64,000 nt of DNA, taken from an uncultured Dehalococcoidia bacterium (lineage in GTDB: Bacteria; Chloroflexota; Dehalococcoidia; Lucifugimonadales; UBA3495). The notes beneath the pieces were generated by a model. It saw only the letters and a program-made list of their open reading frames with translations, was not told the DNA's origin and made no database searches. Location of the stretch: NCBI GenBank assembly GCA_958296385.1, contig OY282494.1, forward strand, positions 1,099,416-1,163,415. Direction: 5' to 3'. Positions 1 through 64,000 of the stretch are shown here, piece after piece (within the stretch, counting starts at the first letter, position 1; each line of letters starts with the position of its first letter). Position numbers and translations under genes: made by a program.

Positions 1-337
1 GGCCGCCGGCGTATTCCTCCAGGTAGATGGCGGCGGCGACGCCGACGGTGAACGAGACTATTATGCAGATGCTCATTACCCAGACGGTGCCGATGATGGC
101 GGGCCAGAGGCCGGAGGCGATGGCCTTGCTGGAGGGTATATCGGTAAGCAGGGTGCGGATGGAGCTGCCGTCCAGGTTGAGCCAGCCGATGGCATCGGAA
201 AGCACGCTGTACAGCAGGGCGGCCAGCATCAGCAGGCTGACCAGCACGGCGCCAACGCATAGCGACTGGAACAGCGTCGCGCTGCGGCGGCGTTTGGCCA
301 GTTTGCGGCGGTAGGGCGTCAGGTTGGAGGCGGCCAT
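1..337 (-). CDS. pstA: Phosphate ABC transporter permease PstA (partial, runs off the window)
   Basis: This is the amino-terminal end of the second permease of the high-affinity phosphate transporter, an inner-membrane protein that forms the channel with PstC. Reading the minus strand from the ATG at 337 gives a basic start ([18 protein letters not shown]), then a first membrane segment, an extracytoplasmic stretch and the start of the permease core ending near YLEEYAGG at the window edge. The ATG overlaps the TAA stop of pstC by one base, so the two are translationally coupled. No stop or frameshift lies in the visible part. The identification rests on the position after pstC and the typical PstA layout; only about 112 codons are visible. 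Confidence 0.85.
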   Translation of the reverse strand, partial: MAASNLTPYRRKLAKRRRSATLFQSLCVGAVLVSLLMLAALLYSVLSDAIGWLNLDGSSIRTLLTDIPSSKAIASGLWPAIIGTVWVMSICIIVSFTVGVAAAIYLEEYAGG

Positions 338-1659
338 TATTCGTACACCTCGCGGAACCGGGTAACGACGGCCTGGCTGAGCAGGTTCATAATCAGGGTG
401 ATGACAAAGAGGGTGATGCCGACGGCGAACAGGGCCTGGAACTGCGCGGTGCCGGGGATGGCGTTGTCGCTGAAATTGGTCGTGGCCATGAACCCGGTCA
501 TGGTGTTGACCGGGTCGAGGGGGTTGAACGTGAGGGAGTCGTTCTGGCCGGCGGCGATGAATACAATCATGGTTTCGCCGACGGCGCGGGACATGGCGAG
601 GATGAAAGCGGCGACGATGCCGGACAGGGCGGCGGGAACTACGACGCGGGTGGATACTTCCACTTTGGTTGCGCCCAATGCGTAGGCGCCCTCGCGCAGG
701 GATTGGGGCACGGCACGCAGGGCGTCCTCGCTGAGGCTGGATACCATGGGGACAATCATGATGCCCATTACGATGGCGGCGGACAGGGCGTTGAAAATGC
801 CGATTTCAACGCCGATGGTTTCGGCAAAGGCGCGCAGCAGGGGGGTTATAAAGAACAGGGCGAAAAATCCGTACACGACGGTGGGGACGCCGGCCAGGAC
901 TTCAAGGATGGGCTTGGTGATGGCGCGCATCCGAGGGGGGGCGTATTCGCTGAGAAAGATGGCGCTGAGCAGGCCCAGGGGGACGGCGACGGCCATGGCG
1001 AGGACGGCAATCATGGTGGTGCCGACGAGCAGGGGCCAGATGCCGTAGGAACGGGGCACCAGCAGGGTGCGCCACTTGGTGTCGGTAAAGAAGCGATGCC
1101 ACTGCACCGATTCAGGGACGGCGAAAGAACCCGTTTGGATGCCGGGGCCCGGGACGGCGTTGCTCACTGCGTGGACGGTTACCTTGTAAGAACGGCCGGG
1201 GTTGGGGTTGGCGATGACGCAGGAAGTTCGCTCCGGGGTTAAGGTTTGGCAGTCCGACAAGTCGGTTGCCAGAGTGGGGAGTATGGATACGCGGTAGCCG
1301 GTGGGCGCTGCGCCGTCGGTGGGGGGCGTCCAGTCGACGTAAATCAGGGGGTCGGTGGTAGCGCGGACGGTCAGGGTGGGGACGATGCCGGGGGCCAGGG
1401 GGCCGGTGGCTATGGCGTCTGTGCCGGCGGCAACGGCGTTGGCTGCGCCGGTAGCGTGGGCCTCAAGGGGTTTGGTTTCGTAGAAATCGGCGGTGAAGAA
1501 CTGGACGCCCTGGTAAAGCAGGACGGCGACGATGGCGACGGTGGTGAAGACGGAAACCGAGGCTAAAAGAAAAAGCACCCACCGAATGATACGTTCCAGT
1601 AGGTGCTTGCCAGCGCGGGAGGCGGCGATGGGTTGACCGGCCGAGGGGGTTGCGCTCAC
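337..1659 (-). CDS. pstC: Phosphate ABC transporter permease PstC with an inserted fibronectin-III-like domain
   Basis: This is the first permease subunit of the phosphate importer. The carboxy-terminal two thirds is standard Pst[11 protein letters not shown], the LSEYAPP motif, the coupling-loop region [10 protein letters not shown] and several membrane helices. Between the first membrane helix (about residues 25-52) and that core sits roughly 130 extra residues. Residues about 92-182 look like a fibronectin type III domain ([20 protein letters not shown]) with two cysteines, and should lie outside the membrane. The family is usually about 300 residues; this protein is about 440. I chose the GTG at 1659 because GGAGG lies ten bases upstream; a TTG at 1713 would add 18 residues. 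No pstS lies upstream of it here. Confidence 0.9.
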
Positions 1660-1903
1660 TGCCGGCTTGCCTCCGAGTATTTTGTCAAAGGGCAAAATCG
1701 GTTCACCTGGCAAAAAAGCGCTGCAAAACGCGGGGATGTCAGCCGAAAGGCGGGCGTGGCAGAGGCCGACGCCGCCGATGTCGTGGGATTATAATAGCCG
1801 GGCCGGGGGCAGTCTGGCAAGCCGTTTGGATTGGATATTCAGTATAGAATGTTGCGATAAAACCGGCGGGCCGGGGCCGTGGCTGGCACATCTAAATCAG
1901 GCT

Positions 1904-2965
1904 ATGGCGATGCGAGGATGGACATTGAGTGAACGATTGCAGTTGAGCGTGGTTGACCAGTCGCCGATGCGGGAGGGCAGCAGCGCGGGGGTAGCGCTGC
2001 GGGAGAGTATTGCGCTGGCGCAGGCGGCGGAACGGCTGGGCTACGCGCGGTATTGGGTGGCCGAGCATCACAACCTGCCGAACTTTGCCGGCACGGCGCC
2101 GGAGGTGCTGGTGGGTCAGATTGCCGCCAGCACGGAGCGGATACGGGTGGGTTCCGGGGGCGTGATGCTGTCGCATTACAGCGCGCTGAAAGTAGCGGAA
2201 ACGTTTCGGATGCTGGACGCGCTCTATCCGGCGCGCATTGACCTGGGCATCGGGCGGGCGCCGGGGAGCGACCAGATTACGGCGGCGGCGCTGGCGTATC
2301 CGAGTATGCCCAAAGATATACGGCACTTTCCGCAGCAGGTGCGGGACGTGGTGAATTACCTGCACGACTGCCAGCCGGACGACCACCCGTTTCACGAGGT
2401 GGCGGCGGCGCCGGACGAGTACCGGGAAACAACGCCGCAAGTGTGGCTGCTGGGTTCGCGGTACGAGTCGGCGTTTATGGCGGCCAAGATGGGGCTGCCA
2501 TTCGCCTACGCCCACTTTTTCGGGATGGGCGCGCCGGACGGGCCGCAAATCGTGGAGTCGTACCGGCAGAACTTTGAGGCGTCGGAATACCTGGCGGCGC
2601 CGCTGGTGAACGTGGGGGTGCAGGTGCTTTGCGCGGAGACCGAGGCGGAGGCGCGGCGGATTGCATCAAGCCGCAATCTGGGGCGGCTGCGCTCGGTGAC
2701 CGGGCGGGCCAAGGGCATACCGTCGCCGGAAGTTGCGGCGGCGTACAAGTACCTGGCCAACGAGTGGCAGTTCGTGCAGCAGTATCTGAACAACTGCGTT
2801 GACGGCAACCCGCAGCAGGTGAAGGACGGGCTGGAAAAGGTTGCCGAGGACTACCAGACGGCTGACTTGAGCGTGGTAACCATCTGCTACGACTTTGCCG
2901 ACCGGGTGCGTTCTTACGAACTGGTGGCAGAGGTTTGCGGTTTGGAGCCGGTGGTGGGGGATTAG
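1904..2965 (+). CDS. LLM class (luciferase-like) flavin-dependent oxidoreductase
   Basis: This is a bacterial-luciferase-like TIM-barrel oxidoreductase of the group that begins LSVVDQSP and usually uses FMN or F420 to oxidise or reduce small organic substrates in the cytoplasm. Family marks are RYWVAEHHN near residue 55, the GSGGVMLSHYSALKVAE stretch, and LDALYPARIDLGIGRAPG. From the ATG at 1904 it is 353 residues, close to the family norm. The reading frame is open further upstream to 1667, but the added residues do not resemble the family. A TTG at 1925 preceded by CGAGGA is an equally good start. It is transcribed away from pstC. The substrate cannot be told from sequence. Confidence 0.85.
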   Translation: MAMRGWTLSERLQLSVVDQSPMREGSSAGVALRESIALAQAAERLGYARYWVAEHHNLPNFAGTAPEVLVGQIAASTERIRVGSGGVMLSHYSALKVAETFRMLDALYPARIDLGIGRAPGSDQITAAALAYPSMPKDIRHFPQQVRDVVNYLHDCQPDDHPFHEVAAAPDEYRETTPQVWLLGSRYESAFMAAKMGLPFAYAHFFGMGAPDGPQIVESYRQNFEASEYLAAPLVNVGVQVLCAETEAEARRIASSRNLGRLRSVTGRAKGIPSPEVAAAYKYLANEWQFVQQYLNNCVDGNPQQVKDGLEKVAEDYQTADLSVVTICYDFADRVRSYELVAEVCGLEPVVGD

Positions 2966-3013
2966 GGGCGAATGGTGGTGATTCGCCCCGGAATCGGCGG
3001 GAAAGGCTGCCGA

Positions 3014-3739
3014 TTACACGCCCAGCTTGGCGGCCAGGTCAACGAAATTGTCGGCTACTACGTTGAACGACGGGTCGGGGGTAGGGTCGGGGGTGCGGTC
3101 GGGGCCGTGTTCGCGGGGGCGGGGGACAAAGGCGGTGCGGAGGCCGACTTTGGCGGAGGCCAGCAGGTCGCCCTGGTGGGCGGCAACCATCATTACCTGC
3201 TCCGGTTGCAGGCCCAGCAGTTTTACGGCGGTGCCGTAGCTTTCGGGGTCAGGCTTGTAGTGCTGGGCGACTTCGGCGCCGAGGATGCAATCCCAGGGCA
3301 TACCGCCGTTTTTGGCCATGTTGGTCATCAGGGCGATGTTGCCGTTGGACATGGGGGCGATGACGAACCTGGTCTTGAGGCGGTAGAGGCCGGGTACGCT
3401 GTCGGGCCAGGGCGTCAGGTTGTGCCAGAAGTAGGTTACTGCGGTTTTCTCGGCGTCGTCAAAGCCGGAAATCTCGAACTCGTCGAGCACTTCGTCCAGC
3501 GACATACGGTGCAGGGCGTCCAGGTTAGTCCAGGGCAGTTCGCCGCTGCGCACCTTGTCCATGTAGGGGCGGTACTTGCTGCGCCAGGTGTCGGCGAAAG
3601 CGGCCCAATCGCGCTCGATGCCCTTGATGCGGCCCATGTTGGCGCACTGGGCGGTGATGCTGGAACGCCAGTCCACCACCGTGCCGAACACGTCAAAAAT
3701 GCAGGCTTTGACGTCAAGCCCTAATGCCTCGTTAGCCAT
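3014..3739 (-). CDS. Haloacid dehalogenase, type II (HAD superfamily)
   Basis: The 241-residue protein is a soluble HAD-fold hydrolase of the (S)-2-haloacid dehalogenase branch, which removes a halide from short 2-haloacids through an aspartyl ester. Visible motifs are the nucleophile region IFDVFGTVVDW (residues about 14-24), motif II APMSNGN, the motif III lysine in YKPDPESYG, and motif IV VAAHQGDL followed by GLRTAFVPRP. Length matches the family. The start ATG at 3739 has an AGGTTTGC stretch upstream. It is followed on the same strand by an alpha/beta hydrolase gene about 115 bases upstream of its start. Real substrates of this branch vary, so dehalogenase activity is inferred. Confidence 0.85.
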   Translation of the reverse strand: MANEALGLDVKACIFDVFGTVVDWRSSITAQCANMGRIKGIERDWAAFADTWRSKYRPYMDKVRSGELPWTNLDALHRMSLDEVLDEFEISGFDDAEKTAVTYFWHNLTPWPDSVPGLYRLKTRFVIAPMSNGNIALMTNMAKNGGMPWDCILGAEVAQHYKPDPESYGTAVKLLGLQPEQVMMVAAHQGDLLASAKVGLRTAFVPRPREHGPDRTPDPTPDPSFNVVADNFVDLAAKLGV

Positions 3740-3796
3740 AATGCAAACCTCCGGTTCCGGTTGTGAAAGTTATGAGCGGCTGCTGCGCTGATTGCG

Positions 3797-3853
3797 GGGG
3801 TATCGTAGCATACCCCGGCGCTGCGCCCGGTCATCCGGCTCTGCCCGGATGAC
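3797..3853. repeat. Two adjacent perfect hairpins between converging-spaced minus-strand genes
   Basis: Two inverted repeats lie between the alpha/beta hydrolase stop and the HAD gene start. The first is GGGGTAT-6-ATACCCC (3797-3816). The second is GTCATCCGG-6-CCGGATGAC (3830-3853), three bases beyond the hydrolase stop codon. Neither has a T-run on either strand, so they could be processing or weak termination structures rather than a classical intrinsic terminator. Confidence 0.45.
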
Positions 3854-3855
3854 GG

Positions 3856-4593
3856 TTAGTTTGCGGCGATGGACAGCAGGATGTCGGCCAGTTGGCGGGG
3901 TTCAGTAATCATGGGGTCGTGGCCGGTTGGGATTTGGTGCAGGGGCCAGTTGGATGCGGCGGCTTGGGCGGCTACGGTGTCAAAGCCGGATTCGCCGGTC
4001 AGGATGAACTCCCGGCGCAAGGCGGCGGCTTTGGGGTTGCCGGTGGTGACGGGTTGGGCGAAGGTTTGCGTGGGTTGGGGGGAGAGGCGGGGGAGTACGA
4101 ATGACTGGTCGGCGGGGTCGGTGATGGCCCAGCGCTGGGCGATTTCGGCGGCGGTGGTTGGCGGGGGGAGGAATGGGGTTCCGTCGCTGATGCGCTGTTG
4201 GATGCCGGCGACGAACTCCGGGCCGCGCACGGCTTGCAGCTGGTCAATCATGGCTTCGCCGTCGGATGGCACTACGGCGTTGACGTGAACCAGGGCGGCG
4301 ATGCGTTCCGGGCAGAGCTCGGCTACTCCGGCGATTACCATGCCGGCGTAGGCGTGGGCGACCAGGATGGCGTCTTGCAGGTCGTTGGATTCCAGGATGG
4401 CGGAGATGTCGTGGACGTGGAGGTCCAGGTTTAGCGAGGCTGGGGGCATCAGGCGGGCGAGGTGGGCGCGGTCGCCGAGGCCGGTGAGGCTGGGGGTTAG
4501 CGCGGTGTGTCCGGCCTGGCGGAGCAGCGGGGCAACTTTCCACCAGCACCAGCCGCCGTGCCATGCGCCGTGGATGAGGATGAACGTGGCCAT
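3856..4593 (-). CDS. Alpha/beta hydrolase fold protein lacking the nucleophile serine
   Basis: The 245-residue protein belongs to the small alpha/beta hydrolases related to plant methyl esterases and hydroxynitrile lyases: it starts MATFILIHGAWHGGWCWWK with the oxyanion-hole HG motif, and ends with GHDPMITEPRQLADIL carrying the expected histidine. At the nucleophile elbow, where relatives have GHSYGG or similar, this protein has VAHAYAGM, so the catalytic serine is alanine (codon GCC at about 4349). The frame is otherwise intact and codon use is normal, so it is not an obvious pseudogene. It may be a non-hydrolytic or binding protein. It lies about 20 bases downstream of the alcohol dehydrogenase gene on the same strand and is probably in its operon. 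Confidence 0.8.
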   Translation of the reverse strand: MATFILIHGAWHGGWCWWKVAPLLRQAGHTALTPSLTGLGDRAHLARLMPPASLNLDLHVHDISAILESNDLQDAILVAHAYAGMVIAGVAELCPERIAALVHVNAVVPSDGEAMIDQLQAVRGPEFVAGIQQRISDGTPFLPPPTTAAEIAQRWAITDPADQSFVLPRLSPQPTQTFAQPVTTGNPKAAALRREFILTGESGFDTVAAQAAASNWPLHQIPTGHDPMITEPRQLADILLSIAAN

Positions 4594-4614
4594 CGGGTAA
4601 CCTCTCGGTCTGGG

Positions 4615-5703
4615 CTACATTACTACTACGGAACGCAGGACTTCGCCGCGGGCCATGCGGTCAAAAGCCGTTTCTACGTCGGCGATGCCGATGCGTTCGC
4701 TGACGAAACCGTCCAGGTCAAGCCGGCCTTGCAGGTAGAGGTCAATCAGCATGGGGAAATCGCGGGTGGGGAGGCAGTCGCCGTACCAGGATGATTTGAG
4801 GGAACCGCCGCGTCCGAATACTTCGATGAGGGGCAGCTCAATTTGCATCGTTGGGTCGGGGACGCCGACGAGAACGACGGTGCCGGCGTGGTCGCGGGCG
4901 TAAAATGCCTGCCGGTAGGTGGCGGGGTTGCCGACGGCTTCGATGGCGACGTTGACGCCGTTGCCGCCGGTGAGCTGGCGGATGGCGTCAACCGGGTCAA
5001 CATTGGTGGAGTTGACGGTGTGGGTGGCGCCGAAAGACTGGGCCCATTCCAGCTTGCGGTCGTCGATGTCAACGGCGATGATGGTGTGGGCGCCGGCCAG
5101 TCGGGCGCCGGCGACGGCGGCGTTGCCGACGCCGCCGCAGCCGATGACGGCGACGGAATCGCCCCGGGACACGCCGCCGGTGTTGATGGCGGCGCCGATG
5201 CCGGCCATAACGCCGCAGCCAATCAGACCGGCGGCGAGAGGGCTGGCCGCCGGGTCAACCTTGACGGCTTGCAAGGCGTCAACGAGGGTAAGTTCGCAAA
5301 AGGCGCCGATGCCGAGGGCGGGGGACAGGGGCGTGCCGTCGGGCAGGGTCATCTTTTGCTGGGCGTTGCGGCTGGCGAAACAGTACCAGGGGCGCCCGCG
5401 CACGCAGGAGCGGCAGCCTCCGCAGGGGGCGCGCCAGGCCAGAATGACGAAATCGCCGGGGGCAACGTTGTCAACGCCGGGCCCGACTTTCTCGACGATG
5501 CCGGCCGCCTCGTGGCCCAGCAGGAAAGGAAACTCGTCGTTGATGGCGCCCTCGCGGTAGTGCAAGTCGGTGTGGCAAACGCCGCACGCCTGCACGCGCA
5601 CCAACGCCTCGCCAGCGCCGGGGTCGGGAACCAGAATGGGCACGAGTTCTACGGGTTGGCCCTTGGCCCGCGAGATAACGCCGCGCACTTCGTTAATTGC
5701 CAT
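4615..5703 (-). CDS. Zinc-dependent class III-type alcohol dehydrogenase (S-(hydroxymethyl)thiol dehydrogenase-like)
   Basis: This medium-chain, zinc-dependent dehydrogenase of about 362 residues most resembles S-(hydroxymethyl)mycothiol / NDMA-dependent dehydrogenases that oxidise formaldehyde-thiol adducts with NAD. Catalytic zinc ligands are visible in GVCHTDLH, the GHEAAG histidine-glutamate pair and the cysteine of LIGCGVMAG. The four structural-zinc cysteines are in [15 protein letters not shown]. The nucleotide fold is [20 protein letters not shown] followed by VDIDD, where the acidic residue favours NAD over NADP. The start is the ATG at 5703, preceded by GGAGGA; the frame is open 15 codons further. 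Which thiol it uses is not known from the window; no mycothiol genes are present. Confidence 0.85.
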
Positions 5704-5752
5704 CAAGTAATCCTCCGCTGGGGCGGCCGGCGGCCACCGCGATTGCACACGG

Positions 5753-5805
5753 TATAATGCCGCAAGCCGTTAGCGACGTCAAAGCCCCGGTTGACATTGG
5801 GGCTT
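5753..5805 (+). promoter_or_regulatory. Possible -10 element and leader hairpin ahead of the nucleoside hydrolase
   Basis: A perfect TATAAT lies at 5753-5758 without a good -35. The predicted leader contains an inverted repeat AAGCCCC (5782-5788) and GGGGCTT (5799-5805) that ends next to the ribosome-binding AGGGAG before the ATG at 5822. A hairpin this close to the binding site could modulate translation. The promoter assignment is tentative. Confidence 0.4.
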
Positions 5806-5821
5806 AAGGGAGTGTTGAAAG

Positions 5822-6796
5822 ATGGTTCGGCGCGTGATAATTGACACTGACCCCGGCGTGGACGATGCGGCGGCAATCTTGCTGGCGCTGGCCAGCCCGG
5901 AGCTGCGGGTGGAGGCGCTGACGGCGATTTACGGCAACGGGGCGATGGCGCAGTGCGCCGCCAACGCCCGGCGCATCCTGGCCGCCGCCGGGCGTTCCGA
6001 TATTCCGGTGTATGCGGGCGCGGCGGGGCCGCTGCTGCGGCGGGCCAACGCGGGGTGGGCCGGGCATATTCACGGCGACGACGCTTTGGGCGGGGCTGGC
6101 GATTTGGTATCGCTGCCGTCTGCTGAACTTGCCGGGCCGCAGCAGTCGGCCGCCGTGGAGATTGCGCGGCGGGCGCTGGATGCTCCGGGGGAAATTACGG
6201 TGCTGGCGCTGGGGCGTATGACGAACATCGCGCTGGCGCTGCGGATTGCGCCGGAGATGGCAGAGGCGCTGGCCGGGGTGGTGGTGATGGGCGGGGCGGC
6301 GCGGGTGCCGGGGAACGTATCGCCGGTGGCTACGGCCAATCTGTATGAAGACCCGGAGGCGGCGGCGATTCTTTACGATTCCGGCGTGCCTATCGTGCAA
6401 GTGGGGCTGGACGTTTGCGATCGGTGCGGTTTGTCGGATGGGCAGTTTGCGCGGCTGGGCCGGTGCGAATCGGCGGCGGTCAAGCTGCTGGTAGCGGCAT
6501 CGGGCTTTACGCGCCAGGCTTACCGCCGGCTGGGGCGGCTGACGGACGGCGAGGCGGTGCGCTACAACGACGTGCCGGCGGTTGCTTATGCTGTTGACGC
6601 CGGCTTGTTTGAGGCGCAGCGTCTGGCGGTGTCGGTTGACGCGGGCAGCGACCTGACACGGGGGCAAACGGTGGTGGACTGGTACGGGATGACCGGGCGG
6701 GCCGCCAACGCGGACGTTTGCCTGGGGGTGGACGCCGGGCGGCTGACCGATATGGTGGTGGAGCGGCTGGCAGGTTACGACGGGCCGGGCAAGTGA
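5822..6796 (+). CDS. Inosine-uridine preferring nucleoside hydrolase family protein
   Basis: The 324-residue protein is a nucleoside N-ribohydrolase of the IunH/URH family, which cleaves ribonucleosides to ribose and free base using a bound calcium. The defining aspartate cluster DTDPGVDDAAA is at residues 8-18, followed by EALTAIYGNG with the calcium-site asparagine region. Later family blocks are GEITVLALGRMTNIALAL, GGAARVPGNVSPVATANLYEDPEAA and YNDVPAVAYAVD. Length is typical. The start is set by AGGGAG about ten bases upstream of the ATG. It stands alone, divergent from the dehydrogenase and converging on the peroxiredoxin. Substrate preference within the family cannot be read from sequence. 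Confidence 0.9.
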   Translation: MVRRVIIDTDPGVDDAAAILLALASPELRVEALTAIYGNGAMAQCAANARRILAAAGRSDIPVYAGAAGPLLRRANAGWAGHIHGDDALGGAGDLVSLPSAELAGPQQSAAVEIARRALDAPGEITVLALGRMTNIALALRIAPEMAEALAGVVVMGGAARVPGNVSPVATANLYEDPEAAAILYDSGVPIVQVGLDVCDRCGLSDGQFARLGRCESAAVKLLVAASGFTRQAYRRLGRLTDGEAVRYNDVPAVAYAVDAGLFEAQRLAVSVDAGSDLTRGQTVVDWYGMTGRAANADVCLGVDAGRLTDMVVERLAGYDGPGK

Positions 6797-6828
6797 AAAA
6801 GAAGCCGCACCCGTTGACGGGATGCGGC
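6796..6828 (-). terminator. Intrinsic terminator of the peroxiredoxin gene
   Basis: A hairpin GCCGCA-CCCG / CGGG-A-TGCGGC with a TTGA loop spans 6804-6828. On the minus strand it is followed by TTCTTTTTC, giving a good rho-independent terminator 39 bases past the peroxiredoxin stop codon. It begins just after the nucleoside hydrolase stop at 6796, so it may act in both directions. Confidence 0.8.
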
Positions 6829-6866
6829 TCCGCAGTCGGTGGGCGTAAAGGCCCGCGCCGGTGCTG

Positions 6867-7340
6867 CTATGACAGGGCGGCTACGGCGGCTTGCACTTCG
6901 GCGTAGTCGGGTTCGGTGGCGGGGCTGTCGGCTACCCAGTGGTAGCGGACGTTGCCGTCTTTGTCGATGATAGTTACGGCGCGCTTGGCGGCTACGTAGC
7001 CTTGCATACCGGCCAGGCCGGGGAGGGCGACGTCGTAGGCGTTGACGACCTCGCGGTTGTAGTCGCTGAGGAAGGTGTACTCTACGTTGTTGGCGGTTTT
7101 CCAGGCGGCCTGGGCGAAAGGCGGGTCAACGGTGATGCCGATGACTTCGGCGTTCATCGAACTGAACTGGTCGATGCGGTCGCGCAGGGCGCACATCTCG
7201 GTGGTGCAAACGCCGGTGAAGGCGCCGGGAAAGAAGGCGAGGACGACGTTCTTGCCCCGGTAATCGCTGAGGGAACGCTGCTGCTGGGGGGTTTCGTGCA
7301 GGGTGAAATCGGGGGCGGGTTGTCCGACGGTGATTGCCAT
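6867..7340 (-). CDS. Peroxiredoxin (BCP/AhpE-like)
   Basis: This 157-residue thioredoxin-fold peroxidase reduces hydrogen peroxide and organic peroxides in the cytoplasm. The peroxidatic cysteine lies in FFPGAFTGVCTTEMC, with a second cysteine five residues later, which is the BCP/PrxQ spacing and could serve as the resolving cysteine. Other blocks are APDFTLHETPQQQRSLSDYRGK at the front and ITVDPPFAQAAW. The ATG at 7340 has GGAGGTC nine bases upstream; the frame is open for 28 more codons that do not look like protein. A hairpin with a T-tail lies downstream. The electron donor is not encoded nearby. Confidence 0.9.
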   Translation of the reverse strand: MAITVGQPAPDFTLHETPQQQRSLSDYRGKNVVLAFFPGAFTGVCTTEMCALRDRIDQFSSMNAEVIGITVDPPFAQAAWKTANNVEYTFLSDYNREVVNAYDVALPGLAGMQGYVAAKRAVTIIDKDGNVRYHWVADSPATEPDYAEVQAAVAALS

Positions 7341-7516
7341 GGTGGGAGACCTCCGGGGGATGGGATGGCGGGAATCGTGAATAGAGATAGTGCGACGCTG
7401 CCGGCGATTTGGCAGCGCAGGCAACGGCAGTCATCTTATCATATCTATAAGGGACATTAGGGGCGGGCATCCGGCGGGCGATGGGACGGCGGGACGACGG
7501 GAATGGCGTATTGCAA

Positions 7517-7545
7517 TTGACGGGTTGGGGTTGGTGTGCTAGGAT
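7517..7545 (+). promoter_or_regulatory. Promoter of the heme/siroheme operon
   Basis: TTGACG at 7517-7522 and TAGGAT at 7540-7545 are separated by exactly 17 bases, a near-consensus sigma-70-type promoter. Transcription would start near 7552, about 48 bases before the ATG of the regulator gene at 7600. No other promoter of this quality was seen before recQ, so the downstream genes are probably expressed from it. Confidence 0.7.
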
Positions 7546-7599
7546 TGGTTTGCAAAATCTGGCTTTTGTCTTGAAATATAGAGATTTCTACAGGTTTGG

Positions 7600-8256
7600 A
7601 TGACTACTGAAACGCAGAATCCGTCGCGCTGGATGTCGCTGGGCGAGGTTAGCCGGACGCTGGACGTTAATGAGGCTACGCTCCGGCAGTGGGCGGACCG
7701 GGGGCGGTTGCCGGTGTACCGGACGCCGGGCGGCCACCGGCGGTTTTTGCGGGCCGACGTGGAAACGCTGATGCAAGGGTCGGTGAACACGGCATCGGTG
7801 GGGGCGGATTCGGAGGGGCTGGCGCTGCGGCGCATCCGGCGCAAGCTCAGTCAGATGGACGCGTCCACGCAAACCTGGATTGGCGGGTTTCAGGACGAAG
7901 GCCGGGATCGGATGCGGCTGTTTGGGCGGCGTTTGCTGTCGCTGCTGGTGCAGGAAGGGCTGAACGGGCGGGGGCGGCGCAAGGGCGAAACGCTGTCGGA
8001 AAGCCAGATGCTGGGCCACGAGTACGGCAGCGAGATGGCCGACCGGATGGTGCCACTGTCGGACAGCGTGCAGGCGTTTCTGTTCTTTCGGCAAGCAGTG
8101 GTGGAGGCGGTGCAGCCCGACCGGCTGCGCCAGGTGATTGAGATTTCGGACCAGGTGTTGCTGGGCCTGGTGGGCGCTTACGGGGCCCGCCTGGCGGACG
8201 GCACCGGCAATGATGACGCTGGTACTCAGGGCGATACCGGCAATCAGGGCGAATGA
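7600..8256 (+). CDS. MerR/excisionase-type helix-turn-helix regulator heading the heme operon
   Basis: The 218-residue protein has an amino-terminal winged helix-turn-helix of the MerR/excisionase type: MSLGEVSRTLDVNEATLRQW and RTPGGHRRFLRADVETLM (residues about 9-57). The rest is predicted mostly helical and holds no cofactor motif I can name. A stretch near SEMADRMVPLSDSVQAFLFFRQAVVEAV recalls the helical sensor domain seen at the front of RsbR-like and some histidine kinase proteins, but this is weak. It is the first gene behind the operon promoter and its TGA overlaps an in-frame ATG of the next gene (ATGA at 8253). It probably regulates tetrapyrrole synthesis, perhaps its own operon; this is an inference from position. 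Confidence 0.75.
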   Translation: MTTETQNPSRWMSLGEVSRTLDVNEATLRQWADRGRLPVYRTPGGHRRFLRADVETLMQGSVNTASVGADSEGLALRRIRRKLSQMDASTQTWIGGFQDEGRDRMRLFGRRLLSLLVQEGLNGRGRRKGETLSESQMLGHEYGSEMADRMVPLSDSVQAFLFFRQAVVEAVQPDRLRQVIEISDQVLLGLVGAYGARLADGTGNDDAGTQGDTGNQGE

Positions 8257-8276
8257 CGCACGGCAAGAGGGCTACG

Positions 8277-9401
8277 ATGACGACGACCACTACCGCGACC
8301 ACGACTACCGAATCGATGGATATTACCGACCGCAAGCTGCTGAACATCATCCAGAGCGAGTTTCCTATCGTTGAGGAACCGTACCGGGCGGTGGCCGAAC
8401 AGCTGGGCATCGCGGAGTCGGAGGTGCTGGAACGGCTGGGCGAGCTGAAGCGTCAAAACGTGGTGCGGCAGATTAGCGCGATATTTGACACGCGGCGGCT
8501 GGGGTACAAGACTACGCTGGTAGCGTTTGCCTATGGGGATGGCGACTTGCACGACGGGGCCATCTTTATCAACCGGCATCCGGGGGTTAGCCACAACTAC
8601 GCGCGGGAAGGGTCTTACTACAATCTGTGGTTCACGCTGGCGGTGCCGCCGGACGGGGATTTGGAGGCTACGGTGAAATGGATGGCGGGGCAGACCAACG
8701 CCATTGAGTTCCGGATTATGCCTACCATCCGCTTTTTCAAAATCGGCGTGAACTTTGACATGGTGAAACGGCGCAGCGACGCCTACAACTACAGCCCGGA
8801 CGGTATCGGCAAGGGCAACGGGAACGGCAGTGACCGGCGGCCGGCGGCCGACTGGAATCAGGCGCAAACCATCACTGACTGGGACAAGGACGTGATACGG
8901 GAGGCGCAGGAGGATTTGCCGCTGGTGTCCCGGCCTTTTGACGCGATGGCGCAGCGGCTGGGGCTGACGGTGCCGCAGCTGTTTGGGCAGATGGCGGAGT
9001 ATCAGGAACGCAAGCTGATGCGGCGGTACAGTGCGGTGCTGTACCACCGGCGTTCCGGTTTCCGGGCCAACGCGATGATTGTCTGGAAGGTGCCGCCGGA
9101 ACGGGCCGAGGAAGTGGGGATGCTAATGGCGGAACACGCGGCGGTTACGCACTGCTACGAGCGGCCGACGTTTCCCGATTGGGAGTACAGCCACTTTACG
9201 ATGGTGCACGCGCCGACGCGGGACGAGTGCGAGGACATCGGACGGGAAATCGCGGCGGCTACCGGGGTGTACGACAACCTGCTGCTGTACAGCACGCGGG
9301 AGTACAAGAAAACGCGGGTGCGGTACTTTGTCGAGGACTACGAACGGTTCTGGGATAGCGCCGAAACCGCCGCGGCTCTGGCTGAGCCGGTTGCCGACTA
9401 A
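8277..9401 (+). CDS. ahbAB: Siroheme decarboxylase, AhbA-AhbB fusion
   Basis: The protein of about 374 residues contains two copies of the Lrp/AsnC-like siroheme decarboxylase unit, normally two separate subunits (AhbA and AhbB, or NirD/L/G/H in heme d1 synthesis). The enzyme removes two acetate carboxyls from siroheme to give 12,18-didecarboxysiroheme. The first unit (about residues 14-165) has DRKLLNIIQSEFPIVEEPYR, HNYAREGSYYNLWFTL and FRIMPTIRFFKIGVNFD. The second (about 197-350) has EAQEDLPLVSRPFDAMAQRL, HCYERPTFPDWEYSHFTMVH and LLLYSTREYKKTRVRYF. A glycine/asparagine-rich linker joins them. I chose the ATG at 8277 for its AAGAGG; an in-frame ATG at 8253 overlaps the previous stop. The genes for the last two steps (AhbC, AhbD) are not in the window. 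Confidence 0.88.
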   Translation: MTTTTTATTTTESMDITDRKLLNIIQSEFPIVEEPYRAVAEQLGIAESEVLERLGELKRQNVVRQISAIFDTRRLGYKTTLVAFAYGDGDLHDGAIFINRHPGVSHNYAREGSYYNLWFTLAVPPDGDLEATVKWMAGQTNAIEFRIMPTIRFFKIGVNFDMVKRRSDAYNYSPDGIGKGNGNGSDRRPAADWNQAQTITDWDKDVIREAQEDLPLVSRPFDAMAQRLGLTVPQLFGQMAEYQERKLMRRYSAVLYHRRSGFRANAMIVWKVPPERAEEVGMLMAEHAAVTHCYERPTFPDWEYSHFTMVHAPTRDECEDIGREIAAATGVYDNLLLYSTREYKKTRVRYFVEDYERFWDSAETAAALAEPVAD

Positions 9402-9459
9402 TCGCAGCGTCACCGTAGTCACAAGGCCAGCAGAGCCCCGAAATCGAGCGGAACAAACA

Positions 9460-10179
9460 ATGCCTGAATACTATCCCGTTTATCTCAATCTGGCCGGCAA
9501 GCACTGCGTGATTCTGGGTGGGGGCGGCATTGCGCAGGGCAAAATTGCCGCGCTGCGGGACGCCGGCGCCAGCATCACGCTAATCAGTCCGCAGGCTACC
9601 GACGGCATCAAGCGGGCGGCGCAGCGGGGGCATATCGTTTGGCTGGAACGGGAGTATCAGGCCGGCGACCTGGACGGGGCGTTTATTGCGGTGGCGGCGA
9701 CGAATGTCTGGCACGTGAACCGGCAGATTTACGAGGAGGCCGAGGCCAAAGGCGTGCTGCTTAACGTGGTGGATGATCCGGATCAGTGTTCGTTTATCGC
9801 GCCGTCAATCGTGCGGCGGGAGCCGGTTACGCTGGCGATTTCTACGGGCGGGGCCAGTCCGGCGCTGGCGCGCAAGATGCGGGAAGTGCTCTCGGAGGCG
9901 CGGGTGTTGCAGTGGGCGGAGCTGGCCGGGGCGCTGGGCAAGGCGCGGCGGGTCATCAAGGAGAAACGGCTGGTTATTGACCCCAACCGCTGGCAGTGCG
10001 TGATCACTGAGGAACTGCTGGAACTGGCCCAGCGGGGGGATGAGGACGAGGCCGTGAACATAATACTGGCGCAGCTGCAAGACCCGGAGATTCCTGAAAT
10101 GTGTTCCGATCTGTCGGAATGTCGAACCGGGGGGTGCGCCAAGCGGGCCGCGCTGCGGGCGGCGGAGGCGGTAAGTTGA
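9460..10179 (+). CDS. sirC: Precorrin-2 dehydrogenase / sirohydrochlorin ferrochelatase (Met8/CysG-N type)
   Basis: The 239-residue protein oxidises precorrin-2 to sirohydrochlorin with NAD and may insert iron to make siroheme. The amino-terminal Rossmann motif is KHCVILGGGGIAQGKIAALRD, followed by AVAATNVWHVNRQIYEEA and the family block VVDDPDQCSFIAPSIVRREP / ISTGGASPALARKMRE. The carboxy end has an extra cysteine group (C..LSECRTGGCAK) that could bind metal. The start is the ATG at 9460 with GAGCGG ahead. Its TGA overlaps the TTG start of hemA. Its substrate is made by the CobA half of the downstream fusion and its product feeds the siroheme decarboxylase just upstream. Confidence 0.92.
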   Translation: MPEYYPVYLNLAGKHCVILGGGGIAQGKIAALRDAGASITLISPQATDGIKRAAQRGHIVWLEREYQAGDLDGAFIAVAATNVWHVNRQIYEEAEAKGVLLNVVDDPDQCSFIAPSIVRREPVTLAISTGGASPALARKMREVLSEARVLQWAELAGALGKARRVIKEKRLVIDPNRWQCVITEELLELAQRGDEDEAVNIILAQLQDPEIPEMCSDLSECRTGGCAKRAALRAAEAVS

Positions 10180-11456
10180 GCCTGCTGGTTTTGGGGCTGG
10201 ACCACCGCACGGCGCCGGTGGAACTGCGCGAACGGCTGAGCGTGGAGCGGGACGAGCTGCCCAACGCGCTGGGGCGTCTGGCGGAATACGTGCCGCAGTC
10301 GGTGATTGTCTCTACCTGCAATCGCACCGAAGTGTACGCCTACGACCGCAACGACATCGGGCTGGTGGGCCGGGTGGGCGATTTTCTGATGGGCTACTCC
10401 GGGGTAGAGGGGCCGGAGCTGGAGCGGCATTTGTATCAGGCCTGGGAGGGCGACTGCGTACAGCATCTGTTCCGGGTGGCCGGCGGGCTGGAATCAATGA
10501 TTGTGGGGGAGCGGCAGATATTGGGGCAGGTGCGGGCGGCTTTCAGCACCGCAAGCCAGGCGGGGGCGGTGCGCAGTCCGTTGACGCGCGTCTTTCACGG
10601 CGCATTGCGGGCCGGACGGCGGGTGCACCGGGAAACCGGCATCGGGCGCCATTCGCGTTCGGTGAGCCGGGCCGCCGTGCAGCTGGCCCGTGGGCTGTTT
10701 GACCGGCTGGATGAGCGGAGCGCGCTGGTCATCGGGGCCGGGGACGCCGGCCGGATGGTGGCCCGGGCGCTGTCCGATGCGGGGGTGCGTCAGATAGCGG
10801 TGACTAATCGGACGCAGTGGCGGGCCGAGGAACTGGCGCGGGAACTGGGGGGCGTGGTTGTGCCTTTTGACGACGTTGGCGCCGCGCTGGCCAATGCCGA
10901 CTTGGTAATCAGCAGCACGGGCTCGCCGGAGTACGTGGTTGACGCCGGAATGGTCAGCCGGGCCGGGCGTGGGGGCATCGGGTCAAGTCCGCTGATGCTG
11001 GTTGATATTGCGGTGCCGCGGGATATTGACCCCGCCGTGGGGGATTTGGAGAACGTTAGCCTGTTTGACATCGACGCTCTCGGATTGGCTGCCGAGACTG
11101 TGCCGGGCAATCTGTCGGAGGAGGTGGCCGCCGCTACCGGCATTATTGACGAGGAATGGGGCCGGTTCGTGGAACGCTGGAACTCGTCGGATACGATGGA
11201 TTTGGTGGCGGCGATGCGGCAGCGGGCGGAGCAGGTGCGGCGGCTGGAGGTGGAACGGACGCTGCGGATGCTGGGGGATGCGGAGGATTCCGAACTGGCG
11301 GCGAGGCTGCACGCGATGACTAACGCGCTGGTCAAGAAGCTGCTGCATCAGCCTACGGCCGGGCTGCGCTCGCACGGGGACGGCGGCGTGTATCATCTGG
11401 CCCGGCAGCTGTTTGAACCTGATGATAAGTCCGGCGGGGGCCGTGGCCGTCGCTAG
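10176..11456 (+). CDS. hemA: Glutamyl-tRNA reductase
   Basis: This NADPH-dependent enzyme reduces glutamyl-tRNA to glutamate-1-semialdehyde, the first committed step of C5 tetrapyrrole synthesis. LGLDHRTAPVELRERL opens the protein, the nucleophilic cysteine is in IVSTCNRTEVYAY, and GGLESMIVGERQILGQVR is the family signature. The NADPH fold is VIGAGDAGRMVARAL near residue 190, and the helical dimerisation tail ends the protein. The start is a TTG at 10176 overlapping the TGA of sirC and preceded by GGAGG at seven bases; the frame is open upstream but those residues lie inside sirC. At 426 residues the length is typical. The end overlaps hemC. Confidence 0.95.
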   Translation: MSLLVLGLDHRTAPVELRERLSVERDELPNALGRLAEYVPQSVIVSTCNRTEVYAYDRNDIGLVGRVGDFLMGYSGVEGPELERHLYQAWEGDCVQHLFRVAGGLESMIVGERQILGQVRAAFSTASQAGAVRSPLTRVFHGALRAGRRVHRETGIGRHSRSVSRAAVQLARGLFDRLDERSALVIGAGDAGRMVARALSDAGVRQIAVTNRTQWRAEELARELGGVVVPFDDVGAALANADLVISSTGSPEYVVDAGMVSRAGRGGIGSSPLMLVDIAVPRDIDPAVGDLENVSLFDIDALGLAAETVPGNLSEEVAAATGIIDEEWGRFVERWNSSDTMDLVAAMRQRAEQVRRLEVERTLRMLGDAEDSELAARLHAMTNALVKKLLHQPTAGLRSHGDGGVYHLARQLFEPDDKSGGGRGRR

Positions 11457-12390
11457 GGGGCCGCGGGCCGTGGTGCGGGTAGGCACGCGGGGCAGCCGGC
11501 TGGCCCTGGTGCAAACCGAGCTGACGCTGGCGGCGCTGCGGCCGGCGCATCCGGCGGTGTCGTTTGAGGTGGTGACGGTTACTACGCAGGGGGACGCCAA
11601 TCAGACAGCGGCGCTGGCGGGGATGGGGTTGGGGGTTTTCGTCAAAGAGATTGAACGGCGTCTGGAGTCGGGCGAAATCGATATGGCGGTGCACAGTCTG
11701 AAAGATATGCCTACCGTGCTGCCGCCGGGAATGGACATCGGGGCGGTGCTGGAGCGGGCGGATGCGCGGGATGTGCTGGTGACGCATCTGGGCATCGGTT
11801 TGGCTGACTATCCGGCCCACGCGCGGATGGGCACGAGCAGTCCGCGCCGTATTGCACAAATCGCCGGGATACGCCCGGACGTTGCCGTAGTGCCAATACG
11901 GGGCAACGTGGATACCCGGCTGCGCAAGGCGGCGGGAGAGGAATGCGACGGCACGATACTGGCGGCGGCGGGGCTGCTGCGGCTGGGGATGGAGGGGGTG
12001 ATTACCGAGTACCTGGCGCCGCAAACGTTTGTGCCGCCGCCGGGACAGGGGGCGATGGCGATAGAAATTCGGGCCGATGATGACTGGATACGCGGGGTGG
12101 TGTCGGCGGCGCACGACGAGGCAACCGGACGGGCGGTGGCGGCGGAACGGTCGTTTCTGGAGGCGTTGGGGGGCGGGTGCCAGGTTCCGGTGGGCGCTTA
12201 CGCCGAATATGCCGGCGATGGGGGGGATACGCTGGAACTTACGGTTTTCATGTCAGCCCCGGACGGTGCGGATTCCTGCCGGGCTGCGGTGCGCGGGGCG
12301 TCGGGAGAGCCGGCGGCGCTGGCGGCGGCGGCCTGGGAACGGCTGCGGCAGCAGGGCGCCGGGCGGCTGCTGGACGGCGCGCAGCCGTAG
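11413..12390 (+). CDS. hemC: Porphobilinogen deaminase (hydroxymethylbilane synthase)
   Basis: The enzyme joins four porphobilinogens into hydroxymethylbilane. Signature blocks are RVGTRGSRLALVQTEL, the catalytic aspartate in HSLKDMPT, GTSSPRRIAQI, IRGNVDTRLRK, PPPGQGAMAIEIR and the dipyrromethane-cofactor cysteine in LGGGCQVPVGAYA. From the ATG at 11413 it is 325 residues and overlaps hemA by 44 bases. Starts at GTG 11443 or GTG 11470 (AGGGGG nine bases ahead) would remove most of the overlap and bring it to the usual 305-310 residues. No key residue is missing. Confidence 0.95.
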   Translation: MNLMISPAGAVAVARGPRAVVRVGTRGSRLALVQTELTLAALRPAHPAVSFEVVTVTTQGDANQTAALAGMGLGVFVKEIERRLESGEIDMAVHSLKDMPTVLPPGMDIGAVLERADARDVLVTHLGIGLADYPAHARMGTSSPRRIAQIAGIRPDVAVVPIRGNVDTRLRKAAGEECDGTILAAAGLLRLGMEGVITEYLAPQTFVPPPGQGAMAIEIRADDDWIRGVVSAAHDEATGRAVAAERSFLEALGGGCQVPVGAYAEYAGDGGDTLELTVFMSAPDGADSCRAAVRGASGEPAALAAAAWERLRQQGAGRLLDGAQP

Positions 12391-12411
12391 TATCGGTTGG
12401 ACGGTTAGGCG

Positions 12412-13950
12412 ATGACGATGGCGGGGGGCAAGGTTTATCTGGTGGGCGCCGGGCCGGGGGATCCGGGGCTGCTGACGGTCAAGGGAGCGCGGGCGCTGTC
12501 GGCTGCGGACGTGGTGGTGTACGACCGTCTGCTGGACCCGTCGCTGCTGGAATTGGCCGGGGCCAACGCGCGGCGGGTGTTCGTCGGGAAGGAACGGGGG
12601 CGGCAGGCGCTGTCGCAGGACGAAATCAACGGGCTGCTGGTGGCAGAAGGGTTGGCCGGCAACGCGGTGGTGCGGCTGAAAGGGGGCGATCCGTTTGTGT
12701 TCGGGCGCGGCGGCGAGGAGGCTATCGCACTGGCCGAGGCCGGGGTGCGCTTTGAGGTTGTGCCGGGGGTGACGTCGGCGGTGGCAGCGGCGGCTTACGC
12801 CGGAATCCCGGTGACGCACCGGGGGGTGGCTACGGCGGTTACCTTTGTGACGGGCAGCGAAGACCCGACGAAAGGCGCAACGGCCACGCCCTGGCCCGAA
12901 TTGGCCCGCACCGGCGGCACGCTGGTGATTCTGATGGGCTGGACGACGCTGCCCGGAATCGTAGCGACTTTGCGGGAACACGGGATGCCGTCGGAAACGC
13001 CGGCGGCGCTGGTGCAGTGGGGGACGTGGCAGCGGCAGCGCACCGTTTCGGGAACGCTGGGGGACATTGCGGAACGGGGGCGGGCCGCCGGGGTGTCGGC
13101 TCCGCTGGTGGCGGTCATTGGCGGCGTGGCGGCGCTGCGGGAGCGGATTGCGTGGTTTGACCGGCGTCCGCTGTGGGGCAAGCGCGTGCTGGTCACCCGC
13201 TCCCGCACGCAGGCATCGCGGCTGATTGACTTGCTGGTCGAACTGGGGGCGGAACCAATCGAGCTGCCGTCAATTGAGATTGCGCCGCTGGAGGATTACG
13301 GCGAGCTGGACCGGGCGTTGGCGGACACGGCAGAGGCGGCGGGACGGTGGATAATCTTTGCCAGCGTCAACGCGGTGGAGTACGTCTGGGAGCGGATACG
13401 GGCGACGGGGGGCGATGCCCGGTACTTTGCCGGCGCTACGGTGGGGGCGATCGGGCCGGCTACGGCGGCGGCGTTGGTTGATCGGGGTATCATTCCGGAT
13501 TTTGTGCCGCAGCGTTCCGTGTCTGAGGAAGTGGTGGCTGAGCTGTCGGCGCTGGAATGGGCTGGTCGGACGGTTTTGCTGCCGGGGTCGGCAATCGGGC
13601 GGGATACGCTGGCGCAGGGGCTGGCGGCGCTGGGGGCGGACGTGCGGGCCGTTGCGGCCTATCGCAATCTGCGTCCCCAAGGGGTTCGGGAACAGGCTTG
13701 CCAGGCCCTGCGGGATGGGGTGGATGTGGTAACCTTCACCAGTTCCTCGACGGTGCGAAACCTGCTGGACATACTGGGCGACGATAGGGGGTTGCTGGAG
13801 GGCAGCGCGCTGGCGTGCATCGGGCCAATCACGGCGGCCACGGCGGCCGGGGCCGGCTTGAACGTTGATATTGTCGCTGACACGCACAACGTGGCTGGGC
13901 TGGCTGATGCGCTGGCCAGTCATTATTCCGAACAAACTGAACTTGGATAG
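12412..13950 (+). CDS. cobA-hemD: Fused uroporphyrinogen-III C-methyltransferase / uroporphyrinogen-III synthase
   Basis: The 512-residue protein is two enzymes in one chain. Residues about 1-245 are the SAM-dependent methyltransferase that makes precorrin-2: KVYLVGAGPGDPGLLTVKG, VVRLKGGDPFVFGRGGEE, GIPVTHRG and TLVILMGW. Residues about 255-512 are uroporphyrinogen-III synthase: GKRVLVTRSRTQASRLIDLL, FASVNAVEYVW and VTFTSSSTVRNLL. Such fusions are known in clostridia and sulfate reducers, among others. In this operon the fusion channels hydroxymethylbilane straight to precorrin-2. It starts 21 bases after hemC. Confidence 0.95.
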   Translation: MTMAGGKVYLVGAGPGDPGLLTVKGARALSAADVVVYDRLLDPSLLELAGANARRVFVGKERGRQALSQDEINGLLVAEGLAGNAVVRLKGGDPFVFGRGGEEAIALAEAGVRFEVVPGVTSAVAAAAYAGIPVTHRGVATAVTFVTGSEDPTKGATATPWPELARTGGTLVILMGWTTLPGIVATLREHGMPSETPAALVQWGTWQRQRTVSGTLGDIAERGRAAGVSAPLVAVIGGVAALRERIAWFDRRPLWGKRVLVTRSRTQASRLIDLLVELGAEPIELPSIEIAPLEDYGELDRALADTAEAAGRWIIFASVNAVEYVWERIRATGGDARYFAGATVGAIGPATAAALVDRGIIPDFVPQRSVSEEVVAELSALEWAGRTVLLPGSAIGRDTLAQGLAALGADVRAVAAYRNLRPQGVREQACQALRDGVDVVTFTSSSTVRNLLDILGDDRGLLEGSALACIGPITAATAAGAGLNVDIVADTHNVAGLADALASHYSEQTELG

Positions 13951-14007
13951 CCTGATGCGAATGGGCAATCCGGCACAAACCGGCCGCTAATTGAGAGGAG
14001 GCCCGCA

Positions 14008-14991
14008 ATGCTGAAACATCCTGAACTCCGTCTGCGGCGACTGCGTGAAAAAGGGCCGGTGCGGGAGATGGTGCGCGAGACCCGGATGACGCCGGCTAAC
14101 TTCATCTATCCGATGTTCGTTACGCATGGGGAGAACGTGCGGCAGGAAATCGAGCCGATGCCGGGCTGTTATCACACGTCAATCGACCGGCTGAACGAGG
14201 AAATTGACGAAGTGGTGGAGCTGGGGATTCCGTCGGTGCTGCTGTTCGGGCTGCCGCCGGACAAAGATGGAGTGGGCAGCGGGGCCTACGACCCGGAAGG
14301 GATTATCCAGGAGGCGACGCGCACGATTAAGGAACGGGCGCCGGGGCTGATGGTGATTGGGGACGTGTGCCTTTGTGAGTACACGGACCACGGGCATTGC
14401 GGCGTCATCAGCGGCGACAAGATTGACAACGATGCGACGCTGGAACTGCTGGCCCGTTCGGCGCTGACGCAGGTGCAGGCGGGGGCGGATATGGTGGCGC
14501 CGTCGTCAATGATGGACGGGCAGGTGCGGGCGATACGGGAAACGCTGGACGCGCACGGCTACGACGACACGCCGATAATGGGGTATGCGGCCAAGTATGC
14601 CTCGTCGTTTTACGGGCCGTTCCGGGTGGCCGCCGACTCTACGCCGCAGTTTGGGGATCGCCGCAGCTATCAGATGGACCCGGCGAACCGGCGGATGGCG
14701 ATGCGGGAGATTGAATCGGACATCGCCGAGGGGGCCGACATCGTGATGGTTAAGCCGGCGCTGGCGTATCTGGACGTCATCAAAGAGGCGCGGGAACGCT
14801 ACGACTACCCGCTGGCGGCGTATAACGTGAGCGGGGAGTATTCAATGGTCAAGGCGGCATCGCGGGCCGGCTGGGTTGACGAAAAGCCGGTTACGCTGGA
14901 ATTGCTGACCGCAATACGGCGGGCCGGGGCCGACATCATCATCTCCTATCATGCCAAAGCAGTGGCGCGTTGGCTGAGAGGGGAGGAATAG
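14008..14991 (+). CDS. hemB: Porphobilinogen synthase (delta-aminolevulinic acid dehydratase)
   Basis: The enzyme condenses two 5-aminolevulinate molecules to porphobilinogen. It is 327 residues, typical of the family. The three cysteines of a zinc site are present in GDVCLCEYTDHGHCG, so a zinc-dependent form is expected. The two active-site lysines are in YAAKYASSFYGPFR and VMVKPALAYLD. A strong AGAGGAGG lies nine bases before the ATG. It follows cobA-hemD by 57 bases and precedes hemL by 45 bases, so it is part of the same operon. Confidence 0.96.
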   Translation: MLKHPELRLRRLREKGPVREMVRETRMTPANFIYPMFVTHGENVRQEIEPMPGCYHTSIDRLNEEIDEVVELGIPSVLLFGLPPDKDGVGSGAYDPEGIIQEATRTIKERAPGLMVIGDVCLCEYTDHGHCGVISGDKIDNDATLELLARSALTQVQAGADMVAPSSMMDGQVRAIRETLDAHGYDDTPIMGYAAKYASSFYGPFRVAADSTPQFGDRRSYQMDPANRRMAMREIESDIAEGADIVMVKPALAYLDVIKEARERYDYPLAAYNVSGEYSMVKAASRAGWVDEKPVTLELLTAIRRAGADIIISYHAKAVARWLRGEE

Positions 14992-15036
14992 CGGGTCAGC
15001 AAAACCGCGGGAATCGTAGAGGAGGCAGAAAGCAAG

Positions 15037-16323
<1,287 letters not shown>

Positions 16324-16353
16324 CCGGCCGGGTAGCGTCCGAAAGTGTCCGTT

Positions 16354-18225
16354 ATGACGCCGGCCGGGCCGCCGGATTTGCGCCGGCTGCTCAAGACGCA
16401 TTTCGGCTACGATGAGTTTCGGGGGCAGCAGGAACGGGTAATCGCCAACGCCTTGATGGGGCGGCACGGTGTGGTGATTATGCCTACCGGGGGCGGCAAG
16501 TCGCTGTGCTATCAGCTGCCGGCGCTGGCGCTGCCGGGGCTGACGCTGGTGGTATCGCCGCTGATTGCGCTGATGAAAGACCAGGTGGACGGGCTGCGGG
16601 CCAACGGCATCGCCGCCGAGTTTGTCAACAGCAGCCTGGACGCCGCCGAGGTTGACCGGGTGCAGCGGGATGCGCTGGCCGGGCGGGTCAAGATTCTTTA
16701 CGCCGCGCCGGAACGGGTCAGCATACCCGGATTTCAGCGGTTTCTGGAGCGGCTGCGCTTGAGTCTGATTGCCATTGACGAGGCGCATTGCATCAGCGAG
16801 TGGGGGCACGATTTCCGGCCGGATTACCGGAATCTGGCCGAGCTGCGGCGCCGGTTCCCGGCAACGCCGGTGATGGCATTGACGGCGACCGCTACCGACC
16901 GGGTGCGCAGCGACATCGTGGAGCAACTGGCGCTGTCGGATGCCGCCGAGTTTATCGCCGATTTTGACCGTCCCAACCTGACTTACGACGTCCGCAGCAA
17001 GCAGAACGCGTTTAACACGCTGCTGAATCTGCTGGACGAACAGCCCGGTGCGCCGGCTATCGTGTACTGTTTCTCGCGGGCGGACACCGAGGAACTGGCG
17101 GCCCGGCTGACCGACCGGGGGCATCCGGCCGCCGCTTATCACGCCGGGCTGGAACCGGAGAGCCGGCGGGATACGCAGGAGCGGTTTATCGATGGGGTGG
17201 TGCCAATCGTGGTCGCGACTATCGCCTTTGGAATGGGCATAGACAAGCCGGACGTGCGGCTGGTGGTGCATCATACAATCCCGAAATCTATTGAGGCGTA
17301 CTATCAGGAAACGGGGCGGGCCGGGCGGGACGGGCAGCCGAGCCGGTGCGTGCTGCTGTTCTCGGAGGGGGACCGGCACAAGCACGAGTACTTTATCCGG
17401 GAGACGTCGGATGCGGCGGCGCGGGCTACTGCGGAGCGGCAGCTGGGCGGGATTATGGAGTACAGCCGGCTGCACACCTGCCGCCGCCGGTTTCTGCTGG
17501 CGCACTTTGGGCAGACGATGGGGGATGACGCCTGCGGGAACTGCGACGTGTGCCTGGCGCAGAGCGAATCGGTTGACGTTACGGTGGTGGCGCAAAAGCT
17601 GCTGTCGGCGGCGATACGCACCGGGGAAAGGTTCGGCGCGGCGCATCTGTGCAACGTGCTGCTGGGGCGCAACATGGGGCGCATCCGGGAGCTGGGACAC
17701 GACCAGTTGAGCGTGTTCGGGATTGTTACGGATTACGACGGGAACACGCTGCGGGCCATTGCCGCGCAGCTGGTCGAGAAGGGTTTGCTGGCGCGCAGTG
17801 AGGGGCAGTACGCGACATTGGCAGTGACGCCGGCGGGCCGGCGGTGGCTGAAAGAGCGTGCGGAACTGCAAGTCAATATGCGGATTGACGAACCGGGGGT
17901 GAATCGGCCGGGGCGCGGCGGGGCAAGGGCGGCGCGGGACGCAGCGGCATCCGGGCCAGTGACGCAGACGCCGGCGACGCCGGAGCAAGCGCGCCGGGAG
18001 CAGGGGCTGTTTGAGGAACTGCGGACGCTGCGCCGGCGGCTGGCGGATGAGCAGGGCTGGCCGGCGTTCGTAGTGTTCAACGATGCAACGCTGCGGGAGA
18101 TGTCGGCCACAATGCCGGCGGATGAGGCGGCGATGCTGCGGCTGTCGGGGGTGGGCCCGGCCAAGGTGGAGCGGTACGGGGCGGTATTTCTGGATGCGAT
18201 CCGGCAGTACGCAAAGCGGGCGTAA
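16354..18225 (+). CDS. recQ: ATP-dependent DNA helicase RecQ
   Basis: This 3'-5' superfamily 2 helicase unwinds recombination and repair intermediates. Walker A is PTGGGKSLCY near residue 47 and the DEAH box is AIDEAHCISEWGHDFRPDY. The helicase carboxy half has YYQETGRAGRDG. The RecQ zinc site is CRRRFLL plus CGNCDVC (about residues 375-400), then a winged helix, and a HRDC domain at about 549-615 ends the protein (VFNDATLREM, LSGVGPAKVERYG). The segment between the winged helix and HRDC is a low-complexity linker. The start is ATG 16354 or GTG 16345; neither has a clear ribosome site. It probably reads through from the heme operon. Confidence 0.93.
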   Translation: MTPAGPPDLRRLLKTHFGYDEFRGQQERVIANALMGRHGVVIMPTGGGKSLCYQLPALALPGLTLVVSPLIALMKDQVDGLRANGIAAEFVNSSLDAAEVDRVQRDALAGRVKILYAAPERVSIPGFQRFLERLRLSLIAIDEAHCISEWGHDFRPDYRNLAELRRRFPATPVMALTATATDRVRSDIVEQLALSDAAEFIADFDRPNLTYDVRSKQNAFNTLLNLLDEQPGAPAIVYCFSRADTEELAARLTDRGHPAAAYHAGLEPESRRDTQERFIDGVVPIVVATIAFGMGIDKPDVRLVVHHTIPKSIEAYYQETGRAGRDGQPSRCVLLFSEGDRHKHEYFIRETSDAAARATAERQLGGIMEYSRLHTCRRRFLLAHFGQTMGDDACGNCDVCLAQSESVDVTVVAQKLLSAAIRTGERFGAAHLCNVLLGRNMGRIRELGHDQLSVFGIVTDYDGNTLRAIAAQLVEKGLLARSEGQYATLAVTPAGRRWLKERAELQVNMRIDEPGVNRPGRGGARAARDAAASGPVTQTPATPEQARREQGLFEELRTLRRRLADEQGWPAFVVFNDATLREMSATMPADEAAMLRLSGVGPAKVERYGAVFLDAIRQYAKRA

Positions 18226-18246
18226 TCAGAACCCCGGATAAAAGTT

Positions 18247-18277
18247 GATGCGGGGGGATTGTCCGGCCCCCCGCATC
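18247..18277. terminator. Shared hairpin terminator between recQ and sodN
   Basis: A perfect 11-bp stem, GATGCGGGGGG and CCCCCCGCATC, closes a nine-base loop. On the minus strand it is followed by AACTTTTATCC, a reasonable T-tract 30 bases past the sodN stop. On the plus strand it lies 22 bases past the recQ stop with only ATAAGG after it. It therefore best fits sodN termination and may also stop recQ transcripts. Confidence 0.75.
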
Positions 18278-18307
18278 ATAAGGATGAGGTGAAACTTGCG
18301 CTGCGGT

Positions 18308-18778
18308 TTAGGCGCCGTAGCGGGCGGCGGAGTTGGGGTCGCTGTACTCTACGTTTTTGGTGGACCAGAATGCGCTGGCGATGTCGTCGCAGGCGGCTAC
18401 CAGGTTCTCGGCGTGTTCCATGCTGACGGTCTGCTTGCACTGGCCGGCGAGCTTGAGGGCGGCGTTGAACTTGGCGGCGATGTCGTTGGCGTCGGTGCCG
18501 GGCCAGGCGTAGTCGGCCCAGAGGATGCGCAGCTCCGCCTTGCACTTCTCGGCGTGTTCCTCTTTGACGGTGACGTAGCGGGAGAAAGTGTTGGCGAAAG
18601 CCTGACGCTCGTTGGCCGGTGCGCCGGGCTGGGGGGCTTCCAGGTTCTGCATCCGCAAGACCATCTTTTGGACGGTCTGGGCGGCCATCTTGGCAACGAC
18701 GGGGTCGTAGATGCCGCAGGGGATGTCGCAGTGGGCGTGGGCCGTGCGGGGCTTCAGGAAAGCAATGGGGTTGAACAT
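18308..18778 (-). CDS. sodN: Nickel superoxide dismutase (SodN)
   Basis: The 156-residue precursor is a nickel-type superoxide dismutase, which converts superoxide to hydrogen peroxide and oxygen. The diagnostic nickel hook HCDIPCGIYDP begins at residue 16, so His16, Cys17 and Cys21 of the precursor become His1, Cys2 and Cys6 after removal of a 15-residue leader (ending RTAHA). Leader removal is essential in known NiSODs because nickel binds the new amino terminus. The rest is the four-helix region with VTVKEEHAEKCKAELRILW. AAGGAG lies about ten bases ahead of the ATG. No sodX maturation protease gene is next to it; the neighbours are recQ (convergent) and a divergent DUF1501 gene. Confidence 0.95.
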   Translation of the reverse strand: MFNPIAFLKPRTAHAHCDIPCGIYDPVVAKMAAQTVQKMVLRMQNLEAPQPGAPANERQAFANTFSRYVTVKEEHAEKCKAELRILWADYAWPGTDANDIAAKFNAALKLAGQCKQTVSMEHAENLVAACDDIASAFWSTKNVEYSDPNSAARYGA

Positions 18779-18792
18779 CGTAAGTCGTCTCC

Positions 18793-18836
18793 TTTGGGTA
18801 TGCGAGGGTTCGCATTTGGGTAAGCGGGGGTTCGCA
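18793..18836. repeat. Two tandem 22-bp repeats in the sodN leader
   Basis: Two head-to-tail 22-base copies, 18793-18814 and 18815-18836, differ at two positions only. Each begins TTTGGGTA and ends GGGTTCGCA. They lie just upstream of the sodN ribosome-binding site, at about the predicted transcription start. Inverted TTCGC/GCGAA elements continue to 18853. The arrangement suggests an operator. Confidence 0.75.
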
Positions 18837-18841
18837 GTATG

Positions 18842-18871
18842 ATGATAGCGAACGCAGGACTGTTGCCGCAA
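18842..18871 (-). promoter_or_regulatory. sodN: Probable sodN promoter
   Basis: On the minus strand TTGCGG (18871-18866) and TATCAT (18847-18842) are spaced by 18 bases. Transcription would begin near 18835, inside the second 22-bp repeat, so a protein bound to the repeats would block transcription. The match is moderate. Confidence 0.5.
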
Positions 18872-18929
18872 AATGCTAGCGCAATTGTATTCGGGGCGCA
18901 AGTATCGGGGCGTCACGGTTAGCGTTCCG

Positions 18930-18958
18930 TTGACACGGCACCCGCCTGCGCCTAAACT
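18930..18958 (+). promoter_or_regulatory. Promoter of the DUF1501/DUF1800 operon
   Basis: A perfect TTGACA (18930-18935) and TAAACT (18953-18958) are separated by 17 bases. The start point would be near 18965, about 78 bases before the ATG at 19043, which has AAGGAGG in front of it. Confidence 0.7.
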
Positions 18959-19042
18959 GCCCGTATCAGCCATGCGCGTGCCGTTGGCTGCGGCTTTTGC
19001 GTTGCCCGCACCACCGCACCCCGTTAAGGAGGCTCTACCGCT

Positions 19043-20173
19043 ATGACCACCACCATCAACAATCGCAATCTGGTCGTGATTCAGCTTGCCGGCGCCAACG
19101 ACCCCCTCAACACCGTCATCCCTTACGCCGACGGCCACTACTACGATTTCCGCCCCAACGTGGGAATCCCCACCGAGCAGGTCATCCCCATTGACGGGCA
19201 GTTCGGCTTCAACCCCAACATGGCCCCCGTCAAGGCTTTGTGGGATGAGGGCAAGGTCGCCATCGTCAACGGCATCGGCTACCCCAATCCCACCCGCTCC
19301 CACTTCCGCAGCATGGACATCTGGCACACCTGCGAGCCGGAAAAGATTGCCACCGAGGGCTGGCTGGGCCGCGTCATCCGCGACCTCGACCCCCGCGGCC
19401 AGAACGTAATCACCGGCGTCAACTTCGGGCGCGGCCTCCCCCGCTCCATGGGCGCCCCCGGCGTCCCCGTCGCCTCCGTCGGCAACCTGGAAACCTACGG
19501 CCTCTTCCCCGACGTCGAGGAGGAACGCATCCGCGGCCTCTGCCTCGACGCCTTCGGCAAGATGTACGGCGGCACGATCCAGGACAGCGTGATGGACTAC
19601 CTCGGCCAAACCGGCCGCGACGCCCTCAAAGGCGCCGACATCCTCCGCACCGCCCCCGACCGCTACGCCTCCACCGTAGAGTACGCCGACAACCCCATCG
19701 CCCAGTCCCTCAAAAACGTCGCCCAGGTCATGTGCGCCGACCTCGGCACCCGCGTCTATTACGCCCAGCACGGCAGCTTTGACACCCACGGCGACGAAGT
19801 AAAAGTCCACGGCGGCCTCTGGACGCAAGTCTCCGGCGCCGTCAGCGACTTCATGGCCGACCTTGAGGAACACGGCAAAGCCGACGACGCCATCGTCCTC
19901 ATCTGGACCGAGTTCGGCCGCCGCGTCAAAGACAACGGCTCCGGCACCGACCACGGCTCCGGCGGAACCGCCTTCATCATCGGCAACCCGGTAGCCGGCG
20001 GTTTCTACGGCCAATACCCCTCCCTCGCCGAGGACGACCACCTGGACGGCGACCTCCATTGGAACAACGACTTCCGTTCCACCTACTCCACCATCGCCGA
20101 ACAGTGGCTCGGACTCGACCCCGTCAACATCGTCAACGGCCGCTTCGAGCAGTGGGATTTCCTCCGCAAGTAA
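19043..20173 (+). CDS. DUF1501 family protein
   Basis: The 376-residue protein belongs to the DUF1501 family, alkaline-phosphatase/sulfatase-fold proteins of unknown reaction, usually encoded next to DUF1800 as here. Blocks seen are LVVIQLAGANDPLNTVIPYA at the front, SHFRSMDIWHT, QHGSFDTHGDE, and the carboxy motif IVLIWTEFGRRVKDNGSGTDHG. Most relatives carry a twin-arginine signal; this one starts directly with the first beta strand (MTTTINNRNLVVIQ), so it has no visible export signal. The start is fixed by AAGGAGG at eleven bases and a good promoter. The DUF1800 partner follows 60 bases later. Confidence 0.88.
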   Translation: MTTTINNRNLVVIQLAGANDPLNTVIPYADGHYYDFRPNVGIPTEQVIPIDGQFGFNPNMAPVKALWDEGKVAIVNGIGYPNPTRSHFRSMDIWHTCEPEKIATEGWLGRVIRDLDPRGQNVITGVNFGRGLPRSMGAPGVPVASVGNLETYGLFPDVEEERIRGLCLDAFGKMYGGTIQDSVMDYLGQTGRDALKGADILRTAPDRYASTVEYADNPIAQSLKNVAQVMCADLGTRVYYAQHGSFDTHGDEVKVHGGLWTQVSGAVSDFMADLEEHGKADDAIVLIWTEFGRRVKDNGSGTDHGSGGTAFIIGNPVAGGFYGQYPSLAEDDHLDGDLHWNNDFRSTYSTIAEQWLGLDPVNIVNGRFEQWDFLRK

Positions 20174-20233
20174 TCCCGCCGCCCGTCCCCATCCATCCAA
20201 CCCCAGCCCGCAACCCGAATACGGAGGCAATTT

Positions 20234-21649
20234 ATGAGTAATGCCGACATTGCCTTGATGGCCCACCTTATGCGACGCGCCGGTTTCGGCGCCAGCCGCG
20301 ATGAACTCGAGCAGCGCGTCAATCGCGGCTACGCGAACGTCGTCGAGGACTTGCTCAACCCCGGCGCTGCCAACGCCATGCCCGACGACCTCATCCGCCG
20401 GTTCCATTCCGACATGGCCGAGATGCGCGAACTCAACAGCGCCGGCGCCTATTGGATGTACCGCATGGTCACCACCGAGAACCCCCTGGAGGAGAAACTG
20501 GCCCTCTTCTGGCACAGCCTCTTCGCCACCGGCTACTCCAAACTCAACCAGGCCCGCGCCCTGATGAACCAAATCGAAACCTTCCGCCGCCACGCCCTCG
20601 GCGATTTCCGCACCATGCTCATCGAACTCTCCAAAGACCCCGCCATGATTATCTGGCTGGACAACAACGACAACCACAAGGGCGACATCAACGAGAACTA
20701 CGGACGCGAGCTCCTGGAACTCTTCTCCATGGGCATCGGCAACTACACCGAGGACGACATCAAGGAATGTGCCCGCGCCTTCACCGGCTGGACTCTCGGC
20801 AACGTCGAGTATATGTCCACCCGCGCCAGCCGCGATTCCATCTGGCCTTACAGCCGCATCGCCTGGCACTTTGAGTACCGCGATTACGACCACGACGACG
20901 GCGAAAAAACCTTCCTCGGCCAAACCGGCAACTTCAACGGCGATGACATCGTTGACATCATCGTCCAGCAAGACGCCACCGCCCGGTTCATCAGCACCCG
21001 CCTGTTCCAGTTCTTCGCCGCCGACCACGTCGACGACGCCGGCGCAGCCGTCATCTCCGACATGATGGCAACCTACTTCAGCTCCGGCTACGAAATCCGC
21101 GCCGTACTCCGCACCCTGTTCAACTCCGACTACTTCAAGTCCAACGACGCCCGGTTCGCCCGCGTCAAAGGCCCCGTAGAGCTGGTCGTCGGCGCCGTCC
21201 GCATGGCCGGCACCTACCAGCAGCCCACCTTCGGCGCCGACCAGCTGGCCCGCCATACCATGTACATGGGCCAGGGCATCTTCCAGCCCCCCAGCGTTGA
21301 GGGCTGGCACGAAGGCGCCGAGTGGATTGACAGCGGCGCCCTGGTGGAACGCGTCAACTTCGTCGGCAAAGAGCTTGGCGACCCCGGCAACCCCGGCGTA
21401 CAGGCCATCATCAACCGCCTGGCCCGCCAGGCCGACGGCCCCCTCTCCCCCGATGCCCAGGTTGACGCCTGCGTTGACCTCCTCGGCCCGCTGGAACTGC
21501 GCGACTCCACCCGCACCTCGCTAAGCGAGTTCGCCGCCGAACAAGGCCCCGCCGACCTCCGCGCCGACCAGCGCACCGACGCCGACGAGCAGCGCATCGC
21601 CAACCTGCTGCGCCTCCTCACCGCAACCCGCGAGTACCAGCTGGCCTAA
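20234..21649 (+). CDS. DUF1800 family protein
   Basis: The 471-residue protein is a DUF1800 member, a family with no agreed biochemical function that is nearly always paired with DUF1501. Its hallmark INENYGRELLELFSMGIGNY followed by CARAFTGWTL lies mid-protein, with LALFWHSLFATGY and the terminal MGQGIFQPPSVEGWHEGAEW. Like its neighbour it lacks a signal peptide: it opens MSNADIALMAHLMRRAGFGA. CGGAGG lies nine bases before the ATG. A hairpin downstream probably ends this transcript. Confidence 0.9.
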   Translation: MSNADIALMAHLMRRAGFGASRDELEQRVNRGYANVVEDLLNPGAANAMPDDLIRRFHSDMAEMRELNSAGAYWMYRMVTTENPLEEKLALFWHSLFATGYSKLNQARALMNQIETFRRHALGDFRTMLIELSKDPAMIIWLDNNDNHKGDINENYGRELLELFSMGIGNYTEDDIKECARAFTGWTLGNVEYMSTRASRDSIWPYSRIAWHFEYRDYDHDDGEKTFLGQTGNFNGDDIVDIIVQQDATARFISTRLFQFFAADHVDDAGAAVISDMMATYFSSGYEIRAVLRTLFNSDYFKSNDARFARVKGPVELVVGAVRMAGTYQQPTFGADQLARHTMYMGQGIFQPPSVEGWHEGAEWIDSGALVERVNFVGKELGDPGNPGVQAIINRLARQADGPLSPDAQVDACVDLLGPLELRDSTRTSLSEFAAEQGPADLRADQRTDADEQRIANLLRLLTATREYQLA

Positions 21650-21672
21650 CCGCCAATAACCCGCGCCAAACC

Positions 21673-21701
21673 ATCCGCCCGGCCTAATCCGTCGGGCGGA
21701 T
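21673..21701 (+). terminator. Probable terminator after the DUF1800 gene
   Basis: ATCCGCCCG and CGGGCGGAT form a 9-bp stem around an eleven-base loop, 24 bases past the stop codon. The following bases are TACTCAATCC, so the T-tract is weak. Confidence 0.5.
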
Positions 21702-21809
21702 TACTCAATCCCGCCAACGCCGGATTACGCTGCCCCGCCGTCAGGCGTCAGCGCCCGTTTCCGTCAACCCCTTATCCCCAATCAATCCCCTATTAAAGGA
21801 GACGACATC

Positions 21810-22844
21810 GTGACTACCACCGCTGCCGTGAGCGCCGGCCCCGTGGAATACATCAAGACGGTCGGCCTCACCACCAATCAGAGCGGCCGGGGTTTCATCA
21901 ACCCCTACGACTGCGCCTTTGCCAGCGACGGCCGCATCCTGGTACTGAGCCACTGCGACACCGCCCGCGCCAGCCTCGTGCGCGTCGGTATGCTGAATTG
22001 GGACGAGGACTACCTCGGCGAGTTCAGCCCCGGCTACGGACGCAGCACGGGCCAATGGATGCTCCCCGTCGCCATCGCCCTCGACCGCCAGCAAAACCTC
22101 TACGTAACCGACGAACACCAGCACCGGATTACCGTCTTTGACCTGGCCGGCAACTTCCTCCGTCAATGGGGCGAGCCGGGAACCGAACCGGGCCAAATGC
22201 GCGCCCCCTCCGGCATCGCCATCAACGATGACGACGTAGTCCACGTAGTAGAGCAAGGCAACAACCGCGTCCAGCAATTCACCACTGATGGCGAATCCCT
22301 CGGAACATGGGGACAAGCCGGCAGCGCCCCCGGCGAGTTCAATATGCCCTGGGGCATCGGCCTGGACACCGCCGCCAACGTGTACGTCGCTGACTGGCGC
22401 AACGACCGCATCCAGAAGTTCACCCCCTCCGGCGAACACCTCTCCACCATCGGAACCTCCGGCAGCGGCCCCGGCCAGCTCAGCCGCCCCTCCGGCGTCT
22501 GCGTAGATTCCGACGGCTACATCTACGTATCCGATTGGGGCAACGAGCGCGTCCAGCTATTCAACGCCAACGGCGAGTTCATCCAAACCCTGCGCGGCCA
22601 GGCCACCCTCTCCAAGTGGGCCCAAGATTTCATGTCCGTCAACCCCGACGAAAGCAACACCCGCCAAATGGCAAACCTGGTGCCCAACCTACCCCCCCAC
22701 TACGACACCCCCTACCTCGTCTCATCGCAAACCGAACCCTACTTCTGGGGCCCCGTATCCGTCCGCCTCGACGCCGACGAGCGCCTCTTCGTAGTAGAAT
22801 CCAACCGCCACCGCATCCAAATCTACCAACGCCGCCAACAATAA
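21810..22844 (+). CDS. NHL-repeat beta-propeller protein
   Basis: The 344-residue protein is built of NHL repeats that should fold as a six-bladed propeller. Repeating blocks are LYVTDEHQHRITVFD, GQMRAPSGIAINDDD, GNNRVQQFTTDG, NVYVADWRNDRIQKF, SRPSGVCVDSDGYIYVSDWG and NERVQLFNANG. NHL proteins bind ligands, or act as lyases or lactonases; no specific catalytic set is evident. It starts at a GTG (21810) with AAAGGAG ten bases upstream and has no signal peptide. It follows the DUF1501/DUF1800 pair after 160 bases. Confidence 0.88.
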   Translation: MTTTAAVSAGPVEYIKTVGLTTNQSGRGFINPYDCAFASDGRILVLSHCDTARASLVRVGMLNWDEDYLGEFSPGYGRSTGQWMLPVAIALDRQQNLYVTDEHQHRITVFDLAGNFLRQWGEPGTEPGQMRAPSGIAINDDDVVHVVEQGNNRVQQFTTDGESLGTWGQAGSAPGEFNMPWGIGLDTAANVYVADWRNDRIQKFTPSGEHLSTIGTSGSGPGQLSRPSGVCVDSDGYIYVSDWGNERVQLFNANGEFIQTLRGQATLSKWAQDFMSVNPDESNTRQMANLVPNLPPHYDTPYLVSSQTEPYFWGPVSVRLDADERLFVVESNRHRIQIYQRRQQ

Positions 22845-22965
22845 CCCCAGCAAAACAAACCAACCCCGCCGCCAGCGCCGGCAACACCGCAAGCCTACGC
22901 CTACCCGCCCGTTCCTTGCCGGCGCCCCCGCCAGCGTATACAGTATAGCCACCCGGAGCAGCCTC

Positions 22966-23217
22966 ATGACGCCCAACACCCTACTCGTCATCGCCATGCT
23001 ATATCTCCTGGCTGTTAGCCTTACCGCCGTTGTCGCGCTGTTCCGGGGCCTCTCTATCGTGGACAACATCACCAATCAGTACCAGGCCATGAACAAACGG
23101 ATTGCAGACCTAATCGCGGAGGTCAACGAGACGCGCTCCGAAACCCGGCAATGCAGCCAGCAGCTGCGCTCTGAAACCAGGGCAGCGCATTCCGAAATTC
23201 AGAGCGCAGGTATCTAG
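22966..23217 (+). CDS. Small membrane-anchored coiled-coil protein
   Basis: This 83-residue protein has one amino-terminal membrane segment (residues about 5-27, LLVIAMLYLLAVSLTAVVAL) and then a short coiled coil (NKRIADLIAEVNETRSETRQ and on). It closely parallels the layout of the next gene, which starts on the base after its TAG stop, so it looks like a shortened paralogue or a partner subunit. GGAG lies eight bases before the ATG. I do not recognise a family and can assign no function. Confidence 0.7.
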   Translation: MTPNTLLVIAMLYLLAVSLTAVVALFRGLSIVDNITNQYQAMNKRIADLIAEVNETRSETRQCSQQLRSETRAAHSEIQSAGI

Positions 23218-24162
23218 ATGAACCCCATGAGCCCTGAAATCCTAATCGCCGCAGTAGCTGCCCTGACTTTCGTCCTTACCATCACTGTCCTGCTGGTACG
23301 GGGCAGCTTTATGCTGGGCGGCTCCATCAACAAGTCCAACACCCTCGACCAACAAGTCGGGGACTTGGTCAAGGCCATCAACGAGCAGCGGGCCGAATCA
23401 CAACAAACCACCCAGCAGTTGCGTGATGACATGGCGGCTATGAACAACCGGCTGTCGGCAGACATGGCGGCCATGAACGATAGGCTATCAGCAGACATGG
23501 TCACCATGCACGACAGGCTGTCGGCAGACATGGCGGCCAGGAACGATAAGCTGTCGGCAGACATGGCCGCCAGGAACGATAGGCTGTCGGCAGACATGGC
23601 CACCATGCACGACAGGCTGGCAGACTCCATAGCCGCCCTACGCACCGAAATGCAACAATCCCACCAGCAGCTGCGCACCGAAATCCAGCAATCCAATCAG
23701 CAACTGCGCACTGAAATCCAGGAAGTTCGCACCGAAATCCAACAATCCCACCAGCAGCTACACACCGAAATCCAACAATCCCACCAGCAACTGCGCGCTG
23801 AAATCCAGGAAGTTCGCACCGAAATCCAGCAATCCCACCAGCAGCTACACACCGAAATCCAGCAATCCAATCAGCAACTGCGCACTGAAATCCAGGACGT
23901 TCGCGCTGAAATCCAACAATCCAATCAGCAGCTGCGCGCCGAAATCCAGGACGTTCGCGCTGAAATCCAACAATCCAATCAGCAACTACGCGCCGAAATC
24001 CAGGACGTTCGGGCCGAAATCAGGGACATACGCGCCGATGTCCAGCACCTACGCGCCGATGTCCAGCAAACCAATCAAGTCCTGGTCGGCCTGGCCAACC
24101 ACACCCACGACGACGACGGCCGCACCCTGTTCACCGTCCCCTCTCAAACAGTTGCCGCATAG
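23218..24162 (+). CDS. Membrane-anchored coiled-coil protein with hendecad and heptad repeats
   Basis: The 314-residue protein has one membrane segment at residues about 8-30, then an almost uninterrupted coiled coil. Residues about 79-140 contain six 11-residue units of the form LSADMAARNDR. Residues about 150-275 alternate an 11-residue unit (EIQQSHQQLRT) with a 7-residue unit (EIQDVRA), giving an 18-residue super-repeat. The tail NHTHDDDGRTLFTVP is not repetitive. The repeats are nearly identical in DNA too, so their number can change by slippage or recombination. It abuts the smaller coiled-coil gene with no gap. No family is recognised; a cell-envelope or scaffold role is a guess. Confidence 0.75.
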   Translation: MNPMSPEILIAAVAALTFVLTITVLLVRGSFMLGGSINKSNTLDQQVGDLVKAINEQRAESQQTTQQLRDDMAAMNNRLSADMAAMNDRLSADMVTMHDRLSADMAARNDKLSADMAARNDRLSADMATMHDRLADSIAALRTEMQQSHQQLRTEIQQSNQQLRTEIQEVRTEIQQSHQQLHTEIQQSHQQLRAEIQEVRTEIQQSHQQLHTEIQQSNQQLRTEIQDVRAEIQQSNQQLRAEIQDVRAEIQQSNQQLRAEIQDVRAEIRDIRADVQHLRADVQQTNQVLVGLANHTHDDDGRTLFTVPSQTVAA

Positions 24163-24171
24163 CTGGATAGA

Positions 24172-25626
24172 TTGATAGGCGGTACTCCCAAATTGGCCGC
24201 ACCAGACCTACTCGCCCAACTCCGCTCCGTCGTCGGTGACGATTATGTAATCGCCCACCCTGAGGACTTGCTGGTGTACGAGTACGACGGCTCCGTGGAC
24301 CGTTCCATGCCCCGCGCCGTCGTCCTGCCCGCCAGCACCGACGAGGCCAGCCAAGTCATCGCCCTGGCCTACCAGGCCGGCGTCCCCGTAGTCGGGCGCG
24401 GCAGCGGCACCGGACTCAGCGGCGGCGCCATCACCCCCCCGGACGGCCTCCAAGTCGCCTTCCCCCGCATGGCCCGCATCCTCAAAATCGACACCCTCAA
24501 TCGCACCGCACTAGTCGAACCCGGCGTTATCAACCTTGACTTGGACAACTACGCCCGCAAGTTCGGCCTCCGCTACGCCCCCGACCCATCCAGCCAGCGT
24601 GCGTGCAGTCTCGGCGGCAACGTCGCCGAGAACGCCGGCGGCCCCCACTGCCTCGCCTACGGCACCACCACCAACCACGTCATCGGCATGGAAGTCATCC
24701 TGGAGGACGGCGCTATCGTCAACCTCGGTGCCCTGGCCCGCGAAACCGTCGGCTACGACCTCCGCGGCGCTTTCGTAGGCTCCGAAGGCACCTTCGGCAT
24801 CGCCACCAAAATACTCGTCCGCTTACTCCCCTTGCCCGAATCCGTCCGCACCTTCCTCGGCATCTTTGCCGACATTGATTCCGCCTGCACCGCCGTATCC
24901 GCCATCATCGGCCACGGCATCATCCCCGCCGCCCTGGAAATGATTGACGCCCTCAGCATCCGCGCCGTCCAGAACGTCACCGACGCCGGCTACCCCAACG
25001 ACGCCGGCGCGGTTCTGCTCATTGAACTGGAGGGCCTGCACGAGGAAGTTGACGAGCTAAGCGCCGAGGTTGAAGCCGCCCTATGGGACACCGGCGCCGC
25101 CGACGTTCGCATCGCCGAAGCCGATGCGGAGCGTGAGCGCCTCTGGGTTGGCCGCAAAACCGCTTTCGGCGCTTTCGGCGCAATCGCCCCCAACTACTAC
25201 CTCGTTGACGGCGTTGTCCCCCGCACCCGCCTCACCCATATGCTCCGCAAGGTCAGCGAAGTCAGCCACCGCTACGGCATCACCATCGCCAACGTTTTCC
25301 ACGCCGGCGATGGCAACCTGCACCCCTGTATGCTCTTTGACGCCCGCGAACCCGGCGTTATGGACAACGCCATGGCTGCCGCCGCCGAGCTGATGGCCGA
25401 ATGTGCTGCGCTGGGCGGCACCCTCAGCGGCGAACACGGCATCGGCCTGGAGAAAAAGGAGTTCATGCCTCTGGTCTATACTGACGACGACATGGCCGCC
25501 ATGCAGAAAGTCCGCAACGCTTTCGCCCCCGACAACCGCCTCAACCCCGGCAAGATTTTCCCCGACGGTTCCTACTACCACCCCGCGCCGCACCCCGCCC
25601 GCCACACCGCCGGCCTGTACGCCTAA
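24172..25626 (+). CDS. glcD: Glycolate oxidase subunit GlcD (FAD-linked oxidase)
   Basis: This is the main flavoprotein subunit of glycolate oxidase, which oxidises glycolate to glyoxylate with electrons passing to the respiratory chain. The FAD-binding PCMH domain is in the first half: VVLPASTDEASQVIALAYQA, VVGRGSGTGLSGGA and DPSSQRACSLGGNVAENAGG. The FAD-oxidase C domain follows, with NVFHAGDGNLHPC, LSGEHGIGLEKKEFM and DNRLNPGKIFP. It has 484 residues. The best start is TTG 24172, nine bases after the previous stop. glcE and glcF follow in the family order. Confidence 0.93.
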   Translation: MIGGTPKLAAPDLLAQLRSVVGDDYVIAHPEDLLVYEYDGSVDRSMPRAVVLPASTDEASQVIALAYQAGVPVVGRGSGTGLSGGAITPPDGLQVAFPRMARILKIDTLNRTALVEPGVINLDLDNYARKFGLRYAPDPSSQRACSLGGNVAENAGGPHCLAYGTTTNHVIGMEVILEDGAIVNLGALARETVGYDLRGAFVGSEGTFGIATKILVRLLPLPESVRTFLGIFADIDSACTAVSAIIGHGIIPAALEMIDALSIRAVQNVTDAGYPNDAGAVLLIELEGLHEEVDELSAEVEAALWDTGAADVRIAEADAERERLWVGRKTAFGAFGAIAPNYYLVDGVVPRTRLTHMLRKVSEVSHRYGITIANVFHAGDGNLHPCMLFDAREPGVMDNAMAAAAELMAECAALGGTLSGEHGIGLEKKEFMPLVYTDDDMAAMQKVRNAFAPDNRLNPGKIFPDGSYYHPAPHPARHTAGLYA

Positions 25627-25651
25627 CCGCGCCGCGCCGCCGGCCTAACCC

Positions 25652-26986
25652 ATGTCCCCCACCGTTCCGCGCACCCCATCCGCCCGGCTTTCCGATTTAA
25701 TTGGCCCGGATGGAACGGTTCACCCCGCCGAACTAACCCGTTACGACATTGGCCCTTTCACCCCCCTCGCCGCCGTCCGCCCCGCCGACCGCCAGGAACT
25801 GACCGCCGTCTTGCGATGGGCAGCCCAAACCTCCACCGCCGTATATCCTTCCGGCGGCCGCACTCAGATTGACCTCGGCAACCCGCCCGCCAAGCCCGGC
25901 ATCGCCCTCGACTTAACCCGGCTGGACAGATTAGTTGACTTCCAACCCGCCGACTTAACCATCTCCGCCGAAGCCGGCATGACCATCGCCCGCCTCCACG
26001 ACATCCTGGCCCAAGATGGCAAATACGTCCCCATTTCCGCCCCCCTGCCATCCCGCGCCACCATCGGCGGCACGCTGGCCGCCGGCGCCAGCGGCCCCCT
26101 GCGCGCCGCCTACGGCCTCCCCCGTGATTGGCTCATCGGCATCACCGTCGCCGACGCCAACGGCGTCCTCACCAACGCCGGCGGCAAGGTCGTCAAAAAC
26201 GTCACCGGCTACGACCTCAATCGCATTTACACTGGCTCCCTCGGTTCTCTCGCCGTCACCGTCGAAACCACTTTCAAGCTTGCGCCCGCCTCTCAGGAAT
26301 TAGCCGCCGTCGTCGCCCGCTTCCCCAACGCCCCCACCGCCATTCACGCCGCCCAAACCCTCCAAAATCAGCACTACGCCCCCCTGGGCCTGCACCTGCT
26401 AAACCACTGCGCCGCCGCCGCCATCCCAACTTTACCCCCGATTGACGCCCCGGAGTTCACGGCAATCGCCCTCATCGGCGGCCGCGCCTCATCCGTTCGC
26501 CGCCGCCTCCACGACACCGCCGCCCTCTGGCAGCCCGATGCGCTGAGCGTAGCGCTTTTGCAAAACGACCCGGCATCCGACTTGATTGCCGCCCTAACCG
26601 ACTTACCGGCCCATCCCACCGCAACTCTGGTAGTACGCGTCAACGCCCCCCCATCGGAGATCACCAACTTTTTCAACTTCACCGAACCCCATCTCCCCCC
26701 ACCGGCCTTAGCCGCCGACGTCGCTTTTGGCGGCGCCCGCCTGCTTTGGTGGGACGATTTCACCGCTGCCGACCCCCGCATCGTGGCCGCCGCCCTGCAA
26801 AACATCCAGCAGTCCGCCATCGCCGCCGGCGGCAGCGCCGTCATTGAGCGTTGCCCCCATCCCGTCAAACCCTGCCTTGATGTATGGGGCCCGCCCCCCT
26901 CCGGCATCGCCGTAATGCGCCGTCTCAAAGCCCAGTTTGACCCCGCCGGCATCCTCAATCCCGGCCGTTTCGTCGGAGGCTTGTAA
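25652..26986 (+). CDS. glcE: Glycolate oxidase subunit GlcE (FAD-binding)
   Basis: This second FAD-binding subunit is a PCMH-type domain without the full oxidase cap. Visible are AVYPSGGRTQIDLGNPP, ISAEAGMTIARLHDILAQ, ATIGGTLAAGASGPLRAAYG and GGKVVKNVTGYDLNRIYTGSLG, all typical of GlcE. At 444 residues it is somewhat longer than the E. coli subunit. Its TAA overlaps the ATG of glcF by one base, showing tight coupling. No strong ribosome site precedes its ATG, so it probably relies on read-through from glcD. Confidence 0.9.
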   Translation: MSPTVPRTPSARLSDLIGPDGTVHPAELTRYDIGPFTPLAAVRPADRQELTAVLRWAAQTSTAVYPSGGRTQIDLGNPPAKPGIALDLTRLDRLVDFQPADLTISAEAGMTIARLHDILAQDGKYVPISAPLPSRATIGGTLAAGASGPLRAAYGLPRDWLIGITVADANGVLTNAGGKVVKNVTGYDLNRIYTGSLGSLAVTVETTFKLAPASQELAAVVARFPNAPTAIHAAQTLQNQHYAPLGLHLLNHCAAAAIPTLPPIDAPEFTAIALIGGRASSVRRRLHDTAALWQPDALSVALLQNDPASDLIAALTDLPAHPTATLVVRVNAPPSEITNFFNFTEPHLPPPALAADVAFGGARLLWWDDFTAADPRIVAAALQNIQQSAIAAGGSAVIERCPHPVKPCLDVWGPPPSGIAVMRRLKAQFDPAGILNPGRFVGGL

Positions 26987-28377
26987 TGCCAAACCCAGAA
27001 CACCCCACACCCCCCGTCCCCACATCCGACACCGACGCCGGCCACGGCTTCCCCTACGGCATCCCCTTTACGGGTTCGCTGAACGACGGCCCCGGATTCT
27101 CCGGCCCCGACGCCCCCGCCGAACCCGATTTGTACCGCTGCGTCCACTGCGGACTGTGCCTCAGCGCCTGCCCCACCTACGTAACCACCCGCCTCGAAGC
27201 CGAATCCCCCCGCGGCCGCATCGCCCTGATGAAAGCCGTCCACGAGGGACGCACCGGCATCAGCGACCGCCTCGTATCCCATTGGGAACTCTGCTTGCAG
27301 TGCCGCGCCTGCGAAGCCGTCTGCCCTTCCGGCGTCCCTTACGGCCGGCTGATGGAACACACCCGCGCGCAGGTGCAAGAGCACGGTCTGCAAGGTCCCG
27401 AACTGAGCCGCCTTTCGCGGATATTCCTGCGGGCCGCCTTGCCCCACCCCCGCCGCTTGCACTTGGCAGCCCACCTGATTCGTCTCTACCAGCGTTCCGG
27501 CTTGCAGTCCTTGATTCGCCGCTCCCGCCTGCTGCGGATTCTGCCCGGCAGCCTTGCTCAGATGGAAACCCAAATGCCGGTAATGGCCCCGCGTTTTTTC
27601 ACCCCCGCCCGCCAGGTCTATCCCGCCCACGGCGAACGACGCATCACCGTCGGCCTGCTGTCCGGCTGCGTTATGCCCCTGATGCAGGGCGATGCCATGC
27701 GCGCGGCCGTCCGCGTCCTCCAACGCAACGGCTGCGACGTCGCCGTCCCCCCCGCCCAGGCTTGCTGCGGCGCCCTCAATCTCCACGCCGGCGACCTCGA
27801 GATGGGCCGTCAGATGGCCCGCCGCAACATTGACGCCTTTCGCGCTGCCGGCGTTGACGTCATCGTAACCGCATCCGCCGGCTGCGGCTCCTCCATGAAG
27901 GAGTACGGCGACCTGCTGCGCGACGACCCTGAATACGCCGCCGCCGCCCAGGATTTCGCCAGCAGCACCCGCGACATCACCGAGTTTCTCGCCGCTTTGC
28001 CCCTCGACCCGCCCAACGCCGAGTACCCCCGCCGCGTAACCATGCAAGACCCGTGCCACCTGGCCCACGCCCAGCGCATCACCGACGCCCCCCGCCAAGT
28101 CCTGCGCAGCATCCCCGGCTTGCAACTCACCGAGATGGCCGAATCGTCCCTTTGCTGCGGTTCCGCCGGCTTTTATTCGCTGATCCAGCCCGCCATGTCC
28201 CAGCAGCTCCAGCGCCGCAAGATTGACCACGCCCTGGCCACCGAACCCGACCTGATTGCCTCCGCCAACCCCGGCTGCATCGCCCAGCTTGAGCAGGGCC
28301 TCCGCAGCGCCGGCGCCGCCGCCCAGGTCCGCCACGTCGTAGAGATACTGGACGACGCCTACCAGGCGGAAACCTAA
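26986..28377 (+). CDS. glcF: Glycolate oxidase iron-sulfur subunit GlcF
   Basis: This 463-residue subunit carries two 4Fe-4S clusters that take electrons from the flavin subunits. The cluster motifs are CVHCGLCLSACPTY (residues about 51-64) and CLQCRACEAVCPSG (about 104-117). Two CCG domains follow: ACCGALNLHAGD with the later DPCHLAHAQR, and CCGSAGFYSLIQP. The stop codon overlaps the stop of the convergent aminotransferase gene. The product of the complex, glyoxylate, is a substrate of that aminotransferase. Confidence 0.93.
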   Translation: MPNPEHPTPPVPTSDTDAGHGFPYGIPFTGSLNDGPGFSGPDAPAEPDLYRCVHCGLCLSACPTYVTTRLEAESPRGRIALMKAVHEGRTGISDRLVSHWELCLQCRACEAVCPSGVPYGRLMEHTRAQVQEHGLQGPELSRLSRIFLRAALPHPRRLHLAAHLIRLYQRSGLQSLIRRSRLLRILPGSLAQMETQMPVMAPRFFTPARQVYPAHGERRITVGLLSGCVMPLMQGDAMRAAVRVLQRNGCDVAVPPAQACCGALNLHAGDLEMGRQMARRNIDAFRAAGVDVIVTASAGCGSSMKEYGDLLRDDPEYAAAAQDFASSTRDITEFLAALPLDPPNAEYPRRVTMQDPCHLAHAQRITDAPRQVLRSIPGLQLTEMAESSLCCGSAGFYSLIQPAMSQQLQRRKIDHALATEPDLIASANPGCIAQLEQGLRSAGAAAQVRHVVEILDDAYQAET

Positions 28378-29576
28378 CCGCCGTTCCCGTTCCGCATCGC
28401 CAAACTCCGCTGCGCCGCCCCCACGCTGGCCCCGAACGCAACCTCGTAGCCAGCGTCCGACAGGACAACCTCCAGCGCCGACAGCACCGCTAGCACGTTG
28501 CGGTCCCGCGCCCCTTCGCCCATCATCCCGATGCGCCACACGCCGCCCCGGAACTCGCCCAGCCCGCCGCTAACCTCAATGTTCCACTCGTCCAGCAGCC
28601 GCCCCCGCGCCGCGCCGTCATCCACCCCCTCCGGCACCTTCACCACCGTAATCGGATTCAGCCGGTGTTCCGGCGGCGCCACCAGTTCCAGCCCCATCGC
28701 CGTCAGCCCCGCCCGCAGCGCCCCCGCCACCCGCGCGTGCCGTTCGTGCCGCGCGTCTATCCCCTCTTCCATCATCATCCGCAGCGATTCCCGCATCGCG
28801 TAGGTCATCGTAATTGGGCTCGTGTGATGATAGGCCCTGGTCTGGTTCCAGTATTCGGCCAGATCCTTCAGGTTGAAGTAAAAACTCTGCACTTTGCTTG
28901 GCCGCTCGTTGATGATACTCATTGCCCGCGGCCCAAAGCTGATTGGCGCCAGTCCCGGCGGCGCGCCCAGACACTTCTGGCTTGCGCTATAGCAAACGTC
29001 AATGTCCCAATCGTCCACCCGCACCTCGTGGCTCCCCAGCGACGTCACGGCGTCCACCACCACCAGCGCCCCGTGCCGGTGTGCCAGGTCAATCGCATCC
29101 TGCAACGGCGACAGCGCCCCCGTTGACGTTTCCGCGTGCACCAGCCCCACCATCCGCGTGCCGGGATTCGCCTTCAGCGCATCCTCCAGCCCGTTCAGGT
29201 CCGCCGTCTCGCCCCAGGGCGAGTCCACCATAATCGTATTCGCCCCGCACCGTTCCGCAATGTCCGCCAGCCGGATGCCGAAGTACCCGTTGCGGCAAAC
29301 TATCGCCGTATCCCCCCCTTGCAAGATGTTGGCGCAGGCGGTTTCCATCGCCCCCGTCCCGGTTGACGATATTGGCACCGTCATATAGTTCTCGGTGTGA
29401 AACACCTGCCGCAGCATCTCGCACACCTCGTCCATCACCTGGAAAAACTTCGGGTCCAGATGCCCAATCAGCGGCTGCGTCATCGCCCGCAGCACCCGCG
29501 GATGCACGGTGCACGGCCCCGCTCCCAGCAGCAGTCGGTTCGGAGCCTCAAACTCCTCAAAGTATGATTCTGTCAC
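28374..29576 (-). CDS. Alanine/serine-glyoxylate aminotransferase (class V, PLP)
   Basis: The 400-residue protein is a fold-type I, class V aminotransferase of the AGXT/SgaA group that transaminates glyoxylate to glycine. Marks are LLLGAGPCTVHPRVLRAM, PISSTGTGAMETACANIL, GLVHAETSTGALSPL, VVDAVTSLGSHEV, and the PLP lysine in YSASQKCLGAPPGLAPISFG. I chose the GTG at 29576 because CGGAG lies nine bases ahead; an upstream ATG at 29630 would add 18 unlikely residues. It converges on glcF, the two stop codons overlapping by three bases. Together with GlcDEF it forms a glycolate to glycine route. Confidence 0.9.
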   Translation of the reverse strand: MTESYFEEFEAPNRLLLGAGPCTVHPRVLRAMTQPLIGHLDPKFFQVMDEVCEMLRQVFHTENYMTVPISSTGTGAMETACANILQGGDTAIVCRNGYFGIRLADIAERCGANTIMVDSPWGETADLNGLEDALKANPGTRMVGLVHAETSTGALSPLQDAIDLAHRHGALVVVDAVTSLGSHEVRVDDWDIDVCYSASQKCLGAPPGLAPISFGPRAMSIINERPSKVQSFYFNLKDLAEYWNQTRAYHHTSPITMTYAMRESLRMMMEEGIDARHERHARVAGALRAGLTAMGLELVAPPEHRLNPITVVKVPEGVDDGAARGRLLDEWNIEVSGGLGEFRGGVWRIGMMGEGARDRNVLAVLSALEVVLSDAGYEVAFGASVGAAQRSLAMRNGNGG

Positions 29577-29731
29577 GCTACTTTCTCCGGTTGATCGCCG
29601 GATTTGACGACGCCTTTCTGCCTCGCCCACCCGGCCCGCATTGTTTTGCGACCGCGTCCCATTCCAGATGGTCTAGTCATTTTTTTTCACCGTCTGTCAT
29701 CAACGGACGCTGCCCTTTCTTTTTTTTGCGC

Positions 29732-30529
29732 CTAGACTACCGCTGATGCGCCGCCGTCAATGTTGATTGCCACTCCGCTCAGGTAGCTGGCCCGTTCCGA
29801 CGCCAGAAACGCGATGACGTCGCCCGCCTCCGCGCCTTCGCCCACCCGGCCCAGCGGCACCCCGCGCCCCCTGGCCAGCTGCGCGTAAAAGTCGTTTATA
29901 TCCAGCTCCGGCTCGTTCTCCATTCGCGCATCGTACCGCCGCTGGTGCTGCCCGCTCTTGATGAGCCCGATGCAAACCGTATTCACCAGAATGTTGTCCG
30001 ACGCCAGGTCTTTGGACAACCCTTTTGTGATGGCGATACCCGCCGCCCGCGAGATCGACGTCGGCATCGAGTTCGCCCCCGGCGTCCGTCCCCCCAGATT
30101 CGTCACGTTGATGACACGCCCGCCGCCCACTTTCCGCATCTCCGGCAGCGACGCCCGTATCAGACGAATCGCACCCCAGACTTTCAGCTCAAAGTCCAGT
30201 TCCCAATCGTCGTCGCTGACGTCCTCAAACCCCTTGGCCATCGATGTCCCGGCGTTGTTCACCAGAATATCCACCCGGCCGTACCGTTCCACCGCCGTAT
30301 TGACCACCCGCGCCGCCGTCCCTTTGTCGGTAACGTCCGCCGCCAGCGGCAAAACCTCCCCCTCCGTAGCCGTCCGAATCTCATCCGCCGCCGCGTCCAG
30401 CACGTCCTGCCGCCGCGCCACAATGATTACGTTCGCCCCTTCCCCGGCCATCCGCAGCGCCGCCGCCTTGCCAATCCCCTCACTCCCCCCCGTAACAATC
30501 GCAACCTTGCCATCCAATCCCATTTCCAT
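29732..30529 (-). CDS. Short-chain dehydrogenase/reductase with altered catalytic tyrosine and lysine
   Basis: The 265-residue protein is a classical-length SDR. The nucleotide motif is VAIVTGGSEGIGKAAALRMA, the NNAG motif is VDILVNNAGTS, and the tail VIAFLASERASYLSGVAINIDGG is typical. At the active site, where SDRs have YxxxK (for example YSASKAAL), this protein reads PTSISRAAGIAITK, so tyrosine is threonine (ACG) and lysine is arginine (CGG). The catalytic serine position region NVTNLGG is also unusual. It may bind a nucleotide without the usual reaction, or belong to a divergent SDR subgroup. GGAGG lies five bases before the ATG. Confidence 0.85.
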   Translation of the reverse strand: MEMGLDGKVAIVTGGSEGIGKAAALRMAGEGANVIIVARRQDVLDAAADEIRTATEGEVLPLAADVTDKGTAARVVNTAVERYGRVDILVNNAGTSMAKGFEDVSDDDWELDFELKVWGAIRLIRASLPEMRKVGGGRVINVTNLGGRTPGANSMPTSISRAAGIAITKGLSKDLASDNILVNTVCIGLIKSGQHQRRYDARMENEPELDINDFYAQLARGRGVPLGRVGEGAEAGDVIAFLASERASYLSGVAINIDGGASAVV

Positions 30530-30615
30530 AACAACCTCCAGTCCAACCCGCCCGAAAGCCGCAACTGGCCCTTCAAGCAGAAATTTTCACCATAACCAAA
30601 TGTTAACCGCCGACG

Positions 30616-30624
30616 ATTATAGCA
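30616..30624 (-). promoter_or_regulatory. Extended -10 promoter of the SDR gene
   Basis: The minus strand reads TGCTATAAT here, a perfect extended -10. No -35 match lies at the expected distance. Transcription would start near 30609, about 80 bases before the ATG at 30529. Confidence 0.55.
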
Positions 30625-30634
30625 CAGCCACCCA

Positions 30635-30742
30635 TGTCATTCTGACCGCAGCGCAAGAATCTCGATAGCGTAGCAAACGCTTTTCGGGCAACGCCGTCGC
30701 TGCGATGTCGCGATTATTCGCTGCGTTCAGAACGACAGAACA
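30635..30742. repeat. Inverted pair of the dispersed CATTCTGAGCGCAGCGAAGAATC repeat
   Basis: A copy of the dispersed intergenic repeat (GTCATTCTGACCGCAGCGCA at 30636 onward) is followed by an inverted copy ending TTCAGAACGACAG near 30742. The pair can fold into one long stem, like a REP/BIME element. The same family recurs in this window near 34.4, 38.8, 42.1 and 54.0 kb, always between genes. Confidence 0.7.
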
Positions 30743-30776
30743 GACTGCGCCCCAATCAACGTCACCCCCCACCTGC

Positions 30777-31583
30777 CTACCCTCCCGCCATACCATCCAG
30801 CCCCCACGAATCCCCATCAGCGCAACTATCCAGCATCTCCGCCAGCGCCCCCCTTTCCGCCCCCGTAACCGTCAACTCCCACCGCTGCTTGACGGCAATC
30901 CAGTCCGCCGCGTACCGGCACCACCCCCGCGTATCCTCCGGCCGCCATTCGTCCGGCGCCTGCTTCCCCTTGGCCCGGTTCAGCGATGCCTTAGTAGCCT
31001 GCAAACTGGCCGCCAGCCCCCGGTCGTTGGCATACTCCCGTTTCCGTTCCTCGTCCCAATCCCACCCGCCCGATTCGTGAGCGTGCCCCAGCGGCACGTG
31101 ATGGTCGATGTCAACCTCGCTGGCCTCCGTAAAGACCTCCCCGCTCCACGGCCCCACCCAACGCCCTTGCGTAACCCGGCACCGTTCACCATCCGCAAAC
31201 GTCGTATCGGCCAGGCTCTCCTCAATCAAGACTTCCGCCCGCGTATTCTGGCAATCCCTGTCGTCATCCACCCAGTGCCGCCAGTCGTCCCGGTCATACT
31301 TGATACCACTCTCCCGTCCGGCCACCTCCAGCCCGTCCAGCATCGCCCGAACCGCCAGCACGTCGGCCGCCGGCGTAACCCCGCCCACCGCCCCGGCTCC
31401 CGAACCACCACCGTCACCGTCACCGACGCCGTCCGCCGCCTGCTCAACCGCGCTAACCGCCTCATCCGCCAGCCGCGCCGCCTCCCGCAGCTCCGCGCTG
31501 CACCCCGTCAACGCCAGCATCACCACCACCACCGCCAGCGCCAGCCCAACCGGAACCACCGGCGCCCGCCCCCGCGCCCGCAT
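30777..31583 (-). CDS. Lipoprotein HNH endonuclease (DUF1524/GmrSD carboxy-domain type)
   Basis: The protein of about 268 residues begins with a lipoprotein signal (hydrophobic stretch then LALTGC, lipobox Cys28), so the nuclease domain should be displayed outside the membrane. The HNH region is VDIDHHVPLGHAHESG followed by NDRGLAASLQATKASLNRAKG, as in secreted DUF1524/HNH nucleases. A glycine/aspartate-rich linker of about 30 residues separates anchor and domain. I chose ATG 31583, just past the trpB stop (31591); an ATG at 31619 would overlap trpB. It sits where trpA often lies. Likely roles are DNA uptake/scavenging or toxin activity; the sequence does not decide. Confidence 0.82.
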   Translation of the reverse strand: MRARGRAPVVPVGLALAVVVVMLALTGCSAELREAARLADEAVSAVEQAADGVGDGDGGGSGAGAVGGVTPAADVLAVRAMLDGLEVAGRESGIKYDRDDWRHWVDDDRDCQNTRAEVLIEESLADTTFADGERCRVTQGRWVGPWSGEVFTEASEVDIDHHVPLGHAHESGGWDWDEERKREYANDRGLAASLQATKASLNRAKGKQAPDEWRPEDTRGWCRYAADWIAVKQRWELTVTGAERGALAEMLDSCADGDSWGLDGMAGG

Positions 31584-31590
31584 CCCGACG

Positions 31591-32799
31591 CTACCCACCG
31601 ATGCCCTCCCGTTCCGCAATCGCCGGCACGTCCTTATCCCCCCGCCCGCTCAGGCAAGCCAGGATGATTGCATCCGACGGCATCGCCCCCGCCATCCGGC
31701 TCACCTCATAGATAGCGTGCGCCGATTCCAAGGCAGGGATAATCCCCTCGGTGCGGCACAGCAGCCGGAACCCCTCCAGCGCCTCCCCATCCGTAACCGA
31801 CACGTACTCCGCCCGCCCCGTCTCCTTCAGCCAGCTGTGTTCCGGCCCCACGCCCGGGTAATCCAGCCCCGCCGATATGCTGTGCGCCTCCTGCACCTGC
31901 CCATGCTCGTCTTGCAGCAGGTACGACATCGACCCGTGCAGCACGCCCGGCCGCCCCGCCGACAGCGTTGCCGCGTGCCGTCCCGTTGCCACCCCCTCGC
32001 CGGCCGCCTCCACCCCCACCAGCCGCACGCCGGCATCGCCGATAAACTCGTAAAACGTGCCGATGGCATTACTCCCGCCGCCCACGCAGGCCGCCACCAC
32101 GTCCGGCAGCCGCCCTTCCGCATCCAGTATCTGCCCCCGCGCCTCTCGTCCAATCACCGACTGAAAATCCCGCACCAGCATTGGATACGGATGCGGCCCC
32201 ACCGCGCTGCCAATCAGATAGTGCGTCGTCTCCACGTTGGTAACCCAGTCCCGGATTGCCTCGTTGATGGCATCTTTCAGCGTCCGCGTCCCCGATTCCA
32301 CCCCGATGACCTCCGCCCCCAGCAGCCGCATCCGGTACACGTTCAGCGCCTGCCGCACCGTATCCTCAACCCCCATGTACACGATGCACTGCAACCCCAG
32401 CATCGCGCACACCGTCGCCGTCGCCACCCCGTGCTGCCCGGCGCCGGTCTCGGCGATGACCCGCCCCTTGCCCATCCGCTGCGCCAGCAGGCACTGCCCC
32501 AGCGCGTTGTTTATCTTGTGCGCCCCCGTATGCGCCAAATCCTCCCGTTTCAGATAGATGCGTGCCCCCCCGCAGCGCCGCGTCAGGTTCTCAGCGTAAT
32601 ACAACGCCGTCGGCCGCCCCGCATAGTTCGCCATCAGATTGCCCAACTGCTCCGCGAACCCGGCATCATCCTGCGCCGCCCGGTAAGCCAGCTCCAACTC
32701 CGTCAACGCCGCCATCACCGTTTCCGGAACAAACTTCCCCCCAAAATCCCCAAACCGCCCCCGGTCATCCGGCAGTGTAACCCGTTCCATCATCGCCAT
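31591..32799 (-). CDS. trpB: Tryptophan synthase beta chain
   Basis: This PLP enzyme joins indole and serine to make tryptophan. Marks are [15 protein letters not shown], the PLP lysine in [20 protein letters not shown], the phosphate-binding [13 protein letters not shown] and LMGRAGA-type end region [12 protein letters not shown]. It is 402 residues from the ATG at 32799, which has AAGGG upstream. It is the last trp gene of the minus-strand operon; no trpA follows, so the alpha subunit must be encoded elsewhere or the enzyme uses free indole. Confidence 0.95.
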
Positions 32800-32877
32800 T
32801 TGTGCCCTTCTTTCAACCTCGTTAGTCAAGCCGATTGCTACCCTTGTTTTGCCACTGCCACCCTGCGCCCTCCCCAA

Positions 32878-33546
32878 TCATCCCGCTTTGCGGGCATTTG
32901 CCACAAAACTCCGGATTTTCGCCGCATCCTTTTCCCCGTCCGTTTCAACCCCGCTTGACACGTCAACCCCCCACGGACGCACCGCCGTCACCGCCCCGGC
33001 CACGTTCTCCGGCGTCAGCCCCCCGGCCAGCATAAACTCCCGCCGTTCCGACAGCCGCGCTGCCACCCGCCAGTCAAACGCCGTCCCCGTCCCCCCGTGC
33101 AGCCCCGCAACCTCGCTGTCCAGCGTAACCTTGCACCCCACCCCCGCAAAATCCGCCATCCGCGCCTCCACCACTCCCATCGCATCCGCATCCGCATCCG
33201 ACGGCACGTGCAAAACCTTGATAACCCCCGCCTTATCCAGCGCCGCCCGGCAATACTCCACCGATTCATCCCCGCACAGCTGCACGTAATCAATCCCCGA
33301 TACGTCTATCGTCGCCAGCACCTCCCCCAACCCTTGGTCCCCAAACAGCCCCACCGTCGCCGGCGGTTCCGGATACGCCCCCCGCAGCTCCTCCACAATT
33401 AAGCGCGCATTTGCCGGCTCCACCCGCCGCCGTCGCCCCGGCACAAACACCATCCCCACGTAATTGGCCCCGGCCGCCGCCGCCGCCCGCGCATCCTCCT
33501 GACGGCGCACCCCGCAGATTTTGACCGCCAGCCGCGCGCCTGACAT
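32878..33546 (-). CDS. trpF: Phosphoribosylanthranilate isomerase
   Basis: This TIM-barrel enzyme does the Amadori rearrangement of phosphoribosylanthranilate. The front motif LAVKICGVRRQEDA carries the catalytic cysteine, ANYVGMVFVPGRRRRV follows, DYVQLCGDE is mid-protein, and the family's terminal VDVSSGVETDGEKD has the phosphate-binding and catalytic aspartate region. Length is 222 residues. It starts three bases after the trpC stop, so the two are coupled. Confidence 0.94.
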   Translation of the reverse strand: MSGARLAVKICGVRRQEDARAAAAAGANYVGMVFVPGRRRRVEPANARLIVEELRGAYPEPPATVGLFGDQGLGEVLATIDVSGIDYVQLCGDESVEYCRAALDKAGVIKVLHVPSDADADAMGVVEARMADFAGVGCKVTLDSEVAGLHGGTGTAFDWRVAARLSERREFMLAGGLTPENVAGAVTAVRPWGVDVSSGVETDGEKDAAKIRSFVANARKAG

Positions 33547-33549
33547 TTT

Positions 33550-34353
33550 TTACCGTCCCACCGCAACGCCGGCCCCAGCCAGCGACCGCACTTTTGCCGC
33601 CGTATCCTCCGCCGTAACCAGCGCCTCCCCCACCAGCACCGCGCCCACCCCCAACGGCTCCAGCCTCTCCAGATCCCCCGGCGTACTGATTCCGCTCTCG
33701 CTGACCACGACCTTACCCGACGGCACCAGCGGCGCCAGCCGTTCGGTAGTAGCCAGGTCGGTAACAAACGTATGCAGATCCCGATTGTTAATCCCGATGA
33801 CATCCGCCCCGGCGTTGACGGCCGTCTCAATCTCAGCCGCGTCATGCGTCTCCACCAGCGGCGTCATCCCCAGCGACTTGCCCACCCCGATTAGCTCCGA
33901 CAGCTGCCCCGCGCTGAGAATATCCACTATCAGCAAAAACGTATCCGCCCCCATCGCCCGCGCCTCATAAACCTGATACTCGTCAAAGATAAAATCCTTC
34001 CGCAGCACCGGCACGCTGCCCGACGCCCCCGATTCCTTAACCGCCGTCAGATGCCCCGGCTCCCCCAAAAAATGCCCATCGGTAATCACCGATATCGCCG
34101 CCGCCCCATTGTCCCGGTAAATCGCCGCCAACTCCACCGGCTCAAAATCCGCCCGCAGCACCCCTTTCGACGGCGACGCCTTCTTAACCTCCGCAATCAG
34201 CCCGATACCGTCCCCCCCCAGCGCCCCCGCAAAATCCAGCGCCCCCGCCCGCATCGCAATAGCATCCCGCAGCGCCTCCAACGGCGCCGCCCCCCGCGCC
34301 AAACCCAACTCCCCCCGCTTCTTCGCAACAATCCTATCCAATATACTCGGCAT
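33550..34353 (-). CDS. trpC: Indole-3-glycerol phosphate synthase
   Basis: This 267-residue TIM barrel closes the indole ring. Family blocks are MPSILDRIVAKKRGEL, IAEVKKASPSKGVLRADF with the catalytic lysine, AISVITDGHFLGEPGHL, VLRKDFIFDEYQVYEAR with the second lysine, IGINNRDLHTF and VVSESGISTPGDLERL. I chose ATG 34353 over an in-frame ATG at 34380 that lies in the upstream repeat. A 300-base spacer with three tandem repeats separates it from trpD. Confidence 0.95.
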   Translation of the reverse strand: MPSILDRIVAKKRGELGLARGAAPLEALRDAIAMRAGALDFAGALGGDGIGLIAEVKKASPSKGVLRADFEPVELAAIYRDNGAAAISVITDGHFLGEPGHLTAVKESGASGSVPVLRKDFIFDEYQVYEARAMGADTFLLIVDILSAGQLSELIGVGKSLGMTPLVETHDAAEIETAVNAGADVIGINNRDLHTFVTDLATTERLAPLVPSGKVVVSESGISTPGDLERLEPLGVGAVLVGEALVTAEDTAAKVRSLAGAGVAVGR

Positions 34354-34354
34354 C

Positions 34355-34618
34355 CTGATACCCCCTGTCATTCTGAGCACAGCGCAGAATCTCGATGACG
34401 TAGTTCACCCTCTCAGATAACGCCGCTACGATTCTGATACCACCGTCATTCTGATCGCAGCAAAGAATCTCGATAGCGTAGTTCACCCTTTCAGATAACG
34501 CCGCTACGATTCTGATACCCACCGTCATTCTGATCGCAGCAAAGAATCTCGATAGCGTAGTGTACCTTTTCAAATGACGCCGCTACGACGGGAACGAGAT
34601 TCTAGTCACGCTCAGAAT
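34355..34618. repeat. Three tandem copies of a 78-79 bp unit between trpD and trpC
   Basis: Copies begin with GTCATTCTGA at 34367, 34445 and 34524. Each continues through GAATCTCGAT, CGTAGT, TCAGATAACGCCGCTACGA and TTCTGATACC. The last copy ends in an inverted partial copy (GAGATTCTAGTCACGCTCAGAATCA). They are tandem versions of the dispersed repeat of this genome, here inside an operon. Confidence 0.85.
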
Positions 34619-34625
34619 CATAGCA
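34617..34625 (-). promoter_or_regulatory. Possible internal promoter for trpCFB (extended -10)
   Basis: The minus strand reads TGCTATGAT between the trpD stop and the tandem repeats. It matches the extended -10 form seen elsewhere in the window. It could drive trpCFB independently of trpD; no -35 match was seen. Confidence 0.4.
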
Positions 34626-34653
34626 TCGCCCGCCCCAAGTCCCTTACCCCCCG

Positions 34654-35670
34654 CTACTCCGCCAAGTCCTGCGTCATCTCAATCAGCCCATCCAGCTTTT
34701 CCATCGCCCGCCCATTGGCAATCGCCGCCCCCGCCAGCGCAACCCCCTCCGCCAGTGTTGCCGCAGCATCTCCCGCCACCAGCGCCGCCCCCGCGTTCAG
34801 TACCACCGCATCCCGCATCGCCCCGGCCTGCCCACCGAGCACCCCTCGCATCATCCCCGCGTTATCCGACGGACTCCCCCCCCGCAAATCCTCCGGCGTA
34901 GCCTTCGCCAGCCCCAGCTCCCCCGGACTAACCCGGTACGGCCTGACCGTGCCATCCCGCAGCTCCCACCCCGTCGTGTCGCTGCCCAGCGACAGCTCAT
35001 CCATCCCGTCGTCGCTATGCACGATAATAGCGTGCTGCGAACCCAGCAGCCGCAGCACTTCGGCCATTTTCGCCGCCACGCCCGGATACCCCACGCCAAT
35101 CAGCTGCGCCGGCACCCCCGCCGGATTCGTCATCGGCCCCAGCACGTTAAACACCGTGCGGATGCCAATTTCCCGCCGCACCGGAGCCGCGTACCGCATC
35201 GCCGGATGAAACGCCGGCGCAAACATAAACCCAATCCCAATTTCCGCCAGGCACCGTTCCACCCCCGCCGGCGCCAGCTCAATCCGCACCCCCAGCGCCT
35301 CCAGAACGTCCGCGCTCCCGCACGCCCCCGACGCCGCCCGGTTCCCATGCTTGGCCACCGTCAGCCCCGCCCCCGCGACTACAAATGCGGCGGCCGTCGA
35401 TATGTTAAACGTCCCCTTGCCGTCCCCCCCGGTCCCGCAAGTATCCACCGCCGGCCCATCAACCCGCACCCGCAGCGACTTCTCCCGCATCACCGTAGCA
35501 AACCCGGCAATTTCCTCCGGCGTCTCCCCCTTCACCGCCAGCGCCGTCAGATACGCCCCCAGCTGCGCCGGCGTAGCCTCCCCCTCCATAACCTCGCGCA
35601 TCACCCCCGCCGCCGCATCCATAGACAGCGACCGCCCCCCCACTGCCCCCGCTATTGCCTCTCGTATCAT
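34654..35670 (-). CDS. trpD: Anthranilate phosphoribosyltransferase
   Basis: The enzyme transfers phosphoribose from PRPP to anthranilate. The PRPP site DTCGTGGDGKGTFNIST, KHGNRAASGACGSADVLEALG and FMFAPAFHPAMRYAAPVRREIG, then NVLGPMTNPAG, are all family hallmarks. From the ATG at 35670 it is 338 residues; a TTG four codons earlier (35682) is possible. It heads the trpDCFB group. Genes for anthranilate synthase (trpE, trpG) are not in the window. Confidence 0.95.
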   Translation of the reverse strand: MIREAIAGAVGGRSLSMDAAAGVMREVMEGEATPAQLGAYLTALAVKGETPEEIAGFATVMREKSLRVRVDGPAVDTCGTGGDGKGTFNISTAAAFVVAGAGLTVAKHGNRAASGACGSADVLEALGVRIELAPAGVERCLAEIGIGFMFAPAFHPAMRYAAPVRREIGIRTVFNVLGPMTNPAGVPAQLIGVGYPGVAAKMAEVLRLLGSQHAIIVHSDDGMDELSLGSDTTGWELRDGTVRPYRVSPGELGLAKATPEDLRGGSPSDNAGMMRGVLGGQAGAMRDAVVLNAGAALVAGDAAATLAEGVALAGAAIANGRAMEKLDGLIEMTQDLAE

Positions 35671-35732
35671 AAGAACCCGCAATCTGCCCTACCCGGCATC
35701 CCAAAATCTCCCACCCCACCGGAACGCCAACT

Positions 35733-35741
35733 ATAATAGCA
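35733..35741 (-). promoter_or_regulatory. Probable extended -10 promoter of trpD
   Basis: The minus strand reads TGCTATTAT. A start near 35726 would give a leader of about 56 bases before the trpD ATG. No attenuator-like leader peptide with tryptophan codons is visible in that leader. Confidence 0.45.
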
Positions 35742-35830
35742 CGCTGTTAGTGGCCGTCGCCCTGCCTGTTTGTCACCACGAGATTTTTTCGCTGTCCCCG
35801 GAATGACACCACCAAATGGAGCATCGCATC

Positions 35831-36631
35831 ATGCGCGTTGACGTTCACACCCACGTCTGGCCCGACCGCATCGCCCCCGCCGTTGCCGACAGCATGGAGC
35901 AAGACCTCGGCTTTGCCCCCATCGCCCGCAACACCGTCGCCGGCATCAAGGCCCACATGGCCGCATCCGGCGTTGATAAATCCGTAGTCCTCGGCGTCGC
36001 CGCCCGCGCCGACCAGGTCCGCCCCGCCAACGACTGGCTTATCTCCATCGCCGATGATTCCCTGGTCCCCTTCGGCGCCGTACACCCCGACCTCACCGAC
36101 AAAGCCGCCGAAATCCGGCATCTCCGGGCCCACGGCGTCAAAGGCATCAAGATGCACCCCGTCATCAACGGCTACTACCCCGACGACCCCCAATGGTTCC
36201 CCGTCTATGAGGAACTGGCCGACGACATGACCCTCGCCATTCACTCCGGCCGCCTCCCCCATTCCGCCCTCGGTACCCCCACTTACGCCGCCCCCGAGCG
36301 CATCATGAACATCGCCCGCCGTTTCCCCAAGCTCAAGATCATCGCCCTGCACCTCGGCGGCTTTTATATGCTCGACGAAGCCGAGCGCGTCCTGCTCGGC
36401 CAGCCCAACATCCTCGTTGACACCACCTGGCCCCCCACCTTGCGCGAGCTAACCCCCGACACCATAACCGCCATCATCAACAAACACGGCCCCCACAAAG
36501 TCTGCTTCGGCACCGACTACCCCCTGGTTGACATGGCCGCCGAATCCAACTACCTCGCCTCCCTCCCCCTGACCTCCGCCCAACTCGACGGCATCCTGGG
36601 CGATAACGCCCGCCGCTTTATCGGCCTGTAA
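35831..36631 (+). CDS. Amidohydrolase family 2 (ACMSD-like TIM barrel)
   Basis: The protein of about 266 residues is a metal-dependent TIM-barrel hydrolase or decarboxylase of the amidohydrolase-2 group. The HxH metal motif is VDVHTHVWP at residues 2-10. Further ligands are in GIKMHPVING, LKIIALHLGG and the aspartate of VCFGTDYPLVDM. ATG 35831 has GGAG nine bases upstream, while an in-frame ATG at 35816 has none. It is divergent from trpD and converges on oligopeptidase B. The substrate is unknown; members act on aromatic acids, amides and related compounds. Confidence 0.85.
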   Translation: MRVDVHTHVWPDRIAPAVADSMEQDLGFAPIARNTVAGIKAHMAASGVDKSVVLGVAARADQVRPANDWLISIADDSLVPFGAVHPDLTDKAAEIRHLRAHGVKGIKMHPVINGYYPDDPQWFPVYEELADDMTLAIHSGRLPHSALGTPTYAAPERIMNIARRFPKLKIIALHLGGFYMLDEAERVLLGQPNILVDTTWPPTLRELTPDTITAIINKHGPHKVCFGTDYPLVDMAAESNYLASLPLTSAQLDGILGDNARRFIGL

Positions 36632-36638
36632 CCCCCGT

Positions 36639-38741
36639 TCACCCCTCCACCCCCAGAATATGCAGCACAAACGCATATTCCTCCGCAACCTCCTTTATCC
36701 GCTCAAACCGCCCCGACGCCCCCGCGTGCCCCGAGTCCATGTGTATCTTAAGCAGCAGCGGGTTGTCGTCCGTGCGCGTATCCCGCAGCCGCGCCACCCA
36801 CTTTGCCGGCTCCCAGTAGGTAACCCTGGGGTCGCTGATCCCCCCCGTAACCAGCATCGGCGGGTATGCCTGCGCCCGCACGTTGTCGTAGGGCGAGTAG
36901 CTGCGGATGTAGTGGTAATACTCCGCCTCGTTCGGATTCCCCCACTCGTTGTACTCCATCGTCGTCAGCGGCAGCGTGTCGTCCAGCATCGTGTTCAGCA
37001 CGTCCACAAACGGCACGTGCGCCGCCACGCACCCAAACAGCTCCGGCCGCTCGTTCACCACCGCCCCCATCAGCATCCCCCCGGCGCTACCCCCGGCGCC
37101 GGCAATCCGCCCCGCCGACGTGTACCCCTCGGCAATCAGCAGTTCCGCGCAGTCAATGTAGTCGTTGAAGGTGTTGCGCTTTTGCAGCAGCTTGCCGCTC
37201 TCGTACCAGTCCCACCCCATTTCCATCCCGCCCCTGATGTGAGCAATCGCAAAGATAACCCCCCGGTTCACCAGACTGAGCGCTGCGATGCCAAAGCTCG
37301 CCTCCATTGTCAGCCCGTAGCTCCCGTACCCGTAGAGATACAGCGGCGCCGTCCCGTCCAACTCCGTCCCCCGCCGCATCAGCAGACTGATTGGCACCTG
37401 CGCCCCGTCCCGCGCCGTCGCCCAGATACGCGCCGTTTCGTACTGATTGACATCGTACCCCGACGGTATTTCCTGCTGCTTGCGCAAGACCCGTTCCCGC
37501 GTGTCCATATTATAGTCGTACACCGCCGCCGGCGTTTTCAGCGACGTGTACGAGAACCGCAGCGTTGCCGTGTCAAACTCCCGGCTCCCCCCCGGCGACA
37601 TCGCAAAATCATCCTCGCTAACCCCGTCAGCGTCCACCCCCGCCACGTAGTGCGCCTCCCCGTCCGACAGCCGCAGCACCATCACCTGCGGCAGCCCGTC
37701 CCGCCGGCATCCCACCACCAGATGCCCGCTGTAAGCGTCCACGTCCAGCAGCGGACGCCCCGGTTCGTGCGCCATAAAGTCCGTCCAGTTATCCCACCCC
37801 GGCGCCGACACCGGCGCCGTAGCCAGCTTAAAGTCCCGCGCCCCGTCCCCGTTGTGCCGGATAAAAAACCGCTCCCCGTGGTCCGCCACGTCATACTCAA
37901 AGTCAGTCGCCCGCGGCTCTACCAGAACCGGCGTCGCCCCCGGATTGTCCGCATCCAGAAACCGCCATTCGGTCATATTGTTCCCGCCGGCCACCACGTA
38001 GATAAACCGCCCGCTGTTCGACTTGCCCACCCCCACAAAAAACCGCGCGTCATCCTCGTGATACACCAGCTCGTCCCCCGCCGAATCATCCCCCAGCCGG
38101 TGCCGGTAGATGCTCACCGGACGATGATGCTCGTCCAGCACCGAGTAATAAAACGTCCGATTATCGTTGGCCCACTCAATCCCGTAATACGCCCCGCTTA
38201 TCGCATCCTCCAGCGTCTCCCCCGTAGCCAGGTCCAGCACCCGGATTGTGAACTGCTCCGACCCGTCAAAATCCACCCCGTAAGCCGCCAGCCGATGGTC
38301 CGGACTGTTCCGAAACGACGCCACCCGCGTGTAATCCCGCCCCTCTGCCAGCCCGTTCACGTCCAGCAAAACCGTCTCCGGCCCATCGTCGCTCCCCTCC
38401 CGCCGGCAGTAAATCGGATACTGCCCTCCTTCTTCGTACCGCACGTAATAATAGTACCCCCCCTCTTTCTGCGGCACCGTATTGTCGTCCTCCTTAATCC
38501 GCCCCCGAATTTCCCCATAGAGCAATTCCTGCAACCCCGCCAGCGGCTCCATAAACCCCGCCGTATAAGCATTTTCGGCCCGCAGATACTCCATAGTAGC
38601 CGGGTCATCCAACTCCCGCAGCCAATGCCACGGGTCCACCCGCTCCTCCCCGTGCATCACCGCAGCACCCCCCCTCTTACCGGCCACCGGCGGCGCCCCC
38701 GCCCCATTCGCAGAATTCGCAGCTGTCACCATATCCTCCAT
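36639..38741 (-). CDS. Oligopeptidase B (prolyl oligopeptidase family, S9A)
   Basis: This serine peptidase of about 700 residues cleaves short peptides, typically after basic residues. The amino half is the seven-bladed propeller, beginning GEERVDPWHWLRELDDP. The carboxy half is the alpha/beta hydrolase domain with IRGGMEMGWDWYESGK, the nucleophile in GAGGSAGGMLMGAVVNERP, the aspartate near LVTGGISDPRVTYWEP and the histidine in MDSGHAGASGRFERI. I used ATG 38741; an ATG nine bases further in has GGAGG but at only two bases' distance. No signal peptide is evident, so it is probably cytoplasmic. Confidence 0.92.
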   Translation of the reverse strand: MEDMVTAANSANGAGAPPVAGKRGGAAVMHGEERVDPWHWLRELDDPATMEYLRAENAYTAGFMEPLAGLQELLYGEIRGRIKEDDNTVPQKEGGYYYYVRYEEGGQYPIYCRREGSDDGPETVLLDVNGLAEGRDYTRVASFRNSPDHRLAAYGVDFDGSEQFTIRVLDLATGETLEDAISGAYYGIEWANDNRTFYYSVLDEHHRPVSIYRHRLGDDSAGDELVYHEDDARFFVGVGKSNSGRFIYVVAGGNNMTEWRFLDADNPGATPVLVEPRATDFEYDVADHGERFFIRHNGDGARDFKLATAPVSAPGWDNWTDFMAHEPGRPLLDVDAYSGHLVVGCRRDGLPQVMVLRLSDGEAHYVAGVDADGVSEDDFAMSPGGSREFDTATLRFSYTSLKTPAAVYDYNMDTRERVLRKQQEIPSGYDVNQYETARIWATARDGAQVPISLLMRRGTELDGTAPLYLYGYGSYGLTMEASFGIAALSLVNRGVIFAIAHIRGGMEMGWDWYESGKLLQKRNTFNDYIDCAELLIAEGYTSAGRIAGAGGSAGGMLMGAVVNERPELFGCVAAHVPFVDVLNTMLDDTLPLTTMEYNEWGNPNEAEYYHYIRSYSPYDNVRAQAYPPMLVTGGISDPRVTYWEPAKWVARLRDTRTDDNPLLLKIHMDSGHAGASGRFERIKEVAEEYAFVLHILGVEG

Positions 38742-38762
38742 CTTTACTTTTTTACCCCCAAT

Positions 38763-38790
38763 GTTCATTCTGAGCGCAGCGAGAGTCCCC
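38763..38790. repeat. Short copy of the dispersed intergenic repeat
   Basis: GTTCATTCTGAGCGCAGCGA, a partial copy of the repeat described near 30.6 kb, lies just upstream of the oligopeptidase B gene. Confidence 0.6.
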
Positions 38791-38806
38791 CCAGCGCTGC
38801 CCATCC

Positions 38807-39274
38807 TTAAACCGGCTCCGCTGTCACCGATTCAGCGATTGATATTATCGCATCCATTTCGTCCGCAACGTACCGCCGGCACGCCCCCGGACGCAGCCGG
38901 GCAATCACCGTCCCCAGCCATCCCCCGTAAGTCGCCGTAATCGTCAGCAGCGTATCCCCCAAATCCTCCGACGAATACCCCGGATCCCCCTCCGCGCACT
39001 CCCGCAAACGATAACTGTACTCCGCCCAAAATCCGGGCCCGTCCGCCCGGTGCGACAGCAGCTGCGGTCGCCCCGCCTGCGTAACCACGCTGGTAAAGCC
39101 GTCCCGCCCAATCTGCAACTCAATCCGATGCCCCGGCCTCAAGTCGGCCCCATCCGGCAGCCCGCCCCGACGGTAACGCTCCCCATGCGCCGGCCGGCTC
39201 GGAAAATCAACCACCGCCGCCCAAGCCGCCTCCAAATCCCCCGGCACAATCCGCGCCAACTCAAACACCGGCAT
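38807..39274 (-). CDS. SRPBCC (START-like) family protein
   Basis: The 155-residue protein looks like a SRPBCC/polyketide-cyclase-like small-molecule-binding fold: it starts FELARIVPGDLEAAWAAVVDF, the usual first strand and helix, and ends in a long carboxy helix (RRYVADEMDAIISIAESV). No catalytic residues are conserved across this superfamily. GGGGGTGA lies about six bases ahead of the ATG. It lies upstream of oligopeptidase B on the same strand and may share a transcript. Confidence 0.7.
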   Translation of the reverse strand: MPVFELARIVPGDLEAAWAAVVDFPSRPAHGERYRRGGLPDGADLRPGHRIELQIGRDGFTSVVTQAGRPQLLSHRADGPGFWAEYSYRLRECAEGDPGYSSEDLGDTLLTITATYGGWLGTVIARLRPGACRRYVADEMDAIISIAESVTAEPV

Positions 39275-39434
39275 AACTCACCCCCGCCTAAAAAACTTGC
39301 GCCGCCCCTTACTGCCAACGGAACAACTAACCGACCGACCGACGGATGCCCCCCGTCCGGGTGCCCCCATCCGGTTGACCATCGCGCCATTTTATGCAAT
39401 TGTATCGCACCGCAAACACGGCAGGACGCTTATT

Positions 39435-40691
39435 ATGCCCGATGGAGCGCTGGCCGGCCTCAATGTCCTCGACTTCACCCACTACGTCGCTGGCCCCTAC
39501 TGCACCAAACTCCTCGCCGACTACGGCGCCGACGTCATCAAGGTTGAGCCCCCGGCCGGCGATGGCGCCCGCCGCACCGGCCCTTTCCCCGATGACATCC
39601 CCCACCCGGAGCAAAGCGGCCTTTTCCTCCACCTCAACACCAACAAGCAGAGCATTGCCATTGACCTGAGATCCGACTCCGCCGCCGCCATCATTGAGCG
39701 TCTAGCCCGGTGGGCCGACGTCGTAGTTGAAAGCTTTCGCCCTGGCGTTGCTGACCGACTTGGCATTGGCTACGCTACTTTGAGCCTGCTGAACCCCGCG
39801 CTAATTTACACCAGCATTTCGAATTTCGGACAGACTGGCCCTTACCGCGACTACCGCGCCTCTGAGATTATTCTGTACGGCATTGGCGGCGAGATGCACT
39901 CCACCGGCCTCGCCGACCGCGAACCCCTCAAACTTGGCGGCAACGTCGGCCTTTACCAGGCCGGCGCCGTCGCCGCCGTCGCCACCATTGGCGCCAGTTT
40001 AGCCGGTTCATTCACCGATGACGACGCTGACACGCCCCCCGGCCAGCACATTGACGTCTCCATTCTGGAAACCCAGCTCGGTTCCGTTGACCGCCGCCAA
40101 AGCGCCTTACTCGCCCACCAGTACACCGGCGAACTCAGCCATCGCCCCCCGTCCGGCGGCTCCGGCGGCTACCCCAACGCCGTCTATCCCTGCGCCGACG
40201 GCTACTTCCAAATCAACGGCAGCCGTATGTACTTCCCCCGCGCCGTCGCCATGCTCGGCAGCCCCGACGCCCTAACCGAACCCCGCTGGCAAGACCCATC
40301 ATCCCAGGGCAGCCCGGAGATGCAGGACGAGTTCGAGTCCCAGCACTTCCTCCCCTGGATTCTGGAACGCTCCCGCGCCGACGCCTGGCAGTCCGCCCAG
40401 TCTCACCGCGTCTTGTCCGGCCCCATCAACACCATGGCCGACCTTGACGTTGACCCTTCATTTAATTTGCGCGGCGTTTTTGCCGAATCCGACCACCCCG
40501 CCGCCGGCCCCCTGCGCTACCCCGGCCGCCCTTTCACCATGCCCTTATCCCCCTGGCAGCTCCGCCATCCCGCCCCGTTGCTAGGCCAGCACACCGAACC
40601 CATCCTGACTTTGCTCGGCTTCGACCAAGCGTCCATTGACAGACTGGCCCAACAGGGCGTAATCATCCGCCCCGCACCCCCGGAGCGCTAA
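39435..40691 (+). CDS. Family III CoA-transferase (CaiB/BaiF), possibly without the catalytic aspartate
   Basis: The 418-residue protein is a CaiB/BaiF-type acyl-CoA transferase: LAGLNVLDFTHYVAGPYCTK, LADYGADVIKVEPP, LFLHLNTNKQSIAIDLRS and YTSISNFGQTGPYRDYRASE. In this family a conserved aspartate carries the acyl group. In the neighbouring paralogue it is in VLMSDAAAGAQGA. In this protein the matching region reads LKLGGNVGLYQAGA, with glycine or asparagine at that point. The frame is open 46 codons upstream, but ATG 39435 matches the family start. The second CoA-transferase begins four bases after its stop, suggesting a two-subunit enzyme. Confidence 0.88.
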   Translation: MPDGALAGLNVLDFTHYVAGPYCTKLLADYGADVIKVEPPAGDGARRTGPFPDDIPHPEQSGLFLHLNTNKQSIAIDLRSDSAAAIIERLARWADVVVESFRPGVADRLGIGYATLSLLNPALIYTSISNFGQTGPYRDYRASEIILYGIGGEMHSTGLADREPLKLGGNVGLYQAGAVAAVATIGASLAGSFTDDDADTPPGQHIDVSILETQLGSVDRRQSALLAHQYTGELSHRPPSGGSGGYPNAVYPCADGYFQINGSRMYFPRAVAMLGSPDALTEPRWQDPSSQGSPEMQDEFESQHFLPWILERSRADAWQSAQSHRVLSGPINTMADLDVDPSFNLRGVFAESDHPAAGPLRYPGRPFTMPLSPWQLRHPAPLLGQHTEPILTLLGFDQASIDRLAQQGVIIRPAPPER

Positions 40692-40695
40692 CCCC

Positions 40696-41991
40696 ATGGC
40701 CAAGCTGCCCCTGACCGGATTGCGCGTTTTGGAGATTACCGTAGTATGGGCCGGCCCTTACTGCGGTTCGTTCCTTGCCGATTTAGGCGCCGAGGTCATC
40801 CGCGTTGAATCCACCAACGCTTTCGTCCCCCTCACCCGGGGCGCCGCCCCCCATCCCACCCAGGCCGTCATTGACAACCTCCCCCTTTACTCCGGCGGCA
40901 CCCCCGGCCGCGTCCCCGGCGCCCGCCCTTTCAACCGCTCCCCCATGTTCAACTCCCACGCCCGCAACAAGCGCAGCATGACCGTCAACCTCCTGGAACC
41001 CGGCGGCCGCGACATTTTCGACCGGCTAGTAGCCATCAGCGACGTCCTCATCGAGAATAACCCCACCGAAACTATGGAGAAACTAGGCATATCCTACGAG
41101 TCCCTGAAAGCCGTCAAAGACGACTTCATCATGCTCCGGATGCCCGCCTACGGCAACACCGGCCCTTACCGCGATTACCGCGCCCACGGCGTCCACATTG
41201 AGGGCGTTGTCGGCCACACCCAGCTGCGCGGCTACCCCGACACCGACCCCTCTTACAACACCACCGTCCTGATGTCCGACGCCGCCGCCGGCGCGCAAGG
41301 CGCCTTTGCCGTCCTCGCCGCCCTGCGCCACCGCAAGCGCACCGGACAGGGCCAGCTCGTCGAACTCGGCCAGGCCGAGAACGTATTCCCTTACCTCGGC
41401 GAATACTACCTCGACTACGCCATGAACGGCCGCACTCACGAAACCCTCGGCAACAAGCACCCCACCGCCCTGCAAAACTGCTACCCCTGCGCCGGCGACG
41501 ACCGCTGGGTAACCATCACCATCTACGATAACCAGCAGTGGCAGTCCCTCTGCCAAATCATCAACGCCCCCCAACTCGCCGCCAACCCCGAACTAACCAA
41601 CCCGGCCGCCCGCCGCCAGCATCAGGACGCCATCGACCCCATCATCGCCGCCTGGACCAGCGCCCAATCCCCCACCGACGCCATGAATACCCTCCAGCAG
41701 GCCGGCATCCCCGCCGGCGCCGTAATGCACCAGGCCGACGCCTTCGCCGACCCCCATATCGCCAGCCGCCAATTCTTCCGCCAGGCCCACCAGCCCGACT
41801 GCGGCACGCACCTCTACCCCGGCCCCCTCTACAAAATGTCCGCAACCCCCCTCGACATCCACCGCGGCCCCGTAATGCTCGGCCAGGACAACGAATACGT
41901 CTATCGCCAACTACTAAACTACACCCCCGCCGAATACGCCGCCCTGGAAGCCGCCGGCCACATCGGCACCGACTACGCCCCCGGCGTCTAA
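40696..41991 (+). CDS. Family III CoA-transferase (CaiB/BaiF)
   Basis: This 431-residue paralogue of the preceding gene has the standard features: LTGLRVLEITVVWAGPYCGS, LADLGAEVIRVES, RNKRSMTVNLLEPGG, MLRMPAYGNTGPYRDYRAHG, and the probable catalytic aspartate in LMSDAAAGAQGAF. The later block QNCYPCAGDDRWVTITIYDN is also common in the family. It has no strong ribosome site and probably depends on coupling with the upstream gene. Acyl donors and acceptors cannot be inferred; nearby flavin oxidoreductases suggest degradation of organic acids. Confidence 0.9.
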   Translation: MAKLPLTGLRVLEITVVWAGPYCGSFLADLGAEVIRVESTNAFVPLTRGAAPHPTQAVIDNLPLYSGGTPGRVPGARPFNRSPMFNSHARNKRSMTVNLLEPGGRDIFDRLVAISDVLIENNPTETMEKLGISYESLKAVKDDFIMLRMPAYGNTGPYRDYRAHGVHIEGVVGHTQLRGYPDTDPSYNTTVLMSDAAAGAQGAFAVLAALRHRKRTGQGQLVELGQAENVFPYLGEYYLDYAMNGRTHETLGNKHPTALQNCYPCAGDDRWVTITIYDNQQWQSLCQIINAPQLAANPELTNPAARRQHQDAIDPIIAAWTSAQSPTDAMNTLQQAGIPAGAVMHQADAFADPHIASRQFFRQAHQPDCGTHLYPGPLYKMSATPLDIHRGPVMLGQDNEYVYRQLLNYTPAEYAALEAAGHIGTDYAPGV

Positions 41992-42054
41992 CCAACCCCC
42001 CGCCTGCCGCACTACCCCCCGCTGCCATTCCGATGGCGCCCCCCTACCCCCAAT

Positions 42055-42180
42055 GTCATTCTGAGCCCGGCGCAGAATCCCGACGACGTAGCAACGACTT
42101 TCCCCCAAAGTGTACGCTGCCCCATCAAGATTTTTTGCCGAGTTCCGAATGACTGCGGATGACTGCGTCCAGAACGACCG
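42055..42180. repeat. Copy of the dispersed repeat with an inverted partner
   Basis: GTCATTCTGAGCCCGGCGCA starts near 42056, followed by CGACGACGTAGC, then an inverted part (GAGTTCCGAATGACTG near 42130 and CGTCCAGAACGACC near 42165). It fills most of the 286-base space between the CoA-transferase and the next gene. Confidence 0.6.
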
Positions 42181-42223
42181 AACCGGCCGTCTGCCCCCCA
42201 TCCTCTACAAATCCCAACGCCAA

Positions 42224-42232
42224 TGTTACGAT
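42224..42232 (+). promoter_or_regulatory. Possible extended -10 before the flavin oxidoreductase at 42278
   Basis: TGTTACGAT fits the extended -10 pattern. It lies 46 bases before the ATG at 42278 and outside the repeat. No -35 was found. Confidence 0.3.
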
Positions 42233-42277
42233 ATTCCTAACCCACCAACCATCCATCCCCTGCGAGGTGTTATCGCC

Positions 42278-43228
42278 ATGCCCACGAAACGAATCGGCCT
42301 CCACGCCGGCGCCCCCACCGCCGATGCCTCCCTCGACCTCATGCGCCAGGCCGAAGCCGCCGGCGTCCACGCCGCATGGCTAACCACCGGCGGCGCCGGC
42401 CTTGATGCCCTAACCATATTCGCCGCCGCCGCCGTGCAGACCGATAACATCCTCTTCGGAACCTCCATCGTCCCAACCTACCCCCGCCATCCCATCGTCG
42501 CCGCCCAGCAGGTGCAGGTTCTCGCCCAGCTGGCCCCCGACCGCCTCCGTCTTGGCCTCGGCCCCAGCCATCGCCCCACCATGCGCGCCATGTTCGGCTA
42601 CAACCTGCACGCCCCCCTCACCAACCTCCGCGAGTACCTCCAAATCCTGCGCGCCCTGCTCCACGACGGCACGGTCGCCTTTGACGGACAGGAATACACC
42701 GCCCACGCCAGCATCCCCCATCCCGTCAACGTCCCCGTCATGGCCTCCGCCCTCCAGGAGGGTTCCTTCGAGCTCTGCGGCGCCCTCGCCGACGGCGCCA
42801 TCAGCTGGGTCAGCCCCGCCGTCTATCTCCGCGACAAAGCCCTGCCCGCCCTCCGCCGCGGCTCCGACCAGGCCGGACGCGCCACGCCTCCCCTCATCGC
42901 CCACGCCCCCGTCTGCATCAGCGACAACCCCGACGCCACCCGCCTCGCCGTCCAGCAGCAGCTCTCCAACTACCCCCGCCTCCCCTACTACCAGCGAATG
43001 TGGGCCGCCGCCGGCTACCCCGAAGCCGCCGAGGAAACCTGGAGCGACGCCATGATTGCCGCCACCGTCCTGACCGGCGATGCCGATACCGTCGGCGAGA
43101 AAATGACCGCCATGCTTGACATGGGCATGACCGAACTCCTAGTAACCCCCGTCCTCGCCGGCAACGACCCCGCCGCCGACATGGAACGCACCATCACCCT
43201 ACTCGGCCAAGTCGCCCAATCCCTCTAA
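42278..43228 (+). CDS. LLM class flavin-dependent oxidoreductase
   Basis: The 316-residue protein is a luciferase-like TIM barrel: KRIGLHAGAPTADASLDLMRQ at the front, GTSIVPTYPRHPIVAAQQV, LAPDRLRLGLGPSHRP and the late block VLTGDADTVGEKMTAMLDMG with ELLVTPV. These blocks fit the F420- or FMN-dependent 5,10-methylene-H4MPT reductase-like branch. ATG 42278 has GAGGTG upstream; the frame is open for 56 more codons that run through repeat DNA. A second enzyme of the superfamily follows 100 bases later. Confidence 0.85.
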   Translation: MPTKRIGLHAGAPTADASLDLMRQAEAAGVHAAWLTTGGAGLDALTIFAAAAVQTDNILFGTSIVPTYPRHPIVAAQQVQVLAQLAPDRLRLGLGPSHRPTMRAMFGYNLHAPLTNLREYLQILRALLHDGTVAFDGQEYTAHASIPHPVNVPVMASALQEGSFELCGALADGAISWVSPAVYLRDKALPALRRGSDQAGRATPPLIAHAPVCISDNPDATRLAVQQQLSNYPRLPYYQRMWAAAGYPEAAEETWSDAMIAATVLTGDADTVGEKMTAMLDMGMTELLVTPVLAGNDPAADMERTITLLGQVAQSL

Positions 43229-43329
43229 CCCCCAACCAGCACCCGCAACCCCCATCCAACCGCAACCCCCTAGCCCACCCGGAACCCCCTGGTCCACCCG
43301 AAACCCCTGGTCAAATCGGAGCAGCATCC

Positions 43330-44430
43330 ATGAAACTCGGCCTCTTCAATATGCCCCTGCACCCGCCGGGCCGCCTCCACGCCGACACCTACGACGAGGA
43401 TTTGGAGCTGATGGCCCTTGCCGACCAGTGGGGTTACTCCGAAGCGTGGATTGGCGAGCATTTCACCTCCGAGTGGGAGAATATGCCCGCCCCCGAACTT
43501 TTCATCGCCCGCGCCCTCGGCGTAACCCAAAACCTCATCATGGGCACCGGCGTATCCCTCCTCGCCTTTCACGACCCGGTGATGGTAGCCCATCGGATGG
43601 CGATGCTAGACCACCTGGCCCGGGGCCGTTTCTTCTTCGGCATCGGCTCCGGCGGCGTCCCCACCGACTCCGAGATGTTCGGCATGGACCGTCACTCCGG
43701 TCAGCAGCGCGACCGGATGCGCGAAGCCGCCGAGCTCATCATCCGTATGTGGACGTCCCCCCACCCCGACGGCTTTCACCACCAGGGCGAATACTACGAC
43801 GTCCGCATCCCGCCCGCTCGCCCGGAGATGGGCCTGGCCTGGCACATGAAACCCTACCAAAACCCCCACCCGCCCATCGCCGTCGCCGGCAGCAGCCCAT
43901 CCTCCCCCACCCTGGAAGTCGCCGGCGAGCTAGGCTGGTGGCCCATGAGCACCTTCTTCCTCCACGCCAGCAGCCTCCCCCGCCATTGGGACACCTACGC
44001 CAAAGGCGCCGCCGCCGCCAACCGCACCGTCTCCCGCAGCCAATGGCGCATCGCCCGCGAAGTCCACGTCGCCGACACCACCGAACAAGCCATCGCCGAC
44101 GTCCTAACCGGCCCCCCCGCAACCTCATTCACCAACTACTTCCTCCCCCTCCTCGGACAAGGACTGCGCGGCCTCGACGGAATCAAAACCCACCCCAACC
44201 TACCCAACGACGCCCTGACCCCCGAATATATGCTGCAAAACTTCTGGATAGTCGGAGACCCCGACCACTGCGCCCAGCAAATCCGCCAGCTCCACCACGA
44301 CACCGGCGGCTTCGGCACCCTCCTAATCCTCTGCCACGACTGGGGCCAAAACCGCCCCAAGTTCCTCAACTCCCTAAAACAACTAGCCCAAAAAACCCTC
44401 CCCCAACTATCCGACCTAACACCCGACTAA
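43330..44430 (+). CDS. LLM class flavin-dependent oxidoreductase (monooxygenase-like)
   Basis: The 366-residue protein is a luciferase-like flavin monooxygenase: LGLFNMPLHPPGR, EAWIGEHFTSEWENMPAPE, GTGVSLLAFHDPVMVAHRMA, LDHLARGRFFFGIGSGG, HHQGEYYDVRIPPARP and PPIAVAGSSPSSPT. These blocks are shared with alkanal and limonene-type monooxygenases, which need a reduced flavin. GGAG lies eight bases before the ATG. The C-rich space ahead contains a short imperfect repeat (ACCCGGAACCCCCTGGTCC / ACCCGAAACCCCTGGTC). The 17-bp repeat array begins just after its stop. Confidence 0.87.
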   Translation: MKLGLFNMPLHPPGRLHADTYDEDLELMALADQWGYSEAWIGEHFTSEWENMPAPELFIARALGVTQNLIMGTGVSLLAFHDPVMVAHRMAMLDHLARGRFFFGIGSGGVPTDSEMFGMDRHSGQQRDRMREAAELIIRMWTSPHPDGFHHQGEYYDVRIPPARPEMGLAWHMKPYQNPHPPIAVAGSSPSSPTLEVAGELGWWPMSTFFLHASSLPRHWDTYAKGAAAANRTVSRSQWRIAREVHVADTTEQAIADVLTGPPATSFTNYFLPLLGQGLRGLDGIKTHPNLPNDALTPEYMLQNFWIVGDPDHCAQQIRQLHHDTGGFGTLLILCHDWGQNRPKFLNSLKQLAQKTLPQLSDLTPD

Positions 44431-44445
44431 CCCCGCATAACCTAC

Positions 44446-44733
44446 CGACCCGGATAGCCCATCGACCCGGATAGCCCGACGACCCGGATAGCCCGACGAC
44501 CCGGATAGCCCGACGACCCGGATAGCCCGACGACCCGGATAGCCCGACGACCCGGATAGCCCGACGACCCAGACAGCCCGACGACCCGCACAGTCCAACG
44601 ACCCGGATAGCCCATCGACCCGGATAGCCCATCGACCCGGATAGCCCAACGACCCGGACACCCTACCGACTCGGACAGCCCGTCAACCCGATAGCCCGAC
44701 GACCCACACATCCCAACGACCCGCACACCCCAA
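44446..44733. repeat. 17-bp tandem repeat array (17 copies)
   Basis: Seventeen head-to-tail copies of CGACCCGGATAGCCCGA or close variants span 44446-44733. Copies 3-7 are identical and the edges are degenerate; one copy (44684) lacks a base. There are no spacers, so it is a minisatellite, not a CRISPR. It ends just before the ribosome-binding AAGGAG of the next gene. The unit is not a multiple of three, so the open frames across it are not coding. Confidence 0.93.
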
Positions 44734-44749
44734 TACAAGGAGCCCCGCC

Positions 44750-45061
44750 ATGTTCATCGCAACCAACCGCATCAAAGTCAAAACCGGCTACGGCGATACC
44801 CTGGCCAGTATGTTCAAAGCCCGCGGCGCCGTCCAGGACCACCCCGGCTTCATCAGCTTCGAACTCTGGCAGATGAACAACACCCCCGACCACGAGGATT
44901 TCCTCGTAGTAACCCACTGGGAGACCGAGGAACACCACCGCACCTGGACCCGCAGCGACGCCTTCCGCGCCGCCCACGCCGGCGGCCCCCCCGACTTCCT
45001 CATCGGCCCCGGCGAATTCCAAACCTACCAGGTAATCCACCACCTGACACCATCCGACTAA
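44750..45061 (+). CDS. Antibiotic biosynthesis monooxygenase-fold protein, IsdG/HmoB-like heme-degrading type
   Basis: The 103-residue protein has the dimeric ferredoxin-like ABM fold. The residues that mark heme-degrading IsdG-type monooxygenases are present at the right spacing: Asn6 (ATNRIKV), Trp66 (HHRTWTRS) and His76 (FRAAHAGG). The block HPGFISFELWQMNN is also typical. Such enzymes open the heme ring and release iron. AAGGAG lies nine bases before the ATG, just after the 17-bp array. It may balance the heme synthesis encoded earlier in the window, though it is 28 kb away. Confidence 0.82.
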   Translation: MFIATNRIKVKTGYGDTLASMFKARGAVQDHPGFISFELWQMNNTPDHEDFLVVTHWETEEHHRTWTRSDAFRAAHAGGPPDFLIGPGEFQTYQVIHHLTPSD

Positions 45062-45095
45062 AAGCCAACACCCCCGCACCGCAAGGAGTTGGCCT

Positions 45096-45767
45096 ATGAC
45101 CACGCCAACCACAACCCCAACCGCCGCACCGCCAAACGCACCCATCAGCATCGCCCCCGACAACGCCCTAATCATCAACCCCCGCGATTTGGGCATCACC
45201 GCCACCGGCCCCGAGCTGGAAAAGCTCTTTATCAAGTTCACCCAGCAAAACAGCCAAAACCCGTGGCAATTCGAACTCAGTCCGGAGGGCGAAATCATCA
45301 CCATGCCACCCGTCTATTACCCCGGCAGTTTTCACGAAAAAGACACGGCCTTTGCCCTGGAGTCCTGGACGCGCGAGTTCGGCGGCGAATCCACCGGCTC
45401 CGGCGCCGCCTACCGGATGCCCACCACCGGCGGCATCCTCGCCCCCGACGCCGCCTGGATTGCCCCAAACCGCTGGCCGGAGCATCTCCGAATACCCGGC
45501 GACCCCATCCCCCTCTGCCCCGATTTCATCATCGAAATCCGCTCCACCACCGACAACCTCGCCCCCCTCCAAGCCAAAATGCGCCTGTACATCCAAAACG
45601 GCGCCCAACTAGCCTGGCTAATCGACCCCCGCAACCGCCGCGTCCACATCTACCGCCCCGGCCAGCCTGAACCCGAAACCCTCGAAAACCCAACCACCCT
45701 ATCCGGCGAAACCACCCTCCCCGGCTTCACCTTTGACGTAGCCCGGTGGATTTTCGACCGTACCTAA
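45096..45767 (+). CDS. Uma2 family PD-(D/E)XK endonuclease, array copy 1
   Basis: This is the first of five tandem Uma2 (DUF820) genes. Residues 1-75 carry the common front (IAPDNALIINPRDLGITATG and FELSPEGEIITMPPVYYPG). The centre is specific to this copy (EKDTAFALESWTREFGGESTGSG and RWPEHLRIPGDPIPLC). The nuclease core is LCPDFIIEIRSTTDNLAPLQ then AKMRLYIQNGAQLAWLIDP, giving the D...E...K set. It has 223 residues and AAGGAG nine bases before the ATG. Uma2 proteins are predicted restriction-like nucleases; their role is unsettled. It lacks the leader shared by copies 2, 3 and 5. Confidence 0.88.
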   Translation: MTTPTTTPTAAPPNAPISIAPDNALIINPRDLGITATGPELEKLFIKFTQQNSQNPWQFELSPEGEIITMPPVYYPGSFHEKDTAFALESWTREFGGESTGSGAAYRMPTTGGILAPDAAWIAPNRWPEHLRIPGDPIPLCPDFIIEIRSTTDNLAPLQAKMRLYIQNGAQLAWLIDPRNRRVHIYRPGQPEPETLENPTTLSGETTLPGFTFDVARWIFDRT

Positions 45768-45819
45768 TCAGCCCACGCCGGCTAAACCCCGACGCTTACC
45801 CACCACAGGACTTGGCCTC

Positions 45820-46488
45820 ATGACCACGCCAACCAAAACCCCAACCGCCGCACCGCCAAACGCACCCACCAGCATCGCCCCCGACAACGCCCTAATCATC
45901 AACCCCCGCGATTTGGGCATAACCGCCACCGGCCCGGAGTTGGAAAAACTGTTCATCGAGTTCTGCAAAAAGAACAGCCAAAACCCCTGGCAATTCGAAC
46001 TGAGCCCGGAGGGCAAAATCATCACCATGCCACCCGTAAATTACCCCGGCGATGCCCACGAAGGCACCCTATTCCTGCATCTTGGCAATTGGGCAACCGA
46101 CCACGGCGGCCACGCCCGCAACTCCAACGCCGCTTTCCGTATGCCCCACGGCGGCCTGCTCGTCCCCGACGCATCCTGGACATCCGACGCGCGCTGGGCC
46201 GAACACCCCCACCCCATCGGCGAACCAACCCCCCTCTGCCCCGACTTCGTAGCCGAAATCCGCTCCACCACCGACAACCTCTCCCCCCTCCAGGCCAAAA
46301 TGCGCCTCTACATCCAAAACGGCGCCCTGCTCGCCTGGCTAATCGACCCCCGCAACCGCCGCGTCCAAATCTACCGCCCCGGCCAGCCCGAACCCGAAAC
46401 CCTGGACAACCCAACCACCCTATCCGGCGAAACCACCCTCCCCGGCTTCACCTTTGACGTAGCCCGGTGGATTTTCGACCGCACCTAA
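45820..46488 (+). CDS. Uma2 family PD-(D/E)XK endonuclease, array copy 2 (type B centre)
   Basis: The front and end of this 222-residue copy are nearly identical to copy 1. The middle differs: LEKLFIEFCKKNSQNPW, then HLGNWATDHGGHARNSNAAF, MPHGGLLVPDASWTSDARW. The catalytic set PDFVAEIRSTT and AKMRLYIQNG is intact. A 52-base leader with the small hairpin CGCCGG/CCGGCG-type inverted repeat and AGGA ahead of the ATG is shared almost exactly with copy 5. Copies 2 and 5 form one subtype, suggesting segmental duplication of gene plus leader. Confidence 0.88.
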   Translation: MTTPTKTPTAAPPNAPTSIAPDNALIINPRDLGITATGPELEKLFIEFCKKNSQNPWQFELSPEGKIITMPPVNYPGDAHEGTLFLHLGNWATDHGGHARNSNAAFRMPHGGLLVPDASWTSDARWAEHPHPIGEPTPLCPDFVAEIRSTTDNLSPLQAKMRLYIQNGALLAWLIDPRNRRVQIYRPGQPEPETLDNPTTLSGETTLPGFTFDVARWIFDRT

Positions 46489-46580
46489 TCAACCCCGGCG
46501 AATCCGACGCCTACCCAGTCCTCCATCGCCTCCCCCACGCCGGCTAAACCCCGGCGCTTGCCCACCACAGGACTTGGCCT

Positions 46581-47252
46581 ATGACCACGCCAACCAAAAC
46601 CCCGACCGCCGCACCGCCAAACGCACCCACCAGCATCGCCCCCGACAACGCCCTAATCATCAACCCCCGCGATTTGGGCATAACGGCCACCGGCCCCGAG
46701 CTGGAAAAGCTCTTTATCAAGTTCACCCAGCAAAACAGCCAAAACCCGTGGCAATTCGAACTGACCCCGGAGGGCGAAATCATCATCATGCCACCCGTCT
46801 ATCACCCCGGCGGATTTCACGAAAACGCCATCAGCAGCTTTCTGTTCCTTTGGACAATGGACTACGGCGGCGAGTCCACCGGCTCCAACGCCGCCTACCG
46901 TATGCCCACCACCGGCGGCATCCTCGTTCCCGACGCCGCCTGGACATCCCCCGAACGTTGGTCAACCCTATCGCCCATCTCCGGCGAACCCATCCAACTA
47001 TGCCCCGACTTCGTAGTCGAAATCCGCTCCACCACCGACAACCTCGCCCCCCTCCAGGCCAAGATGCGCCTGTACATCCAAAACGGCGCCCAACTAGCCT
47101 GGCTCATCGACCCCCGCAACCGCCGCGTCCAAATCTACCGCCCCGGCCAAACCGAACCCGAAACCCTCGAAAACCCAACCACCCTATCCGGCGAAACCAC
47201 CCTCCCCGGCTTTGAGTTTGACGTAGCCCGGTGGATTTTTGACCGTACTTAA
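46581..47252 (+). CDS. Uma2 family PD-(D/E)XK endonuclease, array copy 3 (type A centre)
   Basis: This 223-residue copy has the common front, a type A centre (FHENAISSFLFLWTMDYGG, ESTGSNAAYRMPTTGG, RWSTLSPISGEP) and the common end with PDFVVEIRSTTDN and AKMRLYIQNGAQLAWLIDP. It is most like copy 4. The upstream 92 bases include the same CACGCCGGCTAAACCCCGGC leader as copies 2 and 5. All catalytic residues are present. Confidence 0.88.
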   Translation: MTTPTKTPTAAPPNAPTSIAPDNALIINPRDLGITATGPELEKLFIKFTQQNSQNPWQFELTPEGEIIIMPPVYHPGGFHENAISSFLFLWTMDYGGESTGSNAAYRMPTTGGILVPDAAWTSPERWSTLSPISGEPIQLCPDFVVEIRSTTDNLAPLQAKMRLYIQNGAQLAWLIDPRNRRVQIYRPGQTEPETLENPTTLSGETTLPGFEFDVARWIFDRT

Positions 47253-47283
47253 CCGGCAGTTACACATCACAAGGAGTTGGCTT

Positions 47284-47943
47284 ATGACTACGCCAACCAC
47301 AATCCCACCGGACACATCTACCAGCATCGCCCCCGACAACGCCCTAATCATCAACCCCCGCGATTTGGGCATCACCGCCACCGGCTCCGAGCTGGAAAAG
47401 CTCTTTATCAAGTTCACGCAGCAAAACAGCCAAAACCCGTGGCAATTCGAACGCAGTCCGGAGGGCGAAATCATCACCATGCCACCCGTCTATCACCCCG
47501 GCGGCTTTCACGAAAACGCCATCAGCAGCTTTCTATTCCTTTGGACAATAGACTACGGCGGCGAGTCCACCGGCTCCAATGCCGCCTACCGTATGCCCAC
47601 CACCGGCGGCATCCTCGTCCCCGACGCCGCCTGGACATCCCCCGAACGTTGGTCAACCCTATCCCCCACATCCGGCGAACCCATCGGATTATGCCCCGAT
47701 TTCGTAGCCGAAATCCGCTCCGGCTCCGACAACCTCGCCCCCCTCCAGGCCAAGATGCGCCTCTACATCCAAAACGGCGCCCTGCTCGGCTGGATCATCG
47801 ACCCCCGCAACCGCCGCGTCCACATTTACCGCCCCGGCCAAACCGAACCCGAAACCCTCGACAACCCAACCACACTATCCGGCGAAACCACCCTCCCCGG
47901 CTTCACCTTCGATGTAGCGCAGTGGATTTTCGACCGTACCTAA
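47284..47943 (+). CDS. Uma2 family PD-(D/E)XK endonuclease, array copy 4 (type A centre)
   Basis: This 219-residue copy is closest to copy 3 through its centre (FHENAISSFLFLWTIDYGG, RWSTLSPTSGEP). The front is shortened (TTIPPDTSTSIAPDN instead of the longer proline/alanine stretch). Its core is PDFVAEIRSGSDNLAPLQ, the GSD variant shared with copy 5, and the end reads VAQWIFDRT. The mixture of copy 3 centre and copy 5 core points to recombination between copies. AAGGAG precedes the ATG at 47284; its leader matches copy 1 rather than copies 2, 3 and 5. Confidence 0.88.
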   Translation: MTTPTTIPPDTSTSIAPDNALIINPRDLGITATGSELEKLFIKFTQQNSQNPWQFERSPEGEIITMPPVYHPGGFHENAISSFLFLWTIDYGGESTGSNAAYRMPTTGGILVPDAAWTSPERWSTLSPTSGEPIGLCPDFVAEIRSGSDNLAPLQAKMRLYIQNGALLGWIIDPRNRRVHIYRPGQTEPETLDNPTTLSGETTLPGFTFDVAQWIFDRT

Positions 47944-47995
47944 TCAGCCCACGCCGGCTAAACCCCGGCGCTTGCCCACCACAGGACTTGGCCTC

Positions 47996-48664
47996 ATGAC
48001 CACGCCAACCAAAACCCCAACCGCCGCCCCCCCAAACGCACCCACCAGCATCGCCCCCGACAACGCCCTAATCATCAACCCCCGCGATTTGGGCATCACC
48101 GCCACCGGCCCGGAGCTGGAAAAACTGTTCATCGAGTTCTGCAAAAAGAACAGCCAAAACCCCTGGCAATTCGAACTGAGCCCGGAGGGCAAAATCATCA
48201 CCATGCCGCCCGTAAATTACCCCAGCTCTGCCCACGAAAGCGCCTTATTCCTGCATCTCGGCAACTGGGCAACCGACCACGGCGGCCACGCCCTCAACTC
48301 CAACGCCGCCTTCCGTATGCCCCACGGCGGCCTGCTCGTCCCCGACGCATCCTGGACATCCGACGCGCGCTGGGCCGAACACCCCCACCCCATCGGCGAA
48401 CCCATCCCGCTATGCCCCGACTTCGTAGCCGAGATACGCTCCGGCTCCGACAACCTAACCCCTCTCCAAGCCAAGATGCGCCTCTACATCCAAAACGGCG
48501 CCCTGCTCGGCTGGCTCATCGACCCCCGCAACCGCCGCGTCCACATTTACCGCCCCGGCCAAACCGAACCTGAAACCCTGGACAACCCAACCACCCTATC
48601 CGGCGCAACCATCCTCCCCGGCTTTACCTTTGACGTAGCCCGCTACATTTTTGACCACACCTAG
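47996..48664 (+). CDS. Uma2 family PD-(D/E)XK endonuclease, array copy 5 (type B centre)
   Basis: This last 222-residue copy has a type B centre almost identical to copy 2 (HLGNWATDHGGHALNSNAAF) but the GSD core of copy 4 (PDFVAEIRSGSDNLTPLQ) and its own ending (SGATILPGFTFDVARYIFDHT). The catalytic D...E...K set is intact. The leader duplicates that of copy 2. It converges on the degenerate HNH gene 35 bases away. Confidence 0.88.
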   Translation: MTTPTKTPTAAPPNAPTSIAPDNALIINPRDLGITATGPELEKLFIEFCKKNSQNPWQFELSPEGKIITMPPVNYPSSAHESALFLHLGNWATDHGGHALNSNAAFRMPHGGLLVPDASWTSDARWAEHPHPIGEPIPLCPDFVAEIRSGSDNLTPLQAKMRLYIQNGALLGWLIDPRNRRVHIYRPGQTEPETLDNPTTLSGATILPGFTFDVARYIFDHT

Positions 48665-48698
48665 TCCGCCGACCGCCGCAGCACCGGCCCGGCCTCAA

Positions 48699-49415
48699 TC
48701 AGTCAGCCGCCGACGCATCTTCGCTGTACGCCAGTTCCCCCACCACGTCGTACTCGTCGTCCGGTTCGTCAAACTCCTCCACGTACCCCGCCGAGTTCAG
48801 CGCGCGCCAAAACGCCCCCCGTCCGTCCGGCAGCCGCTTGCCCATCGCCTGGCCAATCAAGTCCAGCATCGCCGCGCCCCGTTCCACAAAGCACTCCGCA
48901 AACTTGTCCGCCACCAGCAATTCCGGATTCAGCCAGTGCGCCCGCAGCGCCCGGTCCAGCGTATCCGGACTGATGTCGTTTTGCAGCCTCGGCAAGTACC
49001 GCGATGGCGCATTGCCCCCAATCCTGCGGTTCGTCCCCGCGTCAATCGGCGTCTTGTTGATGATGGAATTGTACAGACGCGACGGCACCGGCGGGCGCGC
49101 GCGGTTGCACCAGGCCACCGGGAATATATGATGAATGTCAATGTGGCTGTCATCCCAGACCGCAAAAGATAGCGGATTAGCCGTGCGCCAGTCGGCGGCG
49201 CCATCTTTCATCTGCAACGCATACAGCCCCTTGTAGGCCGCGCTGTTGCGCGTGCGCAGCGACAGCAATCGTTCCGGCGCAAAATTGGCCTCCGTCACCA
49301 GCGTCGGCTCCGCCCCGCCACGAATCCATACCGGAACCTGTGCCAAGTCCAAGCCATACTGCGTTTCAGCAGTTAATTGCCGGCATCCGATTCTGCGGCC
49401 CGCCCGACGCCGGCC
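48699..49415 (-). pseudogene. Amino-truncated GmrSD/DUF262-type HNH nuclease remnant
   Basis: The frame encodes only the carboxy part of a DUF262-DUF1524 (GmrSD-like, type IV restriction) protein. It includes LRTRNSAAYKGLYALQMKDG, the HNH motif SHIDIHHIFPVAWC, INKTPIDAGTNRRIGGNAPS and a helical tail. The frame opens directly after a stop at 49418-49416 and has no ATG upstream of the conserved region; TTG 49352 is the only nearby start. The DUF262 NTPase-like half, usually about 400 residues, is absent: only about 50 bases separate it from the next gene. It is most likely a deletion remnant, though a standalone HNH protein cannot be excluded. Confidence 0.75.
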
Positions 49416-49464
49416 TTACCAGGTCAGCTGCAAATCTGACTGAGTGGCGCCCCGTCCAAAATCA

Positions 49465-50292
49465 TCACCGATGCTTGACCACTGCATCGCTGGCAAGCCG
49501 CTCGTAGCCCAGCATAAAAAGCGCCGACTGCACCGCGTCCGCGCGGCGGCTTTCGGGCAAGTTGCTAAAATCGCCGGGGTCAGCGGTCAACCCCTGCATC
49601 AACCAGGCAAACTGCAAATTAGCCTTCGCATACCTTGCCTTTTGACCATATCGAATCGCCGGCATTGTACATCTGCCACCAACGTTCCCACGACCTTTCG
49701 GCATTCCCAGGTCGAGTAACGGTGGCATTCGATGCAAGCCAGCATCTTGGCGGTACAGCCGAACTAAACAAGCCAGAGCGCACGCAACTCTGCTGTCGTA
49801 GATGGGCAAGCCCGGTATCAGCGCCGAGTAAATCTTGCTGTATCCCGACCCCATATACTTAAACTGCCGCAAGTCCTCCGTGTCAGCGCAGGCCGGGTCA
49901 AGCCGTACTTTAATGTCGCAGATTTGAGCGTGCAACTGCGATGGCGTCATCCGCCCCCAATCTTTCAGACACAGGGTGATGTTGCCCCATTTTAGAATGG
50001 CGCGCGCGTTGCGAATAAAGCACGCCTGGTCGTCAATCGTAGCAATATCTCCGATGCTGTTGAAGGTTTCACGAAAACCGTCGAACTCTTGCATCGTGCC
50101 TGCAAAGGTATCGCCATTAACCGAATTAGGCCACCGATAACGCTGGAATGCCTCGTACAACGTACCGCACTGAAATCGCGGCCCTTTCCCTTTCCAGCTA
50201 TGTTCCAACCGCCATTCGCCGTGTACCAGATGGCCAGCCCAATCCACAAACCCCGCCACGTCGGGTTGAGAGAGATAGTCAGTTCGTCTCAT
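49465..50292 (-). CDS. Protein of unknown function, possible helix-hairpin-helix glycosylase-like fold
   Basis: I do not firmly recognise this 275-residue protein. The segment MGSGYSKIYSALIPGLPIYDSRVACAL has a lysine followed about 16 residues later by an aspartate in YDSRVA. This recalls the helix-hairpin-helix/OGG-like DNA glycosylase fold (lysine near the hairpin, then Asp), but the match is weak. The first half (VDWAGHLVHGEWRLEHSW, YEAFQRYRWP) is unfamiliar. The composition is less GC-rich than the neighbours, which hints at transfer. It lies directly upstream of the GmrSD remnant on the same strand and just past the terminator of the rRNA unit, so a decaying defence locus is plausible. 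Confidence 0.6.
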   Translation of the reverse strand: MRRTDYLSQPDVAGFVDWAGHLVHGEWRLEHSWKGKGPRFQCGTLYEAFQRYRWPNSVNGDTFAGTMQEFDGFRETFNSIGDIATIDDQACFIRNARAILKWGNITLCLKDWGRMTPSQLHAQICDIKVRLDPACADTEDLRQFKYMGSGYSKIYSALIPGLPIYDSRVACALACLVRLYRQDAGLHRMPPLLDLGMPKGRGNVGGRCTMPAIRYGQKARYAKANLQFAWLMQGLTADPGDFSNLPESRRADAVQSALFMLGYERLASDAVVKHR

Positions 50293-50305
50293 AATCCGTC
50301 ACACT

Positions 50306-50334
50306 AAAAAAGCCCCGACAATCCTGCCGGGGCT
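50306..50334 (-). terminator. Intrinsic terminator of the 23S-tRNA-fMet unit
   Basis: On the minus strand AGCCCCG, a ten-base loop and CGGGGCT are followed by TTTTTT-type sequence (six A on the plus strand at 50306-50311). It lies 14 bases past the CCA end of the tRNA and is a textbook rho-independent terminator. Confidence 0.92.
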
Positions 50335-50347
50335 GTGCGTATCCGAT

Positions 50348-50422
50348 TGGTAGCGGGGGTTGGACTCGAACCAACGACCTTCGGGTTATGAGCCCGACGA
50401 GCTGCCACTGCTCCACCCCGCA
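50348..50422 (-). tRNA. Initiator tRNA-fMet (anticodon CAT), CCA encoded
   Basis: A 75-base cloverleaf folds on the minus strand. The acceptor arm is GCGGGG/CCCCGC with positions 1 and 72 both T (unpaired), the D arm GAGC/GCTC, and the anticodon stem TCGGG/CCCGA around CTCATAA. The T arm is GTTGG/CCAAC, followed by A73 and an encoded CCA. The three G-C pairs of the anticodon stem and the missing 1-72 pair are initiator hallmarks. It lies downstream of the 23S gene and shares its promoter and terminator. Confidence 0.95.
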
Positions 50423-50520
50423 GCGCGGAGTAACCGAATAGGAAAGTTTGAACTGCGCTATCTACTGTTTTCTTTCGTTTGTAGAACAATCCGAACCGAG
50501 CCAAGAGTGTTTGAAGCTCT

Positions 50521-50535
50521 TAGCGTGGGTCAAAT
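50521..50535. repeat. 3' arm of the 23S rRNA processing stem
   Basis: TAGCGTGGGTCAAAT here is perfectly complementary to the 15 bases at 53577-53591. The two arms bracket the mature 23S and would form the stem cut by RNase III. Confidence 0.85.
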
Positions 50536-53576
<3,041 letters not shown>

Positions 53577-53591
53577 ATTTGACCCACGCTA
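53577..53591. repeat. 5' arm of the 23S rRNA processing stem
   Basis: ATTTGACCCACGCTA pairs over all 15 bases with 50521-50535 on the other side of the 23S gene. Confidence 0.85.
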
Positions 53592-53736
53592 GGAACTTCA
53601 AATTCTCTTCTAGACTCGGTTCTTAGCAGTTCAAACTTCCTATTCAGTTGTTAATCTGCCCCACCGAACCGCCGCGCTGCGACCCAGAGGCCGAGGCCAG
53701 CCAGCCCACCAGGGCCAGCTCCGATTCAGTCGGTAA
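53592..53736 (-). other. Leader of the 23S transcription unit
   Basis: About 145 bases separate the predicted start point from the 23S processing stem. They contain no reading frame and no recognisable tRNA or 16S sequence. They presumably form the leader removed during 23S maturation. Confidence 0.5.
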
Positions 53737-53742
53737 CAAAGG

Positions 53743-53771
53743 ATTATAGGGACTCCACCACCATCCGTCAA
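53743..53771 (-). promoter_or_regulatory. Promoter of the 23S rRNA - tRNA-fMet unit
   Basis: On the minus strand TTGACG (53771-53766) and a perfect TATAAT (53748-53743) are separated by 17 bases. This near-consensus promoter lies about 165 bases before the 23S gene, showing that the gene is transcribed without a 16S gene. Confidence 0.85.
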
Positions 53772-54136
53772 CCCCTAATCCCCCCCTTTTTTCGGAAAAC
53801 CCCAAATCCCCCCGCCCCCTACCCCCCCGCCGTCAAACGCCCCGCCATCACCGTAGCGCCCCGGTCACCGCCGCCAGGAATCCGGCCTGCTCAACGCCCT
53901 CACCATCCCCCCGAACACCCCCCGCCTGCCATTCCCAACACCCTCCACTCGTCATCCCCTCCCCCCAATGTCATTCTGAGCGCAGCGAAGAATCTCGATG
54001 CGGCAGCGCAGTCCGCCCGGCGCAACCATCCCCCAGCCCCGCCATCGCTATCCTTTTAACCCCGCTCAAAACAACAACAAAACCGGCGCGGCCAGCATCG
54101 CCAACCGCGCCCGTCCTACCCCAACGGCAGCGCCAA
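53772..54136. other. Intergenic C-rich region with one dispersed repeat
   Basis: No credible gene lies in this 365-base stretch. It is strongly C-rich on the plus strand. A full copy of the dispersed repeat (TGTCATTCTGAGCGCAGCGA then AGAATCTCGATGCGGCAGCG) spans about 53969-54008. Confidence 0.6.
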
Positions 54137-55003
54137 TCACCGCCCCACAAACGGCGGCATCCCCCGGTTCTTGTCCAAAAACCACTGCACCGCAATCTTG
54201 TGGTCCTCCGTCCGCCGCACGTGCTCCTGCGCCGCCGTCGCCAGCTCCAGCGCCTCCCGGAACGTCAGCCCCATACTCTGCTGCACCAGATACTTCGTCA
54301 GCGAGTGCGCCACCGTCGGCCCCCCGGCAATCCGCGTCGCCAGCTCCAGCGCCCCCTCCATCAGCCGCTCATCCGGAAAACACTGGCTCGCCAGCCCAAT
54401 CCGCACCGCATCCTCGCCGCCCATCCAATCCCCCGTGTACTGCAACAGCAGCGTATTGCTCGTCCCGATGAGCTTCGGCAGCTGCCAGCAGCTCCCGTCC
54501 CCCGGAATCAGCCCGTTCAGCACAAACCGCTCCGACAAACGCCCCGTCTCCCCCACCACCCGGATGTCGCAAGACAGCGCCAGCCCGCACCCCACGCCCG
54601 CCGCCGGCCCATTCACCACCGCAATCGACGGCTTCTGCAAGTCGTGAATCCGCAGCGGCACAAAGTTCACCCGCGGCCCCGACGACTCCGCCCGACGCTG
54701 CCGGCCCAGCATATACTCCATCTTGCCCCACGTCAGCGGCTCCGGCTCCGCCCCCGCCGCCGCCGCCCCCTCCCGCTCGTCAATCCGCTGCCGAAACCCC
54801 CGCACGTTCGCCCCCGAACAAAACGACGGCGCCGTCCCCGTCAGCAGCAAAACCCGCTCCTCCGGGTTATTCTCAAACTCATCCAGCCGCTCAAACATCT
54901 CCGCCGCCATATCCGGCCCCAGCGCATTCCGCGTCGGCGGGTCGTGCATCGTCAGCACCAAAACCCCCCCCACAACCTCCGTCTTGATAAACTCGTAAGC
55001 CAT
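54137..55003 (-). CDS. Enoyl-CoA hydratase/isomerase (crotonase family)
   Basis: The 288-residue protein is a crotonase-fold acyl-CoA enzyme. It has VLVLTMHDPPTRNALGPDM, the oxyanion-hole glycine region FCSGANVRGFRQR, and KPSIAVVNGPAAGVGCGLALSCDIRV with NGLIPGDGSCWQLPKLIG. The position of the hydratase glutamates is occupied by the GDGSCWQLP region, so exact activity (hydratase, isomerase or thioesterase-like) is open. GGGAGGG lies five bases before the ATG at 55003; the frame is open far upstream through the 15-bp repeat array, which is not coding. Confidence 0.87.
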   Translation of the reverse strand: MAYEFIKTEVVGGVLVLTMHDPPTRNALGPDMAAEMFERLDEFENNPEERVLLLTGTAPSFCSGANVRGFRQRIDEREGAAAAGAEPEPLTWGKMEYMLGRQRRAESSGPRVNFVPLRIHDLQKPSIAVVNGPAAGVGCGLALSCDIRVVGETGRLSERFVLNGLIPGDGSCWQLPKLIGTSNTLLLQYTGDWMGGEDAVRIGLASQCFPDERLMEGALELATRIAGGPTVAHSLTKYLVQQSMGLTFREALELATAAQEHVRRTEDHKIAVQWFLDKNRGMPPFVGR

Positions 55004-55160
55004 AAACCCTCCCAAATCCCGGAAATCCCGGAAACAAAATCCCCCCCATTCTACCCCCAACACCCCCCCACCGCAAAAACCCCACCCCCACCGCCATTCC
55101 GAGCTAAACCCAGATACCACCCCACCCAAATTCAAGCCGCACTCACAATCACAAACCGGA

Positions 55161-55634
55161 GCTTGACCAACGACTGCCTGACCAACGACTGCCTGACCAG
55201 CGATTGCTCGACCAGCGACTGCCTGACCAACGCCCGCTTGACCGAGATTGCTTGACGACGACTGATTGACCAGCGACTGCCTGACCAACGCCCGCTTGAC
55301 CGGCGATTGCTTGACCAACGCCCACTTGACCAGCGACTGCTTGACGACGATTGCTTGACCGACGCCCGCTTGACCAGCGACTGCCTGACCAACGCCCGCT
55401 TGACCGGCGACTGCTTGACCAGCGACTGCCTGACCAGCGACTGCCTGACCAGCGACTGCCTGACCAACGACCGCTTGACCAGCGACCGCTTGACCAGCGA
55501 CTGCTTGACGACGATTGCTTGACCAGCGACTGCCTGACCAACGCCCGCTTGACCAACGACTGCCTGACTAACGCCCGCTTGACCAACGACTGCCTGACTA
55601 ACGCCCGCTTGACTAGCAACTGCTTGATTGACTG
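55161..55634. repeat. 15-bp tandem repeat array (about 30 copies)
   Basis: About thirty head-to-tail copies of a 15-base unit of the form CTTGACCAGCGACTG or CCTGACCAACGCCCG fill this stretch, with a few copies shifted by indels. There are no spacers. Because 15 is a multiple of three, long frames run through it on both strands and give pentapeptide-like repeats (LTSDC, or SLVKQ on the other strand); no start site or conserved context supports translation. It separates the enoyl-CoA hydratase from the MOSC gene. Confidence 0.9.
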
Positions 55635-55804
55635 AACCACCCAAAACCAAACGCCGCCAAACCCACCCCCCACCGTTGCCAACATCCCTACCATCCCCTA
55701 AAATCCGGGCCCTACATTCAACCGGCGCCCGACCGGCCCAACCGACTCAACCCGACTCGACCTGACCAAACCCGGCCCCCAACGGCGCCCCAGGAGTCAA
55801 CACC

Positions 55805-56242
55805 ATGCAATCCGGCACCATCGTCAACCTCCACATCGCCCGCGTCAAAGGCACCCCCTCCGACCCCGTCGACACCGCCCGCGCCATCTCCGCCGAAGGA
55901 CTCGACGGCGACCGCAGCCGCAACCCCCGCAACCTCCGCCAGGTCCTCGTAATGGACAAAGAAACCCTCGACCACTACGGCCTCCAACCCGGCCAAATCA
56001 AAGAGAACATCACCATCACCGGCCTCGACCTAACCCAAGCCCAGCAAGGCCAAGTCTTCTTCATCGGCCCCCCCGACAACCAAGTAACCCTCGAGGTAAC
56101 CGGCGACTGCGAACCCTGCCAAAAAATGGACGCCCTAATCCCCGGCCTCCAAAAACAAATCTTCGGCCACCGCGGCATCCTAACCGTAGTCCTGCAAGGC
56201 GGCACAATCAACGTCGGCGACCCCATCCGCCTGGAGCCGTAG
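55805..56242 (+). CDS. MOSC domain protein
   Basis: The 145-residue protein is a standalone MOSC (molybdenum cofactor sulfurase C-terminal) domain. It has GTIVNLHIARVKGTPSD at the front, GLDGDRSRNPRNLRQVLVMD, LQPGQIKENITITGLDL, and the conserved cysteine in LEVTGDCEPCQKMDALIPG. MOSC proteins carry or transfer sulfur for molybdenum-cofactor enzymes. AGGAG lies nine bases before the ATG. No molybdenum-cofactor gene is adjacent; the next gene is a nuclease. Confidence 0.9.
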   Translation: MQSGTIVNLHIARVKGTPSDPVDTARAISAEGLDGDRSRNPRNLRQVLVMDKETLDHYGLQPGQIKENITITGLDLTQAQQGQVFFIGPPDNQVTLEVTGDCEPCQKMDALIPGLQKQIFGHRGILTVVLQGGTINVGDPIRLEP

Positions 56243-56265
56243 CGTCTCTTAAAAGGAGCAAAATC

Positions 56266-57045
56266 ATGCTTGAAAAAATGACCCTGCAAGACGCTGTACG
56301 CAAAGTATTGACGGAGGCTCAGGAGGAACTTCACTACAAGGAAATAGCCAGCATCATAGCCGCCGAGAATTTGGTCGAAAGGCTCGGCGCAACGCCGGAT
56401 AAAAGCGTCGCTGCTACCATATCGCTGATGCGAAGCGCCGGCGAAGAGATTGAAAGACCCAAACGCGCGTACTACAAAATTGCAACTCCTCCCGTCGTAA
56501 CAGACGCGGATGAGGATGCCGAGGTTGAAGACAATGCCAGTGTTCGCATAGCAGCCTACGGGCTGTATTGGGAACGCGACAAAGTTGAATGGGACGTCAG
56601 CGGAAACAAGATAGAACTGCTCGGCCGGCCATACGGCGCGCCAGGTTCCGTAGTAAATTTCGCCGACCAGCAAGGCATCTACCTGCTGCATCAAATGCAA
56701 TCCGTAACCTATGTGGGACGCACTACCGCAGGGAACAACGGCCTGTTCAGTAGGCTGAAAGATCACAGTAAGAATACCCGACGTGTCGGTAGATGGGACC
56801 GTTTTTCGTGGTTCGGCATCCGGCCTGTGCACGAGGATGGCGAGTTGCTGAACGCCCCATCGGCCCTTACCACTGACCTGTTCGTCACCATTTTGGAGGC
56901 AGTGCTGATTGAGACCCACTTGCCACCCTTCAACGACAAGAGCGGCGATATGATGGGCCAGCTATACGACCAAGTCCTCGACCCTGACATCGCCAAGAAC
57001 AAAGCCAACGAGCTGCTACGCGATGCCCTCGGGCATAACCGTTAG
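56266..57045 (+). CDS. HARE-HTH plus GIY-YIG nuclease fusion
   Basis: The 259-residue protein has an amino-terminal HARE-HTH (HB1/ASXL) winged-helix domain (residues about 5-70: LQDAVRKVLTEAQEELHYKE, IASIIAAENLV, TISLMRSAGEEIERPKR). After an acidic linker comes a GIY-YIG nuclease: QGIYLLHQ near residue 134, TYVGRTTAG, LFSRLKDHSKNTRR, FSWFGIRPV and the metal-binding glutamate in TILEAVLIETHLPPFND. HARE-HTH domains occur with restriction and modification proteins, so a DNA-targeting or defence role is likely. AAGGAG lies eight bases before the ATG. Base composition is clearly less GC-rich than the neighbours, a sign of transfer. Confidence 0.82.
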   Translation: MLEKMTLQDAVRKVLTEAQEELHYKEIASIIAAENLVERLGATPDKSVAATISLMRSAGEEIERPKRAYYKIATPPVVTDADEDAEVEDNASVRIAAYGLYWERDKVEWDVSGNKIELLGRPYGAPGSVVNFADQQGIYLLHQMQSVTYVGRTTAGNNGLFSRLKDHSKNTRRVGRWDRFSWFGIRPVHEDGELLNAPSALTTDLFVTILEAVLIETHLPPFNDKSGDMMGQLYDQVLDPDIAKNKANELLRDALGHNR

Positions 57046-57071
57046 CCCGGCGCACCAAATCCAACGAAATA

Positions 57072-57095
57072 AGGGGAGGCCAATCAGCCTCCCCT
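57072..57095. terminator. Bidirectional terminator between the GIY-YIG gene and small membrane genes
   Basis: AGGGGAGGC, six loop bases and GCCTCCCCT form a perfect 9-bp stem between two converging genes. The minus-strand side is followed by TATTTCG; the plus side by AGCTACG. It fits termination of the minus-strand membrane-protein transcript best. Confidence 0.7.
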
Positions 57096-57117
57096 AGCTA
57101 CGTCTGGCTTTCCTCAT

Positions 57118-57303
57118 CTACCCCCGCGGAAACAGCCGCTCCAGAAACGCGCTCGTCGTAGCGATGAGCGCCGCTCCCGTCGCTGTAATGGCCGCCGTCG
57201 ACAAGCTTTCGGTCAACCACCAGGCCACAATCGCCCCGAATCCCGCCCCCAGGAACATGAAAAACAGCATCCAGTGGAGATAGTAAATCACTTTCCGGAG
57301 CAT
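57118..57303 (-). CDS. Small membrane protein (61 residues)
   Basis: From the ATG at 57303, with GGAGGG eight bases ahead, the frame gives a 61-residue protein with two hydrophobic segments (MLFFMFLGAGFGAIVAWWL and ITATGAALIATTSAFL) and a basic end. The family is not recognised. It lies 17 bases after another small two-segment membrane protein on the same strand, so the pair forms a small operon. Confidence 0.6.
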   Translation of the reverse strand: MLRKVIYYLHWMLFFMFLGAGFGAIVAWWLTESLSTAAITATGAALIATTSAFLERLFPRG

Positions 57304-57320
57304 TGTCGGCCCTCCGGCCC

Positions 57321-57560
57321 CTAATCCGGCCACTTGCCAAACGCCACCAGCCAGGATGCCACCCCGCCGCCTATCATCACCATCGCGCTGCCAGAGATTA
57401 CAAACCCGGAGAACAAATTGCAGCGCACCTCCACCGCCGGAAACTGTACCAGCGCCGCCGGACAATCCGCCACTTCCGCACCAACGGCCCCAACTATCAG
57501 CAGTACAATCCCCAACACAAACGCCGCGCCAAACCCAACGAAAGTCGCTAACACTCTCAT
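57321..57560 (-). CDS. Small membrane protein (79 residues)
   Basis: The 79-residue protein has two hydrophobic segments (FVGFGAAFVLGIVLLIVGAV and FVISGSAMVMIGGGVASWLV) separated by an exposed loop with two cysteines (ADCPAALVQFPAVEVRCN). No family is recognised. It is the first gene of the two-gene minus-strand unit that ends at the hairpin near 57.08 kb. Confidence 0.6.
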   Translation of the reverse strand: MRVLATFVGFGAAFVLGIVLLIVGAVGAEVADCPAALVQFPAVEVRCNLFSGFVISGSAMVMIGGGVASWLVAFGKWPD

Positions 57561-57691
57561 AACTTAGCCCCCCGTTTCGCTTGACTTCGGCCTGGCTTGC
57601 CCCACCCCCATAATAGCATCCCGCCCGGCAAACCGGAACCAGTGCGATAGCGAACAGCCCGCCGCCGGAAAACACACACCCCCAACAAACC

Positions 57692-57720
57692 GGGGGGCAG
57701 CGCCAAAAGCACCGCCCCCC
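57692..57720 (-). terminator. Possible terminator after the MmgE/PrpD gene
   Basis: GGGGGGC and GCCCCCC form a stem with a fifteen-base loop, about 47 bases past the stop of the MmgE/PrpD gene. On the minus strand it is followed by GGTTTGTTGG, a poor T-tract. Confidence 0.4.
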
Positions 57721-57767
57721 TAAAAACATTCTGTCCTGTCCGTCGGCCCCGTCAGCCAGCCGCCCCC

Positions 57768-59135
57768 CTACCGCACCAGCGTCCCCCGTATCGCCGTCCC
57801 CACGTCCTCCACCCGCGTCACGTCCTGCCACTGCCGCACCGCATCCTCCACCCGTTCCGACGGCAGCGCCCGCCCCACGTTCTCCCGGAACTTCCCGGCG
57901 ATGTTCTCCATCCCCCACGGATTCACCTGGCTGCCCAGAATCTCCCCTCGCGGCGTCTCGTGTTCAATCACCCGCCCGTCGTTCAGCGTAATGCGGATTG
58001 GCACCCCCTTCGACACCGTGCCGCCCCCCTGCTCCCACTTCGACTGCACCCGCATCGACACCCGTTCCATCATCCCCTGCACCTCCGCCTCCGCAATCTT
58101 CGCCTCCGTAAAACTGTCAATCCCAATCGCCCCGTCCACCAGCGCCGCCGCCATATTGTACTTCGCGCTGAACTTCCCCTTCAGGTCCGACTCCGGCTCC
58201 TCGTACAGCATCACCGTTGATGCGTAAGACTGCACCACCTCCGCGTTAGCCACGTCCTGATGGCTGAACTCATGCTCCCGCATCAGCCCAAAGATGCTGT
58301 CCAGCATCGCGTGATTGCCCCCGCACGACGGATACTTCTTGATGACCAGCGCATCCTGCACCCGGAACGGCTTGCCCAGCTGCTGCGCCGCCGCCTCCAA
58401 ATCCGTATCCTCGTCCCCGATGACCGTCGCCGTGAACCCCACCGGATGCTCCAAAATCTGATCCCCCGCCGTGAACCCTCGCTGCGCCAGCTGCGCCGCC
58501 ATCACCCCGTCCCGGCACGTCAGCCCCGCGTGCAGCGGCTTCGTCATCGTCCCAAAATTGTGTATCACCCCCGACGCCATCGACCCGGCCATCCCCAGCG
58601 CCATGCTCGTTTGCTGCTCGTCCAGCCGCAGCAGCTTGGCGCACGCCGCCGCCGCCGCCAGCCGGCCCAGAATCGCCGTGCTGTGAAACCCCCGGTGCAT
58701 CTGCTTCCCGTGATAATGCGTGGCGTAATCCACCGCCAGCCCCACCTCGCACCCCACGATGTACGCCTCCATCAGATCCCGGCCCGTCGCCCCGATGCTC
58801 TCCCCCAGCGCCAGCAGCGCCGGAAAGATTGCCACCGTCGGATGCCCAAACCCGCCAAAGTCGTCGTAGTCCAGCGCGTGCCCCATCGTCCCGTTCACCA
58901 GCGCCGCAGTCTGCGCCGACGTCCGCTCCCCCGACGCCAGAATCGTCGCCTCCGCAGTCCCCCCCAGCTCTCCGGCGTACCCCCGGATAATCTCCCCCAC
59001 CTGCTGCGTTGACCCGGCCAGTATCACCCCCACCAGGTCAAAACACGACTCATTCGCCACCCGGATCGCATCCGGCGGTATATCCTCGTAAGTCGTCTCC
59101 ACAACCCACTTCGCCACCATCTCCGTCGCACCCAT
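57768..59135 (-). CDS. MmgE/PrpD family protein (2-methylcitrate dehydratase-like)
   Basis: The protein of about 455 residues belongs to the MmgE/PrpD family, which includes 2-methylcitrate and cis-aconitate-related lyases. Family blocks are GTMGHALDYDDFG, HPTVAIFPALLALGE, YIVGCEVGLAVDYATH, HRGFHSTAILGRLAAAAA, MTKPLHAGLTCRDGV and KKYPSCGGNHAMLDSI. ATG 59135 has GGAGG five bases ahead; codons upstream to 59162 look like leader. No methylcitrate-cycle partner is nearby, so the substrate is open. Confidence 0.9.
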   Translation of the reverse strand: MGATEMVAKWVVETTYEDIPPDAIRVANESCFDLVGVILAGSTQQVGEIIRGYAGELGGTAEATILASGERTSAQTAALVNGTMGHALDYDDFGGFGHPTVAIFPALLALGESIGATGRDLMEAYIVGCEVGLAVDYATHYHGKQMHRGFHSTAILGRLAAAAACAKLLRLDEQQTSMALGMAGSMASGVIHNFGTMTKPLHAGLTCRDGVMAAQLAQRGFTAGDQILEHPVGFTATVIGDEDTDLEAAAQQLGKPFRVQDALVIKKYPSCGGNHAMLDSIFGLMREHEFSHQDVANAEVVQSYASTVMLYEEPESDLKGKFSAKYNMAAALVDGAIGIDSFTEAKIAEAEVQGMMERVSMRVQSKWEQGGGTVSKGVPIRITLNDGRVIEHETPRGEILGSQVNPWGMENIAGKFRENVGRALPSERVEDAVRQWQDVTRVEDVGTAIRGTLVR

Positions 59136-59229
59136 CGCAACCTCCATCCTTTTAACCAACACGGCAAAACCGCATCGCCAGTCCTTTCATTGATATTGCA
59201 CCCGAACCCATCCGGCCCCGGCCCGCCCG

Positions 59230-59238
59230 ATTATACCA
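59230..59238 (-). promoter_or_regulatory. Extended -10 promoter of the MmgE/PrpD gene
   Basis: The minus strand reads TGGTATAAT, an extended -10. Transcription would begin near 59222, about 87 bases before the ATG. Confidence 0.5.
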
Positions 59239-59270
59239 ACCCCATCAACCCCATGCGACACCCGCAGTCG

Positions 59271-59814
59271 GTAGCGTTCCGTTAGGTGGTTTGGTTGTAG
59301 GATGGCTGCAAATGCCGGCTTTGCTGTCAACGGCAGGGGCGTTGCTATGGGATTGCTTTACGATTTGGAAACCCGGCTGGAGCAGCAAATGCCGGTCCGG
59401 TTGCAGCAGTCGTTGCAGCCGGCTTTGGATGACTACCAGCCATTATGCCCGGACTGCGGCCTGACGATGCACCGGCATCATCACTACGCCCGCACCATCA
59501 CCACCAGCTACGGGGTGCTGCGGTTGCAGATGCCGGTGTTCCGCTGCGGCGCGTGCCATCGGATGGCCAGCAGCGCCGACCTGCTGGGCGCAGCAGAACG
59601 TCATCAGCTGGCTGGCAGCGTGGCGACTGCTGGCATCGTCCAGCCTGGTCGAGGCCCAGTTTCACGCGGCGCGGGTGGTAGCATTGACCGGAGGACAGGG
59701 GACGTACTGATGGCGGCGTCTGGAAAGAATGGGCACGGTATGGACGCCCCACAACCTTACTGTACTGCTCCAAAACGGGGCCTCATAAACCAAACCACCT
59801 AAACGCAACGCTAC
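59271..59814. mobile_element. Internally deleted insertion sequence with terminal inverted repeats
   Basis: The 544-base element is bounded by near-perfect inverted repeats. The left end (59271-59296) reads GTAGCGTTCCGTTAGGTGG and on to TTTGGTT. The right end (59788-59814) read inward is GTAGCGTTGCGTTTAGGTGG and on to TTTGGTT, differing by one substitution and one base. No target-site duplication was recognised. It encloses a remnant transposase and has a composition unlike the C-rich flanks. It is too short for a working element and could move only with help from a full copy. Confidence 0.82.
59302..59802 (+). pseudogene. Transposase remnant (zinc-finger front joined out of frame to a transposase tail)
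   Basis: Residues up to about 95 resemble the amino-terminal part of ISKra4/UPF0236-like transposases: PLCPDCGLTMHRHHHYARTI, TTSYGVLRLQMPVFRCGACH, a CxxC...CxxCH zinc-binding pattern. After DLLG the in-frame sequence loses sense. The next frame, from about 59588, reads QQNVISWLAAWRLLASSSLV and then ends VVALTGGQGTY at a TGA (59708-59710), like the end of such transposases. The whole catalytic middle is missing, so an internal deletion with a frameshift is the simplest reading. Family assignment is tentative. Confidence 0.65.
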
Positions 59815-59952
59815 CCCCGCCGCCCCGCCATTTGCCGCCGTTATGTTCATTCTGCTAGACTGCCCCCGCCGGCACGCAACCTCATCATCCAACCAACCCT
59901 TGCCAGTCGCCGGCCCATCAATCACAGCGCATACCTACGGAGGTGCGGCTAT

Positions 59953-60570
59953 ATGATTTACGAAGTCCGGACTTACGACCTCAAGCCCGGCGGTGTCCCC
60001 ATTTTTGAGGACGCCTTCGCCGCGGCCCTGCCCCATCGCGAGCAATACTCCAAGCTGGCGGCCTTTTTTCACACTGAGATTGGCCCCCTGAACCAGGTCA
60101 TCCACATCTGGCCCTACGAGAACCTCGACGAGCGCTCCGAAGTCCGCGCCGCCGCCGGCCAGGACCCCAACTGGCCCCCCGACTCCCAGGGCACCATCCT
60201 GCACATGGAGTCCGAGATTTTCCACCCGGCCCCTTTCATGCGTCCCATGGGCGGCGGCCAGAAGCTCGGCAACATTTACGAAATGCGCATCTACGAGTAC
60301 CAGAACGGCGCCATCCCCAAGGTCCTCGACATCTGGGGCGCCGCCATCGAGCATCGCGAGCAGTTCTCCCCCCTCGCCGCCGGTATGTACAGCGACATCG
60401 GCGGCCTGAACAAGTGGGTCCACATCTGGCCCTACGCCGACCTCGCCGCCCGCGACAAAACCCGCGCCGAGGCCTCAGCCACCCCCCACTGGCCCCCGCC
60501 CACCCGCGAGTTCCTCGTCAACCAGGAAACCAAAATCCTGGTCCCGGCGGCCTTCTCACCCCAAGCCTAA
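59953..60570 (+). CDS. NIPSNAP family protein with two NIPSNAP domains
   Basis: The 205-residue protein holds two NIPSNAP units of the dimeric ferredoxin-like fold. Unit one (residues 1-95) has MIYEVRTYDLKPGGVPIFED and NQVIHIWPYENLDERSEVR. Unit two (about 112-200) has IYEMRIYEYQNGAIPKVLD and NKWVHIWPYADLAARDKTRAEA. Two fused units would mimic the usual dimer. The biochemical role of bacterial NIPSNAPs is not settled. CGGAGG lies twelve bases before the ATG. It lies between the dead IS and a flavin oxidoreductase. Confidence 0.9.
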   Translation: MIYEVRTYDLKPGGVPIFEDAFAAALPHREQYSKLAAFFHTEIGPLNQVIHIWPYENLDERSEVRAAAGQDPNWPPDSQGTILHMESEIFHPAPFMRPMGGGQKLGNIYEMRIYEYQNGAIPKVLDIWGAAIEHREQFSPLAAGMYSDIGGLNKWVHIWPYADLAARDKTRAEASATPHWPPPTREFLVNQETKILVPAAFSPQA

Positions 60571-60641
60571 CCCATCCCACATCCAACACCGGCAACCGGG
60601 GCTGGAGCCGGCATCAGCCGATTCCAGCCCTTCCCTTATTT

Positions 60642-60649
60642 GCTATAAT
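60642..60649 (+). promoter_or_regulatory. Extended -10 promoter of the flavin oxidoreductase at 60724
   Basis: GCTATAAT, preceded by T at 60641, gives the extended -10 TGCTATAAT. Transcription would begin near 60656, 68 bases ahead of the ATG. Confidence 0.55.
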
Positions 60650-60723
60650 CCCCCCGGCACTCCCCATCCCGCGCCGGCGGCCCGCCCCCATCGCATACCA
60701 TCATCCCCGAGGTAACCCCCATC

Positions 60724-61569
60724 ATGAATATCGGCATCGCAATGTTCGTAACCCCCTCCTCCATTGACGTCGCGGAGCTGGCCCAAGCCTGCGAAGCCCA
60801 CGGCTTCGAGTCCCTCTGGGTTCCCGAACATCCCGCCATCCCCGCCGGCCCCAAAACCCCCTGGCCCGGCTCCCCCGACGGCGTCATCCCCCAGATGTAC
60901 TACGAGTGCGTTGACCCCTTTGTCGCCCTCGGACGCGCCTCCGCCGTTACCTCCACCCTCAAGCTCGGCACCGGCATCTGCCTCGTCCCCGAGCGCAACC
61001 CCATCCTATTGGCCAAAGAGATTGCCACCCTCGACCATTTCAGCAACGGCCGTTTCCTTTTCGGCATCGGCACCGGCTGGCTCCGCGAGGAAACCGAGCT
61101 TTTCGGCATCGACTTCGCCCAGCGCATCGCCTACACCCGCGAGTCCATCCAGGCCATGAAGTCCCTCTGGACCAACGAAACCGGCGAGTTCCACGGCAAA
61201 TACATCGACTTCCCGCCCCTCTACTCGTCGCCCAAACCCGTCCAGAAACCCCATCCCCCCGTCCTCATCGGCGGCCACGCCAAAAACGTCTTCCGCCGCG
61301 TCGTCTCCTGGGGCGACGGCTGGATGCCCAACCGCATCACCCCCGACGCACTCCGCAGCGGCAAACAGCAAATCACCGAACTAGCCCAGGCCGCCGGCCG
61401 CAACCCCGATTCCATCGAAATCTCCGTCTTCGGCCAGCCCGCCGACCCCGAACTGCTCAAGGCTTACGCCGACGCCGGCGCCTCCCGCGCCATGGTAATG
61501 GCCCAAAGCGCCCCCCGCGACGACGCCCTCCGCCAGCTCGACGACTACGCCGCCAAACTGCTAACCTAA
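60724..61569 (+). CDS. LLM class oxidoreductase, probably F420-dependent (TIGR03619-like)
   Basis: The 281-residue protein is a short luciferase-like barrel of the type often annotated as F420-dependent. It has MNIGIAMFVTPSSIDVAELA, GFESLWVPEHPAIP, LKLGTGICLVPERNPILLAK, LDHFSNGRFLFGIGTGWLREE, EFHGKYIDFPPLYSSPKPVQ and HPPVLIGGHAKNVFRRVV. Length and motifs match. An extended -10 lies 75 bases upstream. A SnoaL-like gene follows after about 50 bases and may share the transcript. Whether the host makes F420 cannot be told here. Confidence 0.87.
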   Translation: MNIGIAMFVTPSSIDVAELAQACEAHGFESLWVPEHPAIPAGPKTPWPGSPDGVIPQMYYECVDPFVALGRASAVTSTLKLGTGICLVPERNPILLAKEIATLDHFSNGRFLFGIGTGWLREETELFGIDFAQRIAYTRESIQAMKSLWTNETGEFHGKYIDFPPLYSSPKPVQKPHPPVLIGGHAKNVFRRVVSWGDGWMPNRITPDALRSGKQQITELAQAAGRNPDSIEISVFGQPADPELLKAYADAGASRAMVMAQSAPRDDALRQLDDYAAKLLT

Positions 61570-61620
61570 CCTAACTTCACCCAACCCGACTTCACCCGAT
61601 TTGACCAGGCCCCCGCCATC

Positions 61621-62028
61621 ATGCTTGCCCAAAACGCCGACCTCCAGTCCCTCAAAGACGCCAACCAGCGTTTCTACGACGCCTTCGGTTCCCTCGACAT
61701 CGCACAGATGGACGCCGTCTGCGAGCAGTCCGACCGCGCCCTCTGCGTCCATCCCGGCTGGCAGCCCATCGTCGGCTGGCCCGACGTCCGCCGCTCCTGG
61801 CAAAGCATCTTCAACGGCGCCGCCCTCATGCACTTCAACATCCACTACGTCCACCTCGCCATCGAGGGCAACTGCGGCTTCGTCACCTGCGTTGAAAGCA
61901 TCACCAGCGTAGTCAGCGGACAGGCCCAGGGCTTCGGCATCCTCGCCACCAACATCTTCGTCCGCACCGGCCCCCCATCCAACCCCAACTGGCTAGTCCT
62001 CGCCCACCACGCCTCCCCCCGCCTCTAA
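61621..62028 (+). CDS. SnoaL-like / NTF2-fold protein (DUF3225/4440 type)
   Basis: The 135-residue protein has the NTF2-like fold pattern of SnoaL_3 proteins: LKDANQRFYDAFGSLDIAQMD, then CVHPGWQPIVGWPDVRRSW, SIFNGAALMHFNIHYVHLAI and a final strand WLVLAHHASP. Family members are small hydrolases, isomerases or binding proteins, often linked to oxidoreductases as here. CCAGG lies thirteen bases before the ATG, a weak site. The catalytic residues cannot be assigned. Confidence 0.83.
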   Translation: MLAQNADLQSLKDANQRFYDAFGSLDIAQMDAVCEQSDRALCVHPGWQPIVGWPDVRRSWQSIFNGAALMHFNIHYVHLAIEGNCGFVTCVESITSVVSGQAQGFGILATNIFVRTGPPSNPNWLVLAHHASPRL

Positions 62029-62084
62029 CCCTGAAACCACGCGCGCCCCGGACGGACAACCCGACCGGACGGCAACCCGGTCAA

Positions 62085-62993
62085 TCAGTCAAACCGCCCC
62101 AGCAGCCCCCGCACTGCCGCCAGAAACTCCGGCGGATTGTCCCCCTGCACCAGGTGCCCCGCGTTCGCCACCGTAACCGTCGTGCAGTCCGGATGCTCCC
62201 GCCCCATCCGCGCCATCGTCTCCTCCGCAAAAATGTCGCTCCGCGCCCCCCGCACCACCAGCGCCGGACAGTCAATCCGACCCCACCCCGCCCACAGCTC
62301 CTCCGCCGTCCACGTCCGCGCCTGGAACCCGCTAACCCGCATCGCCTTGTCATACTTCCACGTCCACTTCCCATCCTCCCGCTGCCGGATGCTGTACTTC
62401 AACGCCCCCATCGTCTGCTCCCGGTTCCGCCCCGTGTACTCCATCACCCGCTCCGCAAACTCCTCCAGCGTATCCAGCTCGTCCGGCAATTCCCGGAAAT
62501 GCTGTATCCGATTCTGCCCCCGCTGCTGCGTTTCCGGCCCCGTGTCAACAATCGTCAACGACCGCAAAACCCCCGGATTCCGCGACGCCCACGCCAGGCT
62601 GTTCCGCCCCCCCATCGAGTGCCCCATCAGATGAAACCCCCGCAGCCCCAGCGCATCCACAAACCCCCCAACATCACCCACGTAAGCATCCGTCGAGTAA
62701 TCCCCCTCCGGCGCCCAGTCGCTGTCCCCATGCCCCCGCTGGTCCAGCGCCAGCACCCGGTAATCCTCCGACAGCGCCAAACTGATAAAGTCCCAGCTGT
62801 GCGCCTGCTGGCTGATGCCGTGCAGCATCACTATCGTCGGCAAATCCCCCGCACCGTCCCCCCACTCCAGATAATGCAGCCGCAAACCCCCCACCTCAAC
62901 AAATCGGTCCACCGGCTCATTCTCCACCTCAAACGAAACCCCCATTCGGCGCGCCGCCTCATACAGCGACAACCCCAGCGAATGCGACGCCAT
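62085..62993 (-). CDS. Alpha/beta hydrolase
   Basis: The 302-residue protein is an alpha/beta hydrolase with a complete triad: the oxyanion region MLHGISQQAHSW, the nucleophile elbow LMGHSMGGRNSLAWA, an acid in VVRGARSDIFAEE and the histidine in VANAGHLVQGDNP. The LALDQRGHGDSDW block is standard. A helical cap lies between about residues 150 and 225. ATG 62993 has GGAGG seven bases upstream; the frame is open 16 codons more. Esterases, lactonases and C-C hydrolases share this pattern, so the substrate is open. Confidence 0.9.
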   Translation of the reverse strand: MASHSLGLSLYEAARRMGVSFEVENEPVDRFVEVGGLRLHYLEWGDGAGDLPTIVMLHGISQQAHSWDFISLALSEDYRVLALDQRGHGDSDWAPEGDYSTDAYVGDVGGFVDALGLRGFHLMGHSMGGRNSLAWASRNPGVLRSLTIVDTGPETQQRGQNRIQHFRELPDELDTLEEFAERVMEYTGRNREQTMGALKYSIRQREDGKWTWKYDKAMRVSGFQARTWTAEELWAGWGRIDCPALVVRGARSDIFAEETMARMGREHPDCTTVTVANAGHLVQGDNPPEFLAAVRGLLGRFD

Positions 62994-63100
62994 CCCGCAA
63001 CCTCCAGTCCAAAATCCCCCCCATCTTACCACGCCCGACAACCCACCCCGGCGCGCCCCCGGTCACTCTGCCCATCCCCCAACGCCACACCGAGGGGGTC

Positions 63101-63121
63101 TGGGGGAAATCATTTCCCCCA
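63101..63121. repeat. Perfect 21-base palindromic hairpin
   Basis: TGGGGGAAAT-C-ATTTCCCCCA is a perfect inverted repeat around one base. Outer GGGGG (63094-63098) and CCCCC runs (near 63126) could extend it. It lies upstream of the alpha/beta hydrolase gene and has no T-run. It may be a mobile palindromic repeat. Confidence 0.7.
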
Positions 63122-63634
63122 GCGTCCCCCCTAATCCCCCAGCGCACGCCCCCCCCGTCAAATCCCCCGCCAATCCAAAATCAGCGACGCCAACCTCTTG
63201 TCACCGCACATCAGTTCGTGTAACATACATTTATCGGGCAAATCAACCAACCTCCGCCTCCAGCCGTTCTCAGTAAGAGGCACCCCTGGAGATTGGGGCC
63301 ATCACACCAAACGCTAGCACCATCGCATCGCCGGAGATTCAAGTCAAAACGGCCAGTCAGCAAAATCGCAATCGGCAAGGGTAGTCCCATCCCCGCTTCC
63401 ACGGCGTGGGCTGCCTCCGCTGGGTATCGAGCTTCAGCCCGCGTGCAGCCCCTAAAAAGGTAGGACACGTAAAATGAAGGTCCAAAATAGTTGCGTACCA
63501 ACCTCCGGCCGTAGGGCTGACAACGACTTGAATCTCCGACAACCAACCAAACCAACCGCCCGATACCGATAGCCCGATACGACACCCGCCCGATACCAAC
63601 CACAATCCTTACAACCCCGGAGCCTGAACCGCCT
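63122..63634. other. Intergenic region without a supported gene
   Basis: No credible protein gene was found. Bases about 63200-63500 are noticeably less C-rich than the surroundings and contain potential short stems. They could hold an RNA gene or degraded coding sequence, but I match none of tmRNA, RNase P, SRP or 6S RNA. The last 100 bases (63540-63600) carry short CCGATACC-type direct repeats. Confidence 0.4.
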
Positions 63635-64000
63635 ATGCAAATATCCCGACCGATGCAGCCACATCTACGGCGCTCCGTCGCCCACCACCAGCAGCAAAGC
63701 GCCCACTATCTGGACGTCGCCAACGCCGGCATCACCACCGGCGCCTACTTGGAATCGGCCCATGCTCTCCGCTGCGCCGCCACCCACGCCGCCGCCTCTG
63801 CCGCCACCCATTGGGAGATGCCCTACCGTTCCCGGCGCAAGCTCTCCAACGACTTGCGAACCCTACTCGTTGCCGGCTACGTAAAACTCCCCGAACTCCG
63901 CACCCTCCAGCGCGTCCACTACCTACCCGACGCCATCGCCGCCGCCCCGCCCGCCGCCGCCCGACGCACCCTGCGCGCCGAACACCGCCGCGTCGCCAAA
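63635..64000 (+). CDS. Unknown protein, partial (runs off the window)
   Basis: From the ATG at 63635 an uninterrupted frame of 122 codons reaches the window edge. It is alanine- and arginine-rich, with HYLDVANAGITTGAYLESAH, HWEMPYRSRRKLSNDLRTLL and VAGYVKLPELRTLQRVHYLP. No family is recognised. Codon use (C-ending) matches the neighbouring plus-strand genes, which supports real coding. No strong ribosome site was seen; a second ATG lies at 63653. Confidence 0.5.
   Translation, partial: MQISRPMQPHLRRSVAHHQQQSAHYLDVANAGITTGAYLESAHALRCAATHAAASAATHWEMPYRSRRKLSNDLRTLLVAGYVKLPELRTLQRVHYLPDAIAAAPPAAARRTLRAEHRRVAK

Follow-up and report, generated by a model that had tools for sequence, protein, structure and literature searches.

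The window, by which we mean the whole 64,000-nucleotide stretch analysed here, carries at 45096-48664 five intact open reading frames of the Uma2 family (PF05685, PD-(D/E)XK fold), all on the same strand and separated by spacers of only 31-92 bases (Table 1). The original prediction had read this region as five tandem Uma2 genes, which is borne out by the reading frames and the profile matches: a Pfam scan of copies 1, 3 and 5 returned scores above the Uma2 cut-off of 27 bits, and a genome scan placed all five copies above it. Copies 2-5 share 75-84% protein identity with copy 1. Residues D118, E147, R149 and K161 are invariant and E81 is also intact in all five proteins, whose putative active site is the PD-EXR-K variant found in Tt1808 and discussed by Feder and Bujnicki (PMC551604); a sequence-profile search of solved structures returned Tt1808 (1WDJ) at 2.6e-24. 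The array is one of several, as the genome (a single 3.30 Mb contig) contains 91 Uma2 matches, many of them in arrays. About 50 further proteins of ~250-370 amino acids in the same genome (for example at G000:C1:2979638-2979946) match the Uma2 profile in its core alone (positions ~66-156) and, judged by these matches, are a second expanded nuclease-like family.

Table 1. Features of the Uma2 array and its upstream anchor, in window coordinates
Feature	Position	Strand	Character and basis
ABM-domain gene directly upstream of the array, syntenic anchor	44750-45061	+	present in 13/14 genomes of the genus, own included
Uma2 copy 1	45096-45767	+	centre type 1, STT core; Pfam Uma2 104.9 bits
Uma2 copy 2	45820-46488	+	centre type B, STT core; genome scan above cut-off
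Uma2 copy 3	46581-47252	+	centre type A, STT core; Pfam Uma2 107.2 bits
Hypervariable block 1 (on copy 3), residues 79-95, predicted helix alpha-1	46815-46865	+	per-position divergence over 20 arrays; AF2 helix 79-94, low confidence
Hypervariable block 2 (on copy 3), residues 118-140, loop from PD motif to just before CPDF	46932-47000	+	synonymous divergence
Homogenised catalytic part and C-terminus of copy 3 (C141PDF, E147-I-R, K161)	47001-47249	+	synonymous difference 0.12-0.16 between types; invariant E147, K161
Uma2 copy 4	47284-47943	+	centre type A, GSD core; first 16 residues its own, unlike the other copies
Uma2 copy 5	47996-48664	+	centre type B, GSD core; start codon ATG at 47996; Pfam Uma2 115.3 bits

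The array begins 34 bases past a small ABM-domain gene, upstream of which lie luciferase-like monooxygenase and CoA-transferase-like genes; a 17-base repeat, CGACCCGGATAGCCCGA, recurs sixteen times at 44446-44723, just before the ABM gene. Downstream are two minus-strand genes lacking Pfam, NCBIfam or PADLOC matches, one (48699-49352) with an IHHIFP motif resembling HNH nucleases and no homologue at the sister loci, the other (49465-50292) conserved in three relatives close to their Uma2 locus. A homologue of the second gene is split by ~2.7 kb in one relative, suggesting an insertion (L068:5224-8736). Elsewhere in the window we noted ~31 copies of a 15-base repeat (55161-55627), nested 33/87/99-base tandem repeats with periods divisible by three (23428-24068) within a predicted gene (23218-24162), and a HARE-HTH domain protein (56266-57045), one stretch of which reads like a GIY-YIG nuclease.

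The five genes are mosaics of one another. Their centre types and the STT and GSD cores are distributed as the original prediction had them, and its proposal that the copies have exchanged sequence, based on the different assortment of leaders, cores and centres, is upheld by both permutation and tree tests. The leader AAGGAGTTGG precedes copies 1 and 4, and CAGGACTTGG precedes copies 2, 3 and 5. Groupings shift along the C-terminus as well, where the STT/GSD sites pair copy 4 with 5 and other sites pair copy 1 with either 3 or 2. Neighbouring informative sites agree with each other beyond shuffled expectation (NSS permutation, p=0.0001 for the whole gene and p=0.0011 for the ends only), and the tree of the ends is excluded for the centre, as is the centre tree for the ends. 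Copy 1 and type A differ mainly in two hypervariable blocks; type B differs also from residue 47 onward and is missing one codon at 110. Two Uma2 copies at another locus (L053) have identical, unchanged centres and flanks that differ at 13/90 synonymous sites, indicating that whole centres were copied between these genes and hence that the block is not closed to conversion.

A constant catalytic part combined with a variable module, as originally described, was found; the single variable centre was not, as it resolves into two blocks with a homogenised segment between them. Block 1 lies around a conserved Glu, with E81, L88 and W91 conserved inside alpha-1, and block 2 varies together with it in the window array. 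Counting synonymous differences only at codons with an unchanged amino acid, the types differ by 0.33-0.39 (0.37) in residues 80-96 plus 119-140, matching the 0.38 expected in these genes under random pairing (saturation), compared with 0.12-0.16 for the ends and 0.09-0.14 for the 22-codon segment between the blocks. The two blocks therefore predate the remainder of the gene within this array. The same measure gave 9/66 (0.14) and 30/247 (0.12) for same-type copies, and a much flatter profile (0.58, 0.53, 0.47) for single-copy orthologues. An earlier version of the synonymous test using wide blocks detected no excess in the window; the excess appeared with narrow blocks. Positive selection on the blocks was considered, as whole-block counting gave pN near or above pS, and was dropped on the basis of a codon model that estimated omega in the centre at 0.09-0.15 and of a pN/pS in same-type pairs of 0.39 in the helix versus 0.23 elsewhere. 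Since omega is below 1 for the centre as well as for same-type pairs, the data do not demonstrate diversifying selection.

Block 1 coincides with a predicted helix. Both AF2 models, built from 5 and 7 sequences, place a helix at residues 79-94 at low confidence (pLDDT 41 and 47), and the second, likewise at low confidence, continues with the PD-motif strand, the E147 strand and the K161 helix in the order expected of a PD-(D/E)XK fold. Mapping of variable residues onto model surfaces was given up because models from so few sequences were too poor. The helical periodicity of alpha-1 variability is borderline (p=0.05), and the conserved positions E81, L88 and W91, with the others varying, suggest that the variable residues of the helix face outwards.

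This arrangement of a constant frame and a variable module reaches beyond the window locus. By eye, other arrays in the same genome and in relatives have near-identical N- and C-terminal parts and a variable stretch that begins at the conserved Glu. Over 20 arrays, within-array divergence is highest at residues 79-95 (0.5-0.8) and low at E81, L88, W91, G96 and G97. Among positions with high variability between arrays, divergence within arrays is 0.63 in the helix, 0.41 at residues 96-117, 0.37 at 118-140 and 0.24 elsewhere, with alpha-1 above the rest in 19/20 arrays (Mann-Whitney p=1.5e-7 for 0.63 vs 0.24, an exact value weakened by the incomplete independence of arrays from one genome and one family). 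Equally variable positions elsewhere thus stay alike within arrays, so that the helix is not merely the sole unconstrained part of the protein. Synonymous change in the other arrays is concentrated beside amino-acid change (0.47 vs 0.12; 17/18 arrays). The divergence pattern of alpha-1 is accordingly shown for most other Uma2 arrays of the family. Alpha-1 is variable also among single-copy orthologues and in tandem pairs from other Chloroflexota and a cyanobacterial plasmid, the latter pairs being too divergent for the within-array test. One array (L045:3840-12475) comprises four Uma2 copies that, by reading of the sequences, apparently sit within a nuo-like gene cluster for respiratory complex I, a situation reminiscent of the Synechocystis hox operon with its DUF820 genes (PMC4963859).

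Comparison across the genus identifies the five-gene array as a lineage-specific tandem expansion of the Uma2 locus. Downstream of the ABM gene there is one Uma2 copy in six congeners, two in two congeners and none in four, whose contigs extend 0.4 to 4 kb beyond the CoA transferase or ABM gene; the window genome has five. Copy number is therefore not fixed between species, ranging from 0-2 at the same locus in 12 congeners to 5 here, and the variable positions are gathered into two blocks rather than scattered, contrary to the fixed array and scattered variation that the original prediction had named as evidence against itself; the variation may still be neutral, which it had named as well. 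Where a congener has two copies, they sit on either side of a CoA-transferase gene, which is missing at this place in the window. All orthologues with type B marks, downstream copies included, resemble copy 2 more than copy 3, and all upstream orthologues resemble copy 3 more than copy 2; S120 splits the upstream and downstream groups perfectly and F106 does so in all but one. These similarities are suggestive of a descent of types A/1 and B from the two paralogues that flank the CoA-transferase gene in relatives. They are suggestive only, since tree tests failed to reject monophyly of the five centres (AU 0.40 for DNA, 0.18 for protein) and, for the ends, a grouping of type B with the downstream copies is clearly rejected (p=0.0003).

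We looked for functional partners of the array and found no cognate antitoxin beside it (ABM and luciferase-like genes upstream, proteins lacking a family match downstream), no recognised methyltransferase among the directly flanking genes, and no recognised defence gene in Pfam, NCBIfam and PADLOC searches of the neighbours. PADLOC candidate PDC-S03 was matched weakly (26-31 bits). No viral relatives of close similarity were found, and the part of the literature that we searched returned no paper linking Uma2 with phage defense. In a protein encoded on an IMG/VR viral contig (L091:1413-2258), an XRE-like helix-turn-helix appears to be fused to a Uma2-like domain. Uma2 arrays sit in unrelated neighbourhoods beside metabolic genes and no recurrent partner was seen, in agreement with earlier work that viewed Uma2 genes as selfish or as solo toxins (PMC2701414, PMC551604). 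The function in defence or self/non-self discrimination offered in the original prediction lacks direct support, there being no antitoxin, methyltransferase or known defence partner alongside, no donor cassettes, and no positive selection in the codon tests.

Our preferred reading builds on what the data show: unequal exchange or gene conversion keeps the N-terminus and the catalytic C-terminus alike across copies, while alpha-1 and the loop that follows the PD strand have survived as old, divergent types in changing combinations with leaders and cores. From this pattern we infer that the divergence was retained because the blocks form a surface that sets specificity: alpha-1, together with the following loop in the window array, may constitute a binding surface whose diversity is kept, and the blocks may determine what each putative nuclease binds, be it a nucleic-acid target or a protein partner, in which case the array would provide several specificities on one catalytic frame. 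Taken as a whole, a lineage-specific expansion with concerted evolution of the nuclease frame and retention of old surface variants, probably setting target or partner specificity, is tentatively favoured on the sequence evidence, a little short of being probable.

The codon evidence offers no proof of selection for diversity, which leaves a passive mosaic close behind. Under that explanation alpha-1 is simply the longest weakly constrained run of the protein, and once it had diverged, non-homology would block conversion and preserve variation tied to no function. An omega well below 1, the only mildly relaxed constraint in same-type pairs and the variability of alpha-1 between single-copy orthologues all accord with it. 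What makes it doubtful is that many positions elsewhere are equally variable between arrays yet alike within them, that two separate old blocks surround a homogenised 22-codon segment in the window array, and that whole centres were copied between the L053 genes. The same variability among single-copy orthologues weighs against a proposal of paralogue insulation, in which alpha-1 would be part of a homo-oligomer interface and its divergence would keep tandem copies from forming mixed oligomers; the coexistence of the same-type pairs 3/4 and 2/5 in one array is likewise difficult to reconcile with it. The conserved E81/L88/W91 and variable remainder do fit a surface helix, with periodicity only borderline (p=0.05), and the variable helix of Rpn, also a PD-(D/E)XK protein, is a dimer interface (PMC10327210), but we regard insulation as improbable.

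Selfish proliferation, with spread through recombinogenic nuclease activity and no host role (Feder and Bujnicki 2005; PMC551604), would be consistent with 91 Uma2 matches in a 3.3 Mb genome, a patchy distribution (19/61 genomes of the phylum) and arrays in unrelated gene neighbourhoods. It is compatible with the other readings and leaves the sparing of one helix from homogenisation unexplained, and we consider it rather unlikely as the explanation of the pattern. Rewriting of the centre by active cassette switching or a diversity-generating retroelement is hardly credible and was rejected: a variable block inside a constant frame is what such a system would produce, but a whole-genome search of this assembly by DNA similarity with all three centre types found no donor or template repeat outside the array, and codon differences involve each of the three positions, without restriction to A.

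Among known systems the array comes closest to Uma2/DUF820/COG4636 (PF05685; 1WDJ, Tt1808). The window genes share the sequence family, a predicted PD-(D/E)XK fold and the EXR...K active-site variant with that group, along with massive paralogy and tandem copies (PMC551604, PMC2701414), and expansion and tandem cassettes of Uma2 have been published (PMC551604, PMC2701414, PMC1274311). Homogenised ends flanking a hypervariable alpha-1, with or without the loop, were not described in the part of the Uma2 literature searched. Families undergoing ectopic gene conversion, such as the malaria merozoite antigens, reportedly keep divergent types while paralogues exchange sequence, as seen here, although those proteins are unrelated to Uma2 and are said to be under host immune selection. 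The Rpn phage-defence toxin-antitoxins resemble the array in belonging to the PD-(D/E)XK superfamily, in their expanded paralogues and in combining a constant nuclease with a hypervariable helical part (PMC10327210). In Rpn, however, the variation resides in an antitoxin domain at the C-terminus that is translated separately, whereas in the window Uma2 proteins it resides in a helix within the nuclease fold; no Rpn-type variable C-terminal domain was found in the array, where the C-terminus is the most constant part. Uma2 and Rpn expansions likewise occur in Thermosynechococcus, with tandem arrays reported for Rpn and no module analysis in the parts of that account consulted (PMC9403480).

Uma2 is strongly expanded in several bacterial groups and its function has been open since at least 2005. 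A broader interpretation, which goes well beyond this locus and strikes us as unlikely, is that Uma2 arrays would be nuclease repertoires maintained by recombination, with alpha-1, joined in some by the post-PD loop, as a general specificity determinant that stays diverse on a homogenised catalytic frame and whose several recognition variants would act against invading DNA or its proteins. For the family itself, the escape of alpha-1 from homogenisation in 19 of 20 arrays points to this helix as the probable seat of specificity.
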